Assembly: GCF_019635455.1 (NCBI RefSeq)
Contig: NZ_JAHBZJ010000012.1
Span: 1 to 64,000, forward strand
Length of the DNA: 64,000 nucleotides
Source of the DNA: Sphingomonas sp.
Lineage (GTDB): Bacteria; Pseudomonadota; Alphaproteobacteria; Sphingomonadales; Sphingomonadaceae
Reading direction: 5' to 3'
Part shown: positions 1 to 64,000 of the stretch, piece after piece
How positions within the stretch are numbered: the first letter of the stretch is position 1
How the letters are laid out: every line of letters starts with the position of its first letter
Made by a program: the position numbers and the translations under genes
Notes under the pieces: model-generated
Seen by the model: the letters and a program-made list of their open reading frames with translations, nothing else
Databases searched by the model: none
Told to the model about the DNA's origin: nothing

Positions 1-761
1 CGCGACGCTTCCCAGAGCAGCCAGTTCTTGATCAGGTCAGCCGGCAGGAGTGGGGTGCCGTGCGCGTTCAACGTTTCGAAGATCGCTTGCGGCTCGTCGC
101 TGGGGTCAAGATCCAGGACGATGAGCTTGAGATAGTCCGCCAGCGCGGCGGCAAACCGCTGAGCACGATGCCCGGCCCTAGCAACGTCCGTGTCAGGCCG
201 GAGATAAGCCAGCGCCGCCGAGCGGAAGAACCGATAGGCTTCCGCCATTCTGGTCGTCTGACCCGTCGGGCCGGACGCCGCGTCGCTGTCGAGAACGGCG
301 CGGAAGGGATCCCGGTCTTCGTTGGTCGGCCAGACCTTATATCTCTCCTGGGGTTCATAGGCGGTGTTGGCAGTCAGCATGCCCAACCGCTGCTTCGCGA
401 AGGCGACCATACCAGCGTCATCGCCATCGATGCCCGCCTCAACTTCGGCGAGAGCGTGCTCGGACGCCTTCAGCAGGATCTGCAGTGTCGTCAGACGTTG
501 CTGCCCGTCGATCACCTCACGCCGAGGCAGACTGCCCGTCGCGTTGGGCGTCTGCTCGAGAACGATTGTCCCCAGGAAGTGGCTTGCGACCGCTTCATCA
601 CCTTGACGTGCCTCAAGCCGGTCGAGAAGGCCGATCACATCTTCCCACAGCGGCTCCCATTGCTCCTCTTTGGACCAGACATAGGGGCGCTGGAACAGCG
701 GCACTGTATGCCTGGTCTGAGCGCCGAAGATCTGAGCGATCGGCATGTAGGTCGGCTGCAT
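1..761 (-). CDS. DUF262 domain protein, GmrS-like (partial, C-terminus outside window)
   Basis: The minus strand is open from an ATG at 761 to the window edge, so 253 codons are visible and the stop lies outside. The translation shows the DUF262 signature: PLFQRPYVW at residues 21-29, the ParB-like block VIDGQQRLTTLQ at about 83-94, and FETLNAHGTPLLPADLIKN at about 228-246. DUF262 is the GmrS-type nucleotide-dependent half of GmrSD type IV restriction systems, and many members carry a C-terminal DUF1524 HNH nuclease that would fall beyond the edge here. A G-rich RBS (GGGGAAC) precedes the ATG. It is the first gene of an accessory stretch beside gyrB, which suggests phage defence cargo. The family call is firm; the restriction role is inferred. 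Confidence 0.85.
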   Translation of the reverse strand, partial: MQPTYMPIAQIFGAQTRHTVPLFQRPYVWSKEEQWEPLWEDVIGLLDRLEARQGDEAVASHFLGTIVLEQTPNATGSLPRREVIDGQQRLTTLQILLKASEHALAEVEAGIDGDDAGMVAFAKQRLGMLTANTAYEPQERYKVWPTNEDRDPFRAVLDSDAASGPTGQTTRMAEAYRFFRSAALAYLRPDTDVARAGHRAQRFAAALADYLKLIVLDLDPSDEPQAIFETLNAHGTPLLPADLIKNWLLWEAS

Positions 762-906
762 ATGTTCCCCCCACCGACACATGCAATCGATCTGCAGGGC
801 CGATCATCGACTTATGCGGCAGGGGGAGCGGCGAGCAAGATTGTTTTGATCCGCTTCGCAGCCATCGAGCGAACAGTTATCGGACCGAAGCCGCAACCGA
901 CGTCTT

Positions 907-935
907 GAACACCGCGCCGGTTGGACACGGTGTTC
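907..935. promoter_or_regulatory. 8-bp inverted repeat, possible operator
   Basis: GAACACCG at 907-914 is repeated inverted as CGGTGTTC at 928-935 with 13 bases between. It lies between the divergent DUF262 start at 761 and the gene remnant at 994. No T-tract follows on either strand, so a terminator is unlikely. An operator is possible but unproven. Confidence 0.3.
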
Positions 936-993
936 GAGAACACACAGGCCATCGCGAGATACTTCGCTCCCGTTGGTTGCACTGCCGTCATCG

Positions 994-1372
994 ATGGTCG
1001 AGGCCTGCGCGCTGGCCGCGGCGCTTGAGCAGGGCTGGAGCCTGGTCTCGCTCGAATTCGGCAAGTCGTCTAAGTCGATGGGGCCGCTCAGCTTCTCCGT
1101 TTCGGTCGCGGACGGGTAGGGCGGCGCGGAAATCACGCACGACTGTGCGCTTGCTACCGACGCCGACGGCCGCTACGTCCTGGCACCGCGGCGCCGTAGC
1201 GGCAACCTTTCACTTCGCCATCGGGCCGGACGGCCTCGAGCGGCGGCACGGCCGCCCGGCGGATCTGGCAGCCGGCACCATCCGCGCGATGCGGAGATTC
1301 GTCGCCGCCGCGAGGAAGGCCACGGCCGGCAGCTGCATCGAGGTGCACACCCTCGATGCGGCGGCCGCCTGA
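994..1372 (+). pseudogene. Degraded small gene, stop codon plus frameshift
   Basis: From an ATG at 994, frame 1 reads a protein-like stretch (MVEACALAAALEQGWSLVSL and onward) that meets an in-frame TAG at 1117-1119. The same frame stays protein-like for about 23 codons after the stop. Sensible sequence then continues in the next frame (FHFAIGPDGLE near 1208, ending HTLDAAAA at 1372). This pattern of one stop plus one shift suggests a decayed gene of unknown family rather than two genes. The family was not recognised, and the whole call rests on how protein-like the translation looks. Confidence 0.35.
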
Positions 1373-1569
1373 TCGCCGACGCCGCGTCCCAACGGGCGCA
1401 GTTGGGCTCGCGCTGCCCGCTAACCTGATCGCCGCACGGCACGCCGTGTCGCCGAACCATCGTCCCTCGGGCAGGGGGCAGTGCACATACACCGTGCTTG
1501 ACGCCTTCAGTGCGCTCTCGACGGGAGGGGAAAAGCGCTCCGCTGATGTGCGGACGAAGGAGATAACGA

Positions 1570-2063
1570 ATGTTCGATGACAACGGCAAGCGTCAGATTC
1601 AGGCGTTATCGCAGCCATGCGCGCCATCGCCGACCCCCTCCGGGCGATGATGACCCAGCAGACGGCGCCGGTGGTGATCACCGGCGGCGCCTCGGTCAAC
1701 CTGCTGAAGCTCGGTTCGATCGCGAAGGCTGCCTCCGACCAGTTCGACGCCGACCACGTCCACCTGGTGTTCGAGCCCGGACGCGAGGCGGAAGGCCCCA
1801 AGCGGATCCTCGTGGGGATGCACCGCGACCGGATCGTCCACGTCAAGACCGACTGCTCGGTCTGGGCCGATCCACGCCGCCGACCGTTCCTGCTCGCGCG
1901 CCAGGTTAGCGAGATGGGGCTGACGAGTTTCGATCCGGACGGGATGGACTACCGGCCGGGCCGACCGAAGACGAACGTGGCCAAGGGCCTCGCGCGCGGC
2001 GCGGAGTTGCTACGCCGGCTCGCCGCAAACGACCTGGAGGAGCCGGTAGCTGCCGCTGGCTGA
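1570..2063 (+). pseudogene. Frameshifted hypothetical gene
   Basis: A strong AAGGAG sits 7 bases before an ATG at 1570, but that frame (MFDDNGKRQIQALS) closes quickly. The frame that is one base out carries the long coherent product from about 1611 to the stop at 2063 (AAMRAIADPLRAMMTQQTAP and onward, about 150 residues). A single missing base near 1608 (TTATC instead of TTAATC) would join them as QIQALIAAMRAIADPL. The gene is therefore either freshly inactivated or contains a sequencing error. An internal restart at ATG 1617 is possible but has no RBS. The product has no motif I recognise; it is polar and looks cytoplasmic. Confidence 0.55.
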
Positions 2064-2299
2064 GCCTCAGGCGCCTGCCTCTAACAGCGCGGGCGCCCAA
2101 TCCGAGCGAACGCCCTTCGGCTCCAAAAGTGCCTCGGCCGACGGAACGGAAGGTGAAGGGCCACCTGTCCGAAGGGATTAGGCCAACGGTGAAGAGACAG
2201 CTTCACCTCGAGACCTCCACGAGCGCGCGTCATGACCCCAGCCTACGCGGGCGACGGTGCCCACAATGTCGTTGTCGCCGACTACAGTCCGTCAAAAGA
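2064..2299. other. Non-coding gap before the tandem repeats
   Basis: Nothing convincing is encoded on either strand between the frameshifted gene and the 21-bp repeats. The open frames here give arginine/proline-rich shadow translations. No tRNA-like sequence or terminator hairpin with a T-tract was found. Confidence 0.5.
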
Positions 2300-2362
2300 T
2301 ATCCACGCAATTGCCGTTTTTAGACACGCAATCACTTACTGTAGACACGCAATCGGTTTATT
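2300..2362. repeat. Three imperfect 21-bp tandem repeats 14 bp beyond the gyrB stop codon
   Basis: Units start at 2300, 2321 and 2342. The shared core is TAGACACGCAATC, exact in units 2 and 3 (2321-2333 and 2342-2354) and TATCCACGCAATT in unit 1. The exact 21-bp, roughly two-turn spacing suggests an array bound by a protein on one face of DNA. On the minus strand each exact unit reads GATTGCGTGTCTA. Multiple 19-22 bp sites of this kind are found at the ends of Tn7/Tn5053-type transposons (TnsB/TniA sites), in integrase arm sites and as plasmid iterons. The array marks the border between the accessory stretch and gyrB. Confidence 0.75.
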
Positions 2363-2375
2363 TCAGAATCCGCGA

Positions 2376-6570
<4,195 letters not shown>

Positions 6571-6639
6571 CGATGCTCCGGATCTGCGTCTGCCCCGACT
6601 ACGCACCCCGGGCCGCAAAGTTCAACCCGGACGGTTCGA

Positions 6640-6675
6640 CCGACCGATCGTCACCCCCGTGGTGATGACGGTCGG
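6640..6675 (-). terminator. Imperfect hairpin downstream of recF
   Basis: CCGACCGATCGTCACC and GGTGATGACGGTCGG pair with one bulge and one mismatch around the loop CCCGT. It lies 18 bases beyond the recF stop on the minus strand. There is no T-tract, so it may only weaken read-through. Confidence 0.3.
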
Positions 6676-6693
6676 GCGATGCAGGGCGGGCGC

Positions 6694-7761
6694 TCAGGCC
6701 TCCCGAAACAGCGCGCCGCCGGCGACGCGGAACCGGGTCGCCGGCGCGGGGACCGCGTCGAACAGCGCCGCCTCGGTTCCGGTCATCCATGTCTGCCCCC
6801 GGCCGGCCAGCCGCTCGAACAGCGCCGCGCGGCGGCTCGGGTCGAGATGCGCGGCAACTTCGTCCAGCAGCAGAATGGGGTGCCGGCCGACCCGGTCGGC
6901 GACCAGTTCGGCATGGGCGAGGACGATGCCGAGCAGCAGTGCCTTTTGCTCGCCGGTGGAGCACAGATGCGCCGGCTGGCGCTTTTCGAGATGAACCACC
7001 GACAGGTCCTGCCGGTGCGGGCCGCTCAGCGTTCGGCCCGCCGCCGCGTCGCGCGACCGGCCGGCGCGCAGCTGCGCCGCCAGGTCGTCACACGCCTCGC
7101 CCGCCAGCGACAGGCCGGCGCGCGCGAACGGCCCCTCCGGCTGATCCGCCAGCCGTGCGGCCAGCGTCGCGACCGCGTCCCGCCGCGCCGCGTCGATCGC
7201 CGCGCCATGGTCGGCCATGCGCGCCTCCAGCGCGGTGAGCCAGTCGGGGTCGGCGGGCATTTCGGCGCCGAGCAGCCGGTTGCGCTCGCGCATCGCCGCT
7301 TCATAGCGGGTGGTGTGGTGGGCATGGCCGGGTGCCAGCGCCAGCGTGAGCCGATCGAGAAAACGGCGGCGCTCCCCCGCCGGTTCGACGAACAGCCGGT
7401 CCATCGCCGGGGTCAGCCACAGCACGGTGAGCGATTCGGCCAGCGCCGTCGCCGCCGCCGCCGCGCCGTTGACACGGACGATGCGGCGGTCGGGCGCTTC
7501 GGCCTGGGTGCCGGTCCCGATCTCCACGCCTGCGGCCAGGGTCGCGGCAACGGCAAAGCCCCCCGGTCCGCCCTGTCGCGCCATGTCCGACAGCGGCGCA
7601 CGGCGCAGGCCGCGACCGGGGCTGAGCAGCGACACCGCCTCGAGGATGTTGGTCTTGCCCGCGCCATTGTCGCCGGCCAGCACGACAAAGCCGGGGCCGG
7701 GCGCCAGCACCGCGTCTTCATGGTTGCGGAAATCGGTCAGGACGAGGCGGGTAAGGGCCAT
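6694..7761 (-). CDS. recF: DNA replication/repair protein RecF
   Basis: A 355-residue SMC-like ATPase of the RecFOR pathway, which loads RecA at single-strand gaps. The N-terminus matches RecF ([17 protein letters not shown]). Walker A is GDNGAGKTN at 30-38, and the C-terminal signature and Walker B region reads [16 protein letters not shown]. The length is normal for the family. It is encoded between the coq4-like gene and the GNAT-nitrilase fusion on the same strand and keeps the classical association with dnaN and gyrB. Confidence 0.95.
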
Positions 7762-7808
7762 GCGCCGCCTCTCTATCGCGCGCGCCGTTCGCGCGAAAGC
7801 CGCCGCGA

Positions 7809-8558
7809 TCAGATGCCGATCAGCCCCGCTTCGGTCAGCTCGCGCTGCGCCTGCCGATAGACGACCGGGTCCGCGATCCCCAGGCGCGCGCGCGCGGCGT
7901 CGAGCGGTTCGGTCATCAGCCGCTCATAATCCTCGCCGGACAGCCATGCCGCGCGCTTGCCGTGACGATAGCCTTCGCGAACCGCGCGCATGAAGGTGCG
8001 CCGGCCGGTGATCTTCAGGCTCTTCAGCGCGGCGCCGACCGCGATGAACGCCCAGCCAAGGCCGCCGGTCTGCGCGTAGGAAAAGGCGACCAGGCACGCT
8101 TCGCCCAGCGGTTCGTCGGCCTGATAGCCGGTCAGGACGTGCCAGATATCGTGGATGTCCCGCTCGCGCCGGCCAAACCATGCATGGGGATGTTCGACGC
8201 CACGCTCGATCTCGCCATCGGCATAGCTCACATCGGCCAGCCCCTGCGCCGAATAGCCGGTGCGGTCCAGAAAGGCGCGATATGCCGCGCCCACGCTGCC
8301 GTCGGGGAGCGAATCGATCCAGGCGCGGTCCGAAAACCGATCGGCGAGTTCGATGCGCCGATAGGCGAGCCGTCCGCCCTCAGGCGTCAGCAGCAGCTTG
8401 CGGTAGTTGCGCCCGGCAATGTCGCCGTTGAGCGCGCGCATGATGCGGAACACCTGCACCGTATCCTCGCCATTGGCGAGCAGGCGGCGCAACGCGCGCA
8501 GCGCCGTCCCCCATTCGCGGCGGCGGGGCTTGCCCCAGTCGATTGCTTGAGTCGCCAT
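7809..8558 (-). CDS. Coq4-family protein (ubiquinone biosynthesis)
   Basis: A 249-residue protein of the Coq4 family. The diagnostic metal-site motif is [18 protein letters not shown] (HDxxH followed by Glu). In eukaryotes Coq4 acts in ubiquinone head-group assembly; bacterial homologues are often annotated only by family. It lies between dnaN and recF. The start at 8558 follows AAGGAGGG, a very strong RBS. A 7-bp palindrome at 8582-8603 lies just upstream and may be an operator, so expression may be regulated separately from dnaN. Confidence 0.82.
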
Positions 8559-8581
8559 ATCCGACCCTCCTTACTGACAGT

Positions 8582-8603
8582 CGTGTAAATAAGTGATTAC
8601 ACG
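8582..8603 (-). promoter_or_regulatory. Palindrome upstream of coq4-like gene, TetR-type operator candidate
   Basis: CGTGTAA at 8582-8588 and TTACACG at 8597-8603 form a perfect 7-bp inverted repeat with 8 bases between, 24 bases ahead of the start codon at 8558. The AT-rich core contains TATTTA on the minus strand, which could serve as a -10 element. The geometry is typical of TetR-family operators. No regulator gene is adjacent in this window. Confidence 0.5.
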
Positions 8604-8626
8604 GACCGACGCAAGGGGGGGCGCCC

Positions 8627-9730
8627 CTAGACCCGCATCGGCATCAGCACATAGAGCGCGGGCGACTTGTCATTCTCGCGGATCAGCGTCGGCGCGGCGG
8701 CGTCGGCCAGATGCACCTCGACCAGATCGCCCTCGACCTGCCCCAGAATGTCCATCAGGTAGCGCGAGTTGAACCCGATTTCGAACGGCTGGGCGGCATA
8801 ATCGCCCGGCACGTCCTCGGCCGCAGTGCCGTTGTCGGGGCTGGTCACCGACAGGGTGATCCGGTCGCGATCGAGCGCCATCTTCACCGCGCGCGTCTTT
8901 TCGGTCGCGATGGTCGAAACGCGATCGACGCCCTCCATGAAGCTCTTGGGATCGATCTTCAGGATCTTGTCGTTCCCGGTCGGGATGACGCGGCTATAGT
9001 CGGGGAAGGTGCCATCGATCAGCTTCGACGTCAGGATCGCCGCGCCCAGGTCGAAGCGGATTTTCGAACCCGACAGCGAAACGCCGACCGATCCGTCCAC
9101 CTCGTCGAGCAGCTTGCGCAGTTCCGCGACGCATTTGCGCGGCACGATCACGTCGGGCATGCCGTCGGCGCCGTCCGGCCGCGCGACGGTGACGCGGGCC
9201 AGGCGATGGCCGTCGGTCGCCGCCGCCTTCAGCGTCTCGTCGGCGACGTGAAGGAAAATGCCGTTCAGATAATAGCGCGTTTCCTCGGTCGAGATCGCGA
9301 ACCGCGTCTTGTCGATGATCTGCTTGAGCGTTTCGGCGGGCAGCTCGAACACGGTTGGCAGTTCGCCCTCCGCGATCACCGGAAAGTCGTCGCGCGGCAG
9401 CGTGCCGAGTTCGAACTTCGCGCGCCCGGCGACGATCTTGATCTTGCCTTCCGCAGCGGACAGCTCGACCTGCGCGCCCTCGGGCAGCTTGCGGGCGATG
9501 TCGAACAGCGTGTGGGCCGGGACGGTCGTCGCACCCGGCTGGTCCACCGCCGCGGCGACGGTCTCATCGATCTGGAGATCCAGATCGGTCGCCATCAGGC
9601 GGATCGATCCATCGCCCGATGCGTCGATCAGGACGTTGGACAGGATGGGAATGGTATTGCGCCGCTCGACCACGGACTGGACGTGGCTGAGACCCCTGAG
9701 CAGCGTTGCGCGTTCGATCGTCGCTTTCAT
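8627..9730 (-). CDS. dnaN: DNA polymerase III beta subunit (sliding clamp)
   Basis: A 367-residue ring clamp that tethers DNA polymerase III to template. The N-terminus MKATIERATLLRGLSHVQSV, the central RYYLNGIFLH and the C-terminal PTLIRENDKSPALYVLMPMR are characteristic, and the length is typical. The start at 9730 is taken because upstream in-frame codons do not resemble DnaN. It is the first gene of the minus-strand run ending in gyrB. The leader separates it from the outer membrane protein gene, whose terminator lies at 9811-9844. Confidence 0.97.
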   Translation of the reverse strand: MKATIERATLLRGLSHVQSVVERRNTIPILSNVLIDASGDGSIRLMATDLDLQIDETVAAAVDQPGATTVPAHTLFDIARKLPEGAQVELSAAEGKIKIVAGRAKFELGTLPRDDFPVIAEGELPTVFELPAETLKQIIDKTRFAISTEETRYYLNGIFLHVADETLKAAATDGHRLARVTVARPDGADGMPDVIVPRKCVAELRKLLDEVDGSVGVSLSGSKIRFDLGAAILTSKLIDGTFPDYSRVIPTGNDKILKIDPKSFMEGVDRVSTIATEKTRAVKMALDRDRITLSVTSPDNGTAAEDVPGDYAAQPFEIGFNSRYLMDILGQVEGDLVEVHLADAAAPTLIRENDKSPALYVLMPMRV

Positions 9731-9810
9731 GTCGTTTTTCAAACCCCCGGGCGGCCGCCCATATTCAGACGGCGATGGAATGCCGTCGGAAGTTCGAGTC
9801 ATCCTTAACG

Positions 9811-9844
9811 TCAAAAAGGGCCGGAGCAAGCGGCTCCGGCCCTT
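9811..9844 (-). terminator. Rho-independent terminator of the outer membrane protein gene
   Basis: AAGGGCCGGAGC (9816-9827) and GCTCCGGCCCTT (9833-9844) form a perfect 12-bp stem with a 5-base loop. On the minus strand the stem is followed by a run of five T. It lies 32 bases past the stop codon of the gene at 9876-10475 and insulates it from dnaN. Confidence 0.9.
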
Positions 9845-9875
9845 CGATGTGCATCATTTGTGGATGGCGGCCACT

Positions 9876-10475
9876 TCAGAAGCGCACGCCGATCCCGGCG
9901 ACCACCTGATTCCGGTCGACGCTGGCGTTGTACCCCTTGAACTTGCCATAGTCCGAATAGCGGTATTCGCCCTTCAGATAGACCTTGCCGCCCAGCTGCT
10001 GCTCGACGCCCGCGCCCACGCGCCAGCCGTCCATGTTGCGGCCGTCGGCGATGGTCACCGCGCCATTGGTGTAGCGATAGTCGACCCGGGCATTGGTGTA
10101 GCCGCCCTTTGCGTAGAGCAGGGTCGAATCGCCCACCACCACGCCGGCGCGCACGCCGGCATAGAGATCGCGGCCGGCGTCTAGCTTGAACTCGTCGCCC
10201 GCGACCGCCAGGCTGGGGGTGCGGGTATCGGTGCTCGCGCCGGTCAGTTCGACCTCCGGGCCGAACACCGTGTTGCCCGAACGGACGTCATAGCCCAGCG
10301 CGCCGCCATAGACGACGCCGCTGCTCGAGCTGGACGGGGTGCCGTTATCGTCGCTCAGATGGTCCCAGCCGACCACGCCTTCGCCGCGCGGACCCGAAAA
10401 GGGGGTCGCGTCCTGGGCGAGAGCCGGGGTGGCGAGAGTGCCTGCGGCGAGCGCGGCGAGAATGAGATTACGCAT
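9876..10475 (-). CDS. Outer membrane beta-barrel protein (porin-like)
   Basis: A 199-residue exported protein. Residues 1-20 (MRNLILAALAAGTLATPALA) are a clear signal peptide. The rest alternates polar and aromatic residues as in small 8-strand barrels, with YAGVRAGVVVGDSTLLYAKGG and YLKGEYRYSDYGKF strands and a C-terminal VVAGIGVRF ending in Phe, the outer-membrane insertion signal. It resembles the OmpA-like/Omp25 family. AGGAG precedes the ATG at 10475. A strong terminator follows. The gene stands alone between divergent neighbours. Confidence 0.85.
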   Translation of the reverse strand: MRNLILAALAAGTLATPALAQDATPFSGPRGEGVVGWDHLSDDNGTPSSSSSGVVYGGALGYDVRSGNTVFGPEVELTGASTDTRTPSLAVAGDEFKLDAGRDLYAGVRAGVVVGDSTLLYAKGGYTNARVDYRYTNGAVTIADGRNMDGWRVGAGVEQQLGGKVYLKGEYRYSDYGKFKGYNASVDRNQVVAGIGVRF

Positions 10476-10490
10476 CGGTTACTCCTGTAC

Positions 10491-10510
10491 AAAACCGCCG
10501 TTTCGGGCGG
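10491..10510 (-). promoter_or_regulatory. Hairpin plus T-run in the leader of the outer membrane protein gene
   Basis: CCGCC (10495-10499) and GGCGG (10506-10510) form a short stem with loop of six, followed on the minus strand by TTTT, only 16 bases upstream of the start codon at 10475. It looks like a small intrinsic terminator in the 5' leader, possibly an attenuator or a structure limiting ribosome access. The stem is short, so chance is possible. Confidence 0.3.
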
Positions 10511-10609
10511 GGACCAGCTCAATGCGTCGGCCGGCCCGATGTTGCATGAACCCCAAATAAACGCGGAAAACCGTTGCTTTTGCGCCACAGCCGGCCCTAG
10601 CTGTCGGGA

Positions 10610-11239
10610 ATGGCACGCAAGGGTCGCGACTTCATCGCCCGGCACGGCGAAACGGTGTTCAATGCCGCGCGGCGGTTGCAGGGCGATCATGCCCATACCC
10701 CCCTGACGCGTGCCGGCTTCGCCCAGGCGGATGAGATGGGGCGAGCGCTGCGCGACCGGCTCGGCGCGCGGCCCGCGCTTACGCTGTGGGCGTCGGACAC
10801 CGAGCGCGCGTTGCAGACGCTGGCGGTGATCGCGGAACATCTGGACCTCGACTGGCACGACGCGCGGCGGGACGGGCGGCTGACCGAAATCGCCATGGGC
10901 GGCTGGGGCGGCCGCTATTATGCCGACCTTGTCGATGAGGTCGGGCCGGTGGTCGTCGCCGGCGGATTGCTGCGTCCGGCGCCGGACGGCGAAACCTATG
11001 CCCAGATCGCGACCCGCGTCGCCGGCTGGCTGGCCGACACGGACGACGATCCGGGCGACCGTCTGGTGGTGATGCATGGCATCTCCAGCCGGGTATTGCG
11101 CGGCATCATGACGCGGCAGGACAGCCACCCCGAATTCGGCACGCCGATCGCTGACGGCCTGCCCCAGGGGTCGGTGGTGATGATCGAAAACCGGGGCGAG
11201 TGCGTGATCCACACCGGCACCGGGCGGGCGCCGGCATGA
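10610..11239 (+). CDS. Histidine phosphatase family protein
   Basis: A 209-residue protein of the phosphoglycerate-mutase-like phosphatase superfamily. The catalytic RHGE motif appears as IARHGETVFNAARRLQGD near residues 10-27, followed by TPLTRAGFAQADEMG; the second catalytic His is in VVMHGISSRVLRG. Such enzymes dephosphorylate small metabolites or proteins through a phospho-histidine. Its stop overlaps the start of the next gene (ATGA), so the two are probably co-translated. The substrate cannot be inferred. Confidence 0.88.
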   Translation: MARKGRDFIARHGETVFNAARRLQGDHAHTPLTRAGFAQADEMGRALRDRLGARPALTLWASDTERALQTLAVIAEHLDLDWHDARRDGRLTEIAMGGWGGRYYADLVDEVGPVVVAGGLLRPAPDGETYAQIATRVAGWLADTDDDPGDRLVVMHGISSRVLRGIMTRQDSHPEFGTPIADGLPQGSVVMIENRGECVIHTGTGRAPA

Positions 11240-11706
11240 TCGCGCTGTTGATCGCGATCGCGCTGGCGGCACAGGCGCAGGGGCGCGAATCGCTTGGCGT
11301 GTTCGACAGCTGGGGAGCGTTCCGCGATGCTGCGCCGGCACGCTGCTTTGCCATCGCCCGCCCGGTGCGGGGTGAGGGGGGGGCGTTCGCCAGCGTCGCC
11401 AACTGGCCCCGCAGCGGCGCGCGCAATCAGCTATATGTGCATCTCAGCCGCCCGCGCGACCCGCGTGCGAAGGTAACGCTGGCGATTGGCGAGCGCCGGT
11501 TCGAACTGATCGCCGGGCCGAGCGACGCATGGGCGCCTGATGCGCGGACCGACATCGCGATCGTGACCGCGATGCGCTCCGGGCGCAGCATGAGCGTGGA
11601 GAGCCTGGCGCGCGGCGGGGGCGCGTTCGCCGATACCTATGCGCTCAAGGGCGCGGCGACCGCGATCGACGCGGCGGCGATGGGCTGCGCCCGCCGCAGC
11701 GGCTGA
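11236..11706 (+). CDS. Exported hypothetical protein, IalB-like
   Basis: A 156-residue protein with an N-terminal signal sequence (MIALLIAIALAAQAQG). The body resembles the invasion-associated locus B family: a Trp/Cys-containing start (FDSWGAFRDAAPARCFAIAR), beta-rich middle and a terminal Cys (AAMGCARR) that could pair with the first. These proteins are periplasmic and of unclear function. It overlaps the upstream phosphatase gene by four bases. The start at 11236 is chosen for the signal peptide and the overlap. Family assignment is moderate. Confidence 0.7.
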   Translation: MIALLIAIALAAQAQGRESLGVFDSWGAFRDAAPARCFAIARPVRGEGGAFASVANWPRSGARNQLYVHLSRPRDPRAKVTLAIGERRFELIAGPSDAWAPDARTDIAIVTAMRSGRSMSVESLARGGGAFADTYALKGAATAIDAAAMGCARRSG

Positions 11707-11721
11707 CGCAGCCCGGAACGG

Positions 11722-12192
11722 TCAGCCGGCCTTGGGTGTCGGCGCCGGAGTCGGCTGGGCGGCCGGAGTGGCCGGTTCGGCCGGCGCCTTCGGCGTCGTC
11801 GCGGTGGCGGGTGCGCCCGGCGTGGCGGGAGTCGCCGGCGCCGCGCTCATCTGCGCCTGCTGCTCGGCGACGAGCGCTTCGCGGATCTTGGTGCGCAGCG
11901 CGGGATCGGCATCGGAGGCGTTGGCGATTTCGTTGAACCGGGTGGGTTCCAGGCCCGCGCCCTTGACCGCATCGGCCAGCTTTTGCGGCTTGTCCGCCGC
12001 GCCGATCGACGCGTCCTTCTGAACCTTGTCGGCGGCGATCGCGGCCTTCGCGAACATCTTCACTTCAGCGTCGCTCACGCTCGCGGGCGTGGCGGCGGGC
12101 GCCGGCGCAGCGGGCGCGGCAGTCTGAGCGAAGGCGGGGGAAACGAGAACGGCACCGGCCAGCAGGGCCGCGTGGGTCAGCTTGATCAACAT
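11722..12192 (-). CDS. Exported Ala/Pro-rich protein, DUF4168-like
   Basis: A 156-residue protein. Residues 1-22 are a signal peptide ending AFAQ. A low-complexity Ala/Pro segment leads into a helical core (VSDAEVKMFAKAAIAADKV; LEPTRFNEIANASDADPALR) that matches the DUF4168 pattern. A second Ala/Pro/Thr-rich tail ends the protein. It is probably periplasmic. It converges with the IalB-like gene, with 15 bases between stops. Confidence 0.7.
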   Translation of the reverse strand: MLIKLTHAALLAGAVLVSPAFAQTAAPAAPAPAATPASVSDAEVKMFAKAAIAADKVQKDASIGAADKPQKLADAVKGAGLEPTRFNEIANASDADPALRTKIREALVAEQQAQMSAAPATPATPGAPATATTPKAPAEPATPAAQPTPAPTPKAG

Positions 12193-12329
12193 GTTGCTCC
12201 GGATAGTTGCGAAAAGCGGCCCAAGGTTTCAGCCATGCCCAGCGGTCGCAACCCGCGCGCGGCGGGCCGTGGCTCCCCCGGGATGGGCGGGGAGTGGAAT
12301 TGCCCCGCGATTTCGACTATAGGCGCGCG

Positions 12330-13565
12330 ATGCAGACAGTTTCGGCGCCTCCCCCGCCCGGTGACGGGCAGATCGGACGCATGCCCATTCCCGGGCATAT
12401 CGACCCCGTCCCCGTTCCGCGCAGCCTGAAGCCGCGCGCCGACGGGCGGATCGACCTGCTGGGCCTGTCGAAGCACGATCTGCGCATGGCGCTGGAGACC
12501 AGCCAGCTCGAACCGAAGCAGGCGAAGCTGCGCGCCAAGCAGCTGTGGCACTGGATCTACAATCGCGGTGTCACCGATTTTTCGCTGATGACCGACATCT
12601 CGAAGGCGATGCAGCCCTGGCTGGCGCAGCGGTTCGTCATCTCCCGCCCCCAGGTGGTCGAGGCACAGGTGTCGCGCGACGGCACCCGCAAATGGCTGCT
12701 CCGGTCGGACGACGGGCAGGATTACGAGATGGTGTTCATTCCCGACGCGGATCGCGGCACGCTGTGCGTGTCGAGCCAGGTCGGCTGCACGCTCAACTGC
12801 CGCTTCTGCCACACCGGCACGATGCGCCTCGTCCGCAATCTGGAGCCGGGCGAGATTGTCGGTCAGGTGATGCTCGCGCGCGACGCGCTGGGCGAATGGC
12901 CCAGCCAGCCCGAGGGGCGGATGCTCACCAACATCGTGATGATGGGGATGGGCGAACCGCTCTATAATTTCGACAATGTCCGCGATTCGCTCAAGATCGT
13001 GATGGACGGCGACGGCCTCGCCCTGTCGAAGCGGCGGATCACCCTGTCGACCAGCGGCGTGGTGCCGATGATGGCGCGCGCCGGCGAAGAGATCGGCGTG
13101 AACCTCGCCGTGTCGCTGCACGCCGTCACCAAGGAGGTGCGCGACGAGATCGTGCCGCTCAACCGCAAGTTCGGGCTTGAGGAACTGCTTCAGGCATGCG
13201 CCGACTATCCCGGCGCGAACAATGCGCGTCGCATCACCTTTGAATATGTGATGCTGCGCGACAAGAACGACAGCGACGACGACGCACGCGAGCTGGTCCG
13301 CCTGATCAAGGCATACAAGCTGCCGGCGAAGGTGAACCTCATCCCCTTCAACCCCTGGCCCGGCGCGCCCTATGAATGTTCGACGCCCGAGCGGATCGCA
13401 CGGTTTCAGGAGATCGTGTTCGGCGCCGGCATCTCGGCCCCGGCACGCACCCCGCGCGGCCGCGACATCGACGCCGCGTGCGGCCAGCTGAAAACCGCGT
13501 CCGAAAAGAAGTCGCGCGCGGAACTGGACCGGCTGGCGGAAGAGAAACAGGCGGCGCTGGGCTGA
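12330..13565 (+). CDS. rlmN: 23S rRNA (adenine2503-C2)/tRNA A37 methyltransferase RlmN
   Basis: A 411-residue radical SAM methyltransferase. The 4Fe-4S motif is CTLNCRFC with C153, C157 and C160, and the mechanistic C-terminal Cys is in [11 protein letters not shown]. The MGMGEPLYN and NLAVSLHA blocks are RlmN/Cfr hallmarks, and the length is near the family norm. The start at 12330 ([10 protein letters not shown]) is chosen over an upstream frame that is not family-like. It modifies A2503 in the peptidyl transferase centre and A37 in some tRNAs. Confidence 0.95.
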
Positions 13566-13600
13566 TTGCGGCGGTCGATCGCACCAGTTAGCGTCGGGGC

Positions 13601-14491
13601 ATGATCCTCGCTTTGCTGCCATTGCTGCTGACCACGGGCGCCGTTCCCGTGGCGGAGCGCCACGATACCCCGCGCCCGGACGGCACCGCTATCCACTGGT
13701 CGGTCGAGAATGCCGATGGCGCGCCCGCGCGATCGCCGGCGATCCTGGTGATGCAGGGGACGGGGTGCGAGCCGGTGGCGGAAAAGCCCAACCTCGCCCA
13801 TGCCGGACGGCTGCTCGTCCCGGGCGCCCGGACGATCCTGATCGACAAGGTCGGAGCGGAATCATCGACCCCTGGCCCGCGCGTCGAGGGGTGCTCCCAG
13901 ACCTATTGGGACCGCTATACGCTGAGCGGGCGCGTCGAGGACGTGTTGCGAGTGATTGCCGATCTGCGGCGACAGGCGTGGTGGAACGGCCGGATCGTGA
14001 TCTTTGGCGGGTCGGAAGGGGGCGCCGTCGCCGCGCTCGTCGCGCCGCTGATCCCGGAAACGGCGGCGGTCGTCATCCTCTCGTCGGGCGCTGGCGTGCC
14101 GGTGGGTGACCTCATCCGCGCGGCGGTGCCGCCGGACATGGCGGCGCAGGCGCCCGCGATTTTCGCCGCCGCACGGGCGCGACCGACCGGTCAGGAACGC
14201 TGGGCGGGCCTCAGCTACCGATGGTGGGCGGACGCCATGGACGTGGTGCCGGCGCGCAGTCTGGCCCGGTCACCGGCGCCCGTCCTGTTGATCCACGGCG
14301 CGCGCGATCAATCCTCGCCGGTGGCCACCGCGCGCGCCGGCCGGGACCTGCTGCTGGCGGCTGGCAAGGCGGATACCGACTATCGCGAATATGCGGATTA
14401 CGACCATTTCATGTGCGACCGCGCCGGCGGCGCGCATATGGATTCGGTGTTGCAGGACGCCGCCCGCTGGATCGCGCCGCATCTGCGCTGA
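13601..14491 (+). CDS. Exported alpha/beta hydrolase
   Basis: A 296-residue protein with an N-terminal hydrophobic signal (MILALLPLLLTTGAVPVA). The serine hydrolase triad is visible: the nucleophile elbow GGSEGG, the Asp in LLIHGARDQSSP, and the His in DYDHFMCD. A conserved-looking CEPVAEKPN and CSQTYWDRY pair may form a disulfide. It is probably a periplasmic esterase or peptidase-like hydrolase; the substrate is unknown. It converges on the PhzF gene, and both 3' ends form the large inverted repeat at 14478-14526. Confidence 0.8.
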   Translation: MILALLPLLLTTGAVPVAERHDTPRPDGTAIHWSVENADGAPARSPAILVMQGTGCEPVAEKPNLAHAGRLLVPGARTILIDKVGAESSTPGPRVEGCSQTYWDRYTLSGRVEDVLRVIADLRRQAWWNGRIVIFGGSEGGAVAALVAPLIPETAAVVILSSGAGVPVGDLIRAAVPPDMAAQAPAIFAAARARPTGQERWAGLSYRWWADAMDVVPARSLARSPAPVLLIHGARDQSSPVATARAGRDLLLAAGKADTDYREYADYDHFMCDRAGGAHMDSVLQDAARWIAPHLR

Positions 14492-14526
14492 TCGCGGGGC
14501 TCGACGCCCGGATCAGCGCAGATGCG
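14478..14526. terminator. Large inverted repeat spanning two convergent stop codons
   Basis: CGCATCTGCGCTGATC (14478-14493) and GATCAGCGCAGATGCG (14511-14526) are perfect 16-bp arms with a 17-base loop that can itself pair CGGG with CCCG. Each arm contains the last codons and the stop of one gene, so the stem forms in both transcripts. There is no T-tract. It may act as a two-way terminator or 3'-end protector. Confidence 0.5.
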
Positions 14527-15349
14527 CACCCGCCGCGACCGTCGCGGTGCGGCCGCCGATCCACACATCGCCATTCGCGTCGATGCGGGCATCGATCAGG
14601 CCGTCGTGGCCGGTCGCACGGCCCTGCGCAGCGCGATAGGCGCCCGTCGCAAGGCCGCTGGCGAACAGATATTGCGCGGCGGCGGCGTTGAGGCTGCCGG
14701 TCACCGGATCCTCCACCATGCGTCCGCGATCGTCGGTGAAGAACACCCGCAGTTCGAACGCCAGCGCGCCGCCGGCGGGGCAGGGCGCGATCAGGCCGAT
14801 ATTCGTGCCGGCCGGCGCGCGGGCGGGCGGATCGATCGCCATCAGCGCCTCCACCGAATGCAGCCGCAGCAGCTGCCACCCCGGGCCGTTGTCGGCATGG
14901 ACGGCATCGGCGATCGCCTCGACCGGCACTCCCACGCGGCGCGCTGCCTCATCCCGTTCCGCCGTGCTCAACGCGCCCGATCGCACCAGCGGCGGGGCGC
15001 GAAAGGCGAGCCGGTCGCCCGCGCGCGACAGTTCGACCAGTCCCGCGCCGCATTGCTGGACGATCCGCCGGGGATCACGGGGCCTGCCCCCGGCGGCGAG
15101 CCAGGCATGGCAGGTGCCGAGCGTGGGATGGCCGGCAAAGGGCAGTTCGCCGGCCGGATAGAAGATGCGGACGCGATAATCGGCCCCGGGATCGGTGGCG
15201 GGGACGAGAAAGGTAGTCTCTGAAAAACCGATCCAGCGGGTGAGCGCCAGCATCGCATCGGCGTCCATCGCCCCGGCGTCATGCACGACCGCCAGCGGAT
15301 TGCCGCTATTGCCCGTCGCCCCGAACACATCGACCAGATCCAGCCTCAC
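14513..15349 (-). CDS. PhzF family isomerase-like protein
   Basis: A 278-residue member of the PhzF/diaminopimelate-epimerase fold family. Motifs include DVFGATGNSGNPLAVV near the start, the catalytic Glu in GFSETTFLV, PFAGHPTLGTCHAW, and EDPVTGSLNAAAAQYL in the C-terminal half. The start is a GTG at 15349 with GGAGG six bases upstream (MRLDLVDVFG); longer in-frame sequence upstream is not family-like. PhzF itself isomerises a phenazine precursor, but no phenazine genes are nearby, so the substrate is unknown. Confidence 0.88.
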   Translation of the reverse strand: MRLDLVDVFGATGNSGNPLAVVHDAGAMDADAMLALTRWIGFSETTFLVPATDPGADYRVRIFYPAGELPFAGHPTLGTCHAWLAAGGRPRDPRRIVQQCGAGLVELSRAGDRLAFRAPPLVRSGALSTAERDEAARRVGVPVEAIADAVHADNGPGWQLLRLHSVEALMAIDPPARAPAGTNIGLIAPCPAGGALAFELRVFFTDDRGRMVEDPVTGSLNAAAAQYLFASGLATGAYRAAQGRATGHDGLIDARIDANGDVWIGGRTATVAAGAHLR

Positions 15350-15414
15350 GCCGCGCCTCCCCTGCTGTACGAAGCGGCCTTGTCGTGGCGGTGCGTCCGG
15401 CGCAAGAGGCGCGG

Positions 15415-16170
15415 ATGGATTGGGGGCAGCTTCTTCTGGCCGCGGGCGCGGGCCTGGTCGGCGGGACGATGAACGCGCTGGCGGGGGGCGGTTCGTTCGC
15501 GACGCTGCCGGCGCTGATCGCGCTGGGCCTGCCGGCGAACATCGCCAACGCCACCTCGAACTTCGCGCTGCTGCCCGGCGCCGGGGCGAGCGCATGGGGC
15601 TTTCGCGACGAACTGGCGCCGGTCGCAGGACTTTCGGTCTGGTTGCTGGCGGGCATCACCTTCGTCGCCGGGCTGGCGGGCAGCATGCTGCTCGTCCTGA
15701 CGCCCAGCGACATGTTCGACGTCATCATTCCCTGGCTGCTGCTGTTCGCGCTCGCGGTGATGCTGTTCGGCAGGCGCGCCGCCGACTGGCTGCACGCGCG
15801 CGTGACGATCGGGCGCCGCTCGCTGATCGGGGCGCAGTCGCTGCTCGGCGTCTATGGCGGATATTTCGGTGGCGGGGTCGGGCTGATGACCACGGCGATC
15901 TACGGGCTGCTGGCCAACATCCAGCCGCGCGAGCTGTTCGCCGTCCGCACGCTCATGCTGGCGATCGCCAATCTGGCCGCTGCGATCGTGTTCGTCGCGT
16001 TCGCGATGGTCGATTGGCGCGCATGTCTGCCGATGCTCGCCGGGGCGGCGATCGGCGGCTGGGCGGGCGCGATCGTCGGAAAGCGCATGTCGCCCGCGCT
16101 GGTGCGGGCTTGGACGTTGCTGGTGACGGCGGGAACCACGCTGGTCTTCTTCCTGCGCGCCTATGGCTGA
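15415..16170 (+). CDS. TauE/SafE (TSUP) family membrane permease
   Basis: A 251-residue polytopic protein with about eight hydrophobic segments. The TSUP pattern is clear: GLVGGTMNALAGGGSFATLP in the first half and the repeated GVYGGYFGGGVGLMTTAIYG in the second. The family moves sulfite, sulfoacetate or other organosulfonates and C2 compounds across the inner membrane. The start at 15415 has AGAGG upstream; a GTG at 15385 in frame would add ten non-family residues. It is close to, and divergent from, the PhzF gene. Confidence 0.88.
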   Translation: MDWGQLLLAAGAGLVGGTMNALAGGGSFATLPALIALGLPANIANATSNFALLPGAGASAWGFRDELAPVAGLSVWLLAGITFVAGLAGSMLLVLTPSDMFDVIIPWLLLFALAVMLFGRRAADWLHARVTIGRRSLIGAQSLLGVYGGYFGGGVGLMTTAIYGLLANIQPRELFAVRTLMLAIANLAAAIVFVAFAMVDWRACLPMLAGAAIGGWAGAIVGKRMSPALVRAWTLLVTAGTTLVFFLRAYG

Positions 16171-16234
16171 TCGCGCCCTATCCATCGCGCGATCCGCGCA
16201 TTAGGCTGGCCGCGAACCCCGGGAGGAGCTCCCA

Positions 16235-16975
16235 GTGACCGAAGCTGCCGATGGCGACGATAGCGCGCCGCCCGAAACGATCGATCGCCACGCGTTGCCG
16301 ACCCGCATCTGGCATTGGGTGAACGCGCTTTGCGTGATCATCCTGCTGGGCAGCGGGCTGATGATCCTCAACGCGCACGGACAGCTGTATTGGGGCGAAT
16401 ATGGCGCGAATTTCGACCGGCCCTGGTTCAAGCTGATCTGGCTGTTCGACAGCGGGCGGGTGCCGGGATGGCTGACCATCCCGTCCAATTACAATCTCGC
16501 CCTGGCCCGCCGCTGGCACCTCAGCTTCGCGCTGGTGCTCGGATTTGGCCTGCTCGCCTTCATGGTCATCAGCCTGATCAACCGGCATTTCCAGCGCGAT
16601 CTGCGCGTCCGCGCAAAGGAACTGGCACCCGCGCATCTGATCGCCGACGCAAAGGCGCATGCGCGGTTCGAATTTCACGATGCGAACGATCCGCGCGCCT
16701 ATAATGTCTTTCAGAAACTGGCCTATGTCGCGGTCATCTTCATCCTGATCCCGCTGGTGATCCTGACCGGGCTCACCATGTCGCCGGGGATGGACGCGGC
16801 CTGGCCGTGGCTGCTCGATCTGTTCGGCGGGCGGCAGAGCGCGCGCTCGCTCCATTTCATCGCGGCGGTGGCGCTGGCGGCGTTCATCGTCGTGCATCTG
16901 GCGCTGGTGATCCTGGCCGGCCCGGTCAACGAGGTGCGATCGATGATCACTGGCCGGTGGAGGGTCCCAGAATGA
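16235..16975 (+). CDS. Cytochrome b561-type membrane subunit
   Basis: A 246-residue diheme-type membrane cytochrome b. Four to five hydrophobic segments carry candidate heme His residues in RIWHWVNALC, RRWHLSFALV, RSLHFIAAVA and FIVVHLALVI. The GTG start at 16235 is set by GGGAGGAG at 16221-16228. Its stop overlaps the ATG of the next gene by 4 bp, so it is most likely the electron-transfer partner of that molybdopterin oxidoreductase, feeding quinol electrons to the periplasm. Confidence 0.85.
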   Translation: MTEAADGDDSAPPETIDRHALPTRIWHWVNALCVIILLGSGLMILNAHGQLYWGEYGANFDRPWFKLIWLFDSGRVPGWLTIPSNYNLALARRWHLSFALVLGFGLLAFMVISLINRHFQRDLRVRAKELAPAHLIADAKAHARFEFHDANDPRAYNVFQKLAYVAVIFILIPLVILTGLTMSPGMDAAWPWLLDLFGGRQSARSLHFIAAVALAAFIVVHLALVILAGPVNEVRSMITGRWRVPE

Positions 16976-17721
16976 GCCTGATCACCCGACGCGGACTGCT
17001 CCTCACCGGCGCTGGTGGCCTGCTCGCCGGGTGCGACGCCGTCGGCAGCAGCGAGGCGGGGCGCGACTGGCTGTTCAAGGCGGAGGCGGTGCATCGCAGC
17101 CTTCAGCGCGCGATCATGGACCGCAACGCGCTCGCCCGCGAATTTTCGGCGGCGGACATGTCGCCACGCTTTCGTTCCAACGGCACGCGCAATCCCGACA
17201 CGCCCGAATATCGGGCGCTGGCGATGAACCGGTTCGCCGACTGGCGGCTGGTGGTCGATGGGCTGGTCGCCCGGCCGCTGCGCCTGTCGCTCGCCGATCT
17301 GCGCGCCATGCCGCAGCGGGCGCAGATCACCCGCCACGATTGCGTCGAGGGATGGAGCGCGATCGGCAAGTGGCAGGGGCCGCGCCTCTCCACCGTGCTC
17401 GACGCGGCCGGCATGCGCGATTCGGCGCGCTATCTGGTGTTCCACTGCGCCGACAGCCTGCGCGGCGGCGCCTATTATGAATCGATCGATCTGATCGATG
17501 CGCTGCATCCCCAGACCATCCTCGCCTGGGCGATGAACGACCGCATCCTGCCGGTCGCCAACGGTGCGCCGGTGCGGCTGCGCGCGGAACGGCATCTGGG
17601 CTATAAACAGGCCAAGTACATCATGCGGATCGAGGCGGCGGCGTCGTTGGGCGCGATCGGCCGGGGCAAGGGCGGCTATTGGGAGGACGTCGCGGGATAT
17701 GAATGGTATGCCGGCATCTGA
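16972..17721 (+). CDS. Molybdopterin-dependent oxidoreductase, sulfite oxidase/MsrP-like
   Basis: A 249-residue protein with an N-terminal twin-arginine segment followed by a lipobox-like LLAGC (TRRGLLLTGAGGLLAGC), so it may be a Tat-exported, possibly lipidated, periplasmic enzyme. The molybdenum-ligand Cys is in TRHDCVEGWSAIGKW, the fold signature of the sulfite oxidase family. It overlaps the cytochrome b gene (ATGA). The pair resembles MsrP/MsrQ, which repairs oxidised methionine in the envelope, although the cytochrome is not a close MsrQ. The exact substrate is inferred. Confidence 0.85.
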   Translation: MSLITRRGLLLTGAGGLLAGCDAVGSSEAGRDWLFKAEAVHRSLQRAIMDRNALAREFSAADMSPRFRSNGTRNPDTPEYRALAMNRFADWRLVVDGLVARPLRLSLADLRAMPQRAQITRHDCVEGWSAIGKWQGPRLSTVLDAAGMRDSARYLVFHCADSLRGGAYYESIDLIDALHPQTILAWAMNDRILPVANGAPVRLRAERHLGYKQAKYIMRIEAAASLGAIGRGKGGYWEDVAGYEWYAGI

Positions 17722-17773
17722 CGGTACCGATTCCGCGCTTGCGAAGCGACCATGAGGCGTTAGCAACGACCGG

Positions 17774-19000
17774 ATGGCGCTGATCGATCATTTCTTCGCA
17801 CGGGCGGTGAAGCGTGGCGAGCTGACCGTGATCCACCATGACGGTTCGGCGCGAAGTTTCGGCGCCGCCGACCCCGACATTCCACCGGTCACCATCCGTT
17901 TCACCCGACCGTCGGTCGCGCGGCGCATCCTGACCGATCCGGCACTGGGCGCGGCGGAGGGCTGGATGGATGGCGGCATCGTGATCGAACGGGGCGACAT
18001 TCTGGCGCTGCTCCACCTCGTCACCGCGAACAACAAATGGGAAGACGCGACCGGCAACCTCAACCCCGGCGCATTCAAGCGCAGTTTCGACAATGTCCGC
18101 TTCCGGCTCGACCGGATCAACATGGCCCGGCGATCGAAGCGCAACGTCGCGCACCATTACGACCTGTCGGATCGGCTCTACGACCTGTTTCTCGACGCCG
18201 ATCGCCAATATTCCATGGCCTATTTCACCGATCCGTCGAACACGCTGGAACAGGCGCAGCTCGACAAGAAGGCGCATATCGCGGCCAAGCTCGCGCTCGC
18301 GCCGGGGATGAAGGTGATCGATATCGGCTGCGGATGGGGTGGCATGGCGCTGTACCTCCACGAAAAGACCGGCGCGGAGGTGCTGGGCATCACCCTGTCG
18401 GAGGAGCAGCTGAAGGTCGCCCGCCGCCGCGCGGACGCGGCGGGGGTCGCCGACAAGGTGAGGTTCGAACTGATCGACTATCGCCATGTCACCGGCCAGT
18501 TCGACCGGATCGTGTCGGTCGGCATGTTCGAGCATGTCGGCACCGCGCATTACCGCACCTTCTTCCGCAAGTGCCGCGAACTGATGACCGACGACGGCGT
18601 GATGCTGCTGCACACGATCGGCCGCGCGGGCGCGCCGGGTGTCACCGACGCGTTCACCGCGAAATATATCTTTCCCGGCGGCTACATCCCCGCCCTGTCG
18701 GAAATCCTGCGCGCGCATGAAGGGCTGCGCTTCTTCCTCACCGATGTCGAGGTGCTGCGGCTCCATTATGCCTATACGCTCCAGGCATGGTACGACCGCG
18801 TGGTCGCGGCGAGGGACCAGGTCGTCGCGCTGTACGACGATCGCTTCTACCGGATGTGGACCTATTATCTCGCCGGATCGCTGGTCAGCTTCCGCAATGG
18901 CGGTCTGGTCAATTACCAGCTGCAATATTCACGTTCGCGCACCGCATTGCCGATCACTCGCGACTATATGGCGCGGGCGGAGGCGAAGCTGCGCGGCTGA
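17774..19000 (+). CDS. cfa: Cyclopropane-fatty-acyl-phospholipid synthase
   Basis: A 408-residue SAM-dependent enzyme that adds a methylene bridge to unsaturated phospholipid acyl chains. The N-terminal lipid-binding domain (EGWMDGGIVIERGDILALL) is followed by HYDLSDRLYDLFLD, the SAM motif VIDIGCGWGGMALYLHE, and the family blocks VGMFEHVG and YIFPGGYIP. The length is standard. It ends 3 bp from the convergent EF-hand gene. Confidence 0.94.
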   Translation: MALIDHFFARAVKRGELTVIHHDGSARSFGAADPDIPPVTIRFTRPSVARRILTDPALGAAEGWMDGGIVIERGDILALLHLVTANNKWEDATGNLNPGAFKRSFDNVRFRLDRINMARRSKRNVAHHYDLSDRLYDLFLDADRQYSMAYFTDPSNTLEQAQLDKKAHIAAKLALAPGMKVIDIGCGWGGMALYLHEKTGAEVLGITLSEEQLKVARRRADAAGVADKVRFELIDYRHVTGQFDRIVSVGMFEHVGTAHYRTFFRKCRELMTDDGVMLLHTIGRAGAPGVTDAFTAKYIFPGGYIPALSEILRAHEGLRFFLTDVEVLRLHYAYTLQAWYDRVVAARDQVVALYDDRFYRMWTYYLAGSLVSFRNGGLVNYQLQYSRSRTALPITRDYMARAEAKLRG

Positions 19001-19003
19001 CGC

Positions 19004-19381
19004 CTATTGCGCCGGCGTCTGCACCCGGTCCGCGGCGAGCCAGGCGGCGAGTTCAGCCTTAGTGATCCTGCCGTCGCCGTCCTTGTCCACCGCGGCGAAC
19101 CACGCGTCGGCCTTTGCCCAGTCGCGTTGCGGCGACCGCACCTCGGGGCGCGGGTCGCCCGCCTTTTTCGCCTGCCGCGAGGCGGCGTAGGTGGCGTCGG
19201 CGCTCGCCTCGAAATCGAAACGGGCGCGAACCTCGTCGCGCTCCACCGTCCCGTCCTCGTTCAGGTCGAGGTCGGCAAACCGCTCGGCGGCACGGCGCTC
19301 CGCTTCGGCCTGGGGGAGGGGGCCGGGCGCGACGCCCAGCGCGGGCTGGGCCTGAAGGGCGAGTGTCAGCAACAGAATCAT
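19004..19381 (-). CDS. Exported EF-hand calcium-binding protein
   Basis: A 125-residue protein with a short signal peptide (MILLLTLALQAQPALG) and two EF-hand loops, DLNEDGTVERDE at 39-50 and DKDGDGRITKAE at 99-110. It is probably periplasmic and calcium binding. The ATG at 19381 is preferred because it begins the signal peptide; a GTG at 19402 in frame is an alternative. It converges with the cyclopropane synthase gene. Confidence 0.85.
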   Translation of the reverse strand: MILLLTLALQAQPALGVAPGPLPQAEAERRAAERFADLDLNEDGTVERDEVRARFDFEASADATYAASRQAKKAGDPRPEVRSPQRDWAKADAWFAAVDKDGDGRITKAELAAWLAADRVQTPAQ

Positions 19382-19424
19382 ATCCTCAGCATAGCTCCGC
19401 ACAGCTGACTGGCAATTGAACCGA

Positions 19425-19847
19425 TCAGCCGCGCCGCGCCCAGGCGTCGGCGATCATCGACCGCAGCACGCCGACGTCCACATCCGCCAGCCTCCTGACA
19501 TAGAGGCACCCCTTGCCCGTCCGGTGCCTGCCCAGCCGTTCCAGCGCCTCATCAAGCGCCAGGCCGTACAGCACCTGCTCCGCCTTGCGCGGGGAAAAGC
19601 CGATGCGACAGATTTCGCCCTCGCGTCCGCTTTCATAGCGATAGCGGTGGACGCCGAACCCGATGATGCTCGGCCCCCACATGCGCGGCGCCTCGCCGCT
19701 CACCTCGGCCATCATCGCACAGATCGCCCTTGCGTCCTCACGGCGGACCGCGTCAGGCACCGCATCGACGAACGCGCTGACGCTCACCTCGGTCGCGCCG
19801 GTCTTGTTCTGCGCCGCCTTGTTCTGTGCAGCCTTGTTCTGCGTCAA
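19425..19847 (-). CDS. DUF1801 domain protein with N-terminal QNKAA repeats
   Basis: A 140-residue protein. The core (ICAMMAEVSGEAPRMWGPSI, IGFGVHRYRYESGREGE, IGFSPRKAEQVLYGL) is DUF1801, an uncharacterised YdhG-like fold. The N-terminus is TQNKAAQNKAAQNKTGATE, encoded by three copies of a 15-bp repeat (about 19804-19846). The apparent first codon is TTG at 19847, so the true start may be lower, for example a GTG just after the repeats. It is divergent from the MATE gene. Confidence 0.78.
   Translation of the reverse strand: MTQNKAAQNKAAQNKTGATEVSVSAFVDAVPDAVRREDARAICAMMAEVSGEAPRMWGPSIIGFGVHRYRYESGREGEICRIGFSPRKAEQVLYGLALDEALERLGRHRTGKGCLYVRRLADVDVGVLRSMIADAWARRG
19804..19846. repeat. 15-bp tandem repeat encoding QNKAA units
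   Basis: A unit close to GCCTTGTTCTGCGCC recurs about three times at the 5' end of the DUF1801 gene. It is in frame, so copy number changes would add or remove five residues. It may be a slippage site. Confidence 0.6.
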
Positions 19848-19893
19848 TGCCGCCCCGCTGGATTTTCACCCAGATTAGCCGCAGGAGCGCCGC

Positions 19894-21222
19894 GTGCAAC
19901 GCCCGCTCCTCACCCGCCGGTCGGTCTTCGCCCAGGCTTGGCCGATCATGCTCGGCCAGACGACCGTGCCGCTGGTCGGGCTGGTCGATACCGCCGTCAT
20001 CGGATGGACCGGCGATGCCGCCGCGCTGGCCGGCGTCGCGCTGGGCGCCGCGGTGATCGGCTTCATCTTCTGGGCGTTCGGGTTCCTGCGCATGGGCATG
20101 ACCGGCCTGACCGCCCAGGCGCAGGGACGCGGTGAGCGGGGTGAGGTCGATGCGCTGCTGGTGCGTGGCCTGGTGGCCGGCATCGCGATCGGATCGGCGC
20201 TCGTCGTGGCGCAGATCGTGCTCGTCCCGCTGGCGCTCGGCCTGCTCGCCGGGGGCGGCAGCCTGGACGCGGCGGCGGAGGATTTCGTGCGCGCGCGGTT
20301 TCTGGGCGCGCCGGCGGCGCTCGGCTTCTACGCGATCAACGGGTGGCTGCTCGGCCTGGGCCGCACGCGCGCGACGCTGATGCTTCAGATCGCGATGAAC
20401 CTGGCCAATGCGGCGCTCGACATCTGGTTCGTCCACGGGATGGGAATGGGCGCGCGCGGCGTTGGCCTCGGCACCGCGATCGCCGAATGGATCGCGCTGC
20501 TGCTGGGCATCGCGATGGTCGCCCGCATCGCGGGGATCGACGCGCTGCTGCATCAGCGCGGCGGCCTGTTCGTGCGGGATGCCTGGGCCAGGCTGTTCGC
20601 GGTCAACGCCGACATCATGATGCGCACCGTCGCGCTGCTCACGCTGTTCCTGTGGCTCGCCAATGCCGGCGCGCGACTCGGCGCGGTCCAGCTCGCCGCG
20701 AATCATGTGCTGATGCAGCTGGTCAGCATCTTTGCGTTCGTGCTCGACGGATTCGCCTTCACCGCCGAATCGCGGGTCGGACTCGCGATCGGGGGCGGAT
20801 CGCGTGCCGATCTGCGCCGGGCGATCCGGCTCACCGGCGAATTCTCGCTGGGCTTCGGGCTGCTCGCGACGCTCGCCTCGTTCTGGCTGGGCGGCACGTT
20901 GATCGATCTGCTGAGCGCGAACGAAGCGGTCCGGGCGGCGGCGCGGACGGTGCTGCCGCTCGCGGCGCTGGCGGCCACGGTCGGGGTTCCCGCCTGGCTG
21001 CTGGACGGCGTGTTCATCGGCGCGACGCAGGGGCGGGCGCTGCGCAACGCGGCGATGCTGGCGACCGCGCTCTACATCCTCACCGATCTGTCGCTGCGCC
21101 CGTTCGGCGCGGCCGGCCTGTGGATCGCGCTGCTCGCCAGCTATGTCTATCGGGCGGGCCTGCTGGCACTCCATCTGCCGCGACTGTTCGCCACGGTTGC
21201 CGAAGCGCCCGCGCGGTCCTAG
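19894..21222 (+). CDS. MATE family efflux transporter (DinF-like)
   Basis: A 442-residue membrane protein with about twelve hydrophobic segments. The first block, QAWPIMLGQTTVPLVGLVD, and the pseudo-repeat in the second half fit the MATE antiporter fold; FWAFGFLRMGMTGLTAQAQG is typical of the DinF branch. These proteins export organic cations or drugs using sodium or proton gradients. The GTG start at 19894 has AGGAG seven bases upstream. It precedes argG by 33 bases with no obvious functional link. Confidence 0.9.
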   Translation: MQRPLLTRRSVFAQAWPIMLGQTTVPLVGLVDTAVIGWTGDAAALAGVALGAAVIGFIFWAFGFLRMGMTGLTAQAQGRGERGEVDALLVRGLVAGIAIGSALVVAQIVLVPLALGLLAGGGSLDAAAEDFVRARFLGAPAALGFYAINGWLLGLGRTRATLMLQIAMNLANAALDIWFVHGMGMGARGVGLGTAIAEWIALLLGIAMVARIAGIDALLHQRGGLFVRDAWARLFAVNADIMMRTVALLTLFLWLANAGARLGAVQLAANHVLMQLVSIFAFVLDGFAFTAESRVGLAIGGGSRADLRRAIRLTGEFSLGFGLLATLASFWLGGTLIDLLSANEAVRAAARTVLPLAALAATVGVPAWLLDGVFIGATQGRALRNAAMLATALYILTDLSLRPFGAAGLWIALLASYVYRAGLLALHLPRLFATVAEAPARS

Positions 21223-21255
21223 AGGCCGCACCGACTTTTGACTGGAGCAGACGAC

Positions 21256-22469
<1,214 letters not shown>

Positions 22470-22473
<4 letters not shown>

Positions 22474-23459
22474 GCGAGCGCGCACTGGGGCGCCTGATCC
22501 GCGTCGAACTGCGCGACATATGGATAAGCGAGTCAGCGGACTTCACCCCGTGGCTGGCGCGCGAAGAGAATCTTGCGATCCTCGCCGAAACGCTTGGCCT
22601 CGAACTGGAACTGGAGGCGCAGGAAAAGGCGGTTGGGCCGTTTCGCGCCGATATCCTGTGCAAGGATATCGGTTCGGGCGCTTGGGTGTTGATCGAGAAT
22701 CAGCTTGAGCGCACCGATCACTCCCATCTCGGCCAGCTGCTGACCTATGCGTCGGGGCTGGAGGCGGTGACGATCGTTTGGATCGCGGCGCGGTTTACCG
22801 AGGAGCATCGCTCGACGCTCGACTGGTTGAACCGAATAACCGACGATTCCTTCCGCTTCTTCGGCCTGGAAGTGGAGTTGTGGAAAATCGGCGATTCCGC
22901 TGCCGCGCCCAAGTTCAACATGGTGTCCAAGCCGAATAACTGGTCGCGATCGGTCGCGCAGGCGGCGCGTGCGATAGACGAAAGCGAACTGTCGGAAACA
23001 CGCTTGTTACAGCGGGACTATTGGGCCGAACTCAATCTGGCACTGGAGCGTGCGCGCGGTCCGGTTTCGGGAACGCGGAAACCGCAGCCGCAATCGTGGA
23101 TGAATTACCCGATCGGACGGACCGGCTTTTCATTATCGGCGGGTATGCTTCGCCCCAAGCGGCAAGTTCGCGCGGAACTGTACATCTCAAACGAACATGC
23201 CAAGATATTTTTTGCGCTGCTTCGCGCGCAGGCCGAAACTGTCGAGCAGGAACTGGGCTATCCGCTAGCGTGGGAGGAACTGCCGGCAGGGCGGGACACG
23301 CGGATCGCCACCTATCTTGCCGACGCCGACGCGGAGGATCGGGATGACTGGGAACGTCAGCACGCGTGGCTCGCTGCAAGGCTGAACGATTTTCATCGGG
23401 TTTTCGGTACCCGCGTGCGCCAACTTGATGTTGAGTCGGTGCCACGCTCAGCGGAATAG
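22470..23459 (+). CDS. DUF4268 protein, PD-(D/E)XK nuclease-like
   Basis: A 329-residue protein. The N-terminal half carries a nuclease-like pattern, [11 protein letters not shown] followed by [18 protein letters not shown], then [20 protein letters not shown]. The C-terminal half holds the DUF4268 region ([19 protein letters not shown]). Such proteins are often linked to DNA restriction or DNA-end recognition, but the role is not established. It begins on a GTG overlapping the argG stop. It uses codons such as ATA and TTA that are scarce in its neighbours, a hint of transfer into the argG locus. Confidence 0.8.
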
Positions 23460-23495
23460 CGTGGAACGCTTCGGCGCGCGGGGCGTCGTTCCGGC

Positions 23496-24161
23496 ATGGC
23501 AAAACTGTATCTGACTTCACTGTATCTGACTTCGGCCCTGCCCCTCGCGTTGCTGGCGGCGTGCGGCGGGGCGACGTCGCCGGCCCCGTCGGCGTCGGGG
23601 AGTCCCGCCCCGATCACGACCCCCGTCGCCGCCGCCACGCCGCCCCCGCCGCATGCCGGTGATCCGTCCGCGACCGCCGCGCCGACCTTCATCGCCGCCG
23701 ATCTGGTCCGGCGCCAATGGGCGCGCGCCGATAATCGCCGGCAATGCGCGCCGATCGCCTTCACCGATGACGGCGGCGCGAAGGGAGTGCCGCGCCGTGC
23801 GGATTTTGCGGGCGGATGGGCGGTCGCGTTCGACCTGCCGGGTGTGCGCAGCGCCTATGGTGTCGCCGGGCCGGGGCTGATCCCGATCGACGACCAGCCA
23901 CCCTATCGCCAGACCCGGCGCCTGATGCGGCAATGGCCCGCGTTCCGCGAACTGGACGCGCTCCAGGCGCCGTCCTTTGCCGGCTATGGGCTGGTGGGCG
24001 CGAAGCCCTATCGCGCCGACAATCCGGGCGGGGAGGGCGACCATTCGCTCGCCTATGTCCGCATTCACGGCCAGACCTGCACCTATAATGTCTGGAGCCG
24101 GATCAGCCGCGCGCATCTGGAGGTGCTGCTCGACGGGTTGCGGCTGTTGCCGCCGGCTTAG
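23496..24161 (+). CDS. Hypothetical lipoprotein
   Basis: A 221-residue protein. The N-terminus has a signal with a lipobox (LPLALLAACGG), then a Pro/Ala/Ser linker, then a globular domain with two Cys (RRQCAPIAF and GQTCTYNVWS) that may form a disulfide. The signal sequence contains a 15-bp duplication giving LYLTSLYLTS. No clear RBS precedes the ATG. Function unknown; probably envelope-anchored and facing the periplasm. Confidence 0.7.
   Translation: MAKLYLTSLYLTSALPLALLAACGGATSPAPSASGSPAPITTPVAAATPPPPHAGDPSATAAPTFIAADLVRRQWARADNRRQCAPIAFTDDGGAKGVPRRADFAGGWAVAFDLPGVRSAYGVAGPGLIPIDDQPPYRQTRRLMRQWPAFRELDALQAPSFAGYGLVGAKPYRADNPGGEGDHSLAYVRIHGQTCTYNVWSRISRAHLEVLLDGLRLLPPA
23505..23534 (+). repeat. 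15-bp tandem duplication in lipoprotein signal sequence
   Basis: CTGTATCTGACTTC is repeated head to tail at 23505-23519 and 23520-23534, differing only in the last base. It lengthens the hydrophobic signal by five residues (LYLTS twice). Confidence 0.8.
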
Positions 24162-24187
24162 GAGGGAATCGCGTTCCGGCCCGGCGC

Positions 24188-25399
24188 TCAGCGGCGCGGC
24201 TGGTCCAGCAGTCCCGCGAAAAAGGCGGTGATGGCGGTCTGCACGCCCAGACAGCACAGCAGCATCGACGGGATGGTGAGCCGCATCAACGCGGCGGGGT
24301 TCATCCCGCCAAATCCGGTTTCCGCCCATCGCAGCGTCGCGCCGGTGGCGCCGGCAAGGCCGAGTACCAGCATCAGGCCGCCGGCAATACAGGCGCGTTC
24401 GACCGTGAATGCCCCGCGTAGCCGGCGCATCAATCCGCTTTCGGGCCACATGCCCGCGATCACGCCATAGCGACGCGCCAGCACCGAAAGCCCGATCAAC
24501 TGCGATCCGATCAGCACCGCCATCGCCGCGAAGATCATCGTGTGGACGCCCAGTTCGATGCCGCCGATGCGCAGGTCGCCGGGGACCAGGCCGACGATGC
24601 CCACCGTTCCGGCCAGCGCCAGCGCAAGCCCGGGGTAGAGGAACAGGAAGCGCGGCGCATAGATCAACAGGAAGCGCAGATGCCGCCACCCGTCGCGCCA
24701 GGTGCGCAAATGCGGGGGCCGGCTGCGACCGTCGGGGCGCAACGTCGTCGGCACTTCGCGAATGTCGAGCCGCTCGATCGCCGCCTTGACCACCATCTCG
24801 CTGGCGAACTCCATGCCGGGCGAGGTGAGGCCCAGCGCCTGGATGCGGTCGCGGCGAAACGCGCGCAGGCCGCAATGGAAGTCGCCGATCGGCGTGCCGA
24901 AAAAGGTCCGGCCGAGAAAGCTGAGCACCGGATTGCCGAGATAGCGATGGAGCGGCGGCATCGCCCCTTGCGCGATTCCACCCGCGAACCGGTTTCCCAT
25001 CACCAGATCCGCGCCCTCGCGAAGCGCGGTGACGAACGGCATCAGTCCGCCGAAATCATAGCTGTCGTCGGCATCGCCCATCGCGACGAAACGGCCCCGC
25101 GCCGCCGCGATTCCGCCGATCAGCGCGGCGCCATAGCCGCGTGCCGCGACGGGGACGATGCGCGCGCCCATCGCGTTGGCGATCTGTTGCGATCCATCGG
25201 TCGATCCGTTGTCGGCGATGACGATCTCGCCGATGACGCCGTTCGCGTCGAGAAACGCCCGTGCCGCCTTGATACAGCGGGCGAGCGTCTCCGCCTCGTT
25301 GAGGCACGGCATCACGATCGACAGTTCGACCATGTCCGCGCGTTCGGCGGGCGGGATCGGCGCATCGAATGCTAGGGTCGGGGCGAGAGCGGCGGACAT
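24188..25399 (-). CDS. Family 2 glycosyltransferase with C-terminal membrane domain
   Basis: A 403-residue protein. Residues 20-240 form a GT-A transferase with LSIVMPCLNEAETLARC, the nucleotide-binding IADNGSTDGS, and DADDSYDF as the DXD-type metal site, close to dolichol/undecaprenyl-phosphate sugar transferases. The last 160 residues hold about four hydrophobic segments. The start at 25399 has GAGGAG upstream. It is divergent from the methyltransferase-membrane protein cluster. It probably loads a sugar on a lipid carrier for use by the membrane proteins next door. Confidence 0.87.
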   Translation of the reverse strand: MSAALAPTLAFDAPIPPAERADMVELSIVMPCLNEAETLARCIKAARAFLDANGVIGEIVIADNGSTDGSQQIANAMGARIVPVAARGYGAALIGGIAAARGRFVAMGDADDSYDFGGLMPFVTALREGADLVMGNRFAGGIAQGAMPPLHRYLGNPVLSFLGRTFFGTPIGDFHCGLRAFRRDRIQALGLTSPGMEFASEMVVKAAIERLDIREVPTTLRPDGRSRPPHLRTWRDGWRHLRFLLIYAPRFLFLYPGLALALAGTVGIVGLVPGDLRIGGIELGVHTMIFAAMAVLIGSQLIGLSVLARRYGVIAGMWPESGLMRRLRGAFTVERACIAGGLMLVLGLAGATGATLRWAETGFGGMNPAALMRLTIPSMLLCCLGVQTAITAFFAGLLDQPRR

Positions 25400-25446
25400 C
25401 GGATCTCCTCGCCGGCGACACTGGATGGCGACCTGCCAAATTTTGG

Positions 25447-25502
25447 TTAACCGGCTTGATCGGGTCGGCGGGGCGGGTCGCCGATGCGCCGGCGTTAACC
25501 AT
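25447..25502. promoter_or_regulatory. Two TTAACC sites, one a CtrA-like half-site
   Basis: The divergent region between the glycosyltransferase and methyltransferase genes holds TTAACC at 25447-25452 and TTAACCAT at 25495-25502. The latter equals the alphaproteobacterial CtrA half-site. The full TTAA-N7-TTAA arrangement is absent, so regulation by CtrA is only a suggestion. Confidence 0.3.
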
Positions 25503-25570
25503 TTTCTATCCCTCCGCCGGGTAGCGCACGGGACAAGGGGCCGCGTGGGCGGTCGTTCGGGGGACGCGAC

Positions 25571-26167
25571 ATGCTCGAAACCGCGCATAACAGGCTGGTG
25601 TTCGGCCGCCGGATCCGGCGGCTGGCGGCGGCGGTGGCCGAACGGTTGCCGCAGGGCGCGCGGGTGCTCGATGTCGGGTGCGGCAGCGGCGACGTGGCGG
25701 CGCTGGTGATGCAACTGCGTCCCGACGTGCGGATCGAGGGGATCGACGTGCTGGTTCGCCCGCAGACCGCGATTCCGGTCCATGCCTATGACGGCGCCGC
25801 CATTCCGTTCGCAGATGACAGCTTCGACGCGGCGATGGTGATCGACGTGCTGCATCACACCGACGATCCCGGCGCCGTGCTCGCGGAAATCGCGCGGGTC
25901 GCGCCACAGGTGATCGTCAAGGATCATTTGCGGAACGGGGTCGCCGCCGGACCGACGCTGCGCTTCATGGACTGGGTCGGCAACGCCGCGCATGGGGTAC
26001 GGCTCCCCTACAACTATCTGTCGCGCCGCGAGTGGCAGCGGATCTGGGACCGGCTGGCGCTGGGTGCCGGGTCGATGACCACGCGGCTGGCGCTGTATCC
26101 GCGCCCGTTCGGATGGCTGTTCGATCGCGGTCTGCATTTCGTCGCGACCCTGTCCCGCCAGGCATAA
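25571..26167 (+). CDS. Class I SAM-dependent methyltransferase
   Basis: A 198-residue protein. The SAM-binding motif I is VLDVGCGSGDVAAL at about 32-45, with IPFADDSFDAAMVIDVLHH as motifs II/III, typical of the methyltransferase type 11 group. It is followed two bases later by a large membrane protein gene, so the two form an operon. It probably methylates a glycan, lipid or intermediate made by the cluster; the substrate is inferred from context. Confidence 0.86.
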   Translation: MLETAHNRLVFGRRIRRLAAAVAERLPQGARVLDVGCGSGDVAALVMQLRPDVRIEGIDVLVRPQTAIPVHAYDGAAIPFADDSFDAAMVIDVLHHTDDPGAVLAEIARVAPQVIVKDHLRNGVAAGPTLRFMDWVGNAAHGVRLPYNYLSRREWQRIWDRLALGAGSMTTRLALYPRPFGWLFDRGLHFVATLSRQA

Positions 26168-26169
26168 GG

Positions 26170-27942
26170 ATGCGCGAGCCGCCGTCCCTGGCCAGCGGGC
26201 TGCGCAGTCGCACGGTGCGCGCCGATCTGATTGTCGCGGTCGTTCTGGCGGTGATCCTGACCGCATGCTGGGCGGTGCGCGACTGGGCGCAGCTGGCCTG
26301 GCTCAACCTGCCCGACAATGACGATATGATGCGCCTTGCCCAGGTGCGTGACTGGATCGCGGGGCAGGCGTTCAACGACTGGACGCAATATCGCGTCGCG
26401 CCGCCGGCTGGCGGGCCGATGCACTGGTCGCGGATCAACGATGTCGGCATCGCCGCGATCATCGTGGCGCTGCGCCCGCTCGTCGGGGCATATGGTGCGG
26501 AACTGGCCGCCGTGATCGCCTATCCGGCGATGCTGTTTGCGGCCTATCTGTTCCTTTCCGCGCGGATCGCCCGGCGGCTGGGCGGCGACGCGGCGGGGCC
26601 GGTGGCGGCGATCGTCGCCGCGCTGGCCTATCCGGCGAATTCGTTGTTCCTGCCCGGACGGATCGACCATCACGCGCTCCAGATCGTCCTGACGCTGGTC
26701 GCGGCGCTTGCACTGATGCGCCGTCCGGACGCGCGCGGCGGTGGGATATTCGGCGTCGCGGCGGCGCTCAGCCTGGGGATCGGCCTGGAGACCGCGCCGC
26801 ACGTCGCCGCGCTGGTGCTGGTACTGGGCGTCCGGTGGATCCGCGACGGGCGCGCGGAGGCGGGGCGGCTTGCCGCGGCGGGGGTGGCGATGGGCGGCGT
26901 CACGCTGCTGCTGCTCGCGGTCGCCCGGCCGACATTGTGGAGCGACAGGTGGTGCGACAGCTTCACCCCCGCCTCGACCAGCGTGACGCTGGCGGCGGCG
27001 GGCGGCTGGATCGCACTGGCGCTGCTCACCGCGCGACTGCCCGACTGGCGCGCGCGCACGGCTGCGGGTGCGGTTGCGGGCGGCGCGGTCGCGGCGTTCG
27101 CCCTGCTGCGCTATCCCGCCTGCCTTGCCGGCCCTTATGGGCCGATGGACCCGTTTCTCAAGACCGCCTTTCTCGACCATATCGTCGAGGCGCAGGGGCT
27201 GTTCGATCATCGCGCGCTCAGCATGGGGATCCCCTCGGCCGGGCTGATCTTCGCGGCGGTCTGCACCGCGATCTGGTTCCTGTGGCGCCGCCCGTTGCGC
27301 CGCGACCTCGCGCTGCCGCTCGTCGCGCTGCTCGCGACCGGCGCGGTCATCACGATCTTTCAGGTCCGTGGCGCCTATCTCGGCAGCGCGGTGGCCGCGC
27401 CGTTCCTGGCCCAGCTGATCGTCGCCGCGCGGGGCGCCGGTCGCGCGCGCGGGGCTGCGGTAGCGGGCGCCTGGATCGCCTCGGCCGGAATGCTTTATCT
27501 GATGGTGCCGGAACGGATCGACCGGCTGCTGGCGCCGCAGGTCCATGCCTCGCTGATGGTTCACAAATCCTGCAATGGCGGCGACACCTGGCACCAGCTG
27601 GACCGCTATCCTGCCGGCGTCGTGATGGCGCCGATGGATCGCGCCGCCTATATCGTCGGCGGTTCGCACCATGCGTCGGTCGGGGCGGGCTATCACCGCA
27701 GCAATCGCGGCAATCGGGCGATGTACGACTTTTTCCTGTCGCCGCCCGATGCCGCCCGGACGATCGGCGCGCGGTGGAAGGTGCGCTATGTCGCGATCTG
27801 CCCCGGTGACTTTGCGGAGATCGAGATCGCGACCGCCTATCCCGACAGCCTGGGCGCGCACCTGCTGCGCGGAGCGGCGCCGGCGTGGCTCGAACCGCTG
27901 CCGCTGCGCGACACCGGCCTGCGCTTCTATCGCGTGCGATGA
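26170..27942 (+). CDS. Polytopic membrane protein, GT-C glycosyltransferase-like
   Basis: A 590-residue protein with about ten hydrophobic segments. The first loop contains an acidic motif LPDNDDMMRLAQVRDW and PMHWSRINDVG, and a later loop has LPGRIDHHALQ. These positions match the catalytic acidic loop and DHH-type motif of STT3/GT-C transferases that use lipid-linked sugars. The C-terminal periplasmic part has Cys-containing blocks (MVHKSCNGGDTWHQL). The ATG is two bases after the methyltransferase stop. It likely transfers a sugar or oligosaccharide outside the membrane; no acceptor is known. Confidence 0.75.
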   Translation: MREPPSLASGLRSRTVRADLIVAVVLAVILTACWAVRDWAQLAWLNLPDNDDMMRLAQVRDWIAGQAFNDWTQYRVAPPAGGPMHWSRINDVGIAAIIVALRPLVGAYGAELAAVIAYPAMLFAAYLFLSARIARRLGGDAAGPVAAIVAALAYPANSLFLPGRIDHHALQIVLTLVAALALMRRPDARGGGIFGVAAALSLGIGLETAPHVAALVLVLGVRWIRDGRAEAGRLAAAGVAMGGVTLLLLAVARPTLWSDRWCDSFTPASTSVTLAAAGGWIALALLTARLPDWRARTAAGAVAGGAVAAFALLRYPACLAGPYGPMDPFLKTAFLDHIVEAQGLFDHRALSMGIPSAGLIFAAVCTAIWFLWRRPLRRDLALPLVALLATGAVITIFQVRGAYLGSAVAAPFLAQLIVAARGAGRARGAAVAGAWIASAGMLYLMVPERIDRLLAPQVHASLMVHKSCNGGDTWHQLDRYPAGVVMAPMDRAAYIVGGSHHASVGAGYHRSNRGNRAMYDFFLSPPDAARTIGARWKVRYVAICPGDFAEIEIATAYPDSLGAHLLRGAAPAWLEPLPLRDTGLRFYRVR

Positions 27943-28010
27943 CCCCGGTTGCGCCGAACCGCGCGCCAAGCGACTTGCGGACCGCCCCCGCGACACAGTA
28001 AGTGCGGCCG

Positions 28011-29717
28011 ATGCAAGGGGGACATGAGGCGCCGCGCTGGTGGCAGACGCGCTGGTTCGTGCTGTTCGCGGCGGTGGCCGCGGCGGTGCCGCTGTTGTGG
28101 CCCGACATTCCGCCGCTGGTCGATCTGCCGGGCCATATGGCGCGCTATCGCGTGCAGTTGAGCCATGGCGAGGTGCCGTGGCTCAACGAATGGTATAATT
28201 TCCGCTGGAGCCTGATCGGCAATCTGGGCTTCGACCTGCTCATCATCCCGCTCGAACCGATTTTCGGGCTGGAACTGACGGTCAAGCTGCTGGTGATCGC
28301 GATCCCCGTGCTCACCGTGACCGGTCTGTTGTGGATCTCGCGGGAAGTGCATGGCCGCATCCCGGCGACGGCGCTCTTCGCCCTGCCGCTCGCCTATAAT
28401 TACGCGTTCAATTTCGGCTTCGTGAATTTCGCGCTTGCGATGGCGCTGGCGCTCAACGCGTTCGCGCTGTGGCTGCGGCTCGCCCGGCTGGGCAGGTTCG
28501 TGCTGCGCAGCGTGCTGTTCGTGCCGATCGGGATGATCATCTGGATCGTCCATACCTATGGCTGGGGCATGCTGGGGGTGATGGCGTTCGCGTCGGAACT
28601 GATCCGCCAGCATGACAGGCGCGCGCGGGTGGACGGTGCGCCATGGCACGCCGATTTCGTGCGCAGCTGGATCGTGCCGTGGATCCGCGCAGGTATCCAG
28701 TGCCTGGTGCTCGCTCCCCCCGCGCTGCTGATGCTGGCGTGGCGCGGCGCCGATCATGTCAGCGGCCAGACCGGGGACTGGTTCAACTGGCAGGCAAAGA
28801 TCTGGTGGGTGCTGATGGTGCTGCGCGACCGGTGGCAGCTGTTCGACATCGCCTGTCTGGGCGTGCTCTACCTCATCATCTTTCGCGGGATTCGCGATCC
28901 GAACATCGAATATTCGCGCCATCTCGGCATTTCGGCGCTGTTCCTGATCGCGGTGTTCATCCTGCTTCCGCGCATCGTCTTCGGATCGGCCTATGCCGAT
29001 ATGCGGCTGGCCCCCTATATGCTGGCGATCGCGGTGATCGCGCTGCGGCCACGGCCCGGGCTTTCGATCCGGGGGGCGAAGGCGCTGGCGATCGCGGGCC
29101 TCGCCTTTTTCCTGGTCCGCATCGGCGCGACGACGTGGAGCTATGCGCTCTACGACAAATCCTATGACCGCGAACTGGCCGCACTCGACCATGTGCCTGA
29201 GGGCGCGCGCCTGCTCAGCTTCGTCGGAGAGACGTGCTACAACGAATGGACGATGACCCGGCTGCAACATCTGCCGGGAATCGCGATGGTCCGGCGCCTG
29301 GCCTATACCAACGACCAATGGTCGATGGCCGGCGCGCAGTTGCTGACGGTGCGTTACCCCGGCGCGCGGGGGTTCAGCCACGACCCGTCACAGATCGTCA
29401 CCGACACCAAATGCCCGCGCGAATGGTGGCGGCCGGTGGCGGTGAGCCTCGCCCGCTTCCCGCGCCAGGCCTATGACTACCTCTGGGTGATCAGCCCGCC
29501 GCCCTATGACAAGCGGCTGGAGGCGGGGCTGACGCCGATCTGGCGCGACGGGCGCAGCGCGCTGTTCAAGATCGATCACGACGCCCCGGCGGCGACGCTG
29601 AACCCCGAGGATCTGGGTCCCTATCGCGGCTATATCGACCAGGTTCGCGACTTCCTTGAGCGTGAACGGCGAAAGCAGCTGAAGGACGCGACTGCGGGCA
29701 AGGACAAGGACGTCTAG
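28011..29717 (+). CDS. Large polytopic membrane protein of unknown function
   Basis: A 568-residue protein with a first hydrophobic segment after WWQTRWFVLFAAVAAAVP, about ten more predicted segments, and an exposed C-terminal domain with FVGETCYNEWTM and DTKCPREWW. The first loop, LVDLPGHMARYRVQLSHGE, is acidic and resembles the layout of GT-C type enzymes, but I do not recognise the family. It follows the GT-C-like gene by 68 bases on the same strand, so both probably act in the same surface-glycan process. Confidence 0.65.
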   Translation: MQGGHEAPRWWQTRWFVLFAAVAAAVPLLWPDIPPLVDLPGHMARYRVQLSHGEVPWLNEWYNFRWSLIGNLGFDLLIIPLEPIFGLELTVKLLVIAIPVLTVTGLLWISREVHGRIPATALFALPLAYNYAFNFGFVNFALAMALALNAFALWLRLARLGRFVLRSVLFVPIGMIIWIVHTYGWGMLGVMAFASELIRQHDRRARVDGAPWHADFVRSWIVPWIRAGIQCLVLAPPALLMLAWRGADHVSGQTGDWFNWQAKIWWVLMVLRDRWQLFDIACLGVLYLIIFRGIRDPNIEYSRHLGISALFLIAVFILLPRIVFGSAYADMRLAPYMLAIAVIALRPRPGLSIRGAKALAIAGLAFFLVRIGATTWSYALYDKSYDRELAALDHVPEGARLLSFVGETCYNEWTMTRLQHLPGIAMVRRLAYTNDQWSMAGAQLLTVRYPGARGFSHDPSQIVTDTKCPREWWRPVAVSLARFPRQAYDYLWVISPPPYDKRLEAGLTPIWRDGRSALFKIDHDAPAATLNPEDLGPYRGYIDQVRDFLERERRKQLKDATAGKDKDV

Positions 29718-29754
29718 CGCGGTTGGAGCATGCCGGTCGCCGGTTTGCCGGACT

Positions 29755-30891
29755 TCAGCCGGCGCGCCGGAACGGGGTCAGCTCGCCCAGATACTCCTGC
29801 TCCTGCGCCACCGCCGCGCGCTCCTGGGCAAGATAGTCGGCGACCGCGCGGCGAAAATTGGGATCGGGCAGGTAATGGGCCGACCATGTCGTGACGGGAA
29901 CATAGCCGCGCGCCAGCTTGTGCTCGCCCTGGGCGCCGGCCTCGACCCGCGCCAGGCCGCGCGCGATCGCCGCCTCGATCGCCTGATAATAGCACAGCTC
30001 GAAATGGAGGAACGGCACGTCCTCCACGCATCCCCAATAGCGGCCGTACAACGCGTCCGCCCCGATCAGGTTGAGAGCCCCCGCGATCGGCCGCCCGTCG
30101 CGTTCGGCGAGCATCAGCAGCACCCGGTCGCCCAGTGTCTCGCCCAGTATCGAAAAGAACGGCCGCGTCAGATAGGGATGGCCCCATTTGCGGCTGCCCG
30201 TATCCTGATAGAACCCCCAGAACGCGTCCCAATGCGCCTCCATGATGTCCGCGCCGGTCAGGTGCCGGACGGTCAGGCCGTCCAGCGCGCGTTCGCGCTC
30301 CTTGCGGATCGCCTTTCGCTTGCGTGACGAGAGCACGGACAGGAACGCCTCGAAGCTGGCATAGCCTTCATTGCGCCAGTGGAACTGGGTGCCGGCCCGG
30401 ATCAGCCACCCCGCCTGCTCGAACAGCGGCACCTGATCGTCCGCGACGAACGTCGCATGGACCGACGACAGCCGGTTCTGGTCCGCCACCGCTTCCAGCC
30501 CCGCGATCAGTGCCGGGGCGAGCGCGCCATCGCGCAGCAAGAGGCGCGGCCCCGGCACCGGGGTGAACGGCACCGCCACCTGCAATTTGGGATAATAGCG
30601 CCCGCCCGCCCGCTCCCACGCGTCGGCCCAGCCATGGTCGAACACATATTCGCCCTGGCTGTGGCTCTTGGCATAGGCCGGGGCGATTGCCGCGGGAGCG
30701 CCGTCCATGCCGTCGATGACGATCGGCAGCGGCTGCCACCCGGTCTGCGCGGTCGCCGAGCCGGAGCGCTCCAGCGCCGACAGGAATGCGTGGCTCAGAA
30801 ACGGATTGTCGGCGCCCGCGCACGCATCCCACTGCGCGGCGGGAATGGCGCACACGCCATCTGCGATACGGGCGGTGATCGGGATCGACAC
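29755..30891 (-). CDS. FemAB-like acyltransferase (DUF482/GNAT superfamily)
   Basis: A 378-residue protein. The pattern LSSRKRKAIRKERERAL followed by DAFWGFYQDTGSRKWGHPYL and FELCYYQAIEAAIARGLARVEAGAQGEHKLARGY is characteristic of the DUF482 peptidoglycan-type GNAT family. Members are thought to transfer amino acids or acyl groups to small acceptors or cell-wall precursors. It is a single gene convergent with the membrane protein gene, so its partner is unknown. Confidence 0.8.
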   Translation of the reverse strand: MSIPITARIADGVCAIPAAQWDACAGADNPFLSHAFLSALERSGSATAQTGWQPLPIVIDGMDGAPAAIAPAYAKSHSQGEYVFDHGWADAWERAGGRYYPKLQVAVPFTPVPGPRLLLRDGALAPALIAGLEAVADQNRLSSVHATFVADDQVPLFEQAGWLIRAGTQFHWRNEGYASFEAFLSVLSSRKRKAIRKERERALDGLTVRHLTGADIMEAHWDAFWGFYQDTGSRKWGHPYLTRPFFSILGETLGDRVLLMLAERDGRPIAGALNLIGADALYGRYWGCVEDVPFLHFELCYYQAIEAAIARGLARVEAGAQGEHKLARGYVPVTTWSAHYLPDPNFRRAVADYLAQERAAVAQEQEYLGELTPFRRAG

Positions 30892-30971
30892 GCCTGTGAT
30901 CTAGGGGGTGGGCCGATGAACGGCAACGCCCGGGCGGCCGCATGGCGGCGGGTGCTTTCCGATTCGGCCCG

Positions 30972-32312
30972 TCAGGGACGGGCGGGCCGCTCGCCGGGCG
31001 CTTCGTCCCCGCGCGCGCCGGCGATGCTGCCGATCCGCGCGCCGCGGCCGCTGCGGAAATGCAGCACCTGTTGCGGGAAGGGAATCTCGATCCCGTGTTC
31101 CTGGAATTTCACCCAGAGCCGGTTGAGCACGTCGGACCGGACATTGCCGACTCCGCCCTCCGGATCGCTGATCCAGGCGAGAATCTCATGCTCCAGCGCA
31201 TAGTCGCCGAACGAAGCGAGCCAGACATTGGGCTTGGGCGAATCGAGCACGCGGGGGCTTTCCTGCGCCGCCTCCAGCATCAGCCGCTGGGCAAGCGGCA
31301 CGTCGGATTCATAGGCGATGCCGACCGGAATGCGAACGCGCACGTTGCGATCGGAAAAGGACCAGTTCTCGACCTCCTGCGTCATCAGATTCTCGTTCGG
31401 AATCAGATGCTCCTTGCCGTCGCGGGTGATGACGCTGACCGCGCGCACGCCGATCTTGTTCACCCAGCCAAAGCTGTCGCCGACGACGATCACGTCGCCG
31501 GGCTTGATCGAGCGGTCCATCAGCAGGATGATTCCGGCGATCAGGTTGCCGATCGTCTTTTGCAGGCCAAAGCCGACCGCGAGGCCCAGCGCGCCGGAGA
31601 AGACCGCGAAGCTGGTCAGGTCGAGGCCGAGCAGATCGATCCCGAAAAAGAAGGCGGCGATGATCACCGCGATCCCCGCCAGCTTCTGGAACAACAGCTT
31701 CTGCGTCGCGTCGAACCCGCGTGCCTGCGCGATCGAATGGCCGATGATACGGTTGGCCAGCCGGACGCCCGCATAGAGCGCGACGATCGTCACCAGGATC
31801 GTCGCCAGCGCGAGCAGCGAAAAGCGCCGCGCGCCGACGTCGAATCCGATCCGGTCGAGCGTCGCGGTGATGACGTTGAACCCGCCGATCGCATTGCTCA
31901 GGATCGCGACGAACACCACGAACGCGGCCAGCCATGCGCTCCATCGCGGCATCTGAAGCCCGCGCATCAGCACCAGCATCGTCATCGCCGACGCCGCGGC
32001 CAGCGCGATGCCGATCAGCAGTGCGCCGAGCGGCTGCCACGGCCATGCCGCAGCAATGATCGCCAGCAACAGCGCCGCGCCGCCATGCCGGACGAGGTTG
32101 TGCATCCGCGCCGCCAGCCCCTCGACCTGCGACCCCACGCGCGCCTGCCACAATTGCGCCAGTTGCGGCCCGAACCGCCGGCCCATGAACCAGCCCGCGG
32201 CAAGCGCCAGGATCGTCAGCGTCCCCGCGACGGCCGCTTCAGCCAGTTCGGTGGTGTCGGGGATATGCGCCCCGTTGGCGTGCAGCCATTGGGCGACCTG
32301 CGCGGGAATCAT
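30972..32312 (-). CDS. MscS-family mechanosensitive channel
   Basis: A 446-residue protein. An N-terminal set of hydrophobic segments leads to the MscS pore helix and beta domain: FSGALGLAVGFGLQKTIGNLIAGIILLMDRSIKPGDVI, then WVNKIGVRAVSVITRDGKEHLIPNENLMTQ, both family hallmarks. The protein opens under osmotic downshock. Its start overlaps the metC stop by 4 bp, placing it last in an sseA-metC-mscS operon. The link to sulfur enzymes is by position only. Confidence 0.92.
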   Translation of the reverse strand: MIPAQVAQWLHANGAHIPDTTELAEAAVAGTLTILALAAGWFMGRRFGPQLAQLWQARVGSQVEGLAARMHNLVRHGGAALLLAIIAAAWPWQPLGALLIGIALAAASAMTMLVLMRGLQMPRWSAWLAAFVVFVAILSNAIGGFNVITATLDRIGFDVGARRFSLLALATILVTIVALYAGVRLANRIIGHSIAQARGFDATQKLLFQKLAGIAVIIAAFFFGIDLLGLDLTSFAVFSGALGLAVGFGLQKTIGNLIAGIILLMDRSIKPGDVIVVGDSFGWVNKIGVRAVSVITRDGKEHLIPNENLMTQEVENWSFSDRNVRVRIPVGIAYESDVPLAQRLMLEAAQESPRVLDSPKPNVWLASFGDYALEHEILAWISDPEGGVGNVRSDVLNRLWVKFQEHGIEIPFPQQVLHFRSGRGARIGSIAGARGDEAPGERPARP

Positions 32313-33502
32313 CGCGCCGCTCCAAAGCGGTCCAGCCCCGCCGCCAGGTCGGCGATCAGGTCGTCCGGATCCTCCAGCCCGATCTGCAACCGGATCGCCG
32401 GCCCCTCCGCCCGCCAGCGCGTCGCGGTGCGGATCCGCTCGGGGTCGATCGGGATCGCCAGGCTCTCGAACCCGCCCCAGCTATAGCCGATGCCGAACAG
32501 TTCCAGCCCGTCGATCAGCGCCGCGCGTGCCGCCTCGCCCCCACCGTTCAGGATGAACGCGAACAGTCCCGCCGGCCCCTTGAAATCGCGCAGGAAATTG
32601 TCGTGGCCGGGACAGCCGGGCAGGGCGGGGTGCATCACCCGCGCCACCTCTGGCCGGGTTTCCAGCCAGCGCGCGATCTTTAGTGCCGAACTTCCGTGCT
32701 GGCGCAGGCGCACCGCCATCGTGCGCAGGCCGCGCGATCCCAGCCACGCGTCGTCGGGGCTGGCGGTCTGGCCCAGCGCGAAGCTGGTGTCGCGCAGCTT
32801 CTCCCAATGCGAGGGGGTCGCGGTGACGCTGCCCAGCATCACATCCGAATGCCCGACGACATATTTGGTGCAGGCGAGGATCGAGAGGTCGATGCCCTTT
32901 TCGAGCGCGGGGAACAGCAATGGCGTCGCCCAGGTATTGTCGAGCAATGTCGTCACCCCGCGCGCCCGTGCGGCGGCGGTGATCGCGGGGAGATCCTGCA
33001 CCTCGAACGTCAGGCTGCCCGGGCTTTCGAGGAAGATCGCGCGCGTATTCTCGCCGATCAGTTCCGCGATTCCCGCGCCGATCATCGGATCGTAGAAGCG
33101 CGTGGAGACGCCGAACCGCTTCAGGAACCCGGTCGCGAAGCTGCGCGTGGGATCGTAGACATTGTCCGCGAGCAGCAGTTCGTCGCCCGGCGACAGGACG
33201 GACAATAGCGCGGCGGAAACCGCGGCGACGCCGGAGGGGTAGAGGAAGGTCGCCTCCGCACCCGGCTCCAGCTGGGTCAGCGCGTCGGCGAGGCTCCACT
33301 GGGTCGGCGTGCCGCGCCGGCCGTAGAAGAGGCGATGATGGGTGTCCCGCCCTCCCGCCGCGCGCAGGTCGCCGACACTGTCGTAAAGGATGGTCGATGC
33401 ACGCCACACCGGCGGGTTGACGATGCCCTGCGTCCATTCCGGCCGCCGGCCCGCACCGACGACGCGGGTGCCGTCGCCCTGTCGCTCGCGCGATCCGCTC
33501 AT
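32309..33502 (-). CDS. metC: Cystathionine beta-lyase
   Basis: A 397-residue PLP enzyme of the Cys/Met metabolism family. The PLP lysine is in ILACTKYVVGHSDVMLG, the substrate loop has YGRRGTPTQWSLADAL, and LLLADNVYDPTRSF and ESPGSLTFEV are typical of the MetC branch, which splits cystathionine to homocysteine. The start at 33502 (MSGSRERQ) overlaps the sseA stop, so the two are co-translated. A gamma-synthase role cannot be fully excluded from sequence alone. Confidence 0.88.
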   Translation of the reverse strand: MSGSRERQGDGTRVVGAGRRPEWTQGIVNPPVWRASTILYDSVGDLRAAGGRDTHHRLFYGRRGTPTQWSLADALTQLEPGAEATFLYPSGVAAVSAALLSVLSPGDELLLADNVYDPTRSFATGFLKRFGVSTRFYDPMIGAGIAELIGENTRAIFLESPGSLTFEVQDLPAITAAARARGVTTLLDNTWATPLLFPALEKGIDLSILACTKYVVGHSDVMLGSVTATPSHWEKLRDTSFALGQTASPDDAWLGSRGLRTMAVRLRQHGSSALKIARWLETRPEVARVMHPALPGCPGHDNFLRDFKGPAGLFAFILNGGGEAARAALIDGLELFGIGYSWGGFESLAIPIDPERIRTATRWRAEGPAIRLQIGLEDPDDLIADLAAGLDRFGAAR

Positions 33503-34335
33503 GCTCCGCACGCCTTCGGGGTCGAGGGATCGCTGCCCCATTCGGTCCAGCTGCCGTCGTACAGCGCGGCATCCCGGCCGAGCAGGTGAAGCGCGAAGAC
33601 GATCACCGCCGCGCTGATGCCCGATCCACAGGTGGCGACGATCGGCCGGTCCGTGTCGATCCCCTCCGCTTCGAGGAGACTTCGGATCTGCGCCGCATCC
33701 TTCCAGCGCCCGTCCGCCCCGAAAAAGGCGGAATAGGGCGTGTTGAAGCTGTTCGGGATATGCCCGCCGGCAAGCCCGGGCCGGGTTTCCGCCTCCTGCC
33801 CGGTAAATCGCGCGCGCGAACGCGCATCGGTCACCTGTTCGGCGTTCGACGTCAGATTCGCCTTCATCTGGTCGATGGAGCGGACGCGGGTCGGGTCGGG
33901 CTGTGCCGCGAACCGCGTGGGCGGGAATGCCGCGGCTGCCGTCGTCAGCGGATGGCCGAGCGATGCCACCGCCTCCACCGTGCCGTCGAGGATCGCGACC
34001 CGGTCGAACCCGAACGCGCGAAACATCCACCACGCCCGCGTGCTCGTGTGATGCGGCGCGCGATCATAGAGGATGACGCGCGTCGATCCGTCGATGCCCA
34101 GCGCCGACATCGCCGCCGCGAACCGCGCCGGATCGGGCAGCATGGTCGGGAACGGACTGTCCGGATCGGACAGCGCGGCGATGTCGAAAAATTGCGCGCC
34201 CGGCAGGTGTGCGCCCTCAAATTCGGCGCGGGGATCGCGACCGGCGTCGGGCAGGAACCAGGTCGCATCCAGCACCCGCAGGTCGGGCGCACCGATTTCG
34301 TTGGCGAGCCATGCCGGCGTGACGAGCGGATCCAT
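33499..34335 (-). CDS. sseA: 3-mercaptopyruvate/thiosulfate sulfurtransferase
   Basis: A 278-residue two-rhodanese-domain protein. The active-site Cys lies in VATCGSGISAAVIVFAL, and CGSG favours mercaptopyruvate over thiosulfate as donor. The N-terminal domain has VILYDRAPHHTSTRAWWMFRA. It is probably cytoplasmic and handles cysteine-derived sulfane sulfur. It leads the operon sseA-metC-mscS with 4-bp overlaps, an apparent sulfur amino acid link. Confidence 0.9.
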   Translation of the reverse strand: MDPLVTPAWLANEIGAPDLRVLDATWFLPDAGRDPRAEFEGAHLPGAQFFDIAALSDPDSPFPTMLPDPARFAAAMSALGIDGSTRVILYDRAPHHTSTRAWWMFRAFGFDRVAILDGTVEAVASLGHPLTTAAAAFPPTRFAAQPDPTRVRSIDQMKANLTSNAEQVTDARSRARFTGQEAETRPGLAGGHIPNSFNTPYSAFFGADGRWKDAAQIRSLLEAEGIDTDRPIVATCGSGISAAVIVFALHLLGRDAALYDGSWTEWGSDPSTPKACGA

Positions 34336-34407
34336 CCTCCGACCCTAACCGCGCGCATTTGCCGCGTCGAGTTTTCAGATCGCGTGCGAGCGCCTAAATA
34401 GCCGCGC

Positions 34408-34854
34408 ATGACACCCAAGCATCTTGGCCAGCACAGCGCCCTGCCGGCGACGCCCGAAGCGGCGACGATCGATTACGTCCCCAACCCCCGGGCGGGGACC
34501 GACTATCTGGTCCGCTTTGCTGTGCCTGAATTCACCTCGCTCTGCCCGATCACCGGCGCGCCCGATTTCGCGCATCTGGTCATCGATTACGTGCCGGGCG
34601 AAACGATCGTGGAGTCGAAATCGCTCAAGCTGTTTCTGGGCAGCTTTCGCAATCACGGCGCCTTTCATGAGGATTGCACGGTTGGCATCGGTCAGCGCCT
34701 GTTTGACGAGATGCAGCCCAAATGGCTGCGCATCGGCGGCTATTGGTATCCGCGCGGCGGCATTCCGATCGACGTGTTCTGGCAGTCCGGCGCGCCGCCG
34801 GCTGGCATCTGGGTGCCGGCACAGGATGTGCCGGGCTATCGCGGGCGCGGCTGA
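34408..34854 (+). CDS. queF: NADPH-dependent preQ0 reductase QueF
   Basis: A 148-residue enzyme reducing preQ0 to preQ1 for tRNA queuosine. The catalytic Cys is in [17 protein letters not shown] (C46) with Asp seven residues later (D53), as in the short single-domain QueF type, and the NADPH-contact block is [21 protein letters not shown]. It is divergent from sseA. No preQ1 riboswitch-like structure was seen in the 70-base leader. Confidence 0.94.
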
Positions 34855-35326
34855 AGAAGGGGCGCCCGGGTGGCGATCAGCCGGCCTTGGCCGGCGCGAT
34901 CGCGCGCTCCTCATCGGCTGCTTCCGCGACGATTTCGGGGCGGATGACGTGCCGGGGCAGCAAGTGGCCGCGCTCGCACGCGCATCGGGCGATCAGCCGG
35001 ACGCCGATCAGGCCGACGATGCGAATCGCTGGCGGTTCGGGCGCTGCACGATCTGCGCCGCGAGAACGCGGAACTGGTGATCGTCCCCAGCCATGACGAC
35101 GCGTATTTCGATCACTTGCCGGCGGACCGGACGCTCGTGAAACCGCGCTGAAGCACGGGTGAATTGCGGCGCTGGCGCGGGGCGGCGCGCCGAGTTGATG
35201 CGTCTTGTCGCCGAATCGCCTTGCTGCGCCGCACAATGCGTGCAACCATTCTGAAACAGTTACGTTACGGAGGTTGAGAGGCGGGAGTCCGCCTTGATCC
35301 ATGTTGCTTTGCGGAAGGAGACGGCG
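34855..35326. other. Intergenic stretch with a possible gene remnant
   Basis: About 470 bases between queF and the glycosyltransferase. A frame ending at 35151 reads HDLRRENAELVIVPSHDDAY and onward, somewhat like the C-terminus of a metallo-beta-lactamase-fold hydrolase, but has no plausible start and nothing upstream to match. On the opposite strand a short frame ends at 34877 with no ATG. Neither is a supported gene. The last 50 bases hold a small hairpin at 35279-35294 and the RBS AAGGAG for the glycosyltransferase. Confidence 0.4.
35279..35294 (+). promoter_or_regulatory. Hairpin in the glycosyltransferase leader
   Basis: AGGCGG and CCGCCT pair with loop GAGT, 33 bases ahead of the start at 35327. 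It may be part of a leader structure. A direct repeat GTTACGTTAC precedes it at about 35260. Confidence 0.3.
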
Positions 35327-37603
35327 ATGGCCCATAGCGCGACCCAGGTGGCTCAGCCCGAGCACATCGCGCTGATTGGCAATTTCCTTCCACGCAAATG
35401 CGGCCTCGCCACTTTTACCACCCACAGCTTCAACGCGCTGCGCGAGCGCTTTCCGGACCTTCGCGTCGATGTCTATGCGATGGACGATCGCGCGGAGGGC
35501 TATGCCTATCCGTCCGAAGTGACCGGATCGATCGCGCAGCACGATCGCGCCGCCTATCTCGACACCGCCCAGCGGATCGTCGCGTCGGGGGCGCAGGCGA
35601 TCTGGGTCCAGCACGAATATGGCATCTATGGCGGGCCGGCGGGCGAACATCTGCTGGCGCTGCTGGACCGTACCGACCTGCCGGTGATCGCCACGCTGCA
35701 CACCGTTCTCGAACATCCGAACGCGGACGAGCGGCGGGTGATGGACCGGCTGCTCGCGCGATGCGCGCGCGTGATCGTGATGGCGGAAAAGGGGCGCGAA
35801 ATCCTGACCCGTGTTCATGGCGTCGATCCGCGCCGGATCGTGATGATCCCGCACGGCGTCCCCGATCGCGCGCTCGCGCAGACGCGCGAGTTCAAGCCCC
35901 GCTTCGGATGGGACGGGCGCGACGTCATCCTGACCTTCGGCCTCCTCGCGCCCAGCAAGGGGATCGAAACGGTGATCGAGGCGATGCCCGCCGTCGTCAC
36001 CCGCCACCCCGACGCGCTCTACGTCATTCTGGGCGCGACCCACCCCAATCTGGTGGCGCATGAGGGGGAGGCGTATCGCGACCGGCTGAAGGCGCTGGTC
36101 GCACAGCTCGGGATCGATCGGAACGTCGCCTTTATCGATGCCTTTGTCGAACAGGACGATCTGCTGGATTACCTCCAGGCGGCGGATATCTATGCCACGC
36201 CCTACCCCAATCCGGCGCAGATCACCTCCGGCACGCTGTCCTACGCCGTCGCGATGGGCAAGCCGGTCGTTTCGACCCCCTATATCCATGCGACCGAAAT
36301 TCTCGCCGATGGGCATGGCATCCTGGTCGATTTCGGCGACAGCGCCGCGTTCGCGCGTGAGATTTCGGGCCTGCTTGATGACCGTGACGCCTGCGCGCGC
36401 CTGGCCGAACGCGCCCATGCGCGCGGGCGCACGATGATCTGGCCGAAGGTGGCAGAGGCGGTGGTTGCGGAACTCGCCGGCGCGCGCGCCGCGCGGCCCG
36501 CGCGGATCGCGAGCCCGCGCGTCGCCATGGTCGAGCCGCTGACTCCCGATTTCGCCGCGGTCGAGCGGATGAGCGATGCGACCGGGATGCTTCAGCATTC
36601 GATCTATGCGGTGCCGGACCGTCGCCACGGCTATTGCATCGACGACAATGCCCGTGCGCTGATCCTGGTCCATCGTATCGATCCGCTCTCGCGCGGCGAA
36701 CGCGATCGCTGGGCCAGCATCTATGCTGCCTTCGTCCAGTTCGCGTGGAATGCCGATGCGCGCCGGTTCCGCAACTTCATGGCATTCGACCGTCAGTGGT
36801 GCGAGGATGCCGGGTCGGAGGATTCCAACGGCCGCGCGCTCTGGGCGCTGGGCGTGACTGCGGCGGAAGCGCGCGAGCAGAAATATCGCGACTGGGCGCG
36901 CATCCTGTTTGACGAGACCGCCACGATCAGCTTTGAATTCGGCAGCCCGCGCGCGATGGCCTTCGCCATGCTGGGTGCTGCGGCGATGATCGGCGCACAT
37001 CCGGGGCATGCGGTGTCCGCCCGGATTCTCGACCGTTTCGGCGGGGACCTGATGGCCCTGCTCGAGGAATCGCGCCGCCCCGAATGGGAGTGGTTCGAAA
37101 TCGTCCTGGCCTATGACAATGCCCGGCTGCCCGAGGCGCTGATCCGCGCCGGGGATGCGCTCGGCCGGCCGGAACTGGTGCGATCGGGCATCGCGACGCT
37201 CAACTGGATCATCGCCCGCCAGACCTCGCCAGAGGGGCGGTTCCGCGCGGTCGGCACCGACAGTTTCGGGCGCGAATATGCCGATCCGCTGCCGTTCGAT
37301 CAGCAGCCGCTGGAGGCGCAGGCGACGATCGATGCCTGTATCGCGGCGTTCGACGCGACCGGCGAGGCACGATGGGCGGAGGAGGCGATGCGCGCCTATC
37401 GCTGGTATCTCGGGCAGAACGATCTCGACCTGCCGCTCGCCAGCACGCAGGACGGGGGCTGTTTCGACGGCCTGACGCCGGGCGGCCTGAACCGCAATCA
37501 GGGCGCCGAGTCGATCCTGGCGCTGCAACTCGCCAATTGCGCGATTTCGGCCCTTTCAAAGCGCGCGCAAATCGTGGCAGGACCGACGCAGGCCGTGGCG
37601 TAG
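35327..37603 (+). CDS. GT4-like glycosyltransferase fused to a C-terminal helical domain
   Basis: A 758-residue protein. Residues 15-400 are a GT-B family 4 transferase (IALIGNFLPRKCGLATFTTH, FGLLAPSKGIETVIEAM, NPAQITSGTLSYAVAMGKPV). Residues 410-740 are a helical domain with repeated W/Y/DDNA blocks (HGYCIDDNARALILVHRI, EWEWFEIVLAYDNARLPEAL), like an alpha/alpha-toroid. The start at 35327 has AAGGAG upstream. A GH130 gene follows 48 bases later, so the pair probably makes and trims a mannose-containing glycan. No exporter or signal is visible, so the product may be cytoplasmic. Confidence 0.82.
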   Translation: MAHSATQVAQPEHIALIGNFLPRKCGLATFTTHSFNALRERFPDLRVDVYAMDDRAEGYAYPSEVTGSIAQHDRAAYLDTAQRIVASGAQAIWVQHEYGIYGGPAGEHLLALLDRTDLPVIATLHTVLEHPNADERRVMDRLLARCARVIVMAEKGREILTRVHGVDPRRIVMIPHGVPDRALAQTREFKPRFGWDGRDVILTFGLLAPSKGIETVIEAMPAVVTRHPDALYVILGATHPNLVAHEGEAYRDRLKALVAQLGIDRNVAFIDAFVEQDDLLDYLQAADIYATPYPNPAQITSGTLSYAVAMGKPVVSTPYIHATEILADGHGILVDFGDSAAFAREISGLLDDRDACARLAERAHARGRTMIWPKVAEAVVAELAGARAARPARIASPRVAMVEPLTPDFAAVERMSDATGMLQHSIYAVPDRRHGYCIDDNARALILVHRIDPLSRGERDRWASIYAAFVQFAWNADARRFRNFMAFDRQWCEDAGSEDSNGRALWALGVTAAEAREQKYRDWARILFDETATISFEFGSPRAMAFAMLGAAAMIGAHPGHAVSARILDRFGGDLMALLEESRRPEWEWFEIVLAYDNARLPEALIRAGDALGRPELVRSGIATLNWIIARQTSPEGRFRAVGTDSFGREYADPLPFDQQPLEAQATIDACIAAFDATGEARWAEEAMRAYRWYLGQNDLDLPLASTQDGGCFDGLTPGGLNRNQGAESILALQLANCAISALSKRAQIVAGPTQAVA

Positions 37604-37651
37604 CGCCGGTTGGCGCACGCGGCGGCACGGTTACCGGTTCCGGGGGGACGC

Positions 37652-38932
37652 ATGCTCGATCTGTACCACCACCCGTTGCGGCTGCATGCCGATCCGTCGC
37701 GTGTCGTGGTCCGTCCCTTTCACATCGCATGGCAATCGGTGAATGGAACGCCCAGCCGGACCGAACGGCTGGTTCGCGCGGTGCTCGACATGTCGCCGGG
37801 CGAGGCGCGGACCCAGCTCGAAACGGTGCTCAAGGATTTCGAGGCGCGGCACTGGCAGACGCGGCGCGTCTTCATGACCCGCTATGACGAGATCGAGGCG
37901 CAGCTGGGCCTGGATGGCGCCGCCATCGGGGATGAGAAGCGCCAGCTGATCGGGGCCTATTTCTGTCACGAATACAGCTATGCCGCCGCCGCGCTGATGA
38001 ACCCCAGCGCGGTGCCGCATTACGACCAGACCGGCATGCCAAAGGGCAGCCTGCGCATCCTGATGAGCCTGCGCGCGGTGGGTGAGGGGCATATTTCCTC
38101 GGTCGCGTTTCGCGAGGGGATCATCACCGAGCAGAACCAGCTGAAGCTGGCGCCCGAGCCGCCCTTCGCCACCGCCGCCGACGCGATCGGCGACGAACTG
38201 GTGGTGCCGGAAGGGGAAGTGACCGTCTATCGCCACCGCGATTCGACGCTGTCCGGCACCCTGTTGTTCCCGATCACGGCGGCGCAGTCCAACGGGCTTG
38301 AGGACATGCGGCTCACCCATTTCCGGCACGACGACGGCAGCGAGGAGTGGCTGGGGACCTACACCGCCTATAACGGCTCGCAGATCCAGTCGGAGATGCT
38401 GCGCACGCGCGACTGGCGCAGCTTTGATCTGGTGCCGATGACCGGCAGCGCCGCCCGCAACAAGGGCATGGGCCTGTTCCCGCGCAAGGTGGACGGCAAG
38501 TACATGATGATCGGCCGGCAGGACGGAGAGAATATCTTCCTGATCAGTTCCGATCGCCTGACCCATTGGGATGAGGGGGTGAAGCTGATCACTCCCGAAT
38601 ATCCGTGGGAACTGGTCCAGATGGGCAATTGCGGGCCGCCGATCGAGCTGGACGAAGGGTGGCTGATGCTGACCCATGGCGTCGGCGCGATGCGCAAATA
38701 TTCGATCGGCGCGGTGCTGCTGGACAAGGACGACCCGTCGAAGGTGCTGGGCCGTACCCGCGAGCCGATCCTGGCGGCGGCGCATGAGGACCGTGAGGGC
38801 TATGTCCCCAACGTCGTCTATTCGTGCGGCGCGCTTCGCCACGGCCGGTCGATCTTCATCCCCTATGGCGTCGCCGACAGCTCGGTGGCCTTTGCATTCG
38901 TGACGATCGAATCGCTATTGGGCGTGATGTGA
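37652..38932 (+). CDS. GH130 family beta-mannoside phosphorylase/hydrolase-like protein
   Basis: A 426-residue protein with the five-bladed propeller pattern of GH130 (NGLEDMRLTHF, GTYTAYNGSQIQSEML, KGMGLFPRKVDGKYMMIGRQDGEN, GNCGPPIELDEGWLMLTHGVG). GH130 enzymes split beta-1,4- or beta-1,2-mannosides, usually with phosphate. The start at 37652 has a G-rich RBS; an upstream in-frame segment is not family-like. It is in an operon with the GT4-like fusion, so the likely substrate is the glycan made by that protein. Confidence 0.85.
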   Translation: MLDLYHHPLRLHADPSRVVVRPFHIAWQSVNGTPSRTERLVRAVLDMSPGEARTQLETVLKDFEARHWQTRRVFMTRYDEIEAQLGLDGAAIGDEKRQLIGAYFCHEYSYAAAALMNPSAVPHYDQTGMPKGSLRILMSLRAVGEGHISSVAFREGIITEQNQLKLAPEPPFATAADAIGDELVVPEGEVTVYRHRDSTLSGTLLFPITAAQSNGLEDMRLTHFRHDDGSEEWLGTYTAYNGSQIQSEMLRTRDWRSFDLVPMTGSAARNKGMGLFPRKVDGKYMMIGRQDGENIFLISSDRLTHWDEGVKLITPEYPWELVQMGNCGPPIELDEGWLMLTHGVGAMRKYSIGAVLLDKDDPSKVLGRTREPILAAAHEDREGYVPNVVYSCGALRHGRSIFIPYGVADSSVAFAFVTIESLLGVM

Positions 38933-39024
38933 CGGAAAAGGCGGGCGCCTGATGGCGCGCGGGCGCTTCGGCCTGCGCCGATTGCAGATGGAAATTCGCA
39001 ATATCTGCCGGGAGGGGGGGACTG

Positions 39025-40194
39025 GTGATCTCAAGACGAGAAATGATGGCGCTAACAGCCGGCGCCGCGGGTGCGTTCGAACTGGCGCGACCTGCTGTGG
39101 CGCGGCCAATCGCGTCGCTTCCCGGCGACGATATCGGCCCGCTGATCGACGACGCGGTCCGCCGGAACGCGATTCCTGGCGTCGCCACGGCGGTGATGAA
39201 GGCTGGCGTTCAGCTGTATGCGCGTAGCGCCGGGCGCGCCAATCTCGAAACCGGAACCTCGATGTCGCCGGACGCTATCCTGCGCATCGGCTCGCTGACC
39301 AAACAATTCGTCGCGGCGGCCGTAATCCGTCTGGCCATGCTGGGGAAGCTCGACCTGAGCGCGCCGGTGTCGCGCTACCTGCCCGCCTTTTCGAAGCTGC
39401 CGCCGTTCAGCCTGTTGGAGGCGATGCACCAGACCGCCGGCCTGCACAGCGACGAGAGCGAGGAGGCGATCGCGGCGCCGGCGCCCGCCAGGACCCAGCT
39501 TGCGCTCGCCGCAGAGATTGCCGGTCAGGCCAAGCCGTTCGATTTCCCGCCCGGCACCGCATGGCTGTACAGCAATGCCAATTATATCGTGCTCGGTGCG
39601 GTCATCGAACAGGTTATGGCGATGCCGCTGGCGACGGCGATGGAACGGCTCGTTTTCGAACCGCTGGGGCTGCGCCACACGGCGTTCGATAATGCGGAGG
39701 AAGTCGTCCCCGGCCGGGCTTCGGGCTATTCGGCCACGCAAACCGGTGTCCCGCCCTTCGCCAACGCCGCGTGGCTGGATCCCTCGCAAACCGGGGGTGC
39801 GGGCGCGATGCGATCGACCGTGGGCGATCTGTGTAAATGGCACGACCTGTTGCTCGGTGACCGGTTGCTCGATCGTACGCATACCCGGCTGATGCTGACA
39901 CCCGGGCGGCTGCGCGACGGGCGCCTGTCGAGCGCCAACCGCTTTCCGCCGCAGGACGCCAATTATGGCGACTATGGCGACACCGAATATGCGTGCGGCC
40001 TGCTGGTGTCCGGACCCAGCCAGCCGCACCCGAACATCTTGCACTATGGCTTCATCAACGGGTTCAGCGCGGTGCTTCAGACCTGGATCGGTCCGCGTGT
40101 GACCTTTGCGAGCCTGTGCAATGTCGATGTCGGCCCGGGCGTTCCGTTCAGCGGGATTCGCAAGGCCGTGGTCGCGCGCTGGGTCGGCGCCTGA
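39025..40194 (+). CDS. Beta-lactamase-fold serine hydrolase
   Basis: A 389-residue class C/esterase-type serine hydrolase. An N-terminal RR-containing signal-like segment (MISRREMMALTAGAAGAFEL) suggests Tat export. Catalytic motifs are SLTK at 90-93, YSNANY, and HYGF near the C-terminus in place of KTG. The GTG at 39025 has GGAGG upstream. Such enzymes are often D-amino peptidases or esterases rather than resistance factors; the substrate is unknown. Confidence 0.85.
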   Translation: MISRREMMALTAGAAGAFELARPAVARPIASLPGDDIGPLIDDAVRRNAIPGVATAVMKAGVQLYARSAGRANLETGTSMSPDAILRIGSLTKQFVAAAVIRLAMLGKLDLSAPVSRYLPAFSKLPPFSLLEAMHQTAGLHSDESEEAIAAPAPARTQLALAAEIAGQAKPFDFPPGTAWLYSNANYIVLGAVIEQVMAMPLATAMERLVFEPLGLRHTAFDNAEEVVPGRASGYSATQTGVPPFANAAWLDPSQTGGAGAMRSTVGDLCKWHDLLLGDRLLDRTHTRLMLTPGRLRDGRLSSANRFPPQDANYGDYGDTEYACGLLVSGPSQPHPNILHYGFINGFSAVLQTWIGPRVTFASLCNVDVGPGVPFSGIRKAVVARWVGA

Positions 40195-40233
40195 CCATCG
40201 ACCGGCGCGGCTACGCCCGATCGCGGAACGCGC

Positions 40234-41895
40234 TCACCGCCCCTTGAACAGTCCGCCCAGCACGCCGCGCACGATGCCGCCGACGATGCTGGCCCCCGCG
40301 CCGGATTTCTTGCCGAAGATCGCCTTGGATACCTCGCCCGCAACCGCACGGCCGGCGGCGCTCGACGCGGACTGGGTGGCGGACCGGATCGCGCGGTTCC
40401 ACGGGCTGTTCGCGGCCTCGCGCTCGGCCTGGCGCTGCGCCTGCGCGTCCAGCCGCGCCTGGCGGTCGGCGTCGCGCTGCGCGGCGAGGCGGGTGCGCTC
40501 GGCCTCCTTGGCGGCGCGCGCATCCTCCTTGGCCTGGGCCGCGGCGGCCTTCTCCGCCTCGTCCTGCGCCTTTGCCTCCGCAGCCGCAGCGGCCGCCTCG
40601 GTCGCCTTGGCGTTGAGCAGTTCCTCCGCCGATTCGCGATCGACCGGGACATCATATTTGCCGCCCACCAGATCGGTATCGATCAGTATCTTGCGCTCCT
40701 CCGGCGTTACCGGTCCGACGCGGCTGCGCGGCGGCTTGATCAGCGTGCGCTGGACCGGGGAGGGTGCGCCGTCGGCCATCAGCAGCGACACCAGCGCCTC
40801 GCCGACCTTCAATTCGATGATCGCGGTTTCGACATTCAGATCGGGGTTGGCGCGAAACGTGTCCGCCGCCGCCTTGATCGCCTTCTGGTCGCGGGGGGTG
40901 AAGGCGCGCAGCGCGTGCTGGACGCGATTGCCCAGCTGTCCGGCGACATCTTCGGGAATGTCGATGGGGTTTTGCGTCACGAAATAGACGCCGACGCCCT
41001 TGGACCGGATCAGGCGGACGACCTGCTCGACCTTGTCGAGCAGCGCCTTGGGGGCCTCGTCGAACAGCAGGTGCGCCTCGTCAAAGAAGAAGACGAGCTT
41101 GGGCTTGTCGGGATCCCCCACTTCCGGCAACGATTCGAACAGGTCGGACAGCAGCCACAGCAGGAAGGTGGCGTAAAGGCGCGGCGACGCCATCAGCTTG
41201 TCGGCGGCCAGGATGTTGATGACGCCGGCGCCGCTGTCGTCCAGCTTGATGAAATCCTGGATGCTCAGCGCCGGTTCGCCAAAGAAATGCGCGCCGCCCT
41301 GCGCGCGAAGCTGGAGCAGCTGGCGCTGGATCGCGCCGACGCTGGTCTTGGCGACATTGCCATATTTGGCGGTCAGTTCGTCGGCCCGCTCACTCACATG
41401 GACCAGCATCGCCTGAAGATCGTCGAGGTCGAGCAGCAACAGCCCGTCATCGTCCGCGACCTGAAAGGCGATCGCGAGCACGCCCTCCTGAGTCTCGTTG
41501 AGGCTGAGCAGGCGGGCAAGCAGCAATGGCCCCATTTCCGAAACGGTGGTGCGAATCGGATGGCCCTGTTCGCCGAACAGGTCCCAGAACTGCACCGGGG
41601 AGGCGGCATAGGCCCAGTCGGTCTCGCCGATTTCGGCGGCGCGTTTGGCAAAGGGTTCGTGGGTCTTGGCGGTCGGCGATCCGGCCATGCCCAGGCCCGA
41701 CAGGTCGCCCTTCACATCGGCGGCAAAGACCGGCACGCCGGCGCGGCTGAAACTTTCGGCCAGGCCCTGGAGCGTCACCGTCTTGCCGGTGCCGGTCGCG
41801 CCCGCGATCAGCCCGTGGCGATTGGCGCGCTTGAGCACCAGCGCCTGTCGCTGGCCGTCGCCGCCAAGTCCGATGAAAAGCTCGCCTTCGCCCAT
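40234..41895 (-). CDS. HerA-like ATPase, DUF853 family (YjgR-like)
   Basis: A 553-residue P-loop ATPase. Walker A is GATGTGKT at 32-39 and Walker B is [14 protein letters not shown]. The C-terminal 100 residues are Ala/Glu/Lys/Arg-rich, likely coiled coil. HerA-like pumps act on DNA ends, and DUF853 proteins are of unclear role. The SD sequence AGGAG is buried in the hairpin at 41898-41924, so translation is probably regulated. The gene stands alone downstream of degP on the same strand. Confidence 0.85.
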
Positions 41896-41897
41896 TT

Positions 41898-41924
41898 GTC
41901 GCGCTCCTGGTTGAGGAGCGCGAC
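41898..41924 (-). promoter_or_regulatory. SD-sequestering hairpin before the HerA-like gene
   Basis: GTCGCGCTCCT (41898-41908) and AGGAGCGCGAC (41914-41924) are perfect 11-bp arms with the loop GGTTG. On the minus strand the RNA reads the stem with loop CAACC; because the stem is symmetric, AGGAG lies in its 3' arm and ends about 8 bases before the ATG at 41895. The ribosome site is therefore fully paired, suggesting thermosensor-like or factor-controlled translation. An operator palindrome is an alternative. Confidence 0.65.
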
Positions 41925-41947
41925 ATTAGGTGGAAAGCGCGGCGCGG

Positions 41948-41965
41948 TCAGCCGAAATCGGCTGA
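41948..41965 (-). terminator. Hairpin downstream of degP
   Basis: TCAGCCG and CGGCTGA pair with loop AAAT, 21 bases past the degP stop. There is no T-tract on the minus strand, so it is a weak terminator candidate for the hflK-hflC-degP transcript. Confidence 0.4.
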
Positions 41966-41985
41966 AACCGGAAGTGGCGCGGTGG

Positions 41986-43527
41986 TTATTCGGCGAGATC
42001 GACGGTCAGATAGCCGCCGACGCCACCCCGGCGCATCACATAGAGCAGCACCTGCTGCGCGCCCGACTTCTTGGCCGCCGCGACGGCGCTGTTGAACGCC
42101 TGGGGCGTCTCGACCGGCGCGCGGTTGACCGAGGTGATGACGAGGCCGCGCGCGACCTGTTTCTGCCCGGCATCGCTCGACGGATCGACGCCGACGACGA
42201 CCACGCCCTTGGTCGATGGATCGACGCCGACGGTGCGGGCGATCTGGGGCGTCAGCGCCGCGACGCTGATGCCGATCGACGCGGCGGCGCTCTGGGCGCC
42301 CTGCTGCTCGTCGCTGCCCTGCACGCCTTCATCGGCGTCGGGATCGAACCCGGCGAGCTGTTCGGGCGGGGGACGCGTGCCGACGGTCAGGCGGACGGTC
42401 ATCGACTTGCCGTCGCGAATCAGCTCGATCGGCACGGTGGTGCCGGGGCGCAGGCTGCCGGCCAGGTAGGACAAGGTGGTGTCGGGGGTGACGTCCTTGC
42501 CGTCCACCTTCACGATCACGTCGCCCTGCTTGATCCCGGCCTTGGCCGCGGCCTCGCCAGGTTCGACGCGGGCGATCAGTTCGCCCTTGCCCTTGGGAAC
42601 GCCGAACGACTTGGCGAGATCATCGGTCAGCGGCTGGATGCCGACGCCCAGATAGCCGCGCTCGACCTTGTCGCCCTTCATCAGCGTGTCGATGATCGGC
42701 TTCGCCTCGGTCGCGGGGATCGCGAAGCCGATGCCGACATTGCCGCCGGTGGGCGAGAGGATCTGCGAGTTGATGCCGATGACGTTGCCGTTCATGTCGA
42801 ACATCGGGCCGCCCGAATTGCCCCGGTTGATCGACGCGTCGGTCTGGATGAAGCGATCGAGCGGACCGCCCTGGCCGGTGACGCGGTGCATCGCCGAGAT
42901 GATGCCGGCGGTGACCGATCCGCCGAGGCCAAAGGGGTTGCCGATCGCGATCACCCAGTCGCCGACGCGCGAGCGGTCGGAATCGCCGAACTTCACGAAC
43001 GGCAGGCCCTTGCCCTCGATCTTCAGCACCGCGAGGTCCGAATCGGGATCGCGGCCGATCAGCTTTGCGGTATATTCGCGGCGATCGGCGAGCGTGACCT
43101 TGATCGATTCGACCACCGCGCCGCGCTGGCCCGCGGAAATCACATGGTTGTTGGTGACGACATAGCCGTCGGCCGAAATGATGAATCCCGATCCGAGCGA
43201 TTCGGCCTGGCGGGTGACCGGGCGGCCGCCGCCCTGCTGTCCGCCGAACATTTCGCCGAACGGCGTGCCGGCGAAGGGATTAGTCTGCACCTGGACGCGC
43301 TGGGTGGTCGAGATGTTGACGACCGCCGGCTGGAGCCGGGCGACCATGTCCGCAAAGCTCATCGGCGCGCCCGCGCGCGGCGCGGTGGCCGAAACGGCGC
43401 CGGGTTCGTTCTGGGCGGTCTGCGCGCCGGCAGGGTTCTGCATCACCAGCGCCGCGCTGGCGCCGCCGACGAGGAGAGCCGAAGTGATCGCATAGGCGTA
43501 GCGCACGGGTTTCTTTCCTTTGGTCAT
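41986..43527 (-). CDS. degP: DegP/HtrA-type periplasmic serine protease
   Basis: A 513-residue protease-chaperone. A signal-anchor-like N-terminus precedes the trypsin domain with H128 (TNNHVIS), D164 (DPDSDLAVLK) and S238 (GNSGGP). Two PDZ domains follow (GYLGVGIQPL and IGISVAALTPQIART). DegP degrades misfolded envelope proteins. It is third after hflK and hflC on the same strand, and a palindrome at 43563-43578 lies upstream, so it may also have its own promoter. Confidence 0.93.
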   Translation of the reverse strand: MTKGKKPVRYAYAITSALLVGGASAALVMQNPAGAQTAQNEPGAVSATAPRAGAPMSFADMVARLQPAVVNISTTQRVQVQTNPFAGTPFGEMFGGQQGGGRPVTRQAESLGSGFIISADGYVVTNNHVISAGQRGAVVESIKVTLADRREYTAKLIGRDPDSDLAVLKIEGKGLPFVKFGDSDRSRVGDWVIAIGNPFGLGGSVTAGIISAMHRVTGQGGPLDRFIQTDASINRGNSGGPMFDMNGNVIGINSQILSPTGGNVGIGFAIPATEAKPIIDTLMKGDKVERGYLGVGIQPLTDDLAKSFGVPKGKGELIARVEPGEAAAKAGIKQGDVIVKVDGKDVTPDTTLSYLAGSLRPGTTVPIELIRDGKSMTVRLTVGTRPPPEQLAGFDPDADEGVQGSDEQQGAQSAAASIGISVAALTPQIARTVGVDPSTKGVVVVGVDPSSDAGQKQVARGLVITSVNRAPVETPQAFNSAVAAAKKSGAQQVLLYVMRRGGVGGYLTVDLAE

Positions 43528-43562
43528 AAGGCCTTTGCTTGGCAGGAGGTCGATCAGGCTGC

Positions 43563-43578
43563 GTTTACTCGCGTAAAC
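43563..43578 (-). promoter_or_regulatory. Palindrome upstream of degP
   Basis: GTTTAC (43563-43568) and GTAAAC (43573-43578) form a perfect 6-bp inverted repeat with 4 bases between, 36 bases ahead of the degP start in an otherwise GC-rich gap of about 100 bases after hflC. It is a good operator candidate; a stress regulator is plausible but unidentified. Confidence 0.4.
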
Positions 43579-43635
43579 AAGCTGAACGGCGATTGAATAT
43601 GAACGAACCGACAGGCTTTGCGATCCTGTCCGGTT

Positions 43636-44499
43636 CTAACGGCTCCGTCCCCTGAATTCGCGAAGATAGTCGTTCTCGGGCGACAGGATGATCGACGTTT
43701 CGCCATTCGCGTCGCGCCCATTGCCCAGGAACGTCGCGCGATACGACTGCATCGCCCGCCAGAAATCATAGAATTGCGGATCCTTGTTGAACGAGGCCGC
43801 ATAGATTTCGGCGGCCTTCGCATCGGCATCGGCGCGGATGATCTGCGCATCCTTCTGGCCGTTGGCGCGGATCGTCGTCGCCTCCTGCTGCCGCGCGGTG
43901 GCCATGCGGTTCAGCGCCGATTCGAGCGGGCTGCCGCTCGGCAGGTCGGCATGCTTGATCCGCACATCGACGATCTGCACGCCATATTGGCTGGCATAGC
44001 GCTGAAGCCCGGCCTGGATATTGTCCATCACCTGGGTCCGTTCCGGACTGAGCAGCGCGGCGAACGGCCGTTTGCCCAGTTCGGCACGCAGCGCGGATCC
44101 GAACAGCGGGCCAAGCTGCGACGCGACCCGCGCCTCGCTGCCCGCGGTCACCACCATCTTCAACGGATCGACGACGCGGAAGCGGGCGAAGGCATCGACC
44201 TCAAGCCGCAGCTGATCGGTCGAGAGCACCGGCTGGTTTTCCAGGTCGATGTCGAGCACGCGCTTGTCCACCCACACGACACGCTGGAGGAACGGCACCT
44301 TGAACTTCAGCCCCGCATCGGTGGTGCGGCCGAACTGTTCGCCCGGCTTGTACGCGTTGATCGTGCGGACCGGCTTTTCGAGCTGGAGGATCACCGCCTG
44401 CTTGGTTTCCGGCACGATGAACGCGGTGCTCAGCAGCACGAACAGCGCCACCAGCACGACCCCGACCAGGATGACGGGGCGGGAAACAGCGCCGCTCAC
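43636..44499 (-). CDS. hflC: HflC, SPFH-domain protease modulator
   Basis: A 287-residue type II membrane protein with one N-terminal membrane span (PVILVGVVLVALFVLLSTAF) and an SPFH domain (VRTINAYKPGEQFGRTTDAG) followed by a helical region. HflC with HflK forms a large ring around FtsH and limits its action. The ATG overlaps the hflK stop (ATGA). The 108-base gap to degP suggests co-transcription with an option of separate control. Confidence 0.93.
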   Translation of the reverse strand: MSGAVSRPVILVGVVLVALFVLLSTAFIVPETKQAVILQLEKPVRTINAYKPGEQFGRTTDAGLKFKVPFLQRVVWVDKRVLDIDLENQPVLSTDQLRLEVDAFARFRVVDPLKMVVTAGSEARVASQLGPLFGSALRAELGKRPFAALLSPERTQVMDNIQAGLQRYASQYGVQIVDVRIKHADLPSGSPLESALNRMATARQQEATTIRANGQKDAQIIRADADAKAAEIYAASFNKDPQFYDFWRAMQSYRATFLGNGRDANGETSIILSPENDYLREFRGRSR

Positions 44500-45629
44500 T
44501 GGCCGCCTCCCTGTTGCTGGGCCGGCTGGGCCTGTTGCTGTCCCTGCTGGACCGACGGGTTGACGGTGGTGCCGCGCGCGGCGGGCAGCGGGATATAGGG
44601 GGTCACGCCCGGCGCCTCGATGATCGTCTTGTTCGATTTGGCCAGCACCGCCTCCATCGTTTCATAATAGATGCGGCGGCGGGTGACCTCCGGGGCGAGC
44701 TTGTACTGCTCATAGATCTTGTCGAACTGCGCGGCCTCACCCTGCGCCAGCGCGATGATCTGCTGGGCATAGGCGCGCGCCTGGTTGCGGGCGGCCTCGG
44801 CCTCCTGCTGGGCGGCGGTGACCTGCTTGAACGCCTCGTCCACCGCGGCGGGGGCGGTGGCGTTCTTGATCGATACGCCCTGCACGCGCACGCCGGCATT
44901 ATATTCGTCCAGGATCTGCTGCATCGACTGCTGTACCCGCGCCTCGATGACCGTGCGGCCCGGGCCGATCGCGTCGTTGAGCGTCACCCCCGCCAGCGCC
45001 GCGCGCATCGCGCTTTCCGCCGTGGCGCGCACCGTTTCCTCGGGCTTGGCGATCTGGAAGACATAATCCTCGGGATTGGAGATGTCCCAGCGGACCGAAT
45101 AGGCCAGATCGACGATGTTCTGATCCTGGGTCAGCATCAGATTCTCGCCCGATGCCGCCGGAAAATCCTCGTTCCGGATCTGTTGCACGTTGATCTTGCG
45201 CACGCTTTCCAGCGGCGCGGGAAGCGTCATCGCGATGCCGGGTTCGAGCGTCCGGCTGTATTTGCCCAGGAACGCGACCACGCCGCGCTGTTCGGGCGTG
45301 ATGACGTGAAAGCTGGTGAACGCGACCCACAGCAGTGCCAGCACGCCGACGCCGATCAGCACCAGCGTGCGCGACGGCATGCCGCCCGGAAAGCCGCCGC
45401 CACCGCCGCCGCCCTTGCGCGCGCGCTTCAGGAAATCGTCGAGGCTGGTGACGCCGCCCTTGCCCGGGCGCCTGCCCTCGGGCGGGAACGCCCAGGGGTT
45501 GCGCGGGCCGCCGCCATCGCCGCCGCCGCCGTCACCGTCGTTGCCGCCGCCTCCCCATGGGTTCTTCGGCCCCTTATTCTCATTCCACAGCACGCCAGCG
45601 CGTGCGATCCACCCGGTCAGGTTCACCAT
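44496..45629 (-). CDS. hflK: HflK, SPFH-domain protease modulator
   Basis: A 377-residue partner of HflC. The N-terminus is Gly/Asp/Pro-rich (GGGNDGDGGGGDGGGPRNPW), then one membrane span (LVLIGVGVLALLWVAFTSF), then the SPFH domain (VVAFLGKYSRTLEPGI) and a coiled region rich in Ala/Glu/Gln, with a Gln-rich tail. It is upstream of hflC and overlaps it by 4 bp. The complex resides in the inner membrane. Confidence 0.93.
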   Translation of the reverse strand: MVNLTGWIARAGVLWNENKGPKNPWGGGGNDGDGGGGDGGGPRNPWAFPPEGRRPGKGGVTSLDDFLKRARKGGGGGGGFPGGMPSRTLVLIGVGVLALLWVAFTSFHVITPEQRGVVAFLGKYSRTLEPGIAMTLPAPLESVRKINVQQIRNEDFPAASGENLMLTQDQNIVDLAYSVRWDISNPEDYVFQIAKPEETVRATAESAMRAALAGVTLNDAIGPGRTVIEARVQQSMQQILDEYNAGVRVQGVSIKNATAPAAVDEAFKQVTAAQQEAEAARNQARAYAQQIIALAQGEAAQFDKIYEQYKLAPEVTRRRIYYETMEAVLAKSNKTIIEAPGVTPYIPLPAARGTTVNPSVQQGQQQAQPAQQQGGGQ

Positions 45630-45700
45630 GCACGTCTTTATAGGGACGGTTGCGCGGATTTACAGTGGCAGCGCGCGAAACCCTGCCTATGTGCGCGTCC

Positions 45701-46666
45701 ATGACCGACAAAGCCGAACTCGACGCCCTGCTTGCCCCGATCGCCGCCGGTCGTGCGACGACCCGCGTGGAGGGGGAGCGGGCGAGCATCATCCTCGACG
45801 TGACCGGCCTGCCGCCGGCTGCGCAGGACGCGCTGGAGGCCGATGTGCGCGCCGCCGCGCGGGGCGTGGCCGGCATTGGCGAGGTGCGCGTTGCGCGCAC
45901 CGCCCAGCGGGTCGCCCGCCGGCTGATCGCGGTCGCGAGCGGCAAGGGCGGGGTGGGGAAATCGACCCTGTCCGCCAACCTGGCGATCGCGCTCGCCCGT
46001 GCGGGGCGCAAGGTGGGGCTGGTCGATGCCGATATCTACGGCCCGTCCCAGCCGCGGCTGATGGGGATTGAGGGGCGCAAGCCCGAGGCGCACGACCAGA
46101 AGCTGGTGCCGCTCGCGACGCGCCATGGCGTGCCGCTCCTGTCGATGGGCGGGCTGGTCGCGGACGGCCAGGCGATTGCCTGGCGCGGCCCGATGGCCGC
46201 CGGCGCGCTGACCCAGCTGGTCGATGCGAACTGGGGCGCGGCCGACACGCTGGTGCTCGACCTGCCCCCCGGAACCGGCGATGTTCAGCTGACGATGATC
46301 CAAAAACACCGGCCCGACGGCGCGGTGATCGTCTCGACCCCGCAGGATCTGGCGCTGATCGACGCCGCCCGCGCGATCGACCTGTTCCGCAAGGCGGGGG
46401 TGCCGATCATCGGGCTGGTCGAAAACATGGCCGGCTATGCCTGTCCCCATTGCGGCGAGGTGTCGGACCCGTTCGGCCAGGGCGGGGCAGAGGCGGCGGC
46501 GGCGCGGCTGGGCATCCCGTTCCTCGGCCGCATCCCGCTCGACATCGCGATCCGCACCGCGTCCGATGCCGGCGCGCCACCGGCCGCCGGGAACGGGCCG
46601 GAGGGCGCCGCGTTTGCTCCGGTGGCCGAACTGGTCGATAACTGGCTCAGAACGCAAGGAGGCTGA
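45701..46666 (+). CDS. Mrp/ApbC-type Fe-S cluster carrier ATPase
   Basis: A 321-residue P-loop protein. A short N-terminal MIP18-like domain precedes the deviant Walker A GKGGVGKST (81-89), the VDADIYGPSQPRLMG switch and the cluster-binding CPHC (ACPHCGEVSDPFG). These proteins carry Fe-S clusters to apoproteins. The start at 45701 (MTDKAELD) is chosen over ATG 45689 because of the family start; both are in frame. The next gene follows after 4 bases. Confidence 0.9.
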   Translation: MTDKAELDALLAPIAAGRATTRVEGERASIILDVTGLPPAAQDALEADVRAAARGVAGIGEVRVARTAQRVARRLIAVASGKGGVGKSTLSANLAIALARAGRKVGLVDADIYGPSQPRLMGIEGRKPEAHDQKLVPLATRHGVPLLSMGGLVADGQAIAWRGPMAAGALTQLVDANWGAADTLVLDLPPGTGDVQLTMIQKHRPDGAVIVSTPQDLALIDAARAIDLFRKAGVPIIGLVENMAGYACPHCGEVSDPFGQGGAEAAAARLGIPFLGRIPLDIAIRTASDAGAPPAAGNGPEGAAFAPVAELVDNWLRTQGG

Positions 46667-46670
46667 GGCG

Positions 46671-47111
46671 ATGCCGCTGACCCGCGACGACGAGATCAAG
46701 GCGCTGCTGGAGGGCGCGCGCACCATCGCGATGATCGGCGCATCCGACCGGCCCGATCGACCCAGCTATGGTGTGATGAAGCGGCTTCAGGATCACGGTT
46801 ATCGGGTGATCCCGGTCAATCCCCAGATCACCGGCGAACATGTCCATGGCGAATATGTGTTTCGCGAACTGGCGCAGATCGGCGAGCCGATCGACATCGT
46901 CGATATCTTTCGCCGGCCCCAGGCGGCGGGCGAGGCGGTCGATGCGGCGATCGCCGCCGGGGCGAAGGCGGTGTGGATGCAGCTGGGCGTGGTCAACGAG
47001 GCCGCGGCCGCGCGTGCGGAGGCGGCGGGGCTGAAGGTCGTCATGGATCGTTGCCCCGCGATCGACATCCCCCGGCTAGGCGTCGCCCCGATTCCCCAGG
47101 GCGAGGCGTAG
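46671..47111 (+). CDS. CoA-binding domain protein (YccU-like)
   Basis: A 146-residue protein with one Rossmann-type CoA-binding domain (TIAMIGASDRPDRPSYGVMKRLQ and YRVIPVNPQ). The conserved Cys near the end, VMDRCPAIDIPRLG, is typical of this small family. The RBS AAGGAGG lies 9 bases upstream, inside the last codons of the Mrp gene. Role unclear, perhaps a redox or CoA-linked regulator. Its 3' end overlaps the convergent class V PLP gene by 36 bp. Confidence 0.85.
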   Translation: MPLTRDDEIKALLEGARTIAMIGASDRPDRPSYGVMKRLQDHGYRVIPVNPQITGEHVHGEYVFRELAQIGEPIDIVDIFRRPQAAGEAVDAAIAAGAKAVWMQLGVVNEAAAARAEAAGLKVVMDRCPAIDIPRLGVAPIPQGEA

Positions 47112-48227
47112 CCGCTCGACATCGCGCGGATCGTGATAGAGGCCGATGCCGATGCGCAGCACGTCGCCGCGCACGTCGGTGACGATATCCTGCGCCATCA
47201 GCCGTGATTTCCACGCCGGGGCGTCGGGCGAACGCAGCGCGAGAAACCGCGCATGCGGCGCCCCGCCCGGATTGAGGAGGGTCGCGCCGGCCAGTTCGGT
47301 TTCGTCCAGCGCTGCGATCAGGCGCGCGCGCAGCGGCGCGACATGGGCGTTGATCGCGCCGGTGCTCAGCCCCGTATCGGCGAGCATGTCGCGCACCGCG
47401 ACGAAGCGGTACAGCCCCGACGGGTCGAACGTCGATCCCATGAAGCGCCGCGCGTCATCGGCATAGCCGATCCGGCCCGGCGGCGCCTCCAGCCCCTCGA
47501 ACTCGGCGTACCAGCCGGTGAATTCGGGACGGGGGCCAAATCCGGGCGGGCAGTGGAGGAAGGCGACGCCCTCTCCCGCCATCGCATATTTATATCCGCC
47601 GGCGGTGTAGAAGACGCGATCGGCGACCGCCGACAGGTCGCTCTCGATCGCCATGAACCCGTGATAGCCATCGATCACCACCCATGGCCCGTCCGGGCGC
47701 GCGAGCGCGGCCAGCTCGGCGAGGCCGGTGAAGACTGCCCCGGTCTCGAACATAACCTGGCTGACGAAGATCAGGTCATGATCGCCGCGCCGCGCCGCTT
47801 CGATGAACCGTGCGTCGAAATCGGGACCGGTCGGGACCGCGTCGAGCGTGATGCGGCCCGATTCGATCCACCGCTGCGCCTGCCGGCGAAAGCTGTGGAA
47901 CTCGCCGCTGCTCGCCAGGACGCGCAACGGCCGCTCCGCGCGCGCCGAGACGAGCCGGACGATCAGGTCATGGGTGTTGCCGGCGAAGACGATGCTGGCC
48001 GGATCGGGCAGGTGCAGTTCGGCGGCGACATGGCGTTGCGCGGCGGGCCAGATCTCGCCCATCACCCGGTCCCATTTTCGGTCCGCCAGGCGTGCCGCAT
48101 CGTCCCACGCCGCCTGGTGGCCGATCCACGATGCGTCGGGCCACAGATGGTGGCTGTGCGCGGCGAAGTGCAGCCGGTCCGGTGCGGCGGCGAGCGATCG
48201 CTGGAACAGATGTTTGTAGCTGGTCAT
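47076..48227 (-). CDS. Class V PLP enzyme, kynureninase-like
   Basis: A 383-residue fold-type I PLP enzyme. The PLP Asp is in VVIDGYHGFMAIES and the lysine in TAGGYKYAMAGEG, followed by FTGWYAEFEGLE and GSTFDPSGLYRF, an order seen in kynureninase. The N-terminus (LHFAAHSHHLWPD) departs from the usual YLDGNSLG start, so it is a divergent member. Just upstream lies tryptophan 2,3-dioxygenase on the opposite side of an 88-base gap, same strand, which supports a kynurenine role. A general cysteine desulfurase-like enzyme is the alternative. Confidence 0.75.
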   Translation of the reverse strand: MTSYKHLFQRSLAAAPDRLHFAAHSHHLWPDASWIGHQAAWDDAARLADRKWDRVMGEIWPAAQRHVAAELHLPDPASIVFAGNTHDLIVRLVSARAERPLRVLASSGEFHSFRRQAQRWIESGRITLDAVPTGPDFDARFIEAARRGDHDLIFVSQVMFETGAVFTGLAELAALARPDGPWVVIDGYHGFMAIESDLSAVADRVFYTAGGYKYAMAGEGVAFLHCPPGFGPRPEFTGWYAEFEGLEAPPGRIGYADDARRFMGSTFDPSGLYRFVAVRDMLADTGLSTGAINAHVAPLRARLIAALDETELAGATLLNPGGAPHARFLALRSPDAPAWKSRLMAQDIVTDVRGDVLRIGIGLYHDPRDVERLRLALGNRGDA

Positions 48228-48315
48228 GGGGTCGCTTTCGCAAGATCGGCACCCGCCACCCGGCGCCGCTCTTCATGGGCGGACGGGCAGGCGAGCGGGC
48301 CGGGACGGGAACCGG

Positions 48316-49080
48316 TCAAAGGAGCGTCCGCAGCGTCCAGAGTTCGGGAAAGGCGCGCTTGGCCAGCGTCTTTTCCAGATAGGGGACGCCTGGCGTGCCG
48401 CCGGTGCCGGGCTTCATCCCGATGACGCGGCTGACCGTCAGCACATGCTTGTGCCGCCAGGTCGCGAGCGCGTCGTCGATATCAACCAGCTTTTCCGCGA
48501 GCTGGTAGAGTTCCCACCAGCGATGCGGGTCGCGATAGACGCGCGCCCAGGCCGCCTCGACCTCCGCGCTGGGCCGATAGGGGGAGGCCCAGTCGCGCTG
48601 CGTCGCCGCCTCGGGCAGGTCGAATCCCGCGCGGGCCAGCGCCAGATTTGCCTCGTCCCACAGGCTGGGTCGGGCGGAATAGCCGTCGGTCAGCGGCCCC
48701 GGCACGCCGCCGCCGCGCAGGCCCAGCAGCGTCTCGACCGCGCGGAACTGGTCCGACTGGAACCCGCTGCTGGAGCCGAGCACGTCACGGAACCGGCTAT
48801 AGTCGCTGGGCGTCATCGTCGTCAGAATGTCCCAGCTGAGCGTCATTACCGCCTGGATGCGGCTGACCCGCGCCAGACCCTTATACGCCTCGACCAGCTG
48901 ATCGGTGCGGACCAGCGCCAATGCGGCCTCCAGCTCCGCGATCGTCTGCTTCAACCACAATTCCTTGGTCTGGTGGATGACGATGAACAACAGTTCGTCA
49001 TGCTCGTCCGAAATCGGATGCTGCGCCGACAGCAGCTGGTCCAGCGCCAGATAGCGGCCATAGGTCATCGGTTCGGTCAT
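48316..49080 (-). CDS. kynA: Tryptophan 2,3-dioxygenase
   Basis: A 254-residue heme enzyme opening the indole ring of tryptophan to N-formylkynurenine. The start MTEPMTYGRYLALDQLLSAQ, the block LLFIVIHQTKELWLKQ, SSSGFQSDQFRAVE and the heme-ligand HKHVLTVSRVIGMKPGTGGT are characteristic. It is followed after 88 bases by a kynureninase-like gene. No formamidase (kynB) is visible here. Confidence 0.95.
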   Translation of the reverse strand: MTEPMTYGRYLALDQLLSAQHPISDEHDELLFIVIHQTKELWLKQTIAELEAALALVRTDQLVEAYKGLARVSRIQAVMTLSWDILTTMTPSDYSRFRDVLGSSSGFQSDQFRAVETLLGLRGGGVPGPLTDGYSARPSLWDEANLALARAGFDLPEAATQRDWASPYRPSAEVEAAWARVYRDPHRWWELYQLAEKLVDIDDALATWRHKHVLTVSRVIGMKPGTGGTPGVPYLEKTLAKRAFPELWTLRTLL

Positions 49081-49227
49081 ACGGGCTTCCTGGGTCCGTC
49101 CTGTGGGGGCGTCGCCGGCGCGGGCCGCGACTGCCTGATGCCGATCGCCTCTACGCCCGCCGGCGCATGAGGGAAAGCGTCAGGACTTGGCGGTTGACCT
49201 CTCCCGCGCGCACGTCACTGTCGCGCG

Positions 49228-50034
49228 ATGCGAATGATCGGCGGCAGGGATTATTACGACGCGGGCGCGGCCTGGGGGCAGGACGAGAGCATCGTGTTTC
49301 TGCGCAATGGCGCGCGTGCGCTGTCCGATATCGACATGTTCGTCGAGATCGGCCTGCCCAGCACAAGCTGTGCCGGCGGGCTCGTCGCGCGCGATGCCTA
49401 TGGCGCGCGACCGGCGAGCGGCCGCTATCGTCCGTTGCGCGATCTCGCGATCGACGGCGTCGCCTATGGCCAGAAGGCGGGGCAGGTGCTGTTCTGCGGG
49501 ACGCTCTATCGCGGCCTGCGGCTCGCGCGCGAGGGCGGGGGAGCGCCGCGCTGGTTCTGGACCCACGCGGCCCTGGCGGCGTTCGCCGGGCAGCACGGCC
49601 TCGCGCTGCATGAGGGCGAAGCGTATGCCGGCACCGCGCGGGAGACGAGCAACGTCCGCCGGCAGGTGGTGGAATATCCGACCGTCGAACTGCCGCTGCG
49701 CGACTGGTTCGATCCCCTGTCGCTGGCCGGCCGCGCGCGCGAGGCGGTGGTTCGCGCCGGCATCACCATCGCCAGCCGCGATCCTGACGCGAAAGTTCCG
49801 CTCGGCCCGGAATATGCGCAATTGCCCTGGGCGGTCGATCAGCCCACCCTTGGCGCGATGGATTTCGCCAGGGCGGTCGATCCCTTCACCGCATATCAGG
49901 AAATCGCGATGTGGGTCGGCGGCGTGCTGCCGGCGCCGGCGCCCGGAACGGTGGACGTCACCGACAACCGGGTGAAGCTCGAAAAGGCCGGCTTTGACCA
50001 CCGCACCTCGTTCCGGCGCGGCAAGGGCGGATAG
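49228..50034 (+). CDS. Conserved hypothetical protein, phage-like family of unknown function
   Basis: A 268-residue soluble protein with an unusual set of blocks: IGGRDYYDAGAAWGQDESIVF at the start, IDMFVEIGLPSTSCAGG, and a C-terminal AYQEIAMWVGGVL followed by VKLEKAGFDHRTSFR. I recall similar proteins in phage and bacterial genomes without a known role. There is no signal peptide or membrane segment. It stands alone between kynA and the SLC13 permease. No function is proposed. Confidence 0.72.
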   Translation: MRMIGGRDYYDAGAAWGQDESIVFLRNGARALSDIDMFVEIGLPSTSCAGGLVARDAYGARPASGRYRPLRDLAIDGVAYGQKAGQVLFCGTLYRGLRLAREGGGAPRWFWTHAALAAFAGQHGLALHEGEAYAGTARETSNVRRQVVEYPTVELPLRDWFDPLSLAGRAREAVVRAGITIASRDPDAKVPLGPEYAQLPWAVDQPTLGAMDFARAVDPFTAYQEIAMWVGGVLPAPAPGTVDVTDNRVKLEKAGFDHRTSFRRGKGG

Positions 50035-50121
50035 CGCGGATCGATCGTCGCGGGGTGGCGCCGGGCCACGCGCCGACCCATAAGGGGCGGACGACCTTTG
50101 GCTCCCCCGTTCAGGATCGCG

Positions 50122-51921
50122 ATGACGTTCGAACTGCTTGCTGCCCATGGTGATGTGATCGGCCTCGTCCTTCTGGTCGCCCTCTTCATCGCCTTTGCGA
50201 CCGAGCGCCTGCCGCCGGTGGTGCTGGCGATCACCGGCGGCGTCGCGATGATGGCGTTCGGATATATCAAGCCCGCCGCGCTGCTCGGCGTGTTCGGAAA
50301 TCCGGCACCGATCACGATCGGCGCGATGTTCATCCTGTCCGGCGCGTTGCTGCGCACCGGCGTGCTCGAAGAGGTGTCGGGCTGGGTCATGCGCCGCACG
50401 CAGCAGCGTCCCCGGCTGGCGGTGGCGGAAATCGGTGCCGGTACGGTGCTCGCCTCCGCCTTCATGAACAACACGCCGGTGGTCATCGTGCTGATCCCGA
50501 TCATGAAGCGGCTGGCAGCGCAGCTGGGACAGGCGGCGACGCGCCTGCTGATCCCGCTATCCTATCTGTCGATCCTGGGCGGCACGCTCACCCTGATCGG
50601 GACATCGACCAACCTGCTGGTCGATGGCGTCGCGCAGGAGGGCGGCCAGGCGCCGTTCGGCATTTTCGAGATCACCGGCGTCGGCCTGGTCGCCGCGGTG
50701 GCGGGCGTCGCCTTCCTGGCCCTTTCCGGCCCGTGGCTGCTGCCGCGCCGGCCCGAGCATGGCGTCGGCACGCGGGGCGAGAGCGAGCGCTACCTCTCGC
50801 ATCTCGTCGTCGCGCCCGACAGCGAGCTGATCGGGCAGCGGATCGGGTCGAGCGCGATCGGGCGGCGCCAGGGCGTCCGCATCGTCGCGCTGCGCCGCGG
50901 GCGGCAGGTCCATCGCAAGGATCTGGACGCCATGGCGTTCGAGGCCGGGGATCAGCTCGTCGCTGCGGCGAGCCCCGCCGAACTGGCGTCGATCGCGGAG
51001 GGCGCGGATTTTCGCGTCGGCCTGACCGGTCTGGGCGGCGGCCTGTCGATGCGGGGTCCCGATCGCCCGCGCGACCTGCGGCTGCTGGAGGCGGTGGTGT
51101 CGGCGACCCATCCCGTGATCGGTCGGCGGCTGGCGGACATCCCGCTGCTTTCGCGCCTGCGCCTGCGCGTGCTGGGCCTCATGCGTCCGCGCCATCTGGC
51201 GGGACCCGATCTGGCGAATGTGCGCGTGCGCGCCGGCGACCGGCTGCTGATCGCGGCCGACCGCGACGCCGCCGCCGGGCTGGAGGCGAACCTGAACCTG
51301 GCTCAGGTGACCGAAGCGCCGACGCGTGCGTTCAAGCGGGCAAAGGCGCCGATCGTCGTCGCGACGCTGGCCGCCGTCATTCTGGGCGCGGCGCTGTTCG
51401 GCCTGCCGATCGAGGCGCTGGCGATCGGTGGCGTCGCGGTGGTGCTGCTCACCCGCTGCATCGAACCCGAAGAGGCGTGGAGCGCGATCGACGGCAATAC
51501 GCTGATGCTGATCTTTGGCATGCTGGCGTTCGGCCTGGGGCTGCAAAATGCGGGAACCGTCGATCTGATCGTCGGTGTGGTCCGCCCCTGGCTGGCGGTG
51601 GCATCGCCGCTGATGCTGCTGATCGGCATCTATGCGATTACCAGCATCCTCACCGAAACCGTGACCAACAATGCCGTCGCGGTCATCATGACCCCGATCG
51701 TCATCGCGCTGGGACAGGCGATCGGAACCGATCCGCGCGGGCTGATCGTCGCGGTGATGTTCGGCGCCAGCGCCAGCTTCGCGACGCCGATCGGGTATCA
51801 GACGAACACGCTGGTCTATGGCGCCGCCAATTACCGGTTCGCCGATTTCCTGCGCATCGGCCTGCCGATGAACATCGTCGTCGGCATCGCGGTGTGCGCC
51901 GCGATCAGCCTGATGTTCTGA
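50122..51921 (+). CDS. SLC13-family permease with TrkA-C-like domains
   Basis: A 599-residue protein. Two sets of hydrophobic segments are separated by two TrkA-C (RCK-C) domains (residues about 215-385; SHLVVAPDSELIGQRIGSSA and LEAVVSATHPVIGRRLADIP). The signature SFMNNTPVVIVLIPI (as AFMNNTPVV) and TETVTNNAVAVIMTPI flank the transport halves. Family members import sulfate, carboxylates or divalent anions with sodium. The substrate is not determined. Confidence 0.88.
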   Translation: MTFELLAAHGDVIGLVLLVALFIAFATERLPPVVLAITGGVAMMAFGYIKPAALLGVFGNPAPITIGAMFILSGALLRTGVLEEVSGWVMRRTQQRPRLAVAEIGAGTVLASAFMNNTPVVIVLIPIMKRLAAQLGQAATRLLIPLSYLSILGGTLTLIGTSTNLLVDGVAQEGGQAPFGIFEITGVGLVAAVAGVAFLALSGPWLLPRRPEHGVGTRGESERYLSHLVVAPDSELIGQRIGSSAIGRRQGVRIVALRRGRQVHRKDLDAMAFEAGDQLVAAASPAELASIAEGADFRVGLTGLGGGLSMRGPDRPRDLRLLEAVVSATHPVIGRRLADIPLLSRLRLRVLGLMRPRHLAGPDLANVRVRAGDRLLIAADRDAAAGLEANLNLAQVTEAPTRAFKRAKAPIVVATLAAVILGAALFGLPIEALAIGGVAVVLLTRCIEPEEAWSAIDGNTLMLIFGMLAFGLGLQNAGTVDLIVGVVRPWLAVASPLMLLIGIYAITSILTETVTNNAVAVIMTPIVIALGQAIGTDPRGLIVAVMFGASASFATPIGYQTNTLVYGAANYRFADFLRIGLPMNIVVGIAVCAAISLMF

Positions 51922-51947
51922 ACCCGCGATCCGCGCCGCGCGACGGT

Positions 51948-52751
51948 TCAGTCGCGCAGCAGTTCGTTGATCCCGGTCTTGCTGCGGGTCTGCGCGTCCA
52001 CCGTCTTGACGATCACCGCGCAATACAGGCCCGGGCCGCCATCCTTGCCGGGCAGCGTTCCGGGGACGACCACGGCATAGGGCGGCACGACGCCGCGATG
52101 CACTTCGCCGGTGGCGCGATCGACGATCTTGGTGCTCGCGCCCAGATAGACGCCCATCGACAGCACTGCGCCTTCGCCCACGCGCACGCCCTCCGCCACT
52201 TCGGCCCGCGCGCCGATGAACGCGCCGTCGCCGATGATGACCGGGTCGGCCTGCAACGGCTCAAGCACCCCGCCGATGCCGACCCCGCCCGACAGGTGGA
52301 CGTTGCGCCCGATCTGCGCACAGCTGCCGACGGTCGCCCAGGTATCGACCATCGTTCCCTCGCCCACATAGGCGCCGATATTCACGAAGCTGGGCATCAG
52401 CACCACGTTGCGGCCGATATGCGCGCCGTGGCGCACGACGCTGCCCGGCACCTGGCGGAACCCGGCGGCACGGAACGCGGCATCATCCCATTGCGCGGTC
52501 TTGAGCGGCACCTTGTCAAAGCCGCCGGTCATCACCGCATTGTCGTTCAGGCGAAAGGACAGCAGCACCGCCTTTTTCAGCCATTGATTGACCTGCCAGC
52601 CGCTTTCGACCGGTTCGGCGACCCGCGCCGCGCCGCTGTCGAGCAGGTTCAGCGCCTCCGCAACCGCCTCGCGCACCGCGCCGGTGGTCGCGGTCGAAAC
52701 AGCGGCGCGGTCTTCCCAGGCGGCGTCGATCGTGGCGGCAAGGTCGGTCAT
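51948..52751 (-). CDS. dapD: Tetrahydrodipicolinate N-succinyltransferase
   Basis: A 267-residue enzyme of the succinylase branch of lysine/diaminopimelate biosynthesis. A helical N-terminus precedes a left-handed beta-helix of hexapeptide repeats ([35 protein letters not shown]). Catalytic trimer residues lie in the helix. Its start overlaps the stop of the upstream HAD gene by 4 bp. Confidence 0.95.
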
Positions 52752-53413
52752 GCGGGCTCCAATATGGTTTCCAGCCAGTGGCGGATGTCGTGGGTGGTGT
52801 AATCGATATGGCTCCGATCGGCATCGGGCGCCTGTTCGGATCCATTATCGACCCAGACGGTGGTCATGCCGATCGCCTTTGCCGGCGCGAGGTTGCGCGC
52901 CATGTCGTCGATGAACAGCGCCGCGCGCGGATCGATGCCATGCGCCTCGCACAGGCTGTGATACGCGTCCGGGTGCGGCTTGGGCGCGTAGCTGGTGGCG
53001 TGGACGTCGTGGATCGCCTCGAAATGGTCGCTCAGGCCCAGCCGGCCCAGCACCTTGCTCGCATAGGGGGCGTCGGCGTTGGTGAAGACCAGCTTGCGCC
53101 CCGGCAGCTTCGCGATCGCGGCGGCAAGTGGCGCGTCATGCTCCAGCACGTCCATCTCGATATCGTGGACGTCCGCCAGATATTCGTGCGGCTCGACGTC
53201 ATGTTCGGCCATCAATCCCGCCAGCGTCGTGCCGTGCGAGATGAAATAGCCTTTTTGCACGCGATGCGCGTCGGCCGGGTCAAGGCCCAGGCGGCGCGCG
53301 ACATAGGCGCCGATCCGCGCATCGATCTGCGTGAACAGGTCGATCCGCGCTGAATACAGCGTGTTGTCGAGATCGAAAATCCAGTTGCGGATATGGGCGA
53401 GTGGCGCAAGCAT
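52748..53413 (-). CDS. HAD-family pyrimidine 5'-nucleotidase-like phosphatase
   Basis: A 221-residue HAD hydrolase with [15 protein letters not shown] as the nucleophile motif, [15 protein letters not shown] as motif II and [17 protein letters not shown] as motif IV, closest to the SDT1-like pyrimidine nucleotidases. The upstream partner of dapD, overlapping by 4 bp; the pairing with lysine synthesis is positional. Confidence 0.88.
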
Positions 53414-53530
53414 GCGCCGCGCGCTCTAGGCACCGGCGGACGCGGCTGCAAGCGTGGCAATTGTGGGCGGCGATTAACATACGGGAAAGCAAGCGAAAGT
53501 TATTCCGAGCGGGGCAACAGAGGTGACGTG

Positions 53531-55852
53531 ATGGCAAAGGCGAAAGCGGCGTTGCGGCGGATCGCGCCGTCGGGTGCGGTTCTGGTGGCGATGAGCGTCG
53601 CGGCGTGCAGCGGCGGCGGCGGGGGTGGCGGCATCTCAACCCCGACCCCGATCGTCAGCCCGGCACCCAGCCCGACGCCGACGCCGGTTCCCACGCCCAG
53701 TCCGACCCCGACCCCGTCGGTCAATTACGACACCGCCGAATATCGCGCGACCGACGGCGCGGTGTCGATGAACGCGCTGACCGCCTATAATGCGGGCGGT
53801 CGTGGCCAGAATGTGAAGGTCGGGGTAATCGACAGCGGCATCGACATCGACAGCCCGGAATTTACCGGCCGGATCGATCCCGCCTCCCGTTCGACCGCCG
53901 GCAACGGCACCTATGACGACGAGGATGGACACGGCACTGCCGTCGCCTTCACCATCGCCGGCCGGCGCAACGGCACCGGATCGCAGGGGGTGGCGTTCGA
54001 TTCCACGCTGATCGTGCTGCGCACCGATACGCCCGGCAGCTGTGCGAGCGCCGACGAGTGCGCCTTTTCCAACACCGCGATCGCGACGGCGCTGGACGTG
54101 GCGACCCAGAATGGCGCGAAGGTGGTCAACATCTCGCTGGGGGGCGGCAGTTCGCCCGGCTCCACGCTGCTCGCGGCGATCAACCGCGCGACCCAGGCGG
54201 GGGTGATCGTCGTCATCAGCGCCGGCAATGACGGCAATGCCCAGCCCGACGGCTTCGCCTCGGGCGCGACCGATCCGTCGGTGGCGCGCGGGCTGGTGAT
54301 TATCGCCGGCTCGGTCAACACCTCCGACGTCATCTCGACCTTTTCCAACCGTGCGGGGAGCAGTGCCAACTATTATCTGACCGCCGTCGGCGAGCGCGTG
54401 CGCGCGCCGGACGAAACCGGCACCGTCTATCTGTGGTCCGGCACCTCGTTTTCCGCGCCCCAGATCGCCGGCGCGGTGGCGCTGATCGCCTCGGCCTTTC
54501 CCAATATGACCGGCAGTCAGATCGTCAGCCTCCTCTATCAGACCGCCCGCGATGCCGGCACGGCGGGGATCGACAATGTCTATGGCCGCGGTGTGCTCGA
54601 TCTCGCGCGTGCGTTCCAGCCGGTCGGCAGCCTGTCGCTCGCCGGCTCGCGCGCGCCCGCCTCGACCCAGGTGAACGGATCGCTCTCGACGCCGATGGGC
54701 GATGCCGCCACCGCGACGATGGGCGCGGTCGTGCTCGACGGGTTCGACCGGGCCTATGCGCTCGATCTCGCGCGCACCATTCGCACTGCCGCGCCGCAAG
54801 GCCGGCTCGACAGCGCGCTGCGGGCGCGCCAGCGCAGCTATGCCGCCGGGGTGCGCGACATGACCGTCGCGGTCACCATCGTGCCGGGGCGCGACGCGAC
54901 GCGGATCGAACGGTTGTACCTGCCGATCGGCGAGGCCGAACGCGCCCGCGCGGTCGCCGGCAATGTGATGGGCAGCCTGGGCAGCCGGATGCGCTTCGCG
55001 ATCGGTGCGTCGGAAAGCGGCACCGCGCTCGCCGCGCGGATCGCGGGACAGGCGCGCGCATCGACGGCCTTCCTCGTCGCACCGGACCCCACCGTGTCGG
55101 CGGGATTCGACAGCGAGGCGCAGGGCGCGGTCGCGCTGCGGCGGCAGGTTGGCGCCTGGGGCATCACCGTCGCGGCGGAAAGCGGCGCGGTGCTGACCCG
55201 CCTGCCCGAAGCGCGCTTCGCCGCGTTGCAGGGGCGCACCGAACGGTTCGGCTATGGCCGGCTGACGCTCGCCGCCGATCGCCGCTTCGGTCCGCTGGGC
55301 ATGCAGCTCGCCGTGACGCGGCTTGCCGAACAGAACACGGTGCTCGGCGCGCGCTTTGGCGGCGCGCTGGGTGCGGCGGATGCGGCGACCTGGTTCGTCG
55401 ATGGCGGCGGGACGCTGGCACTGGGCGATGGCTGGCAGCTGGCGGCGTCGATGCGGCGGGGCTGGACCCGGGCGCGGCTGCACGGCGGCATCGACGGCGG
55501 TGGCCTGATCCGCACCAGCGGTCTTGCGTTCGACGTGACGAAGGCCGGAATATTCGATCGCCGCGACCGCTTCGGATTGCGCGTCTCCCAACCGCTGCGC
55601 GTTGGTGGCGGCGGGCTCGATCTGCTGCTGCCGACCAGCTACACCTATGATGGCGCGCGGGTCGATGAATGGACGATGCGGCGGCTGAACCTCGCCCCGA
55701 CCGGGCGGGAAGTGGACATGGAACTGGCCTATGTCCGCCGCCTGAAGGTCGGCGATTTCAGTACCAACCTGTTCCTGCGTCGCGACCCCGGCAATTATGC
55801 GCAGCTGCCCGACGATGTCGGCGTCGCGCTGCGCTACACGCTTGGTTTCTAG
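53531..55852 (+). CDS. Subtilisin-like autotransporter serine protease with lipobox
   Basis: A 773-residue secreted protease. A signal ends with a lipobox-like SVAAC (C26), then a Pro/Thr-rich linker (about 37-63). The S8 domain has D101 (VIDSGIDID), H134 (DGHGTAVAF) and S306 (GTSFSAP). The last 200 or more residues form a beta-rich barrel ending VALRYTLGF with a C-terminal Phe, typical of autotransporters. The start at 53531 follows AGAGGTGA. It probably cleaves itself or extracellular proteins. The lipobox plus barrel is an odd pair; see findings. Confidence 0.88.
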   Translation: MAKAKAALRRIAPSGAVLVAMSVAACSGGGGGGGISTPTPIVSPAPSPTPTPVPTPSPTPTPSVNYDTAEYRATDGAVSMNALTAYNAGGRGQNVKVGVIDSGIDIDSPEFTGRIDPASRSTAGNGTYDDEDGHGTAVAFTIAGRRNGTGSQGVAFDSTLIVLRTDTPGSCASADECAFSNTAIATALDVATQNGAKVVNISLGGGSSPGSTLLAAINRATQAGVIVVISAGNDGNAQPDGFASGATDPSVARGLVIIAGSVNTSDVISTFSNRAGSSANYYLTAVGERVRAPDETGTVYLWSGTSFSAPQIAGAVALIASAFPNMTGSQIVSLLYQTARDAGTAGIDNVYGRGVLDLARAFQPVGSLSLAGSRAPASTQVNGSLSTPMGDAATATMGAVVLDGFDRAYALDLARTIRTAAPQGRLDSALRARQRSYAAGVRDMTVAVTIVPGRDATRIERLYLPIGEAERARAVAGNVMGSLGSRMRFAIGASESGTALAARIAGQARASTAFLVAPDPTVSAGFDSEAQGAVALRRQVGAWGITVAAESGAVLTRLPEARFAALQGRTERFGYGRLTLAADRRFGPLGMQLAVTRLAEQNTVLGARFGGALGAADAATWFVDGGGTLALGDGWQLAASMRRGWTRARLHGGIDGGGLIRTSGLAFDVTKAGIFDRRDRFGLRVSQPLRVGGGGLDLLLPTSYTYDGARVDEWTMRRLNLAPTGREVDMELAYVRRLKVGDFSTNLFLRRDPGNYAQLPDDVGVALRYTLGF

Positions 55853-55876
55853 GCGGCGCACCCCATCTGGCGGAGC

Positions 55877-56872
55877 ATGACCGCCTACAGCCTGCTCGAC
55901 CTTGTCCCCATCGTGGAGGGCGGGTCCGTCGCCCGTTCGCTCGCCAACGCCGCCGATCTGGCTGCGCATGCCGAGGCGGAGGGGTTCGCGCGCTACTGGG
56001 TGGCCGAACATCATGGCATGGCGGGAATCGCCAGCGCGGCGACGGCGGTGGTGATCGCCCATGCCGGCGCGGCGACGCGTACCATCCGGGTGGGGGCGGG
56101 GGGCATCATGCTGCCCAACCACGCGCCACTGGTGATCGCCGAACAGTTCGGCACGCTCGACGCGCTGTTTCCCGGGCGCATCGACCTGGGCCTGGGGCGC
56201 GCGCCGGGCAGCGACATGAAGGTCGCCCGCGCGCTGCGCCGCACGCTTGAGGGCGGCGCCGACGCCTTTCCCCAGGACGTGATCGAGCTGCAAAGCTATT
56301 TCGCCGACGACGGACAGACCGGCATCCGCGCCGTTCCGGGCGGCGGCGCGCGGCCGGAGCTGTGGATCCTGGGATCGAGCCTCTATGGCGCACAGCTCGC
56401 CGCCGCGCTGGGCCTGCCTTATGCCTTTGCCTCGCATTTCGCGCCGGCGGCGCTGGACGAGGCGCTGGACCTGTATCGCCGCCAGTTCCGGCCGTCGGCC
56501 AGCCTCGATCGCCCCTATGCGATGGCGGGCTTCAACGTCTTTGCGGCGGCGGACGATGCGCAGGCGGCGGTCCTGGCGACGTCGATGCAGCAGACGTTCG
56601 TCGCGCTGCGCACGACCGGCACCGGCATCCGTATGCCGCCGCCCTTGCCCGGCTATCTCGAAACGCTGCCGCCCCAGGCGCGGGCGATGCTGGACCATGT
56701 CCTCGAATGCACGGCGATCGGCGGCCCGGCCACGGTCGAGGCGGGGTTGCGCGCATTCATCGCGCGCACCGGGGTGGACGAGGTGATGCTGACCAGCTCG
56801 ATCTTCGACCATCAGGCGCGCCGCGAGAGCCTGTCGATCGCCGCCGCCGCAATGCGCCGTCTCGCTGCCTGA
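55877..56872 (+). CDS. LLM-class flavin-dependent oxidoreductase
   Basis: A 331-residue luciferase-like monooxygenase. The family pattern includes [10 protein letters not shown] at the start, [20 protein letters not shown], and [20 protein letters not shown] with [14 protein letters not shown]. These enzymes use FMN to oxidise a small substrate. Its start lies 24 bases after the protease stop, so it could be co-transcribed; the substrate is unknown. Confidence 0.9.
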
Positions 56873-56937
56873 AACCTGCCGAAATCCGCGCGCAACATTG
56901 CCGTCGCAGCAGGGGACCGAAGCGAAAGGAGACGGCG

Positions 56938-57105
56938 ATGCCACCGCCAAACCCTGCCGCGCGCTGCCACGAGGGCATTCACCGCCCCCGCCGGCGCGAC
57001 CGGCTCAAGCCCGGCGAACGCCGGGAAGTCTGCCGCGATTGCGGATGCGACCTGATCCACAGCGGCGTGACCGGCCGATGGCGCTTCTCCGGCGTCATGG
57101 GCTGA
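56938..57105 (+). CDS. Small Cys-rich protein (zinc-ribbon-like)
   Basis: A 55-residue ORF. It carries CHEGIH near residues 10-15 and CRDCGCDLIH at 32-41, two metal-site-like clusters. An RBS, AAAGGAG, sits 6 bases before the ATG. The protein is basic and likely binds zinc or nucleic acid. No family was recognised. It is close to the EcfG promoter but ends 11 bases before it, so it is a separate unit. Confidence 0.6.
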   Translation: MPPPNPAARCHEGIHRPRRRDRLKPGERREVCRDCGCDLIHSGVTGRWRFSGVMG

Positions 57106-57115
57106 TCGCGCGTCT

Positions 57116-57140
57116 GGAACCACGTCGTCCAAAGACCGTT
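57116..57140 (+). promoter_or_regulatory. EcfG-type general stress promoter
   Basis: GGAAC at 57116-57120 and CGTT at 57137-57140 are separated by exactly 16 bases, matching the alphaproteobacterial EcfG consensus GGAAC-N16/17-CGTT. It is about 30 bases upstream of the ATG at 57171, and an RBS (GGGAGG) lies between. It is the only such match found in intergenic regions of the window. Confidence 0.8.
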
Positions 57141-57170
57141 TCGACCCGGTAACTTAATCGGGAGGTTCGA

Positions 57171-57347
57171 ATGTCGGACGAAAAGGTGACCGTGGTGAAG
57201 ACGGGTGGATCGGGCGGGGCGATCGCGGTGATCGTCGGGATCGTCGCGCTGCTCGCGATCCTCTACGTGGTGTTCGGCACCAATTTGCTGAGCGGCAAGA
57301 CCGACAAGATCGACGCCGACGTAACGATCGAGGCGCCGAAAAGCTGA
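57171..57347 (+). CDS. Small single-span membrane protein, EcfG-controlled
   Basis: A 58-residue protein. Residues 17-36 (AIAVIVGIVALLAILYVVFG) form a membrane span. The N-terminus is charged (MSDEKVTVVKTGG) and the C-terminus is polar and charged (SGKTDKIDADVTIEAPKS), so it is probably an inner-membrane stress protein with a free C-terminal tail. GGGAGG lies 6 bases before the ATG. It is preceded by a strong EcfG promoter. No family recognised. Confidence 0.75.
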   Translation: MSDEKVTVVKTGGSGGAIAVIVGIVALLAILYVVFGTNLLSGKTDKIDADVTIEAPKS

Positions 57348-57375
57348 TCGATCCGGGCGGTTGCCGGCGCGGGGA

Positions 57376-58836
57376 TCAGCCCGCCGCCGGCAGCCGCAGC
57401 CGCACGAGCAATCCGCCCAGATCCTCGCTTTCCTCAAGGCTGACCGTGCCGTCATAGATTTCCGCGACATCGCGGACGATGGCCAGGCCAAGGCCGGTGC
57501 CGGGCTTGCCGCTGTCCAGCCGCACGCCGCGATCAAAGATGCGGATACGGTCGGGCTCGGGAATGCCCATGCCGTCATCCTCGACCATGATCTCGACGAA
57601 TCCCGCCTCGGCCTGCACCGTCACGAAAACGCTGCCGCCGCCATATTTCGCGGCATTCTCGACCAGATTTCCCATGATCTCGTCCAGGTCCTGTCGCTCG
57701 ATATGGGCGACCAGGTCCTTCGCTCCATCGACGTCGATGCGCACATGCGGGTACAGGCGCGATACCGCGCGTTCGACCGATTCGACGCTCGGCCACACCT
57801 GAGCACGGCTGTGTGCGCTGCCGCGACGGCCGACCGCACGCGCGCGGGCAAGGTGGTGATCGACCTGCCGGCGCATCGTCCGCGCCTCGCGCACGACCGT
57901 CGCGGGCAAGTCGTCGGCCCGCGCGGTCGCGGCGTTCATGATGACGGTCAACGGCGTCTTCAGGGCATGGGCCAGGTTGCCGGCATGCCGCCGCGCCTCC
58001 TCCGCCTGCTTGTCGTTATGCGCGACCAGCGCGTTCAGCTCCTCGACCATCGGCGCGATTTCGGCGGGCATCGCGCCCTCGATCCGCGAGGTCTCTCCAG
58101 AGCGCAGGCGCTGAATCGCCTGACGCAGCTTGCGCAGCGGCAACAGCCCGTACCAGGTCTGGAGCGCGGCCATCAGGATCAGGCCGGCGGCGAGCAGCAG
58201 GAAGCTGCGCACCAGCGTCCGGCGCAGCGCATCGATCTGCGCGTCGAGCACGTCGCGGGTTTCGGCGACCTGAAACCGCCAGCGTACCGGCGATCCCGGA
58301 ATCCGCACGTCGCGTTCGACAACGCGCAGCTTCTGGTCGAGCTGCTGGCTGTCATAGGTGTGCAGTTCCAGGTCGCTGTGCTGCCGGCCGATATCCAGCC
58401 GGCGGTCCCATAGCGAGCGGGAGGGGAAGGGGTCGAACCCCCGTCCCGATACCTGCCAGTAGAGGCCCGAATAGGGTTCCAGGAACCGCTGGTCCGACAA
58501 CTGGCGGTTGAACGCGACATTGCCGTCCGGATCGATCTCCGCCGACACGATCAGCGAGGTCAGCAGATATTCCAGCTGGCCGTCGAAATTGCGGGTGATC
58601 GCGCCGGTCAGCACCCGGTCGAGCGCGAATCCGCCGCCGGCGAGCAACAGCGTGATCCACGCCGCCGCGATCAGGATCATCCGCCGGCTGAGCGACCCGG
58701 TCGATGGCGTATAGCTGCGCGGCGCGGGATCGCCGGGGGCAGGGGTCAGCGGCGGCGGCGCGTCGTCCGGCGCGTGCAGGCGGCGCACGAACGGAAAGCG
58801 GCGATCGATCGTCCAGCCGGCGGGGCGGTCAGGCAC
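57376..58836 (-). CDS. Two-component sensor histidine kinase
   Basis: A 486-residue membrane kinase. Two spans (about 53-70 and 215-235) flank a periplasmic sensor loop. HAMP-like and HisKA regions follow with the phospho-His in NLAHALKTPLTVIM, then the ATPase (LVENAAKYGG; DDGMGIPEPD; GTGLGLAIV). The likely start is GTG 58836, overlapping the upstream response regulator stop by 8 bases; an ATG at 58893 would extend into that gene. It resembles PhoQ-type kinases and is downstream of the PepSY and regulator genes. Confidence 0.9.
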   Translation of the reverse strand: MPDRPAGWTIDRRFPFVRRLHAPDDAPPPLTPAPGDPAPRSYTPSTGSLSRRMILIAAAWITLLLAGGGFALDRVLTGAITRNFDGQLEYLLTSLIVSAEIDPDGNVAFNRQLSDQRFLEPYSGLYWQVSGRGFDPFPSRSLWDRRLDIGRQHSDLELHTYDSQQLDQKLRVVERDVRIPGSPVRWRFQVAETRDVLDAQIDALRRTLVRSFLLLAAGLILMAALQTWYGLLPLRKLRQAIQRLRSGETSRIEGAMPAEIAPMVEELNALVAHNDKQAEEARRHAGNLAHALKTPLTVIMNAATARADDLPATVVREARTMRRQVDHHLARARAVGRRGSAHSRAQVWPSVESVERAVSRLYPHVRIDVDGAKDLVAHIERQDLDEIMGNLVENAAKYGGGSVFVTVQAEAGFVEIMVEDDGMGIPEPDRIRIFDRGVRLDSGKPGTGLGLAIVRDVAEIYDGTVSLEESEDLGGLLVRLRLPAAG

Positions 58837-59503
58837 CGGCCTCCGCCGGTTCCTCAAGGCTGTAGCCAAGGCCGCGGATCGTCGTGATGACATCCGCGCC
58901 CAGTTTCTTGCGGATCCGCGTCACGAACACCTCGATCGTGTTGGAATCGCGATCGAAATCCTGGTCATAGATATGCTCGATCAATTCGGTGCGGCTGACC
59001 ACCTTGCCCTTGTGATGAAGCAGATAGGACAGCAGCTTATACTCCTGCGCCGTCAGCTTCACCGGGTCGCCGCCCTTGGTCACCTTGCCCGAGCGGGTGT
59101 CGAGCCGGATGTCGCCCGCGATCAGTTCCGCCGACGCATTGCCCGATGCCCGACGGATCAGCGCGCGCAATCGGGCGATCAGCTCCTCCGACTGGAACGG
59201 CTTGGCGACATAGTCGTCGGCGCCCGCGTCCAGGCCGGCGACCTTGTCCGACCAGCTGTCGCGCGCGGTCAGGACGAGCACGGGGGTGGTCTTTCCTTCC
59301 TTGCGCCACCGGTCCAGCACGGTCAGCCCATCGACCTCGGGCAGGCCCAGGTCGAGGACGATCGCATCATAGGTTTCGGTCGAGCCGAGGAAATGTCCCT
59401 CCTCGCCATCGCCCGCGGTATCGACGGCATAGCCCGCCCCTTCGAGCGTCGCCTGTAGCTGGTTGCGGAGATTGGGTTCGTCCTCGACGATCAGAACGCG
59501 CAT
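58829..59503 (-). CDS. OmpR/PhoP-type response regulator
   Basis: A 224-residue regulator. The receiver domain has the phosphorylation site D51 (AIVLDLGLPEVDG), an acidic pair near the start (VEDEP) and K in VAKPF. The C-terminal winged helix has TIEVFVTRIRKKLGADVITTIRGLGYSL. It is the partner of the histidine kinase just downstream (8-base overlap) and follows the PepSY gene by 32 bases on the same strand. Confidence 0.94.
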   Translation of the reverse strand: MRVLIVEDEPNLRNQLQATLEGAGYAVDTAGDGEEGHFLGSTETYDAIVLDLGLPEVDGLTVLDRWRKEGKTTPVLVLTARDSWSDKVAGLDAGADDYVAKPFQSEELIARLRALIRRASGNASAELIAGDIRLDTRSGKVTKGGDPVKLTAQEYKLLSYLLHHKGKVVSRTELIEHIYDQDFDRDSNTIEVFVTRIRKKLGADVITTIRGLGYSLEEPAEAGA

Positions 59504-59535
59504 CTGTCTTTCCCTTTTGCGGCCCGTTGGCCGTG

Positions 59536-59850
59536 TCAGCCGCCCGAGCGGCTCATCACCTGACCCGTGCGGCCATCGACATCGACCCAGATGACATTTC
59601 CATCGCGCAGGAACTTCAGCGTGTAAATGCCCGTCCCCGAATCGAAGTCGAAGCCGATATATTGGGCGCCCTTCTTCACCATATAAGGGACCACCCGCGC
59701 CTCAATCGCGCGAAGCGGGAGCAGCCGGCCCTCTTCACGGCCCTTGCGCGCGGCCTCCTGGTCGCTGCGCCGGTCCTGCGGCGCGGCATCGACCGGAGTG
59801 GCGGCAACGGCCAGGGTCGCGCCGAGAAGGAGTACGCCAAACATCTTCAT
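59536..59850 (-). CDS. Periplasmic PepSY-domain protein
   Basis: A 104-residue protein with a signal peptide (MKMFGVLLLGATLAVAATPVDA) and a PepSY domain (LRAIEARVVPYMVKKGAQYIGFDF, then YTLKFLRDGNVIWVDVDGRTGQVM). PepSY proteins bind ligands or modulate partners in the periplasm. It is first in a PepSY-regulator-kinase unit, so it likely tunes the kinase. The start at 59850 is chosen for the signal peptide. Confidence 0.85.
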   Translation of the reverse strand: MKMFGVLLLGATLAVAATPVDAAPQDRRSDQEAARKGREEGRLLPLRAIEARVVPYMVKKGAQYIGFDFDSGTGIYTLKFLRDGNVIWVDVDGRTGQVMSRSGG

Positions 59851-59969
59851 GACGGGGATGGCATAGGCGGTCCGCGTTGAACAGCCTGTGAATAGGGATG
59901 AAAGCGATGTGACAGGCGGCGCGTCGCCGCGCTTGCCGTCGGCGCCGCGCGGCCCTACCTGCCCGGGCC

Positions 59970-61748
59970 ATGGCTGCACCCGTCCTGTCCTATGAAAAGC
60001 TTGGCCTGATCCAGGGATCCGGCTGGCTGTTCCGCGATCTCGACATCCATATTGGCGCGCGCGACCGGCTGGCGCTGATCGGGCGCAACGGCGCGGGCAA
60101 GACGACGCTGCTGCGGCTGATCGCCGGACAGGTCGATCCGGACGAGGGGCGTCGCACGATTCAGCCCGGCACGCGCGTCGTGCTGCTGGAGCAGGAGCCG
60201 CGCATGACCGACTGCGTCACGCTGATGGACTATGTCCTGTCGGGTGACGACGCGCCGGAGCGGCACGCGGCGGAGGCGATCGCCGACCAGTTGGGCATCG
60301 ACCTCGCGCGCGAGGCAGCGACCGCGTCGGGGGGCGAGCGGCGGCGGGCAGGCATCGCGCGCGCGCTGGCGATGGACCCGGACGTGCTGCTGCTCGATGA
60401 ACCGACCAACCATCTCGATATCGCCGCGATCGAATGGCTGGAGGACTGGCTCGGCCGCTACACCGGCGCGTTCATCGTCATCAGCCACGATCGGACCTTT
60501 CTCACCCGGCTGACCCGCCAGACGCTGTGGCTCGATCGCGGGGCGATCCGCCGCGCCGAAGTCGGCTTTGGCGGGTTCGATGCCTGGACCGAACAGGTCT
60601 ATGCGGAGGAGGCGCGCAACGCCGCGCGACTCGACGCCAAGCTGAAGATCGAGGAGCATTGGCTCCAGCGCGGGGTGACCGGGCGCCGACGGCGCAACCA
60701 GGGGCGGCTGGAAAAGCTGCGCGAGATGCGCGCCGCACGCGCGGCGATGCAGGGGCCGCAGGGGGCCGCCGCGCTCGCCACCGCGTCGGACGACGTGCAG
60801 ACCCGGGTGGTCATCGACGCCAGGCATGTCAGCAAATCCTATGGCGACCGCACGATCATCCGCGACCTGACGCTGCGCGTGACGAAGGGGGATCGCATCG
60901 GCATTGTCGGCGCCAACGGGGCGGGCAAATCGACGCTGCTCAAGCTGCTGACCGGCGAGATCACGCCCGACAGCGGCGAGGTGCGGCTGGCGAAGACGCT
61001 GAACGGCGTCATCATCGATCAGCAGCGCAGCCTGATGGCGCCGGACAGGACCGTGCGCGACGTGCTGGCCGAGGGGGGCGACTGGATCGACGTGCTCGGC
61101 GTCAAGAAGCACATCCATGGCTATCTCAAGGAGTTCCTGTTCGACCCCGCGCTCGCCGAGGCGAAGGTCGGGACGCTGTCGGGCGGTGAGCGTTCGCGCC
61201 TGCTGCTGGCGCGCGAATTCGCGCGCGCGTCGAACCTGCTGGTGCTGGACGAGCCGACCAACGATCTCGACCTGGAGACGCTCGACCTGTTGCAGGAGGT
61301 GATCGCCGATTACGACGGCACCGTGCTGATCGTCAGCCACGATCGCGACTTTCTCGACCGCACGGTGACGGTGACGCTGGGCCTTGACGGGTCGGGCAGT
61401 GTGGACGTCGTCGTCGGCGGCTATGCCGACTGGGAAGCGAAGCGCCGCGTGCGGCCCGAGGCGAAGAAGGCCGCGAAGTCCGCCCCCGCCGTCGCGGATC
61501 AGCCAAAGGTCCGTACCAAGCTCAGCTACAAGGACCAGCGCGACTATGATCTGCTGCCGGCGCGGATCGAGGAACTGGACGCCGCGATCGACCGTGACGA
61601 GGCGGCGCTGGCGGACCCGGACCTCTATGCGAAAAACCCCGCGAAGTTCGATGCGCTGATGGCCGCGATCGCCACGGCGCGCGAGGAAAAGGACGCGGCG
61701 GAACTGCGTTGGCTGGAACTGGCCGAAATGGCCGAGGCGCTGGGCTGA
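59970..61748 (+). CDS. ABC-F family ATPase (Uup-like)
   Basis: A 592-residue soluble protein with two ABC domains. Domain 1: Walker A GRNGAGKTT, signature SGGERRR, Walker B LLLDEPTNHLD. Domain 2: GANGAGKST, LSGGERSRL, LVLDEPTNDLD. A charged linker and a C-terminal coiled coil (YDLLPARIEELDAAIDRDEA) fit the Uup branch. ABC-F proteins act on ribosomes or DNA rather than transport. It is divergent from the PepSY gene. Confidence 0.93.
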   Translation: MAAPVLSYEKLGLIQGSGWLFRDLDIHIGARDRLALIGRNGAGKTTLLRLIAGQVDPDEGRRTIQPGTRVVLLEQEPRMTDCVTLMDYVLSGDDAPERHAAEAIADQLGIDLAREAATASGGERRRAGIARALAMDPDVLLLDEPTNHLDIAAIEWLEDWLGRYTGAFIVISHDRTFLTRLTRQTLWLDRGAIRRAEVGFGGFDAWTEQVYAEEARNAARLDAKLKIEEHWLQRGVTGRRRRNQGRLEKLREMRAARAAMQGPQGAAALATASDDVQTRVVIDARHVSKSYGDRTIIRDLTLRVTKGDRIGIVGANGAGKSTLLKLLTGEITPDSGEVRLAKTLNGVIIDQQRSLMAPDRTVRDVLAEGGDWIDVLGVKKHIHGYLKEFLFDPALAEAKVGTLSGGERSRLLLAREFARASNLLVLDEPTNDLDLETLDLLQEVIADYDGTVLIVSHDRDFLDRTVTVTLGLDGSGSVDVVVGGYADWEAKRRVRPEAKKAAKSAPAVADQPKVRTKLSYKDQRDYDLLPARIEELDAAIDRDEAALADPDLYAKNPAKFDALMAAIATAREEKDAAELRWLELAEMAEALG

Positions 61749-61752
61749 TCGG

Positions 61753-62643
61753 TCAGCCGGGGACGACCACCTCGATCGCGCGTTCGGCGACCTTTACCGT
61801 CACCGGCACCCGCGCCAGCACCTCGCCGTCGATCGAGATGCGGTGACGGGGGCGCGTGTCGAGCTCCAGTCGCGCACCGCGAAATTCCTCGACCGTCTTC
61901 TCGCGGCTGCGCAGGCGAAAGAACCGCGCGTACCAGTCCCAGGCAAGCCGCCAGCGATTGCGCCCGGTCACCACCTGAATCATCATGTCGCCGCTCTGCA
62001 CCGACGCGTCGTCGCTCATCACCACCCCGCCATGATAGCGACCGTTGAGGATGCGAACCTCGCTCGCCCATAATTTATGGGTGCCGCGCCCGTCGGTGAC
62101 GACCGCGCGGAACGGGCGGAAGCGAACGAAGCACCAGACCGCCCAGGTGAGATATCCGGCCCGGCCGAGATAGCGTTTCAGATTGTGCGGCACGCTCTCC
62201 CCGATCATCGGCGACAGGCCCATGGCGGCGGCGTTGGCGAAATAATCGTCGTCGATCATGCCCAGGTCCACGCGCGCGGTATGCCCCTTCACGATCGCCT
62301 CGACCGCCCCGTCCAGATCGAGCGGCAGGCCCAGCGTGCGCGCGAAACTGTTCGCGGTGCCAAAGGGGAGCACCGCGAACACCGTGTCCTTTCCCACCAC
62401 ATCATCGACCACGCCCGACAGCGTGCCGTCGCCGCCGCCGACGATCACCATCGGCGTGCCGGCGCGAACCGCGTCGCGGATCGTGTCGTTCAGGCGCGCG
62501 GGGTCGCGCACCGGATGGGCGGCGCGCAGATGGACGCCGGCCGCCTCCAGCTTGCGCTTCGCCTGGTCGAACAGGTCGGCACCGCGGCGCGAGCGGGCGT
62601 TGACGATCAGGACCGCCTCACGCGGCGCGGGGTTCGTTGCCAT
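61753..62643 (-). CDS. Diacylglycerol-kinase-family lipid kinase
   Basis: A 296-residue protein with the DAGK catalytic motif MVIVGGGDGTLSGVVDDVVG, an N-terminal AVLIVNARSRRGADLF, and VLPFGTANSFARTLGLPL. These enzymes phosphorylate diacylglycerol or sphingoid/ceramide-like lipids, the latter plausible in a sphingolipid-making sphingomonad. The start at 62643 (MATNPAP) is chosen over upstream in-frame codons. It is 3 bases from the convergent ABC-F stop and downstream of a kinase gene. Confidence 0.9.
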   Translation of the reverse strand: MATNPAPREAVLIVNARSRRGADLFDQAKRKLEAAGVHLRAAHPVRDPARLNDTIRDAVRAGTPMVIVGGGDGTLSGVVDDVVGKDTVFAVLPFGTANSFARTLGLPLDLDGAVEAIVKGHTARVDLGMIDDDYFANAAAMGLSPMIGESVPHNLKRYLGRAGYLTWAVWCFVRFRPFRAVVTDGRGTHKLWASEVRILNGRYHGGVVMSDDASVQSGDMMIQVVTGRNRWRLAWDWYARFFRLRSREKTVEEFRGARLELDTRPRHRISIDGEVLARVPVTVKVAERAIEVVVPG

Positions 62644-62678
62644 GACGCAACAACGGCCGAAACGCGCCCCGGGTCCGT

Positions 62679-63692
62679 TCAATTGTCCAGGTTCAGCACC
62701 GCGACGGTTCCCCGCGTGCCGCTGTCGATCACCAACGTGCCGCCGGCCTGTCGCGCAAAGGCATCGACCAGCCTCTTGCCCAGCCCGCCTGCGCGCCCCT
62801 CGGCCAGCGTTTCGGGCGACATGCCGACGCCGTCATCGATCACGCTCAGGCGATAGCCGTCGGGCGTGCGCGTGAATTGCGCGGTGATCGTCCCCACGTC
62901 GCGCCCCGGAAAGGCGTGCTTCGCCGCATTGGTCGCCAGTTCGTTCAGCACCAGGCCGATCGCGACCGCCCGGTCGCGGGGCAGGGCGACATGTTCGGAC
63001 ACGCACTCCAGCGCGATCGCCGCGCGCAGCGACAGCGCATCGGCCAGCGCCGCGCACAATTCGCTGAGGTAGATCGCCATATCGACGGTGCCGGGCGCGT
63101 CGCTCCCGGCATAAAGGTGGCGATGCGCGCGGGCGATGCTTTCGACCCGGTTGAGCGCGGCCCCCAGCGCCTCCACCGTCGCCGGATCGTCCGACCGCCG
63201 CCGTTGCAGGTCGAGCATCCCGGTCACCAGCATGAAATTGTTCTTCACCCGGTGTTCGAATTCCTGAAGATACAGGTCGCGCTGCGCAATCTCGCGATCG
63301 CGTTCCTGCGTCGCGTTGCGGACCGCCAGGCGGAACAGCTCGGCCAGCCCGACGATCAGCGCATAGGCGATGGCGTTGACGATGAGGCGCGGGAGATCCG
63401 CCGGATCGGCAAAGGTGAAGCTGCCATAGACGGGAAGCGAGAAATACCAGGCGTAGAGCACCGTTGCGACCGCGGCCACCGCGCCCGCCTTCCACCGCGC
63501 GAACAGGGTGGCGATCATCACCAGCGGATAGCCGACCGCGAACGGCCCGGCGCCGAATGAAAATGCGTCGATCAGCGCCCGGATCATCGTCGCCGCGCCC
63601 GCGCACAGCAGCCCGAACCCGATCTGCGTCGCCCAGGGCGACGGCATCGGCGCGAGCCGGTCGGGAAGGTCGAGTTCGCCAAGCCGTATCAT
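62679..63692 (-). CDS. Membrane histidine kinase, HisKA_2 type
   Basis: A 337-residue kinase. About four hydrophobic segments (DUF4118-like) at residues 20-125 precede a HisKA_2 domain with QEFEHRVKNNFMLVTG, the phospho-His, and an ATPase with LVLNELATNAAKHAF and IDDGVGMSPE. HisKA_2 kinases in alphaproteobacteria often feed the general stress response through PhyR. The start at 63692 or the GTG at 63695. A partner regulator is not adjacent. It overlaps the extended lipid kinase frame but not its likely start. Confidence 0.88.
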   Translation of the reverse strand: MIRLGELDLPDRLAPMPSPWATQIGFGLLCAGAATMIRALIDAFSFGAGPFAVGYPLVMIATLFARWKAGAVAAVATVLYAWYFSLPVYGSFTFADPADLPRLIVNAIAYALIVGLAELFRLAVRNATQERDREIAQRDLYLQEFEHRVKNNFMLVTGMLDLQRRRSDDPATVEALGAALNRVESIARAHRHLYAGSDAPGTVDMAIYLSELCAALADALSLRAAIALECVSEHVALPRDRAVAIGLVLNELATNAAKHAFPGRDVGTITAQFTRTPDGYRLSVIDDGVGMSPETLAEGRAGGLGKRLVDAFARQAGGTLVIDSGTRGTVAVLNLDN

Positions 63693-63791
63693 CACCGTAA
63701 CGTGACCGGGATTCGGTATGGGAAGTCAAGGACCAGAACGGGTTAATTGATTTCGATCAGGATCATTTTGCTGGCGATCCGGATCGTCGCG

Positions 63792-64000
63792 TCAATACAA
63801 CAGGGGGCGCGCGTCGATCTCGCGGAACAGCGGCAGGTCCAGCGTCGATTCCGCCGCCCAGCCGACATGATAATGGTCCTCGTAGAACAGGCGCTCGGTG
63901 CCGCCGTCCCATTTCCAGTTGGTCCGCACGATCAGCCGCCGGCCGAACGGCAGCCGGGCGAGCAGGCCACCGGTCCCCGCCCGGTACGCGCTCGCGCCCT
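63792..64000 (-). CDS. Hypothetical protein (partial, N-terminus outside window)
   Basis: The last 68 residues of a protein whose start lies beyond the right edge. The visible tail reads LLARLPFGRRLIVRTNWKWD, then GTERLFYEDHYHVGWAAEST, LDLPLFREIDARPLLY and a stop TGA at 63792-63794. It is aromatic and charged and looks soluble. No family recognised. Confidence 0.55.
   Translation of the reverse strand, partial: GASAYRAGTGGLLARLPFGRRLIVRTNWKWDGGTERLFYEDHYHVGWAAESTLDLPLFREIDARPLLY

Follow-up and report, generated by a model that had tools for sequence, protein, structure and literature searches.

Three imperfect repeats directly follow the gyrB stop codon in a Sphingomonas contig, and the question raised by this locus is what kind of sequence they form beside an essential gene. 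The window is the whole stretch analysed here, 64,000 nucleotides at positions 1 to 64,000 of the home contig (NZ_JAHBZJ010000012.1, assembly GCF_019635455.1; C4). The first-pass annotation proposed that the repeats are the right end of a Tn7- or Tn5053-type transposon that targets gyrB, with integrase arm sites or iterons as alternatives. The reading reached here, with a probability of roughly 0.93, is that these repeats form the target-proximal end of a large transposon of Tn7-like type, inserted in one orientation 4–9 bp after the gyrB stop codon.

Repeat array and element terminus

The array is composed of three 13-bp cores on the minus strand at a spacing of exactly 21 bp, each a putative TnsB-binding unit. 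Units 1 (2342–2354) and 2 (2321–2333) are exact copies of GATTGCGTGTCTA, and unit 3 (2300–2312) reads AATTGCGTGGATA. This triple has 33 of 39 possible pairwise identities, the highest score for 21-bp spacing anywhere in the window; at the remaining periods between 17 and 25 the maximum is 31 (period 18, a low-complexity GCC repeat). The repeats reported beside the gyrB stop are thus confirmed and their cores located exactly. The reported distance of 14 bp holds when counted from position 2362, and the nearest 13-bp core lies 21 bp from the stop (2376–2378, minus strand). No further copy of the exact 13-mer, allowing one mismatch, occurs in the 3.15-Mb home genome, and a DNA search of the end sequence against plasmid and phage DNA gave no significant match. 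The target gene gyrB is encoded on the minus strand by an ORF at 2376–4991, with a true start probably nearer 4901, and its product exhibits 89–90% amino acid identity to those of the genomes G015 and G260.

The window starts at the first base of its contig, so there is no sequence to its left and the support for the transposon is drawn from related genomes. The exact double unit is found in one other of the 295 genomes in the genus, the Sphingomonas metagenome-assembled genome G260 (NZ_JAIXHL010000011.1), where it also directly follows gyrB. Positions 1–2367 of the window differ from G260 (C11:130339–132705) by two mismatches in 2,367 bp, while beyond position 2367 the gyrB-side flanks are 86% identical; in G260 the near-identity stops 8–9 bp after the gyrB stop. 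Because identity switches at a single base, position 2367 is taken as the element terminus, and positions 1–2367 as the gyrB-proximal part of an element that runs on past the contig start. The terminal sequence (2346–2367, minus strand) reads 5'-TCTGAAATAAACCGATTGCGTG from the gyrB side, its first base being 2367. It is delimited by the G260 junction pair, where a 5-bp duplication is present, and by alignment to the empty site of genome G304, whose sequence agrees with the gyrB flank of the window as far as the terminus before entering rlpA.

The adjoining 2368–2372 (ATCCG on the plus strand, CGGAT on the gyrB strand) is a predicted 5-bp target-site duplication, as its position matches that of the duplicated AGAAT of G260; its second copy is not assembled in the home genome. 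This terminus and candidate duplication had been overlooked by the first-pass annotation. On the plus strand the five bases beside the terminus are ATCCG in the window and ATTCT in G260. An assembly chimera in the window was considered unlikely because the junction falls exactly at the terminus and these adjacent five bases differ between the two genomes.

A complete relative at gyrB

Both ends of the element are visible in G260, 98.9 kb apart. Its array is composed of three units at the gyrB end and four inverted units at the distal end, three of them exact cores (of two core types) and one with a mismatch; GATTGCGTGGATA units are among those at the distal end. Both ends start with TCTGRAMTAAACCGATTGCGTG when one ambiguous base is allowed, and AGAAT lies just outside each of them as a perfect 5-bp target duplication. 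When the two flanks are joined with one AGAAT removed, they align almost perfectly to the gyrB–rlpA intergenic region of G015, which is the matching unoccupied site. A near-identical element is present in two species.

Genes for a TnsA-like protein, TnsB, TnsC and two TniQ-domain proteins lie beside the distal end in G260, all oriented the same way. The TnsC carries a TniB domain (E=2.9e-21) with two TniQ domains encoded alongside, and the TnsB profile matches solved Tn7-family TnsB structures with E-values down to 6e-76. In a scan of GTDB contigs with the G260 TnsB the sole match was G260 itself. The proposal of a transposon end that targets gyrB is supported by this element at its own gyrB. 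Extension to the left, carried out on G260, reaches inverted 21-bp units together with tnsABC and two tniQ genes, and comparison of gyrB flanks reveals insertion polymorphism, with an empty site in G015 and a duplication in G260. The outcomes named beforehand as refuting the proposal are thus not what was found, since polymorphism, a recombinase and a matching distal end all exist. The element's recombination genes had been expected to lie outside the window; this is borne out at the distal end in G260, though tns genes of this element were not found in the home assembly.

Cargo and state of the home copy

The first gene of the window (3–782, minus strand) encodes a GmrSD/DUF262 type IV restriction-like defence protein (PF03235, GmrSD_N, E=3.8e-37). 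The DUF262 assignment of the first-pass annotation is upheld by this Pfam match, while the broken look of the gene is an artefact of the contig start: it appears shortened because the contig begins at window position 1. The G260 copy is intact at 630 amino acids and matches PADLOC Orf5 and mREase_IV. A cargo ORF of 148 amino acids with no assigned function (1617–2063, plus strand) is open in G260 too. The G260 cargo also features genes for a dnaE2-type translesion polymerase, SbcD-like proteins and a cbb3 oxidase, along with kinases and a helicase that resemble defence systems. An MreB-like actin homologue is also encoded as transposon cargo (G260 C11:85652–86656; L040:10652–11656).

Within the home assembly, searches for the distal end (exact unit, at most one mismatch) and for the rest of the GmrSD gene, this type of TnsB and TniQ1 found no copy elsewhere. 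Either truncation or incomplete assembly of the home copy may explain this, and we infer that it is, or formerly was, complete. That the end is the solo, immobile remnant of a once complete element is a serious but rather unlikely alternative. It would account for an assembly with neither a distal end nor tns genes of this type, and the locus is possibly rearranged, given a second gyrB with rlpA on contig C9. However, the two mismatches to the complete G260 copy point to a very recent arrival, and with a contig that begins within the element the missing parts may simply be unassembled.

The second gyrB (C9:30083–31297; L002:1510–2724) encodes a protein with about 67% identity to that of the window gene. 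It adjoins rlpA, where relatives keep their gyrB, and the contig ends within it; this divergent copy beside rlpA is the reason that the home locus may be rearranged. The home genome also contains a different Tn7-like tnsA-tnsB-tnsC-tniQ operon (C19:165747–171714; L050:5747–11714), with possible end repeats of its own, GTTCGTWAGCGTGT, past the tniQ stop.

Recurrent insertion at gyrB

Further elements at gyrB were reached by TnsB and TniQ searches followed by reading of the gyrB flanks. At least eight Sphingomonadaceae gyrB flanks carry such ends, with the terminus 4–9 bp after the stop codon, and a period of 21 ranks best or second-best in each gyrB-adjacent array. The duplication is perfect in four elements: that of G260 and those of G065 (31 kb, CCGTC/CCGTC), G395, a member of a different genus in the family (35 kb, GTGGA/GTGGA), and G070 (27 kb, GCGAA/GCGAA). 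Two others match at four of five positions, G216 (64 kb, TCGTC/TCGCC) and the decayed G266 element (28 kb, GCTGC/ACTGC). The G070 element is decayed as well, and the TniQ matches of these two are partial only. A single clear element end is present at gyrB in G012. Wherever it is visible, the orientation is constant, with the tns genes at the gyrB-distal end and in the same direction.

One gyrB site, in G215, has mixed ends (C8:496108 and 623456; L118, L096): the end at gyrB is of the G216 type and the distal one of the G065 type, and CTGAC flanks both on the outside. This arrangement suggests stacked insertions, in which a second element inserted three bases into the first and a loss or deletion followed.

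The tns operon and the choice of gyrB

The genes tnsA-tnsB-tnsC with TniQ genes are encoded in G260, G216, G215 and G065, and tnsB-tnsC-tniQ1-tniQ2 in G395. TnsA was identified by its Pfam N-terminal domain in G065 and G215 and by phmmer homologues in G260 and G216. Divergent from and preceding tnsA in G260 is an accessory ORF of 483 amino acids (L055:9820–11271) that maps to the TnsB integrase core with 93% probability in profile comparison; it keeps the first catalytic aspartate and lacks the other two of the three catalytic residues. Homologues of this ORF are located at L095:12208–13374, L096:5145–6344 and L097:4614–5813. It is 71–77% identical among the G216, G215 and G065 elements, and since G216 and G065 carry different TnsB lineages it seems to be separately exchanged. 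AlphaFold modelled both the accessory ORF and TniQ1 with low confidence (mean pLDDT 54 and 57, respectively). A Foldseek search with the TniQ1 model returned nothing at E≤0.001, and its best weak matches were TniQ proteins of CRISPR-associated transposons (CAST). Plasmid searches identified no close TniQ1 or accessory ORF.

Based on family assignments, the parts would act as follows. The 21-bp units are putative TnsB transposase sites, three close-packed on the gyrB side and four spaced at the far end. TnsA and TnsB would excise the element and TnsC would bridge it to the target. The conserved gyrB 3' end is most probably the binding site of TniQ1, a TniQ/TnsD-type protein. Insertion would then be directed just outside gyrB, so that the essential gene stays intact and the 5-bp duplication is formed.

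TniQ1 and TniQ2 are both encoded in five of five complete tns operons at gyrB (G260, G216, G215, G065 and G395). The TnsB relatives in G259, G281, G304 and G152 have a single TniQ2-like gene with neither TniQ1 nor the accessory ORF, and the gyrB flanks of these four genomes contain no element end. Across TnsB lineages, identity is 33–37% for TniQ1 versus 19–27% for TniQ2. When 398 genomes across the order were scanned, the only TniQ1 added was that of G395. G305 encodes a TniQ1-like gene; its gyrB is on a separate contig, where no clear 21-bp array is seen. From this association in a few elements, TniQ1 is the likely selector of gyrB.

It is improbable that gyrB is picked instead by TniQ2 or by the ORF divergent from tnsA, even though both are present in the Sphingomonas gyrB elements and an inactivated recombinase acts as selector in Tn6022 (TnsF; PMC10293859). 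The accessory ORF is absent from the gyrB-inserted G395 element and is therefore dispensable for this site, and TniQ2-like proteins also occur in TnsB relatives without an element end at gyrB. The distribution and conservation of TniQ1, together with the missing accessory ORF in G395, make TniQ1 the best reading of the selector; TniQ2 would serve a second route, for example to plasmids. The TnsB relatives with a single TniQ2-like gene are directly followed by a conserved ORF, which is found at several loci (L090:12436–13300, L091:6057–6900, L092:4500–5400, L093:4100–4991) and by eye resembles a TOTE-type archaeo-eukaryotic primase.

Classification of the element

The G260 element features arrays of about 20-bp TnsB-type sites inverted at its two ends, of which the home copy shows one. 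The 5-bp duplications, tnsABC with TniQ/TnsD-type genes, and oriented insertion at a fixed distance from one gene are likewise those of a Tn7-like transposon. Of the two types first proposed, the Tn7-like one is retained due to the presence of TnsA and the Tn5053-like one is not. A Tn5053/Tn402-type element (TniABQR, replicative with a resolvase) would share the 19–22 bp end arrays, the 5-bp duplications and relatives of TniB and TniQ, but is characterised by the absence of TnsA and by a TniR resolvase with a res site. Here, a gene for a TnsA-like endonuclease lies upstream of tnsB and the TnsB profile matches Tn7-family structures, which makes this class very unlikely. Arm-type sites of a tyrosine integrase, marking the attR of an ICE or genomic island with the gyrB 3' end as att, are also short direct repeats, and integrative elements often end beside conserved genes, yet this reading is scarcely credible. 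The complete G260 relative has a terminal tnsABC-tniQ cluster, arrays that are inverted between its two ends and a 5-bp duplication; its two junctions have no identical core of integrase length in common and consist only of that duplication and tns-type ends. The junction pairs of G260, G065, G395 and G070 contradict an integrase origin. Arm sites and iterons, the alternatives named in the first-pass annotation, are unsupported and were dropped after the distal end and the tns genes had come to light.

A broader reading is offered tentatively, at somewhat less than even odds: a CRISPR-free Tn7-like group in Sphingomonadaceae, with at least three TnsB lineages, homes to the gyrB 3' end via a dedicated TniQ that has been retained in, or swapped between, these lineages. 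Most of the Sphingomonas members would also encode a further protein with a possible selector role, descended from a TnsB-like integrase that is no longer catalytic. No CRISPR-like repeats were found in the G260, G216, G065, G395 and G215 stretches, nor cas genes within the tns operon. With this target, gyrB, among the most conserved essential genes, joins the few homing sites listed for Tn7. The insertions also explain why a variable region in which sphingomonads gather defence systems and metabolic cargo is recurrent. A candidate selector protein is named that could steer insertion to a safe site beside gyrB, and paired elements with and without TniQ1 allow direct tests of how TniQ reads a target gene.

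Comparison with known Tn7-family elements

Tn7 itself inserts about 25 bp after the stop codon of its target gene, whereas insertion here is 4–9 bp after the stop. The two share TnsA, TnsB, TnsC and a TniQ-domain protein (TnsABC with TnsD at glmS in Tn7), a 5-bp duplication, a close-packed array of TnsB sites on the target side with spaced sites at the other end, and insertion just past the stop codon of an essential gene. The elements described here differ from Tn7 in their target, gyrB rather than glmS, in the tns operon at the target-distal end, in the two TniQ proteins and in that no TnsE was recognised. According to PMC11406308, Tn7 and every one of its relatives characteristically produce a 5-bp duplication, and the attachment sites of this family include glmS, parE, comM, yhiN and tRNA sites among others. 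No gyrB attachment site was found in literature searches of material outside subscription papers and supplementary tables, and gyrB is absent from the main texts of PMC11406308, PMC10293859 and PMC8649781.

Tn5053/Tn402 elements resemble the present ones in their 19–22 bp end arrays and TniB/TniQ relatives, but here TnsA is present and the target is chromosomal gyrB rather than plasmid res sites. Tn6022/AbaR (comM, TniQ with TnsF) shares the TnsABC core and an inactivated recombinase-like accessory protein beside TniQ. There, however, comM is interrupted, and TnsF is a relative of tyrosine recombinases, whereas the accessory ORF here is similar to the TnsB integrase core, and one gyrB element lacks it. 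Closest among known systems is Tn7017, a type I-F3 CAST whose parE site is targeted by TniQ (PMC11406308, Table 1); it also belongs to the Tn7 family, encodes two TniQ proteins and homes to the gene of a type II topoisomerase B subunit, parE being a paralogue of gyrB. The elements described here differ from Tn7017 in targeting gyrB itself, in belonging to a different host group, and in having no CRISPR-like array in the stretches scanned and no cas genes in the tns operon.

Follow-up and report, generated by a model that had tools for sequence, protein, structure and literature searches.

Does a promoter-like box ahead of a tiny open reading frame (ORF) on a Sphingomonas sp. contig drive a genuine stress gene and, if so, what might the product do? 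The box lies near the end of a window of 64,000 nucleotides, positions 1 to 64,000 of contig NZ_JAHBZJ010000012.1, which is the whole stretch of DNA that was analysed. A sequence-only reading had proposed that GGAAC-N16-CGTT at 57116-57140 perfectly matches the alphaproteobacterial general stress (EcfG) promoter, and that it stands about 30 bases before a tiny single-span membrane protein with its own ribosome-binding site (RBS). Read directly, the box is indeed a perfect match. It is followed, 30 nt after CGTT, by the ATG at 57171 of an ORF of 58 codons (stop codon at 57345-57347) that is preceded by GGGAGG and codes for a protein with one predicted helix. The protein and its close homologues are called family A below, and the features of the locus are collected in Table 1.

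Table 1. Features of the family A locus and its flanks (window coordinates)
Feature	Position	Strand	Basis
EcfG-type -35 element GGAAC	57116..57120	+	sequence read directly
-10 element CGTT, spacer 16	57137..57140	+	sequence read directly
Ribosome-binding site GGGAGG	57160..57165	+	sequence
Family A ORF, 58-residue single-pass membrane protein	57171..57347	+	ORF, alignment, predicted structure, dN/dS
Intergenic hairpin that reaches into the final kinase codons; candidate terminator without T run	57357..57397	.	folding
Cys-rich 55-residue ORF; upstream context, bounding on the left the gap in which four relatives lack the unit	56938..57105	+	ORF, comparison with relatives
Sensor histidine kinase gene, convergent; bounds the gap on the right, context outside the unit	57376..58893	-	Pfam domains, comparison

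The motif alone, GGAAC-N16-CGTT, is not above chance and is weak in itself. The strict box (spacer of 16 or 17) has two matches in the window versus 0.73 expected, and 14 of 100 shuffled sequences reach two matches; the whole genome contains 30 matches versus 22 for the reversed pattern. Because these counts fail to separate the site from chance, placement and footprint were examined. An RBS-preceded start codon is found 10-70 nt downstream of 14 of the 30 genomic box sites, versus 3 of the 22 reversed-pattern sites (one-sided Fisher p = 0.012). Genes of the host genome behind such boxes include stress-type ones, coding for OsmC, a DUF4112 protein, a pyridoxamine-oxidase-like protein and a small DUF5670 membrane protein. 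The latter (G000:C14:206488, L061) has 47 residues, and its strict EcfG-type box lies 35 nt before the start codon. The second strict match of the window, at 46590-46614 (+), is found 56 nt before an RBS-preceded gene for a 146-residue protein with a CoA-binding domain.

To collect homologues, a profile built from four of them was searched against 295 genomes of the genus. It identified 18 places in 17 genomes at E <= 2e-19, the host genome included, the next match being at 7.9e-6; named hosts are S. mali, S. pruni, S. asaccharolytica and S. lycopersici, plus three metagenome-assembled genomes. As a close homologue is present in so few of the genus genomes, the gene is accessory. We read 17 of the 18 strong places, leaving out the second one of genome G190, and compared upstream regions of 110 nt, 16 of which are distinct within the genus. 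The strict box is present in five of them, GGAAC-N16/17-[CG]GTT in 15, and all 16 are covered when the -10 element is relaxed to [CGT]GTT. GGTT serves as the -10 element in ten of the 16 and TGTT in one, and the box is always located 23-35 nt before the start codon. Dinucleotide shuffles of the same regions contained a mean of 0.03-0.05 boxes and a maximum of two.

A wider search of 397 genomes of the family, from 96 genera, yielded 13 genomes with a match, which belong to three genera. Strict GGAAC-N16/17-CGTT was found in all 13 loci of two other genera, 28-40 nt before the start codon. Since these loci played no part in defining the pattern, they represent an independent test. All 29 distinct aligned upstream regions contain GGAAC as well as GTT, with C, G or T as the preceding base; column conservation was computed on the rows that contain the pattern, and no family A locus was read without it once TGTT was allowed. 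Conservation of the box before homologues is thus far above that of shuffled upstream regions, with the reservation that the 16 and 13 regions are partly non-independent, some of them sharing a neighbourhood, and that the shuffles ignore relatedness.

The ORF is likewise constrained. Compared with its two closest homologues, dN is 0.15-0.18 versus a dS of 0.57-0.88, with dN/dS of about 0.17 and 0.31; the coding sequence is under purifying selection. The possibility that a chance motif happens to precede a chance ORF draws on the expectation of about 0.7 motifs per window; nevertheless, both the footprint and purifying selection contradict it, and we consider it extremely improbable. The hydropathy of the protein reaches its maximum, 3.09, at residues 17-35. 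The AlphaFold2 model, computed from a five-sequence alignment, shows one helix at residues 15-40 and little definition in the tails (mean pLDDT 69). In alignment A1, the row of L003 lacks its first residue and that of L004 its last. No match over the curated cut-offs of Pfam-A or NCBIfam was obtained for the window protein, its homologues or the three branches described below, a sequence search of the PDB returned sub-threshold matches only, and literature searches brought up no paper that we recognised as dealing with this family. The earlier remark that such genes are poorly described agrees with these searches. Family A is a new family of small EcfG-linked membrane proteins that has no curated family model.

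In the general EcfG mechanism, active PhyR makes NepR release EcfG, and the EcfG-RNA polymerase holoenzyme initiates transcription some 7 nt after the -10 element. The host genome encodes NepR, PhyR, an EcfG-type sigma factor and an HWE kinase together, the kinase gene adjoining that of the sigma factor. Along with the footprint (15 of 16 regions in the genus, 13 of 13 beyond it), this lends strong support to the proposed EcfG promoter and to the reality of the small protein, as far as sequences can tell. We regard actual EcfG dependence in this strain as highly probable, and it is very likely that the gene is real, belongs to the stress response and has so far gone undescribed. Close to ecfG, a second short NepR-like protein is encoded at L140:5973-6182 (-) (IGVVLRDAYDRDQGLPDDMAQMLRRLN), with no match to the Pfam NepR model. 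It may correspond to NepR2 of S. melonis Fr1, which the covered parts of the literature on that strain present as a feedback regulator.

We then considered the neighbourhood. The stop codons of the small ORF and of the convergent kinase gene are 28 nt apart. The kinase has HATPase_c above the Pfam cut-off, with HAMP and HisKA just under theirs. Between the two genes a strong hairpin is predicted (fold of 57340-57420, -45 kcal/mol, z -2.83), which a scan for terminators with T runs did not pick up. Convergence with the kinase gene at so short a distance might suggest a regulatory link, in either direction, between the small gene and the neighbouring OmpR/PhoQ-like two-component system, in place of membership of the general stress response. 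However, 60 of 61 genus genomes have a match to the kinase, and at the 29 other kinase loci read neither a hydrophobic small ORF nor an EcfG-like box was found beyond its 3' end, while the box itself is of the EcfG type. A link to the two-component system is therefore very improbable. Synteny with the kinase was also rejected, as the kinase is conserved without the small gene in all 29 loci.

On the other side, the Cys-rich ORF is preceded by an RBS and contains CxxC motifs that look zinc-ribbon-like by eye; it has no family in Pfam or NCBIfam. It shares 68-75% identity with its counterparts in four relatives, each adjoining the same kinase gene, and has weaker matches elsewhere, so that at E <= 0.01 the total comes to 25 of 100 genomes, its own included. 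In these close relatives (G015, G026, G030 and G045), the Cys-rich ORF abuts the kinase gene with a short gap and the promoter-gene unit is absent. The gap of the window is about 270 bp long and corresponds to promoter, gene and hairpin. Elsewhere, family A genes are found next to CaiB-like, SDR, pyruvate dehydrogenase subunit, guanylate-kinase-like or LysR-type genes, names that come from reading protein ends with no family search behind them. Given the absence of the unit from the gap of four relatives and the other neighbourhoods of the homologues, the small protein is unlikely to act in connection with the adjacent histidine kinase. Moreover, the differing neighbourhoods imply that the box is not shared by way of a neighbouring gene and, together with the four empty gaps, that the promoter travels with its gene. 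A gain at the window locus looks more parsimonious than four losses. By extension, the stretch of about 270 bp could be a self-contained stress cassette, made up of EcfG promoter, microprotein and hairpin, which comes, goes and changes place between neighbouring genes in Sphingomonadaceae as one piece; the regulon would then grow through the transfer of finished promoter-gene units, and not through promoters evolving in place. We consider this idea rather unlikely; if true, a stress regulon can acquire genes together with their promoters.

Family A has relatives. Family A and two further branches, B and C, have in common an N-terminal TTVVERGGGGG-like motif followed by a helix. Family A could be aligned by hhalign with long forms in genus g80 over helix and tail (E 2.4e-15), with branch B over linker and helix (E 3e-11) and, more weakly, with branch C over linker and helix only (E 1.2e-6, probability 91). 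Chance similarity of Gly-rich and hydrophobic composition is disfavoured as the source of these alignments, since scores drop sharply when the alignments are reversed or column-shuffled; low complexity is the remaining caution. Branch B proteins resemble family A in their motif, single helix and strict EcfG box, and differ from it by a longer, A/K-rich tail, the similarity being limited to linker and helix. The box was found in all 11 branch B loci read, including that of the paralogue in the host genome (G000:C14), which lies downstream of ybaB, so named from its C-terminus with no family search behind the name. Branch C proteins are recognised by a FATGFWSA helix end and an LP.VDVSAKGG tail, neither of which is found in the window protein. 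Among nine branch C loci, three have GGAAC..GGTT, three have looser versions of the -10 element and three have no box. The 13 weaker loci (L111-L123) comprise ten of branch B, two of branch C (L118 and L120) and L116, which was left unassigned, probably because its stretch is short; L118 was missed by the start search and is counted from an earlier reading of the locus. The host genome also codes for a divergent branch C-like membrane protein (G000:C12:109680-109961, L137), with no GGAAC-type EcfG box directly upstream.

Promoter architecture and its conservation, a selected protein, the EcfG machinery and a single-span prediction are thus supported by computation. In our best reading, these genes form a Sphingomonadaceae family of small stress proteins that cross the membrane once and probably protect the envelope, and every member has an EcfG promoter to itself. 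The regulation is well supported, and the biochemical function is what we infer. Upon stress, PhyR would be activated and NepR would let go of EcfG; the EcfG-RNA polymerase would then begin the transcript near position 57147, some 7 nt past CGTT. The short mRNA would yield the 58-residue protein, to be inserted once into the cytoplasmic membrane, with a short N-terminus carrying a TTVV(E/K)TGGGGG-type motif, the helix at residues 15-40, and a conserved acidic tail (K.DADVKIETP) that would reside in the periplasm. The corresponding N-in/C-out topology is likely. The protein might build up in the membrane and protect the envelope in a non-enzymatic manner, altering the behaviour of the membrane or of membrane proteins under stress. 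That the locus is a self-contained, EcfG-driven stress gene for a single-pass, envelope-protecting membrane protein is, taken as a whole, probable.

The main rival to a protective role is a specific partner: the gene would be under the same stress control, and the helix would bind one membrane protein, be it a sensor kinase, a transporter or a protease, and alter its activity. The sequence-only reading had likewise suggested that the gene may code for a stress-induced regulator or protein tuner. Small membrane proteins that tune one partner include MgrB and AcrZ of E. coli. The size and single-helix design of the window protein match those of known tuners, and family members keep both the helix end (F-G) and the tail. 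Nevertheless, no partner gene travels along, as the neighbourhoods differ, the adjacent kinase does without the small gene in 29 of 29 other loci, and presence in 17 of 295 genus genomes fits poorly with the control of a core protein. We deem such a tuner rather unlikely, and envelope protection, as opposed to the regulation of one specific partner, about evenly poised. The protein could also be a hydrophobic growth-arrest peptide, slowing growth under stress through membrane depolarisation. It is short, with one helix and a stress promoter, and, according to the covered parts of PMC12719787, E. coli YohP lowers the membrane potential and protects. However, no antitoxin or antisense partner was recognised at the locus, and the tail past the helix is conserved and charged, which makes this option quite improbable. 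Envelope protection is our working hypothesis, with YohP and other small stress membrane proteins, as they appear in those parts of the literature, serving as the model.

How does family A compare with known EcfG regulons? In S. melonis Fr1, the covered parts of PMC6599016 give the EcfG motif as GGAAC-N17-20-GTT, mostly within 100 bp of the start codon, a distance with which the 30 nt of the window locus agree. About 40% of the EcfG-dependent genes of S. melonis are without assigned function according to these parts, and several hypothetical proteins are listed in the top 50. Fr1 gene #0098 shows a log2 change of -3.2 in the ecfG mutant. The box tabulated for another Fr1 gene, #2026 (Table 1 of that paper), was found in one of the 295 genus genomes, G107, at 35 nt before the ATG as tabulated, which suggests that G107 is a close relative of Fr1. 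The genus genomes matched by family A at E <= 0.001 do not include G107. It encodes a branch C protein, the box of which agrees with that of #0098 at 23 of 26 bases; the two boxes share a distance of 29 nt from the start. By way of this relative, #0098 of Fr1 probably belongs to branch C; the structure or role of these proteins is not mentioned in the covered parts of the paper. In the regulon of the general stress response of Sphingopyxis granuli TFA, the usual box is GGAAC-N16-CGTT, like that of the window, with a conserved -35 and a flexible -10 element, and the parts covered contain no mention of family A (PMC7083833).

Family A is a very small membrane protein family tied to EcfG by a deep footprint over three genera, and as such it offers a short list of stress-effector candidates and a clean marker of the EcfG regulon. 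In type, it resembles YohP and other small stress-induced membrane proteins of E. coli, which the covered parts of PMC12719787 describe as having a short single helix and being made under stress; the window protein shares the short length and, by prediction, the single hydrophobic helix. The likeness is one of description, with 27 residues for YohP versus 58 here. Within the host genome, a strict EcfG box likewise precedes the gene of the tiny DUF5670 membrane protein, which matches a Pfam family that has no match in the window protein.
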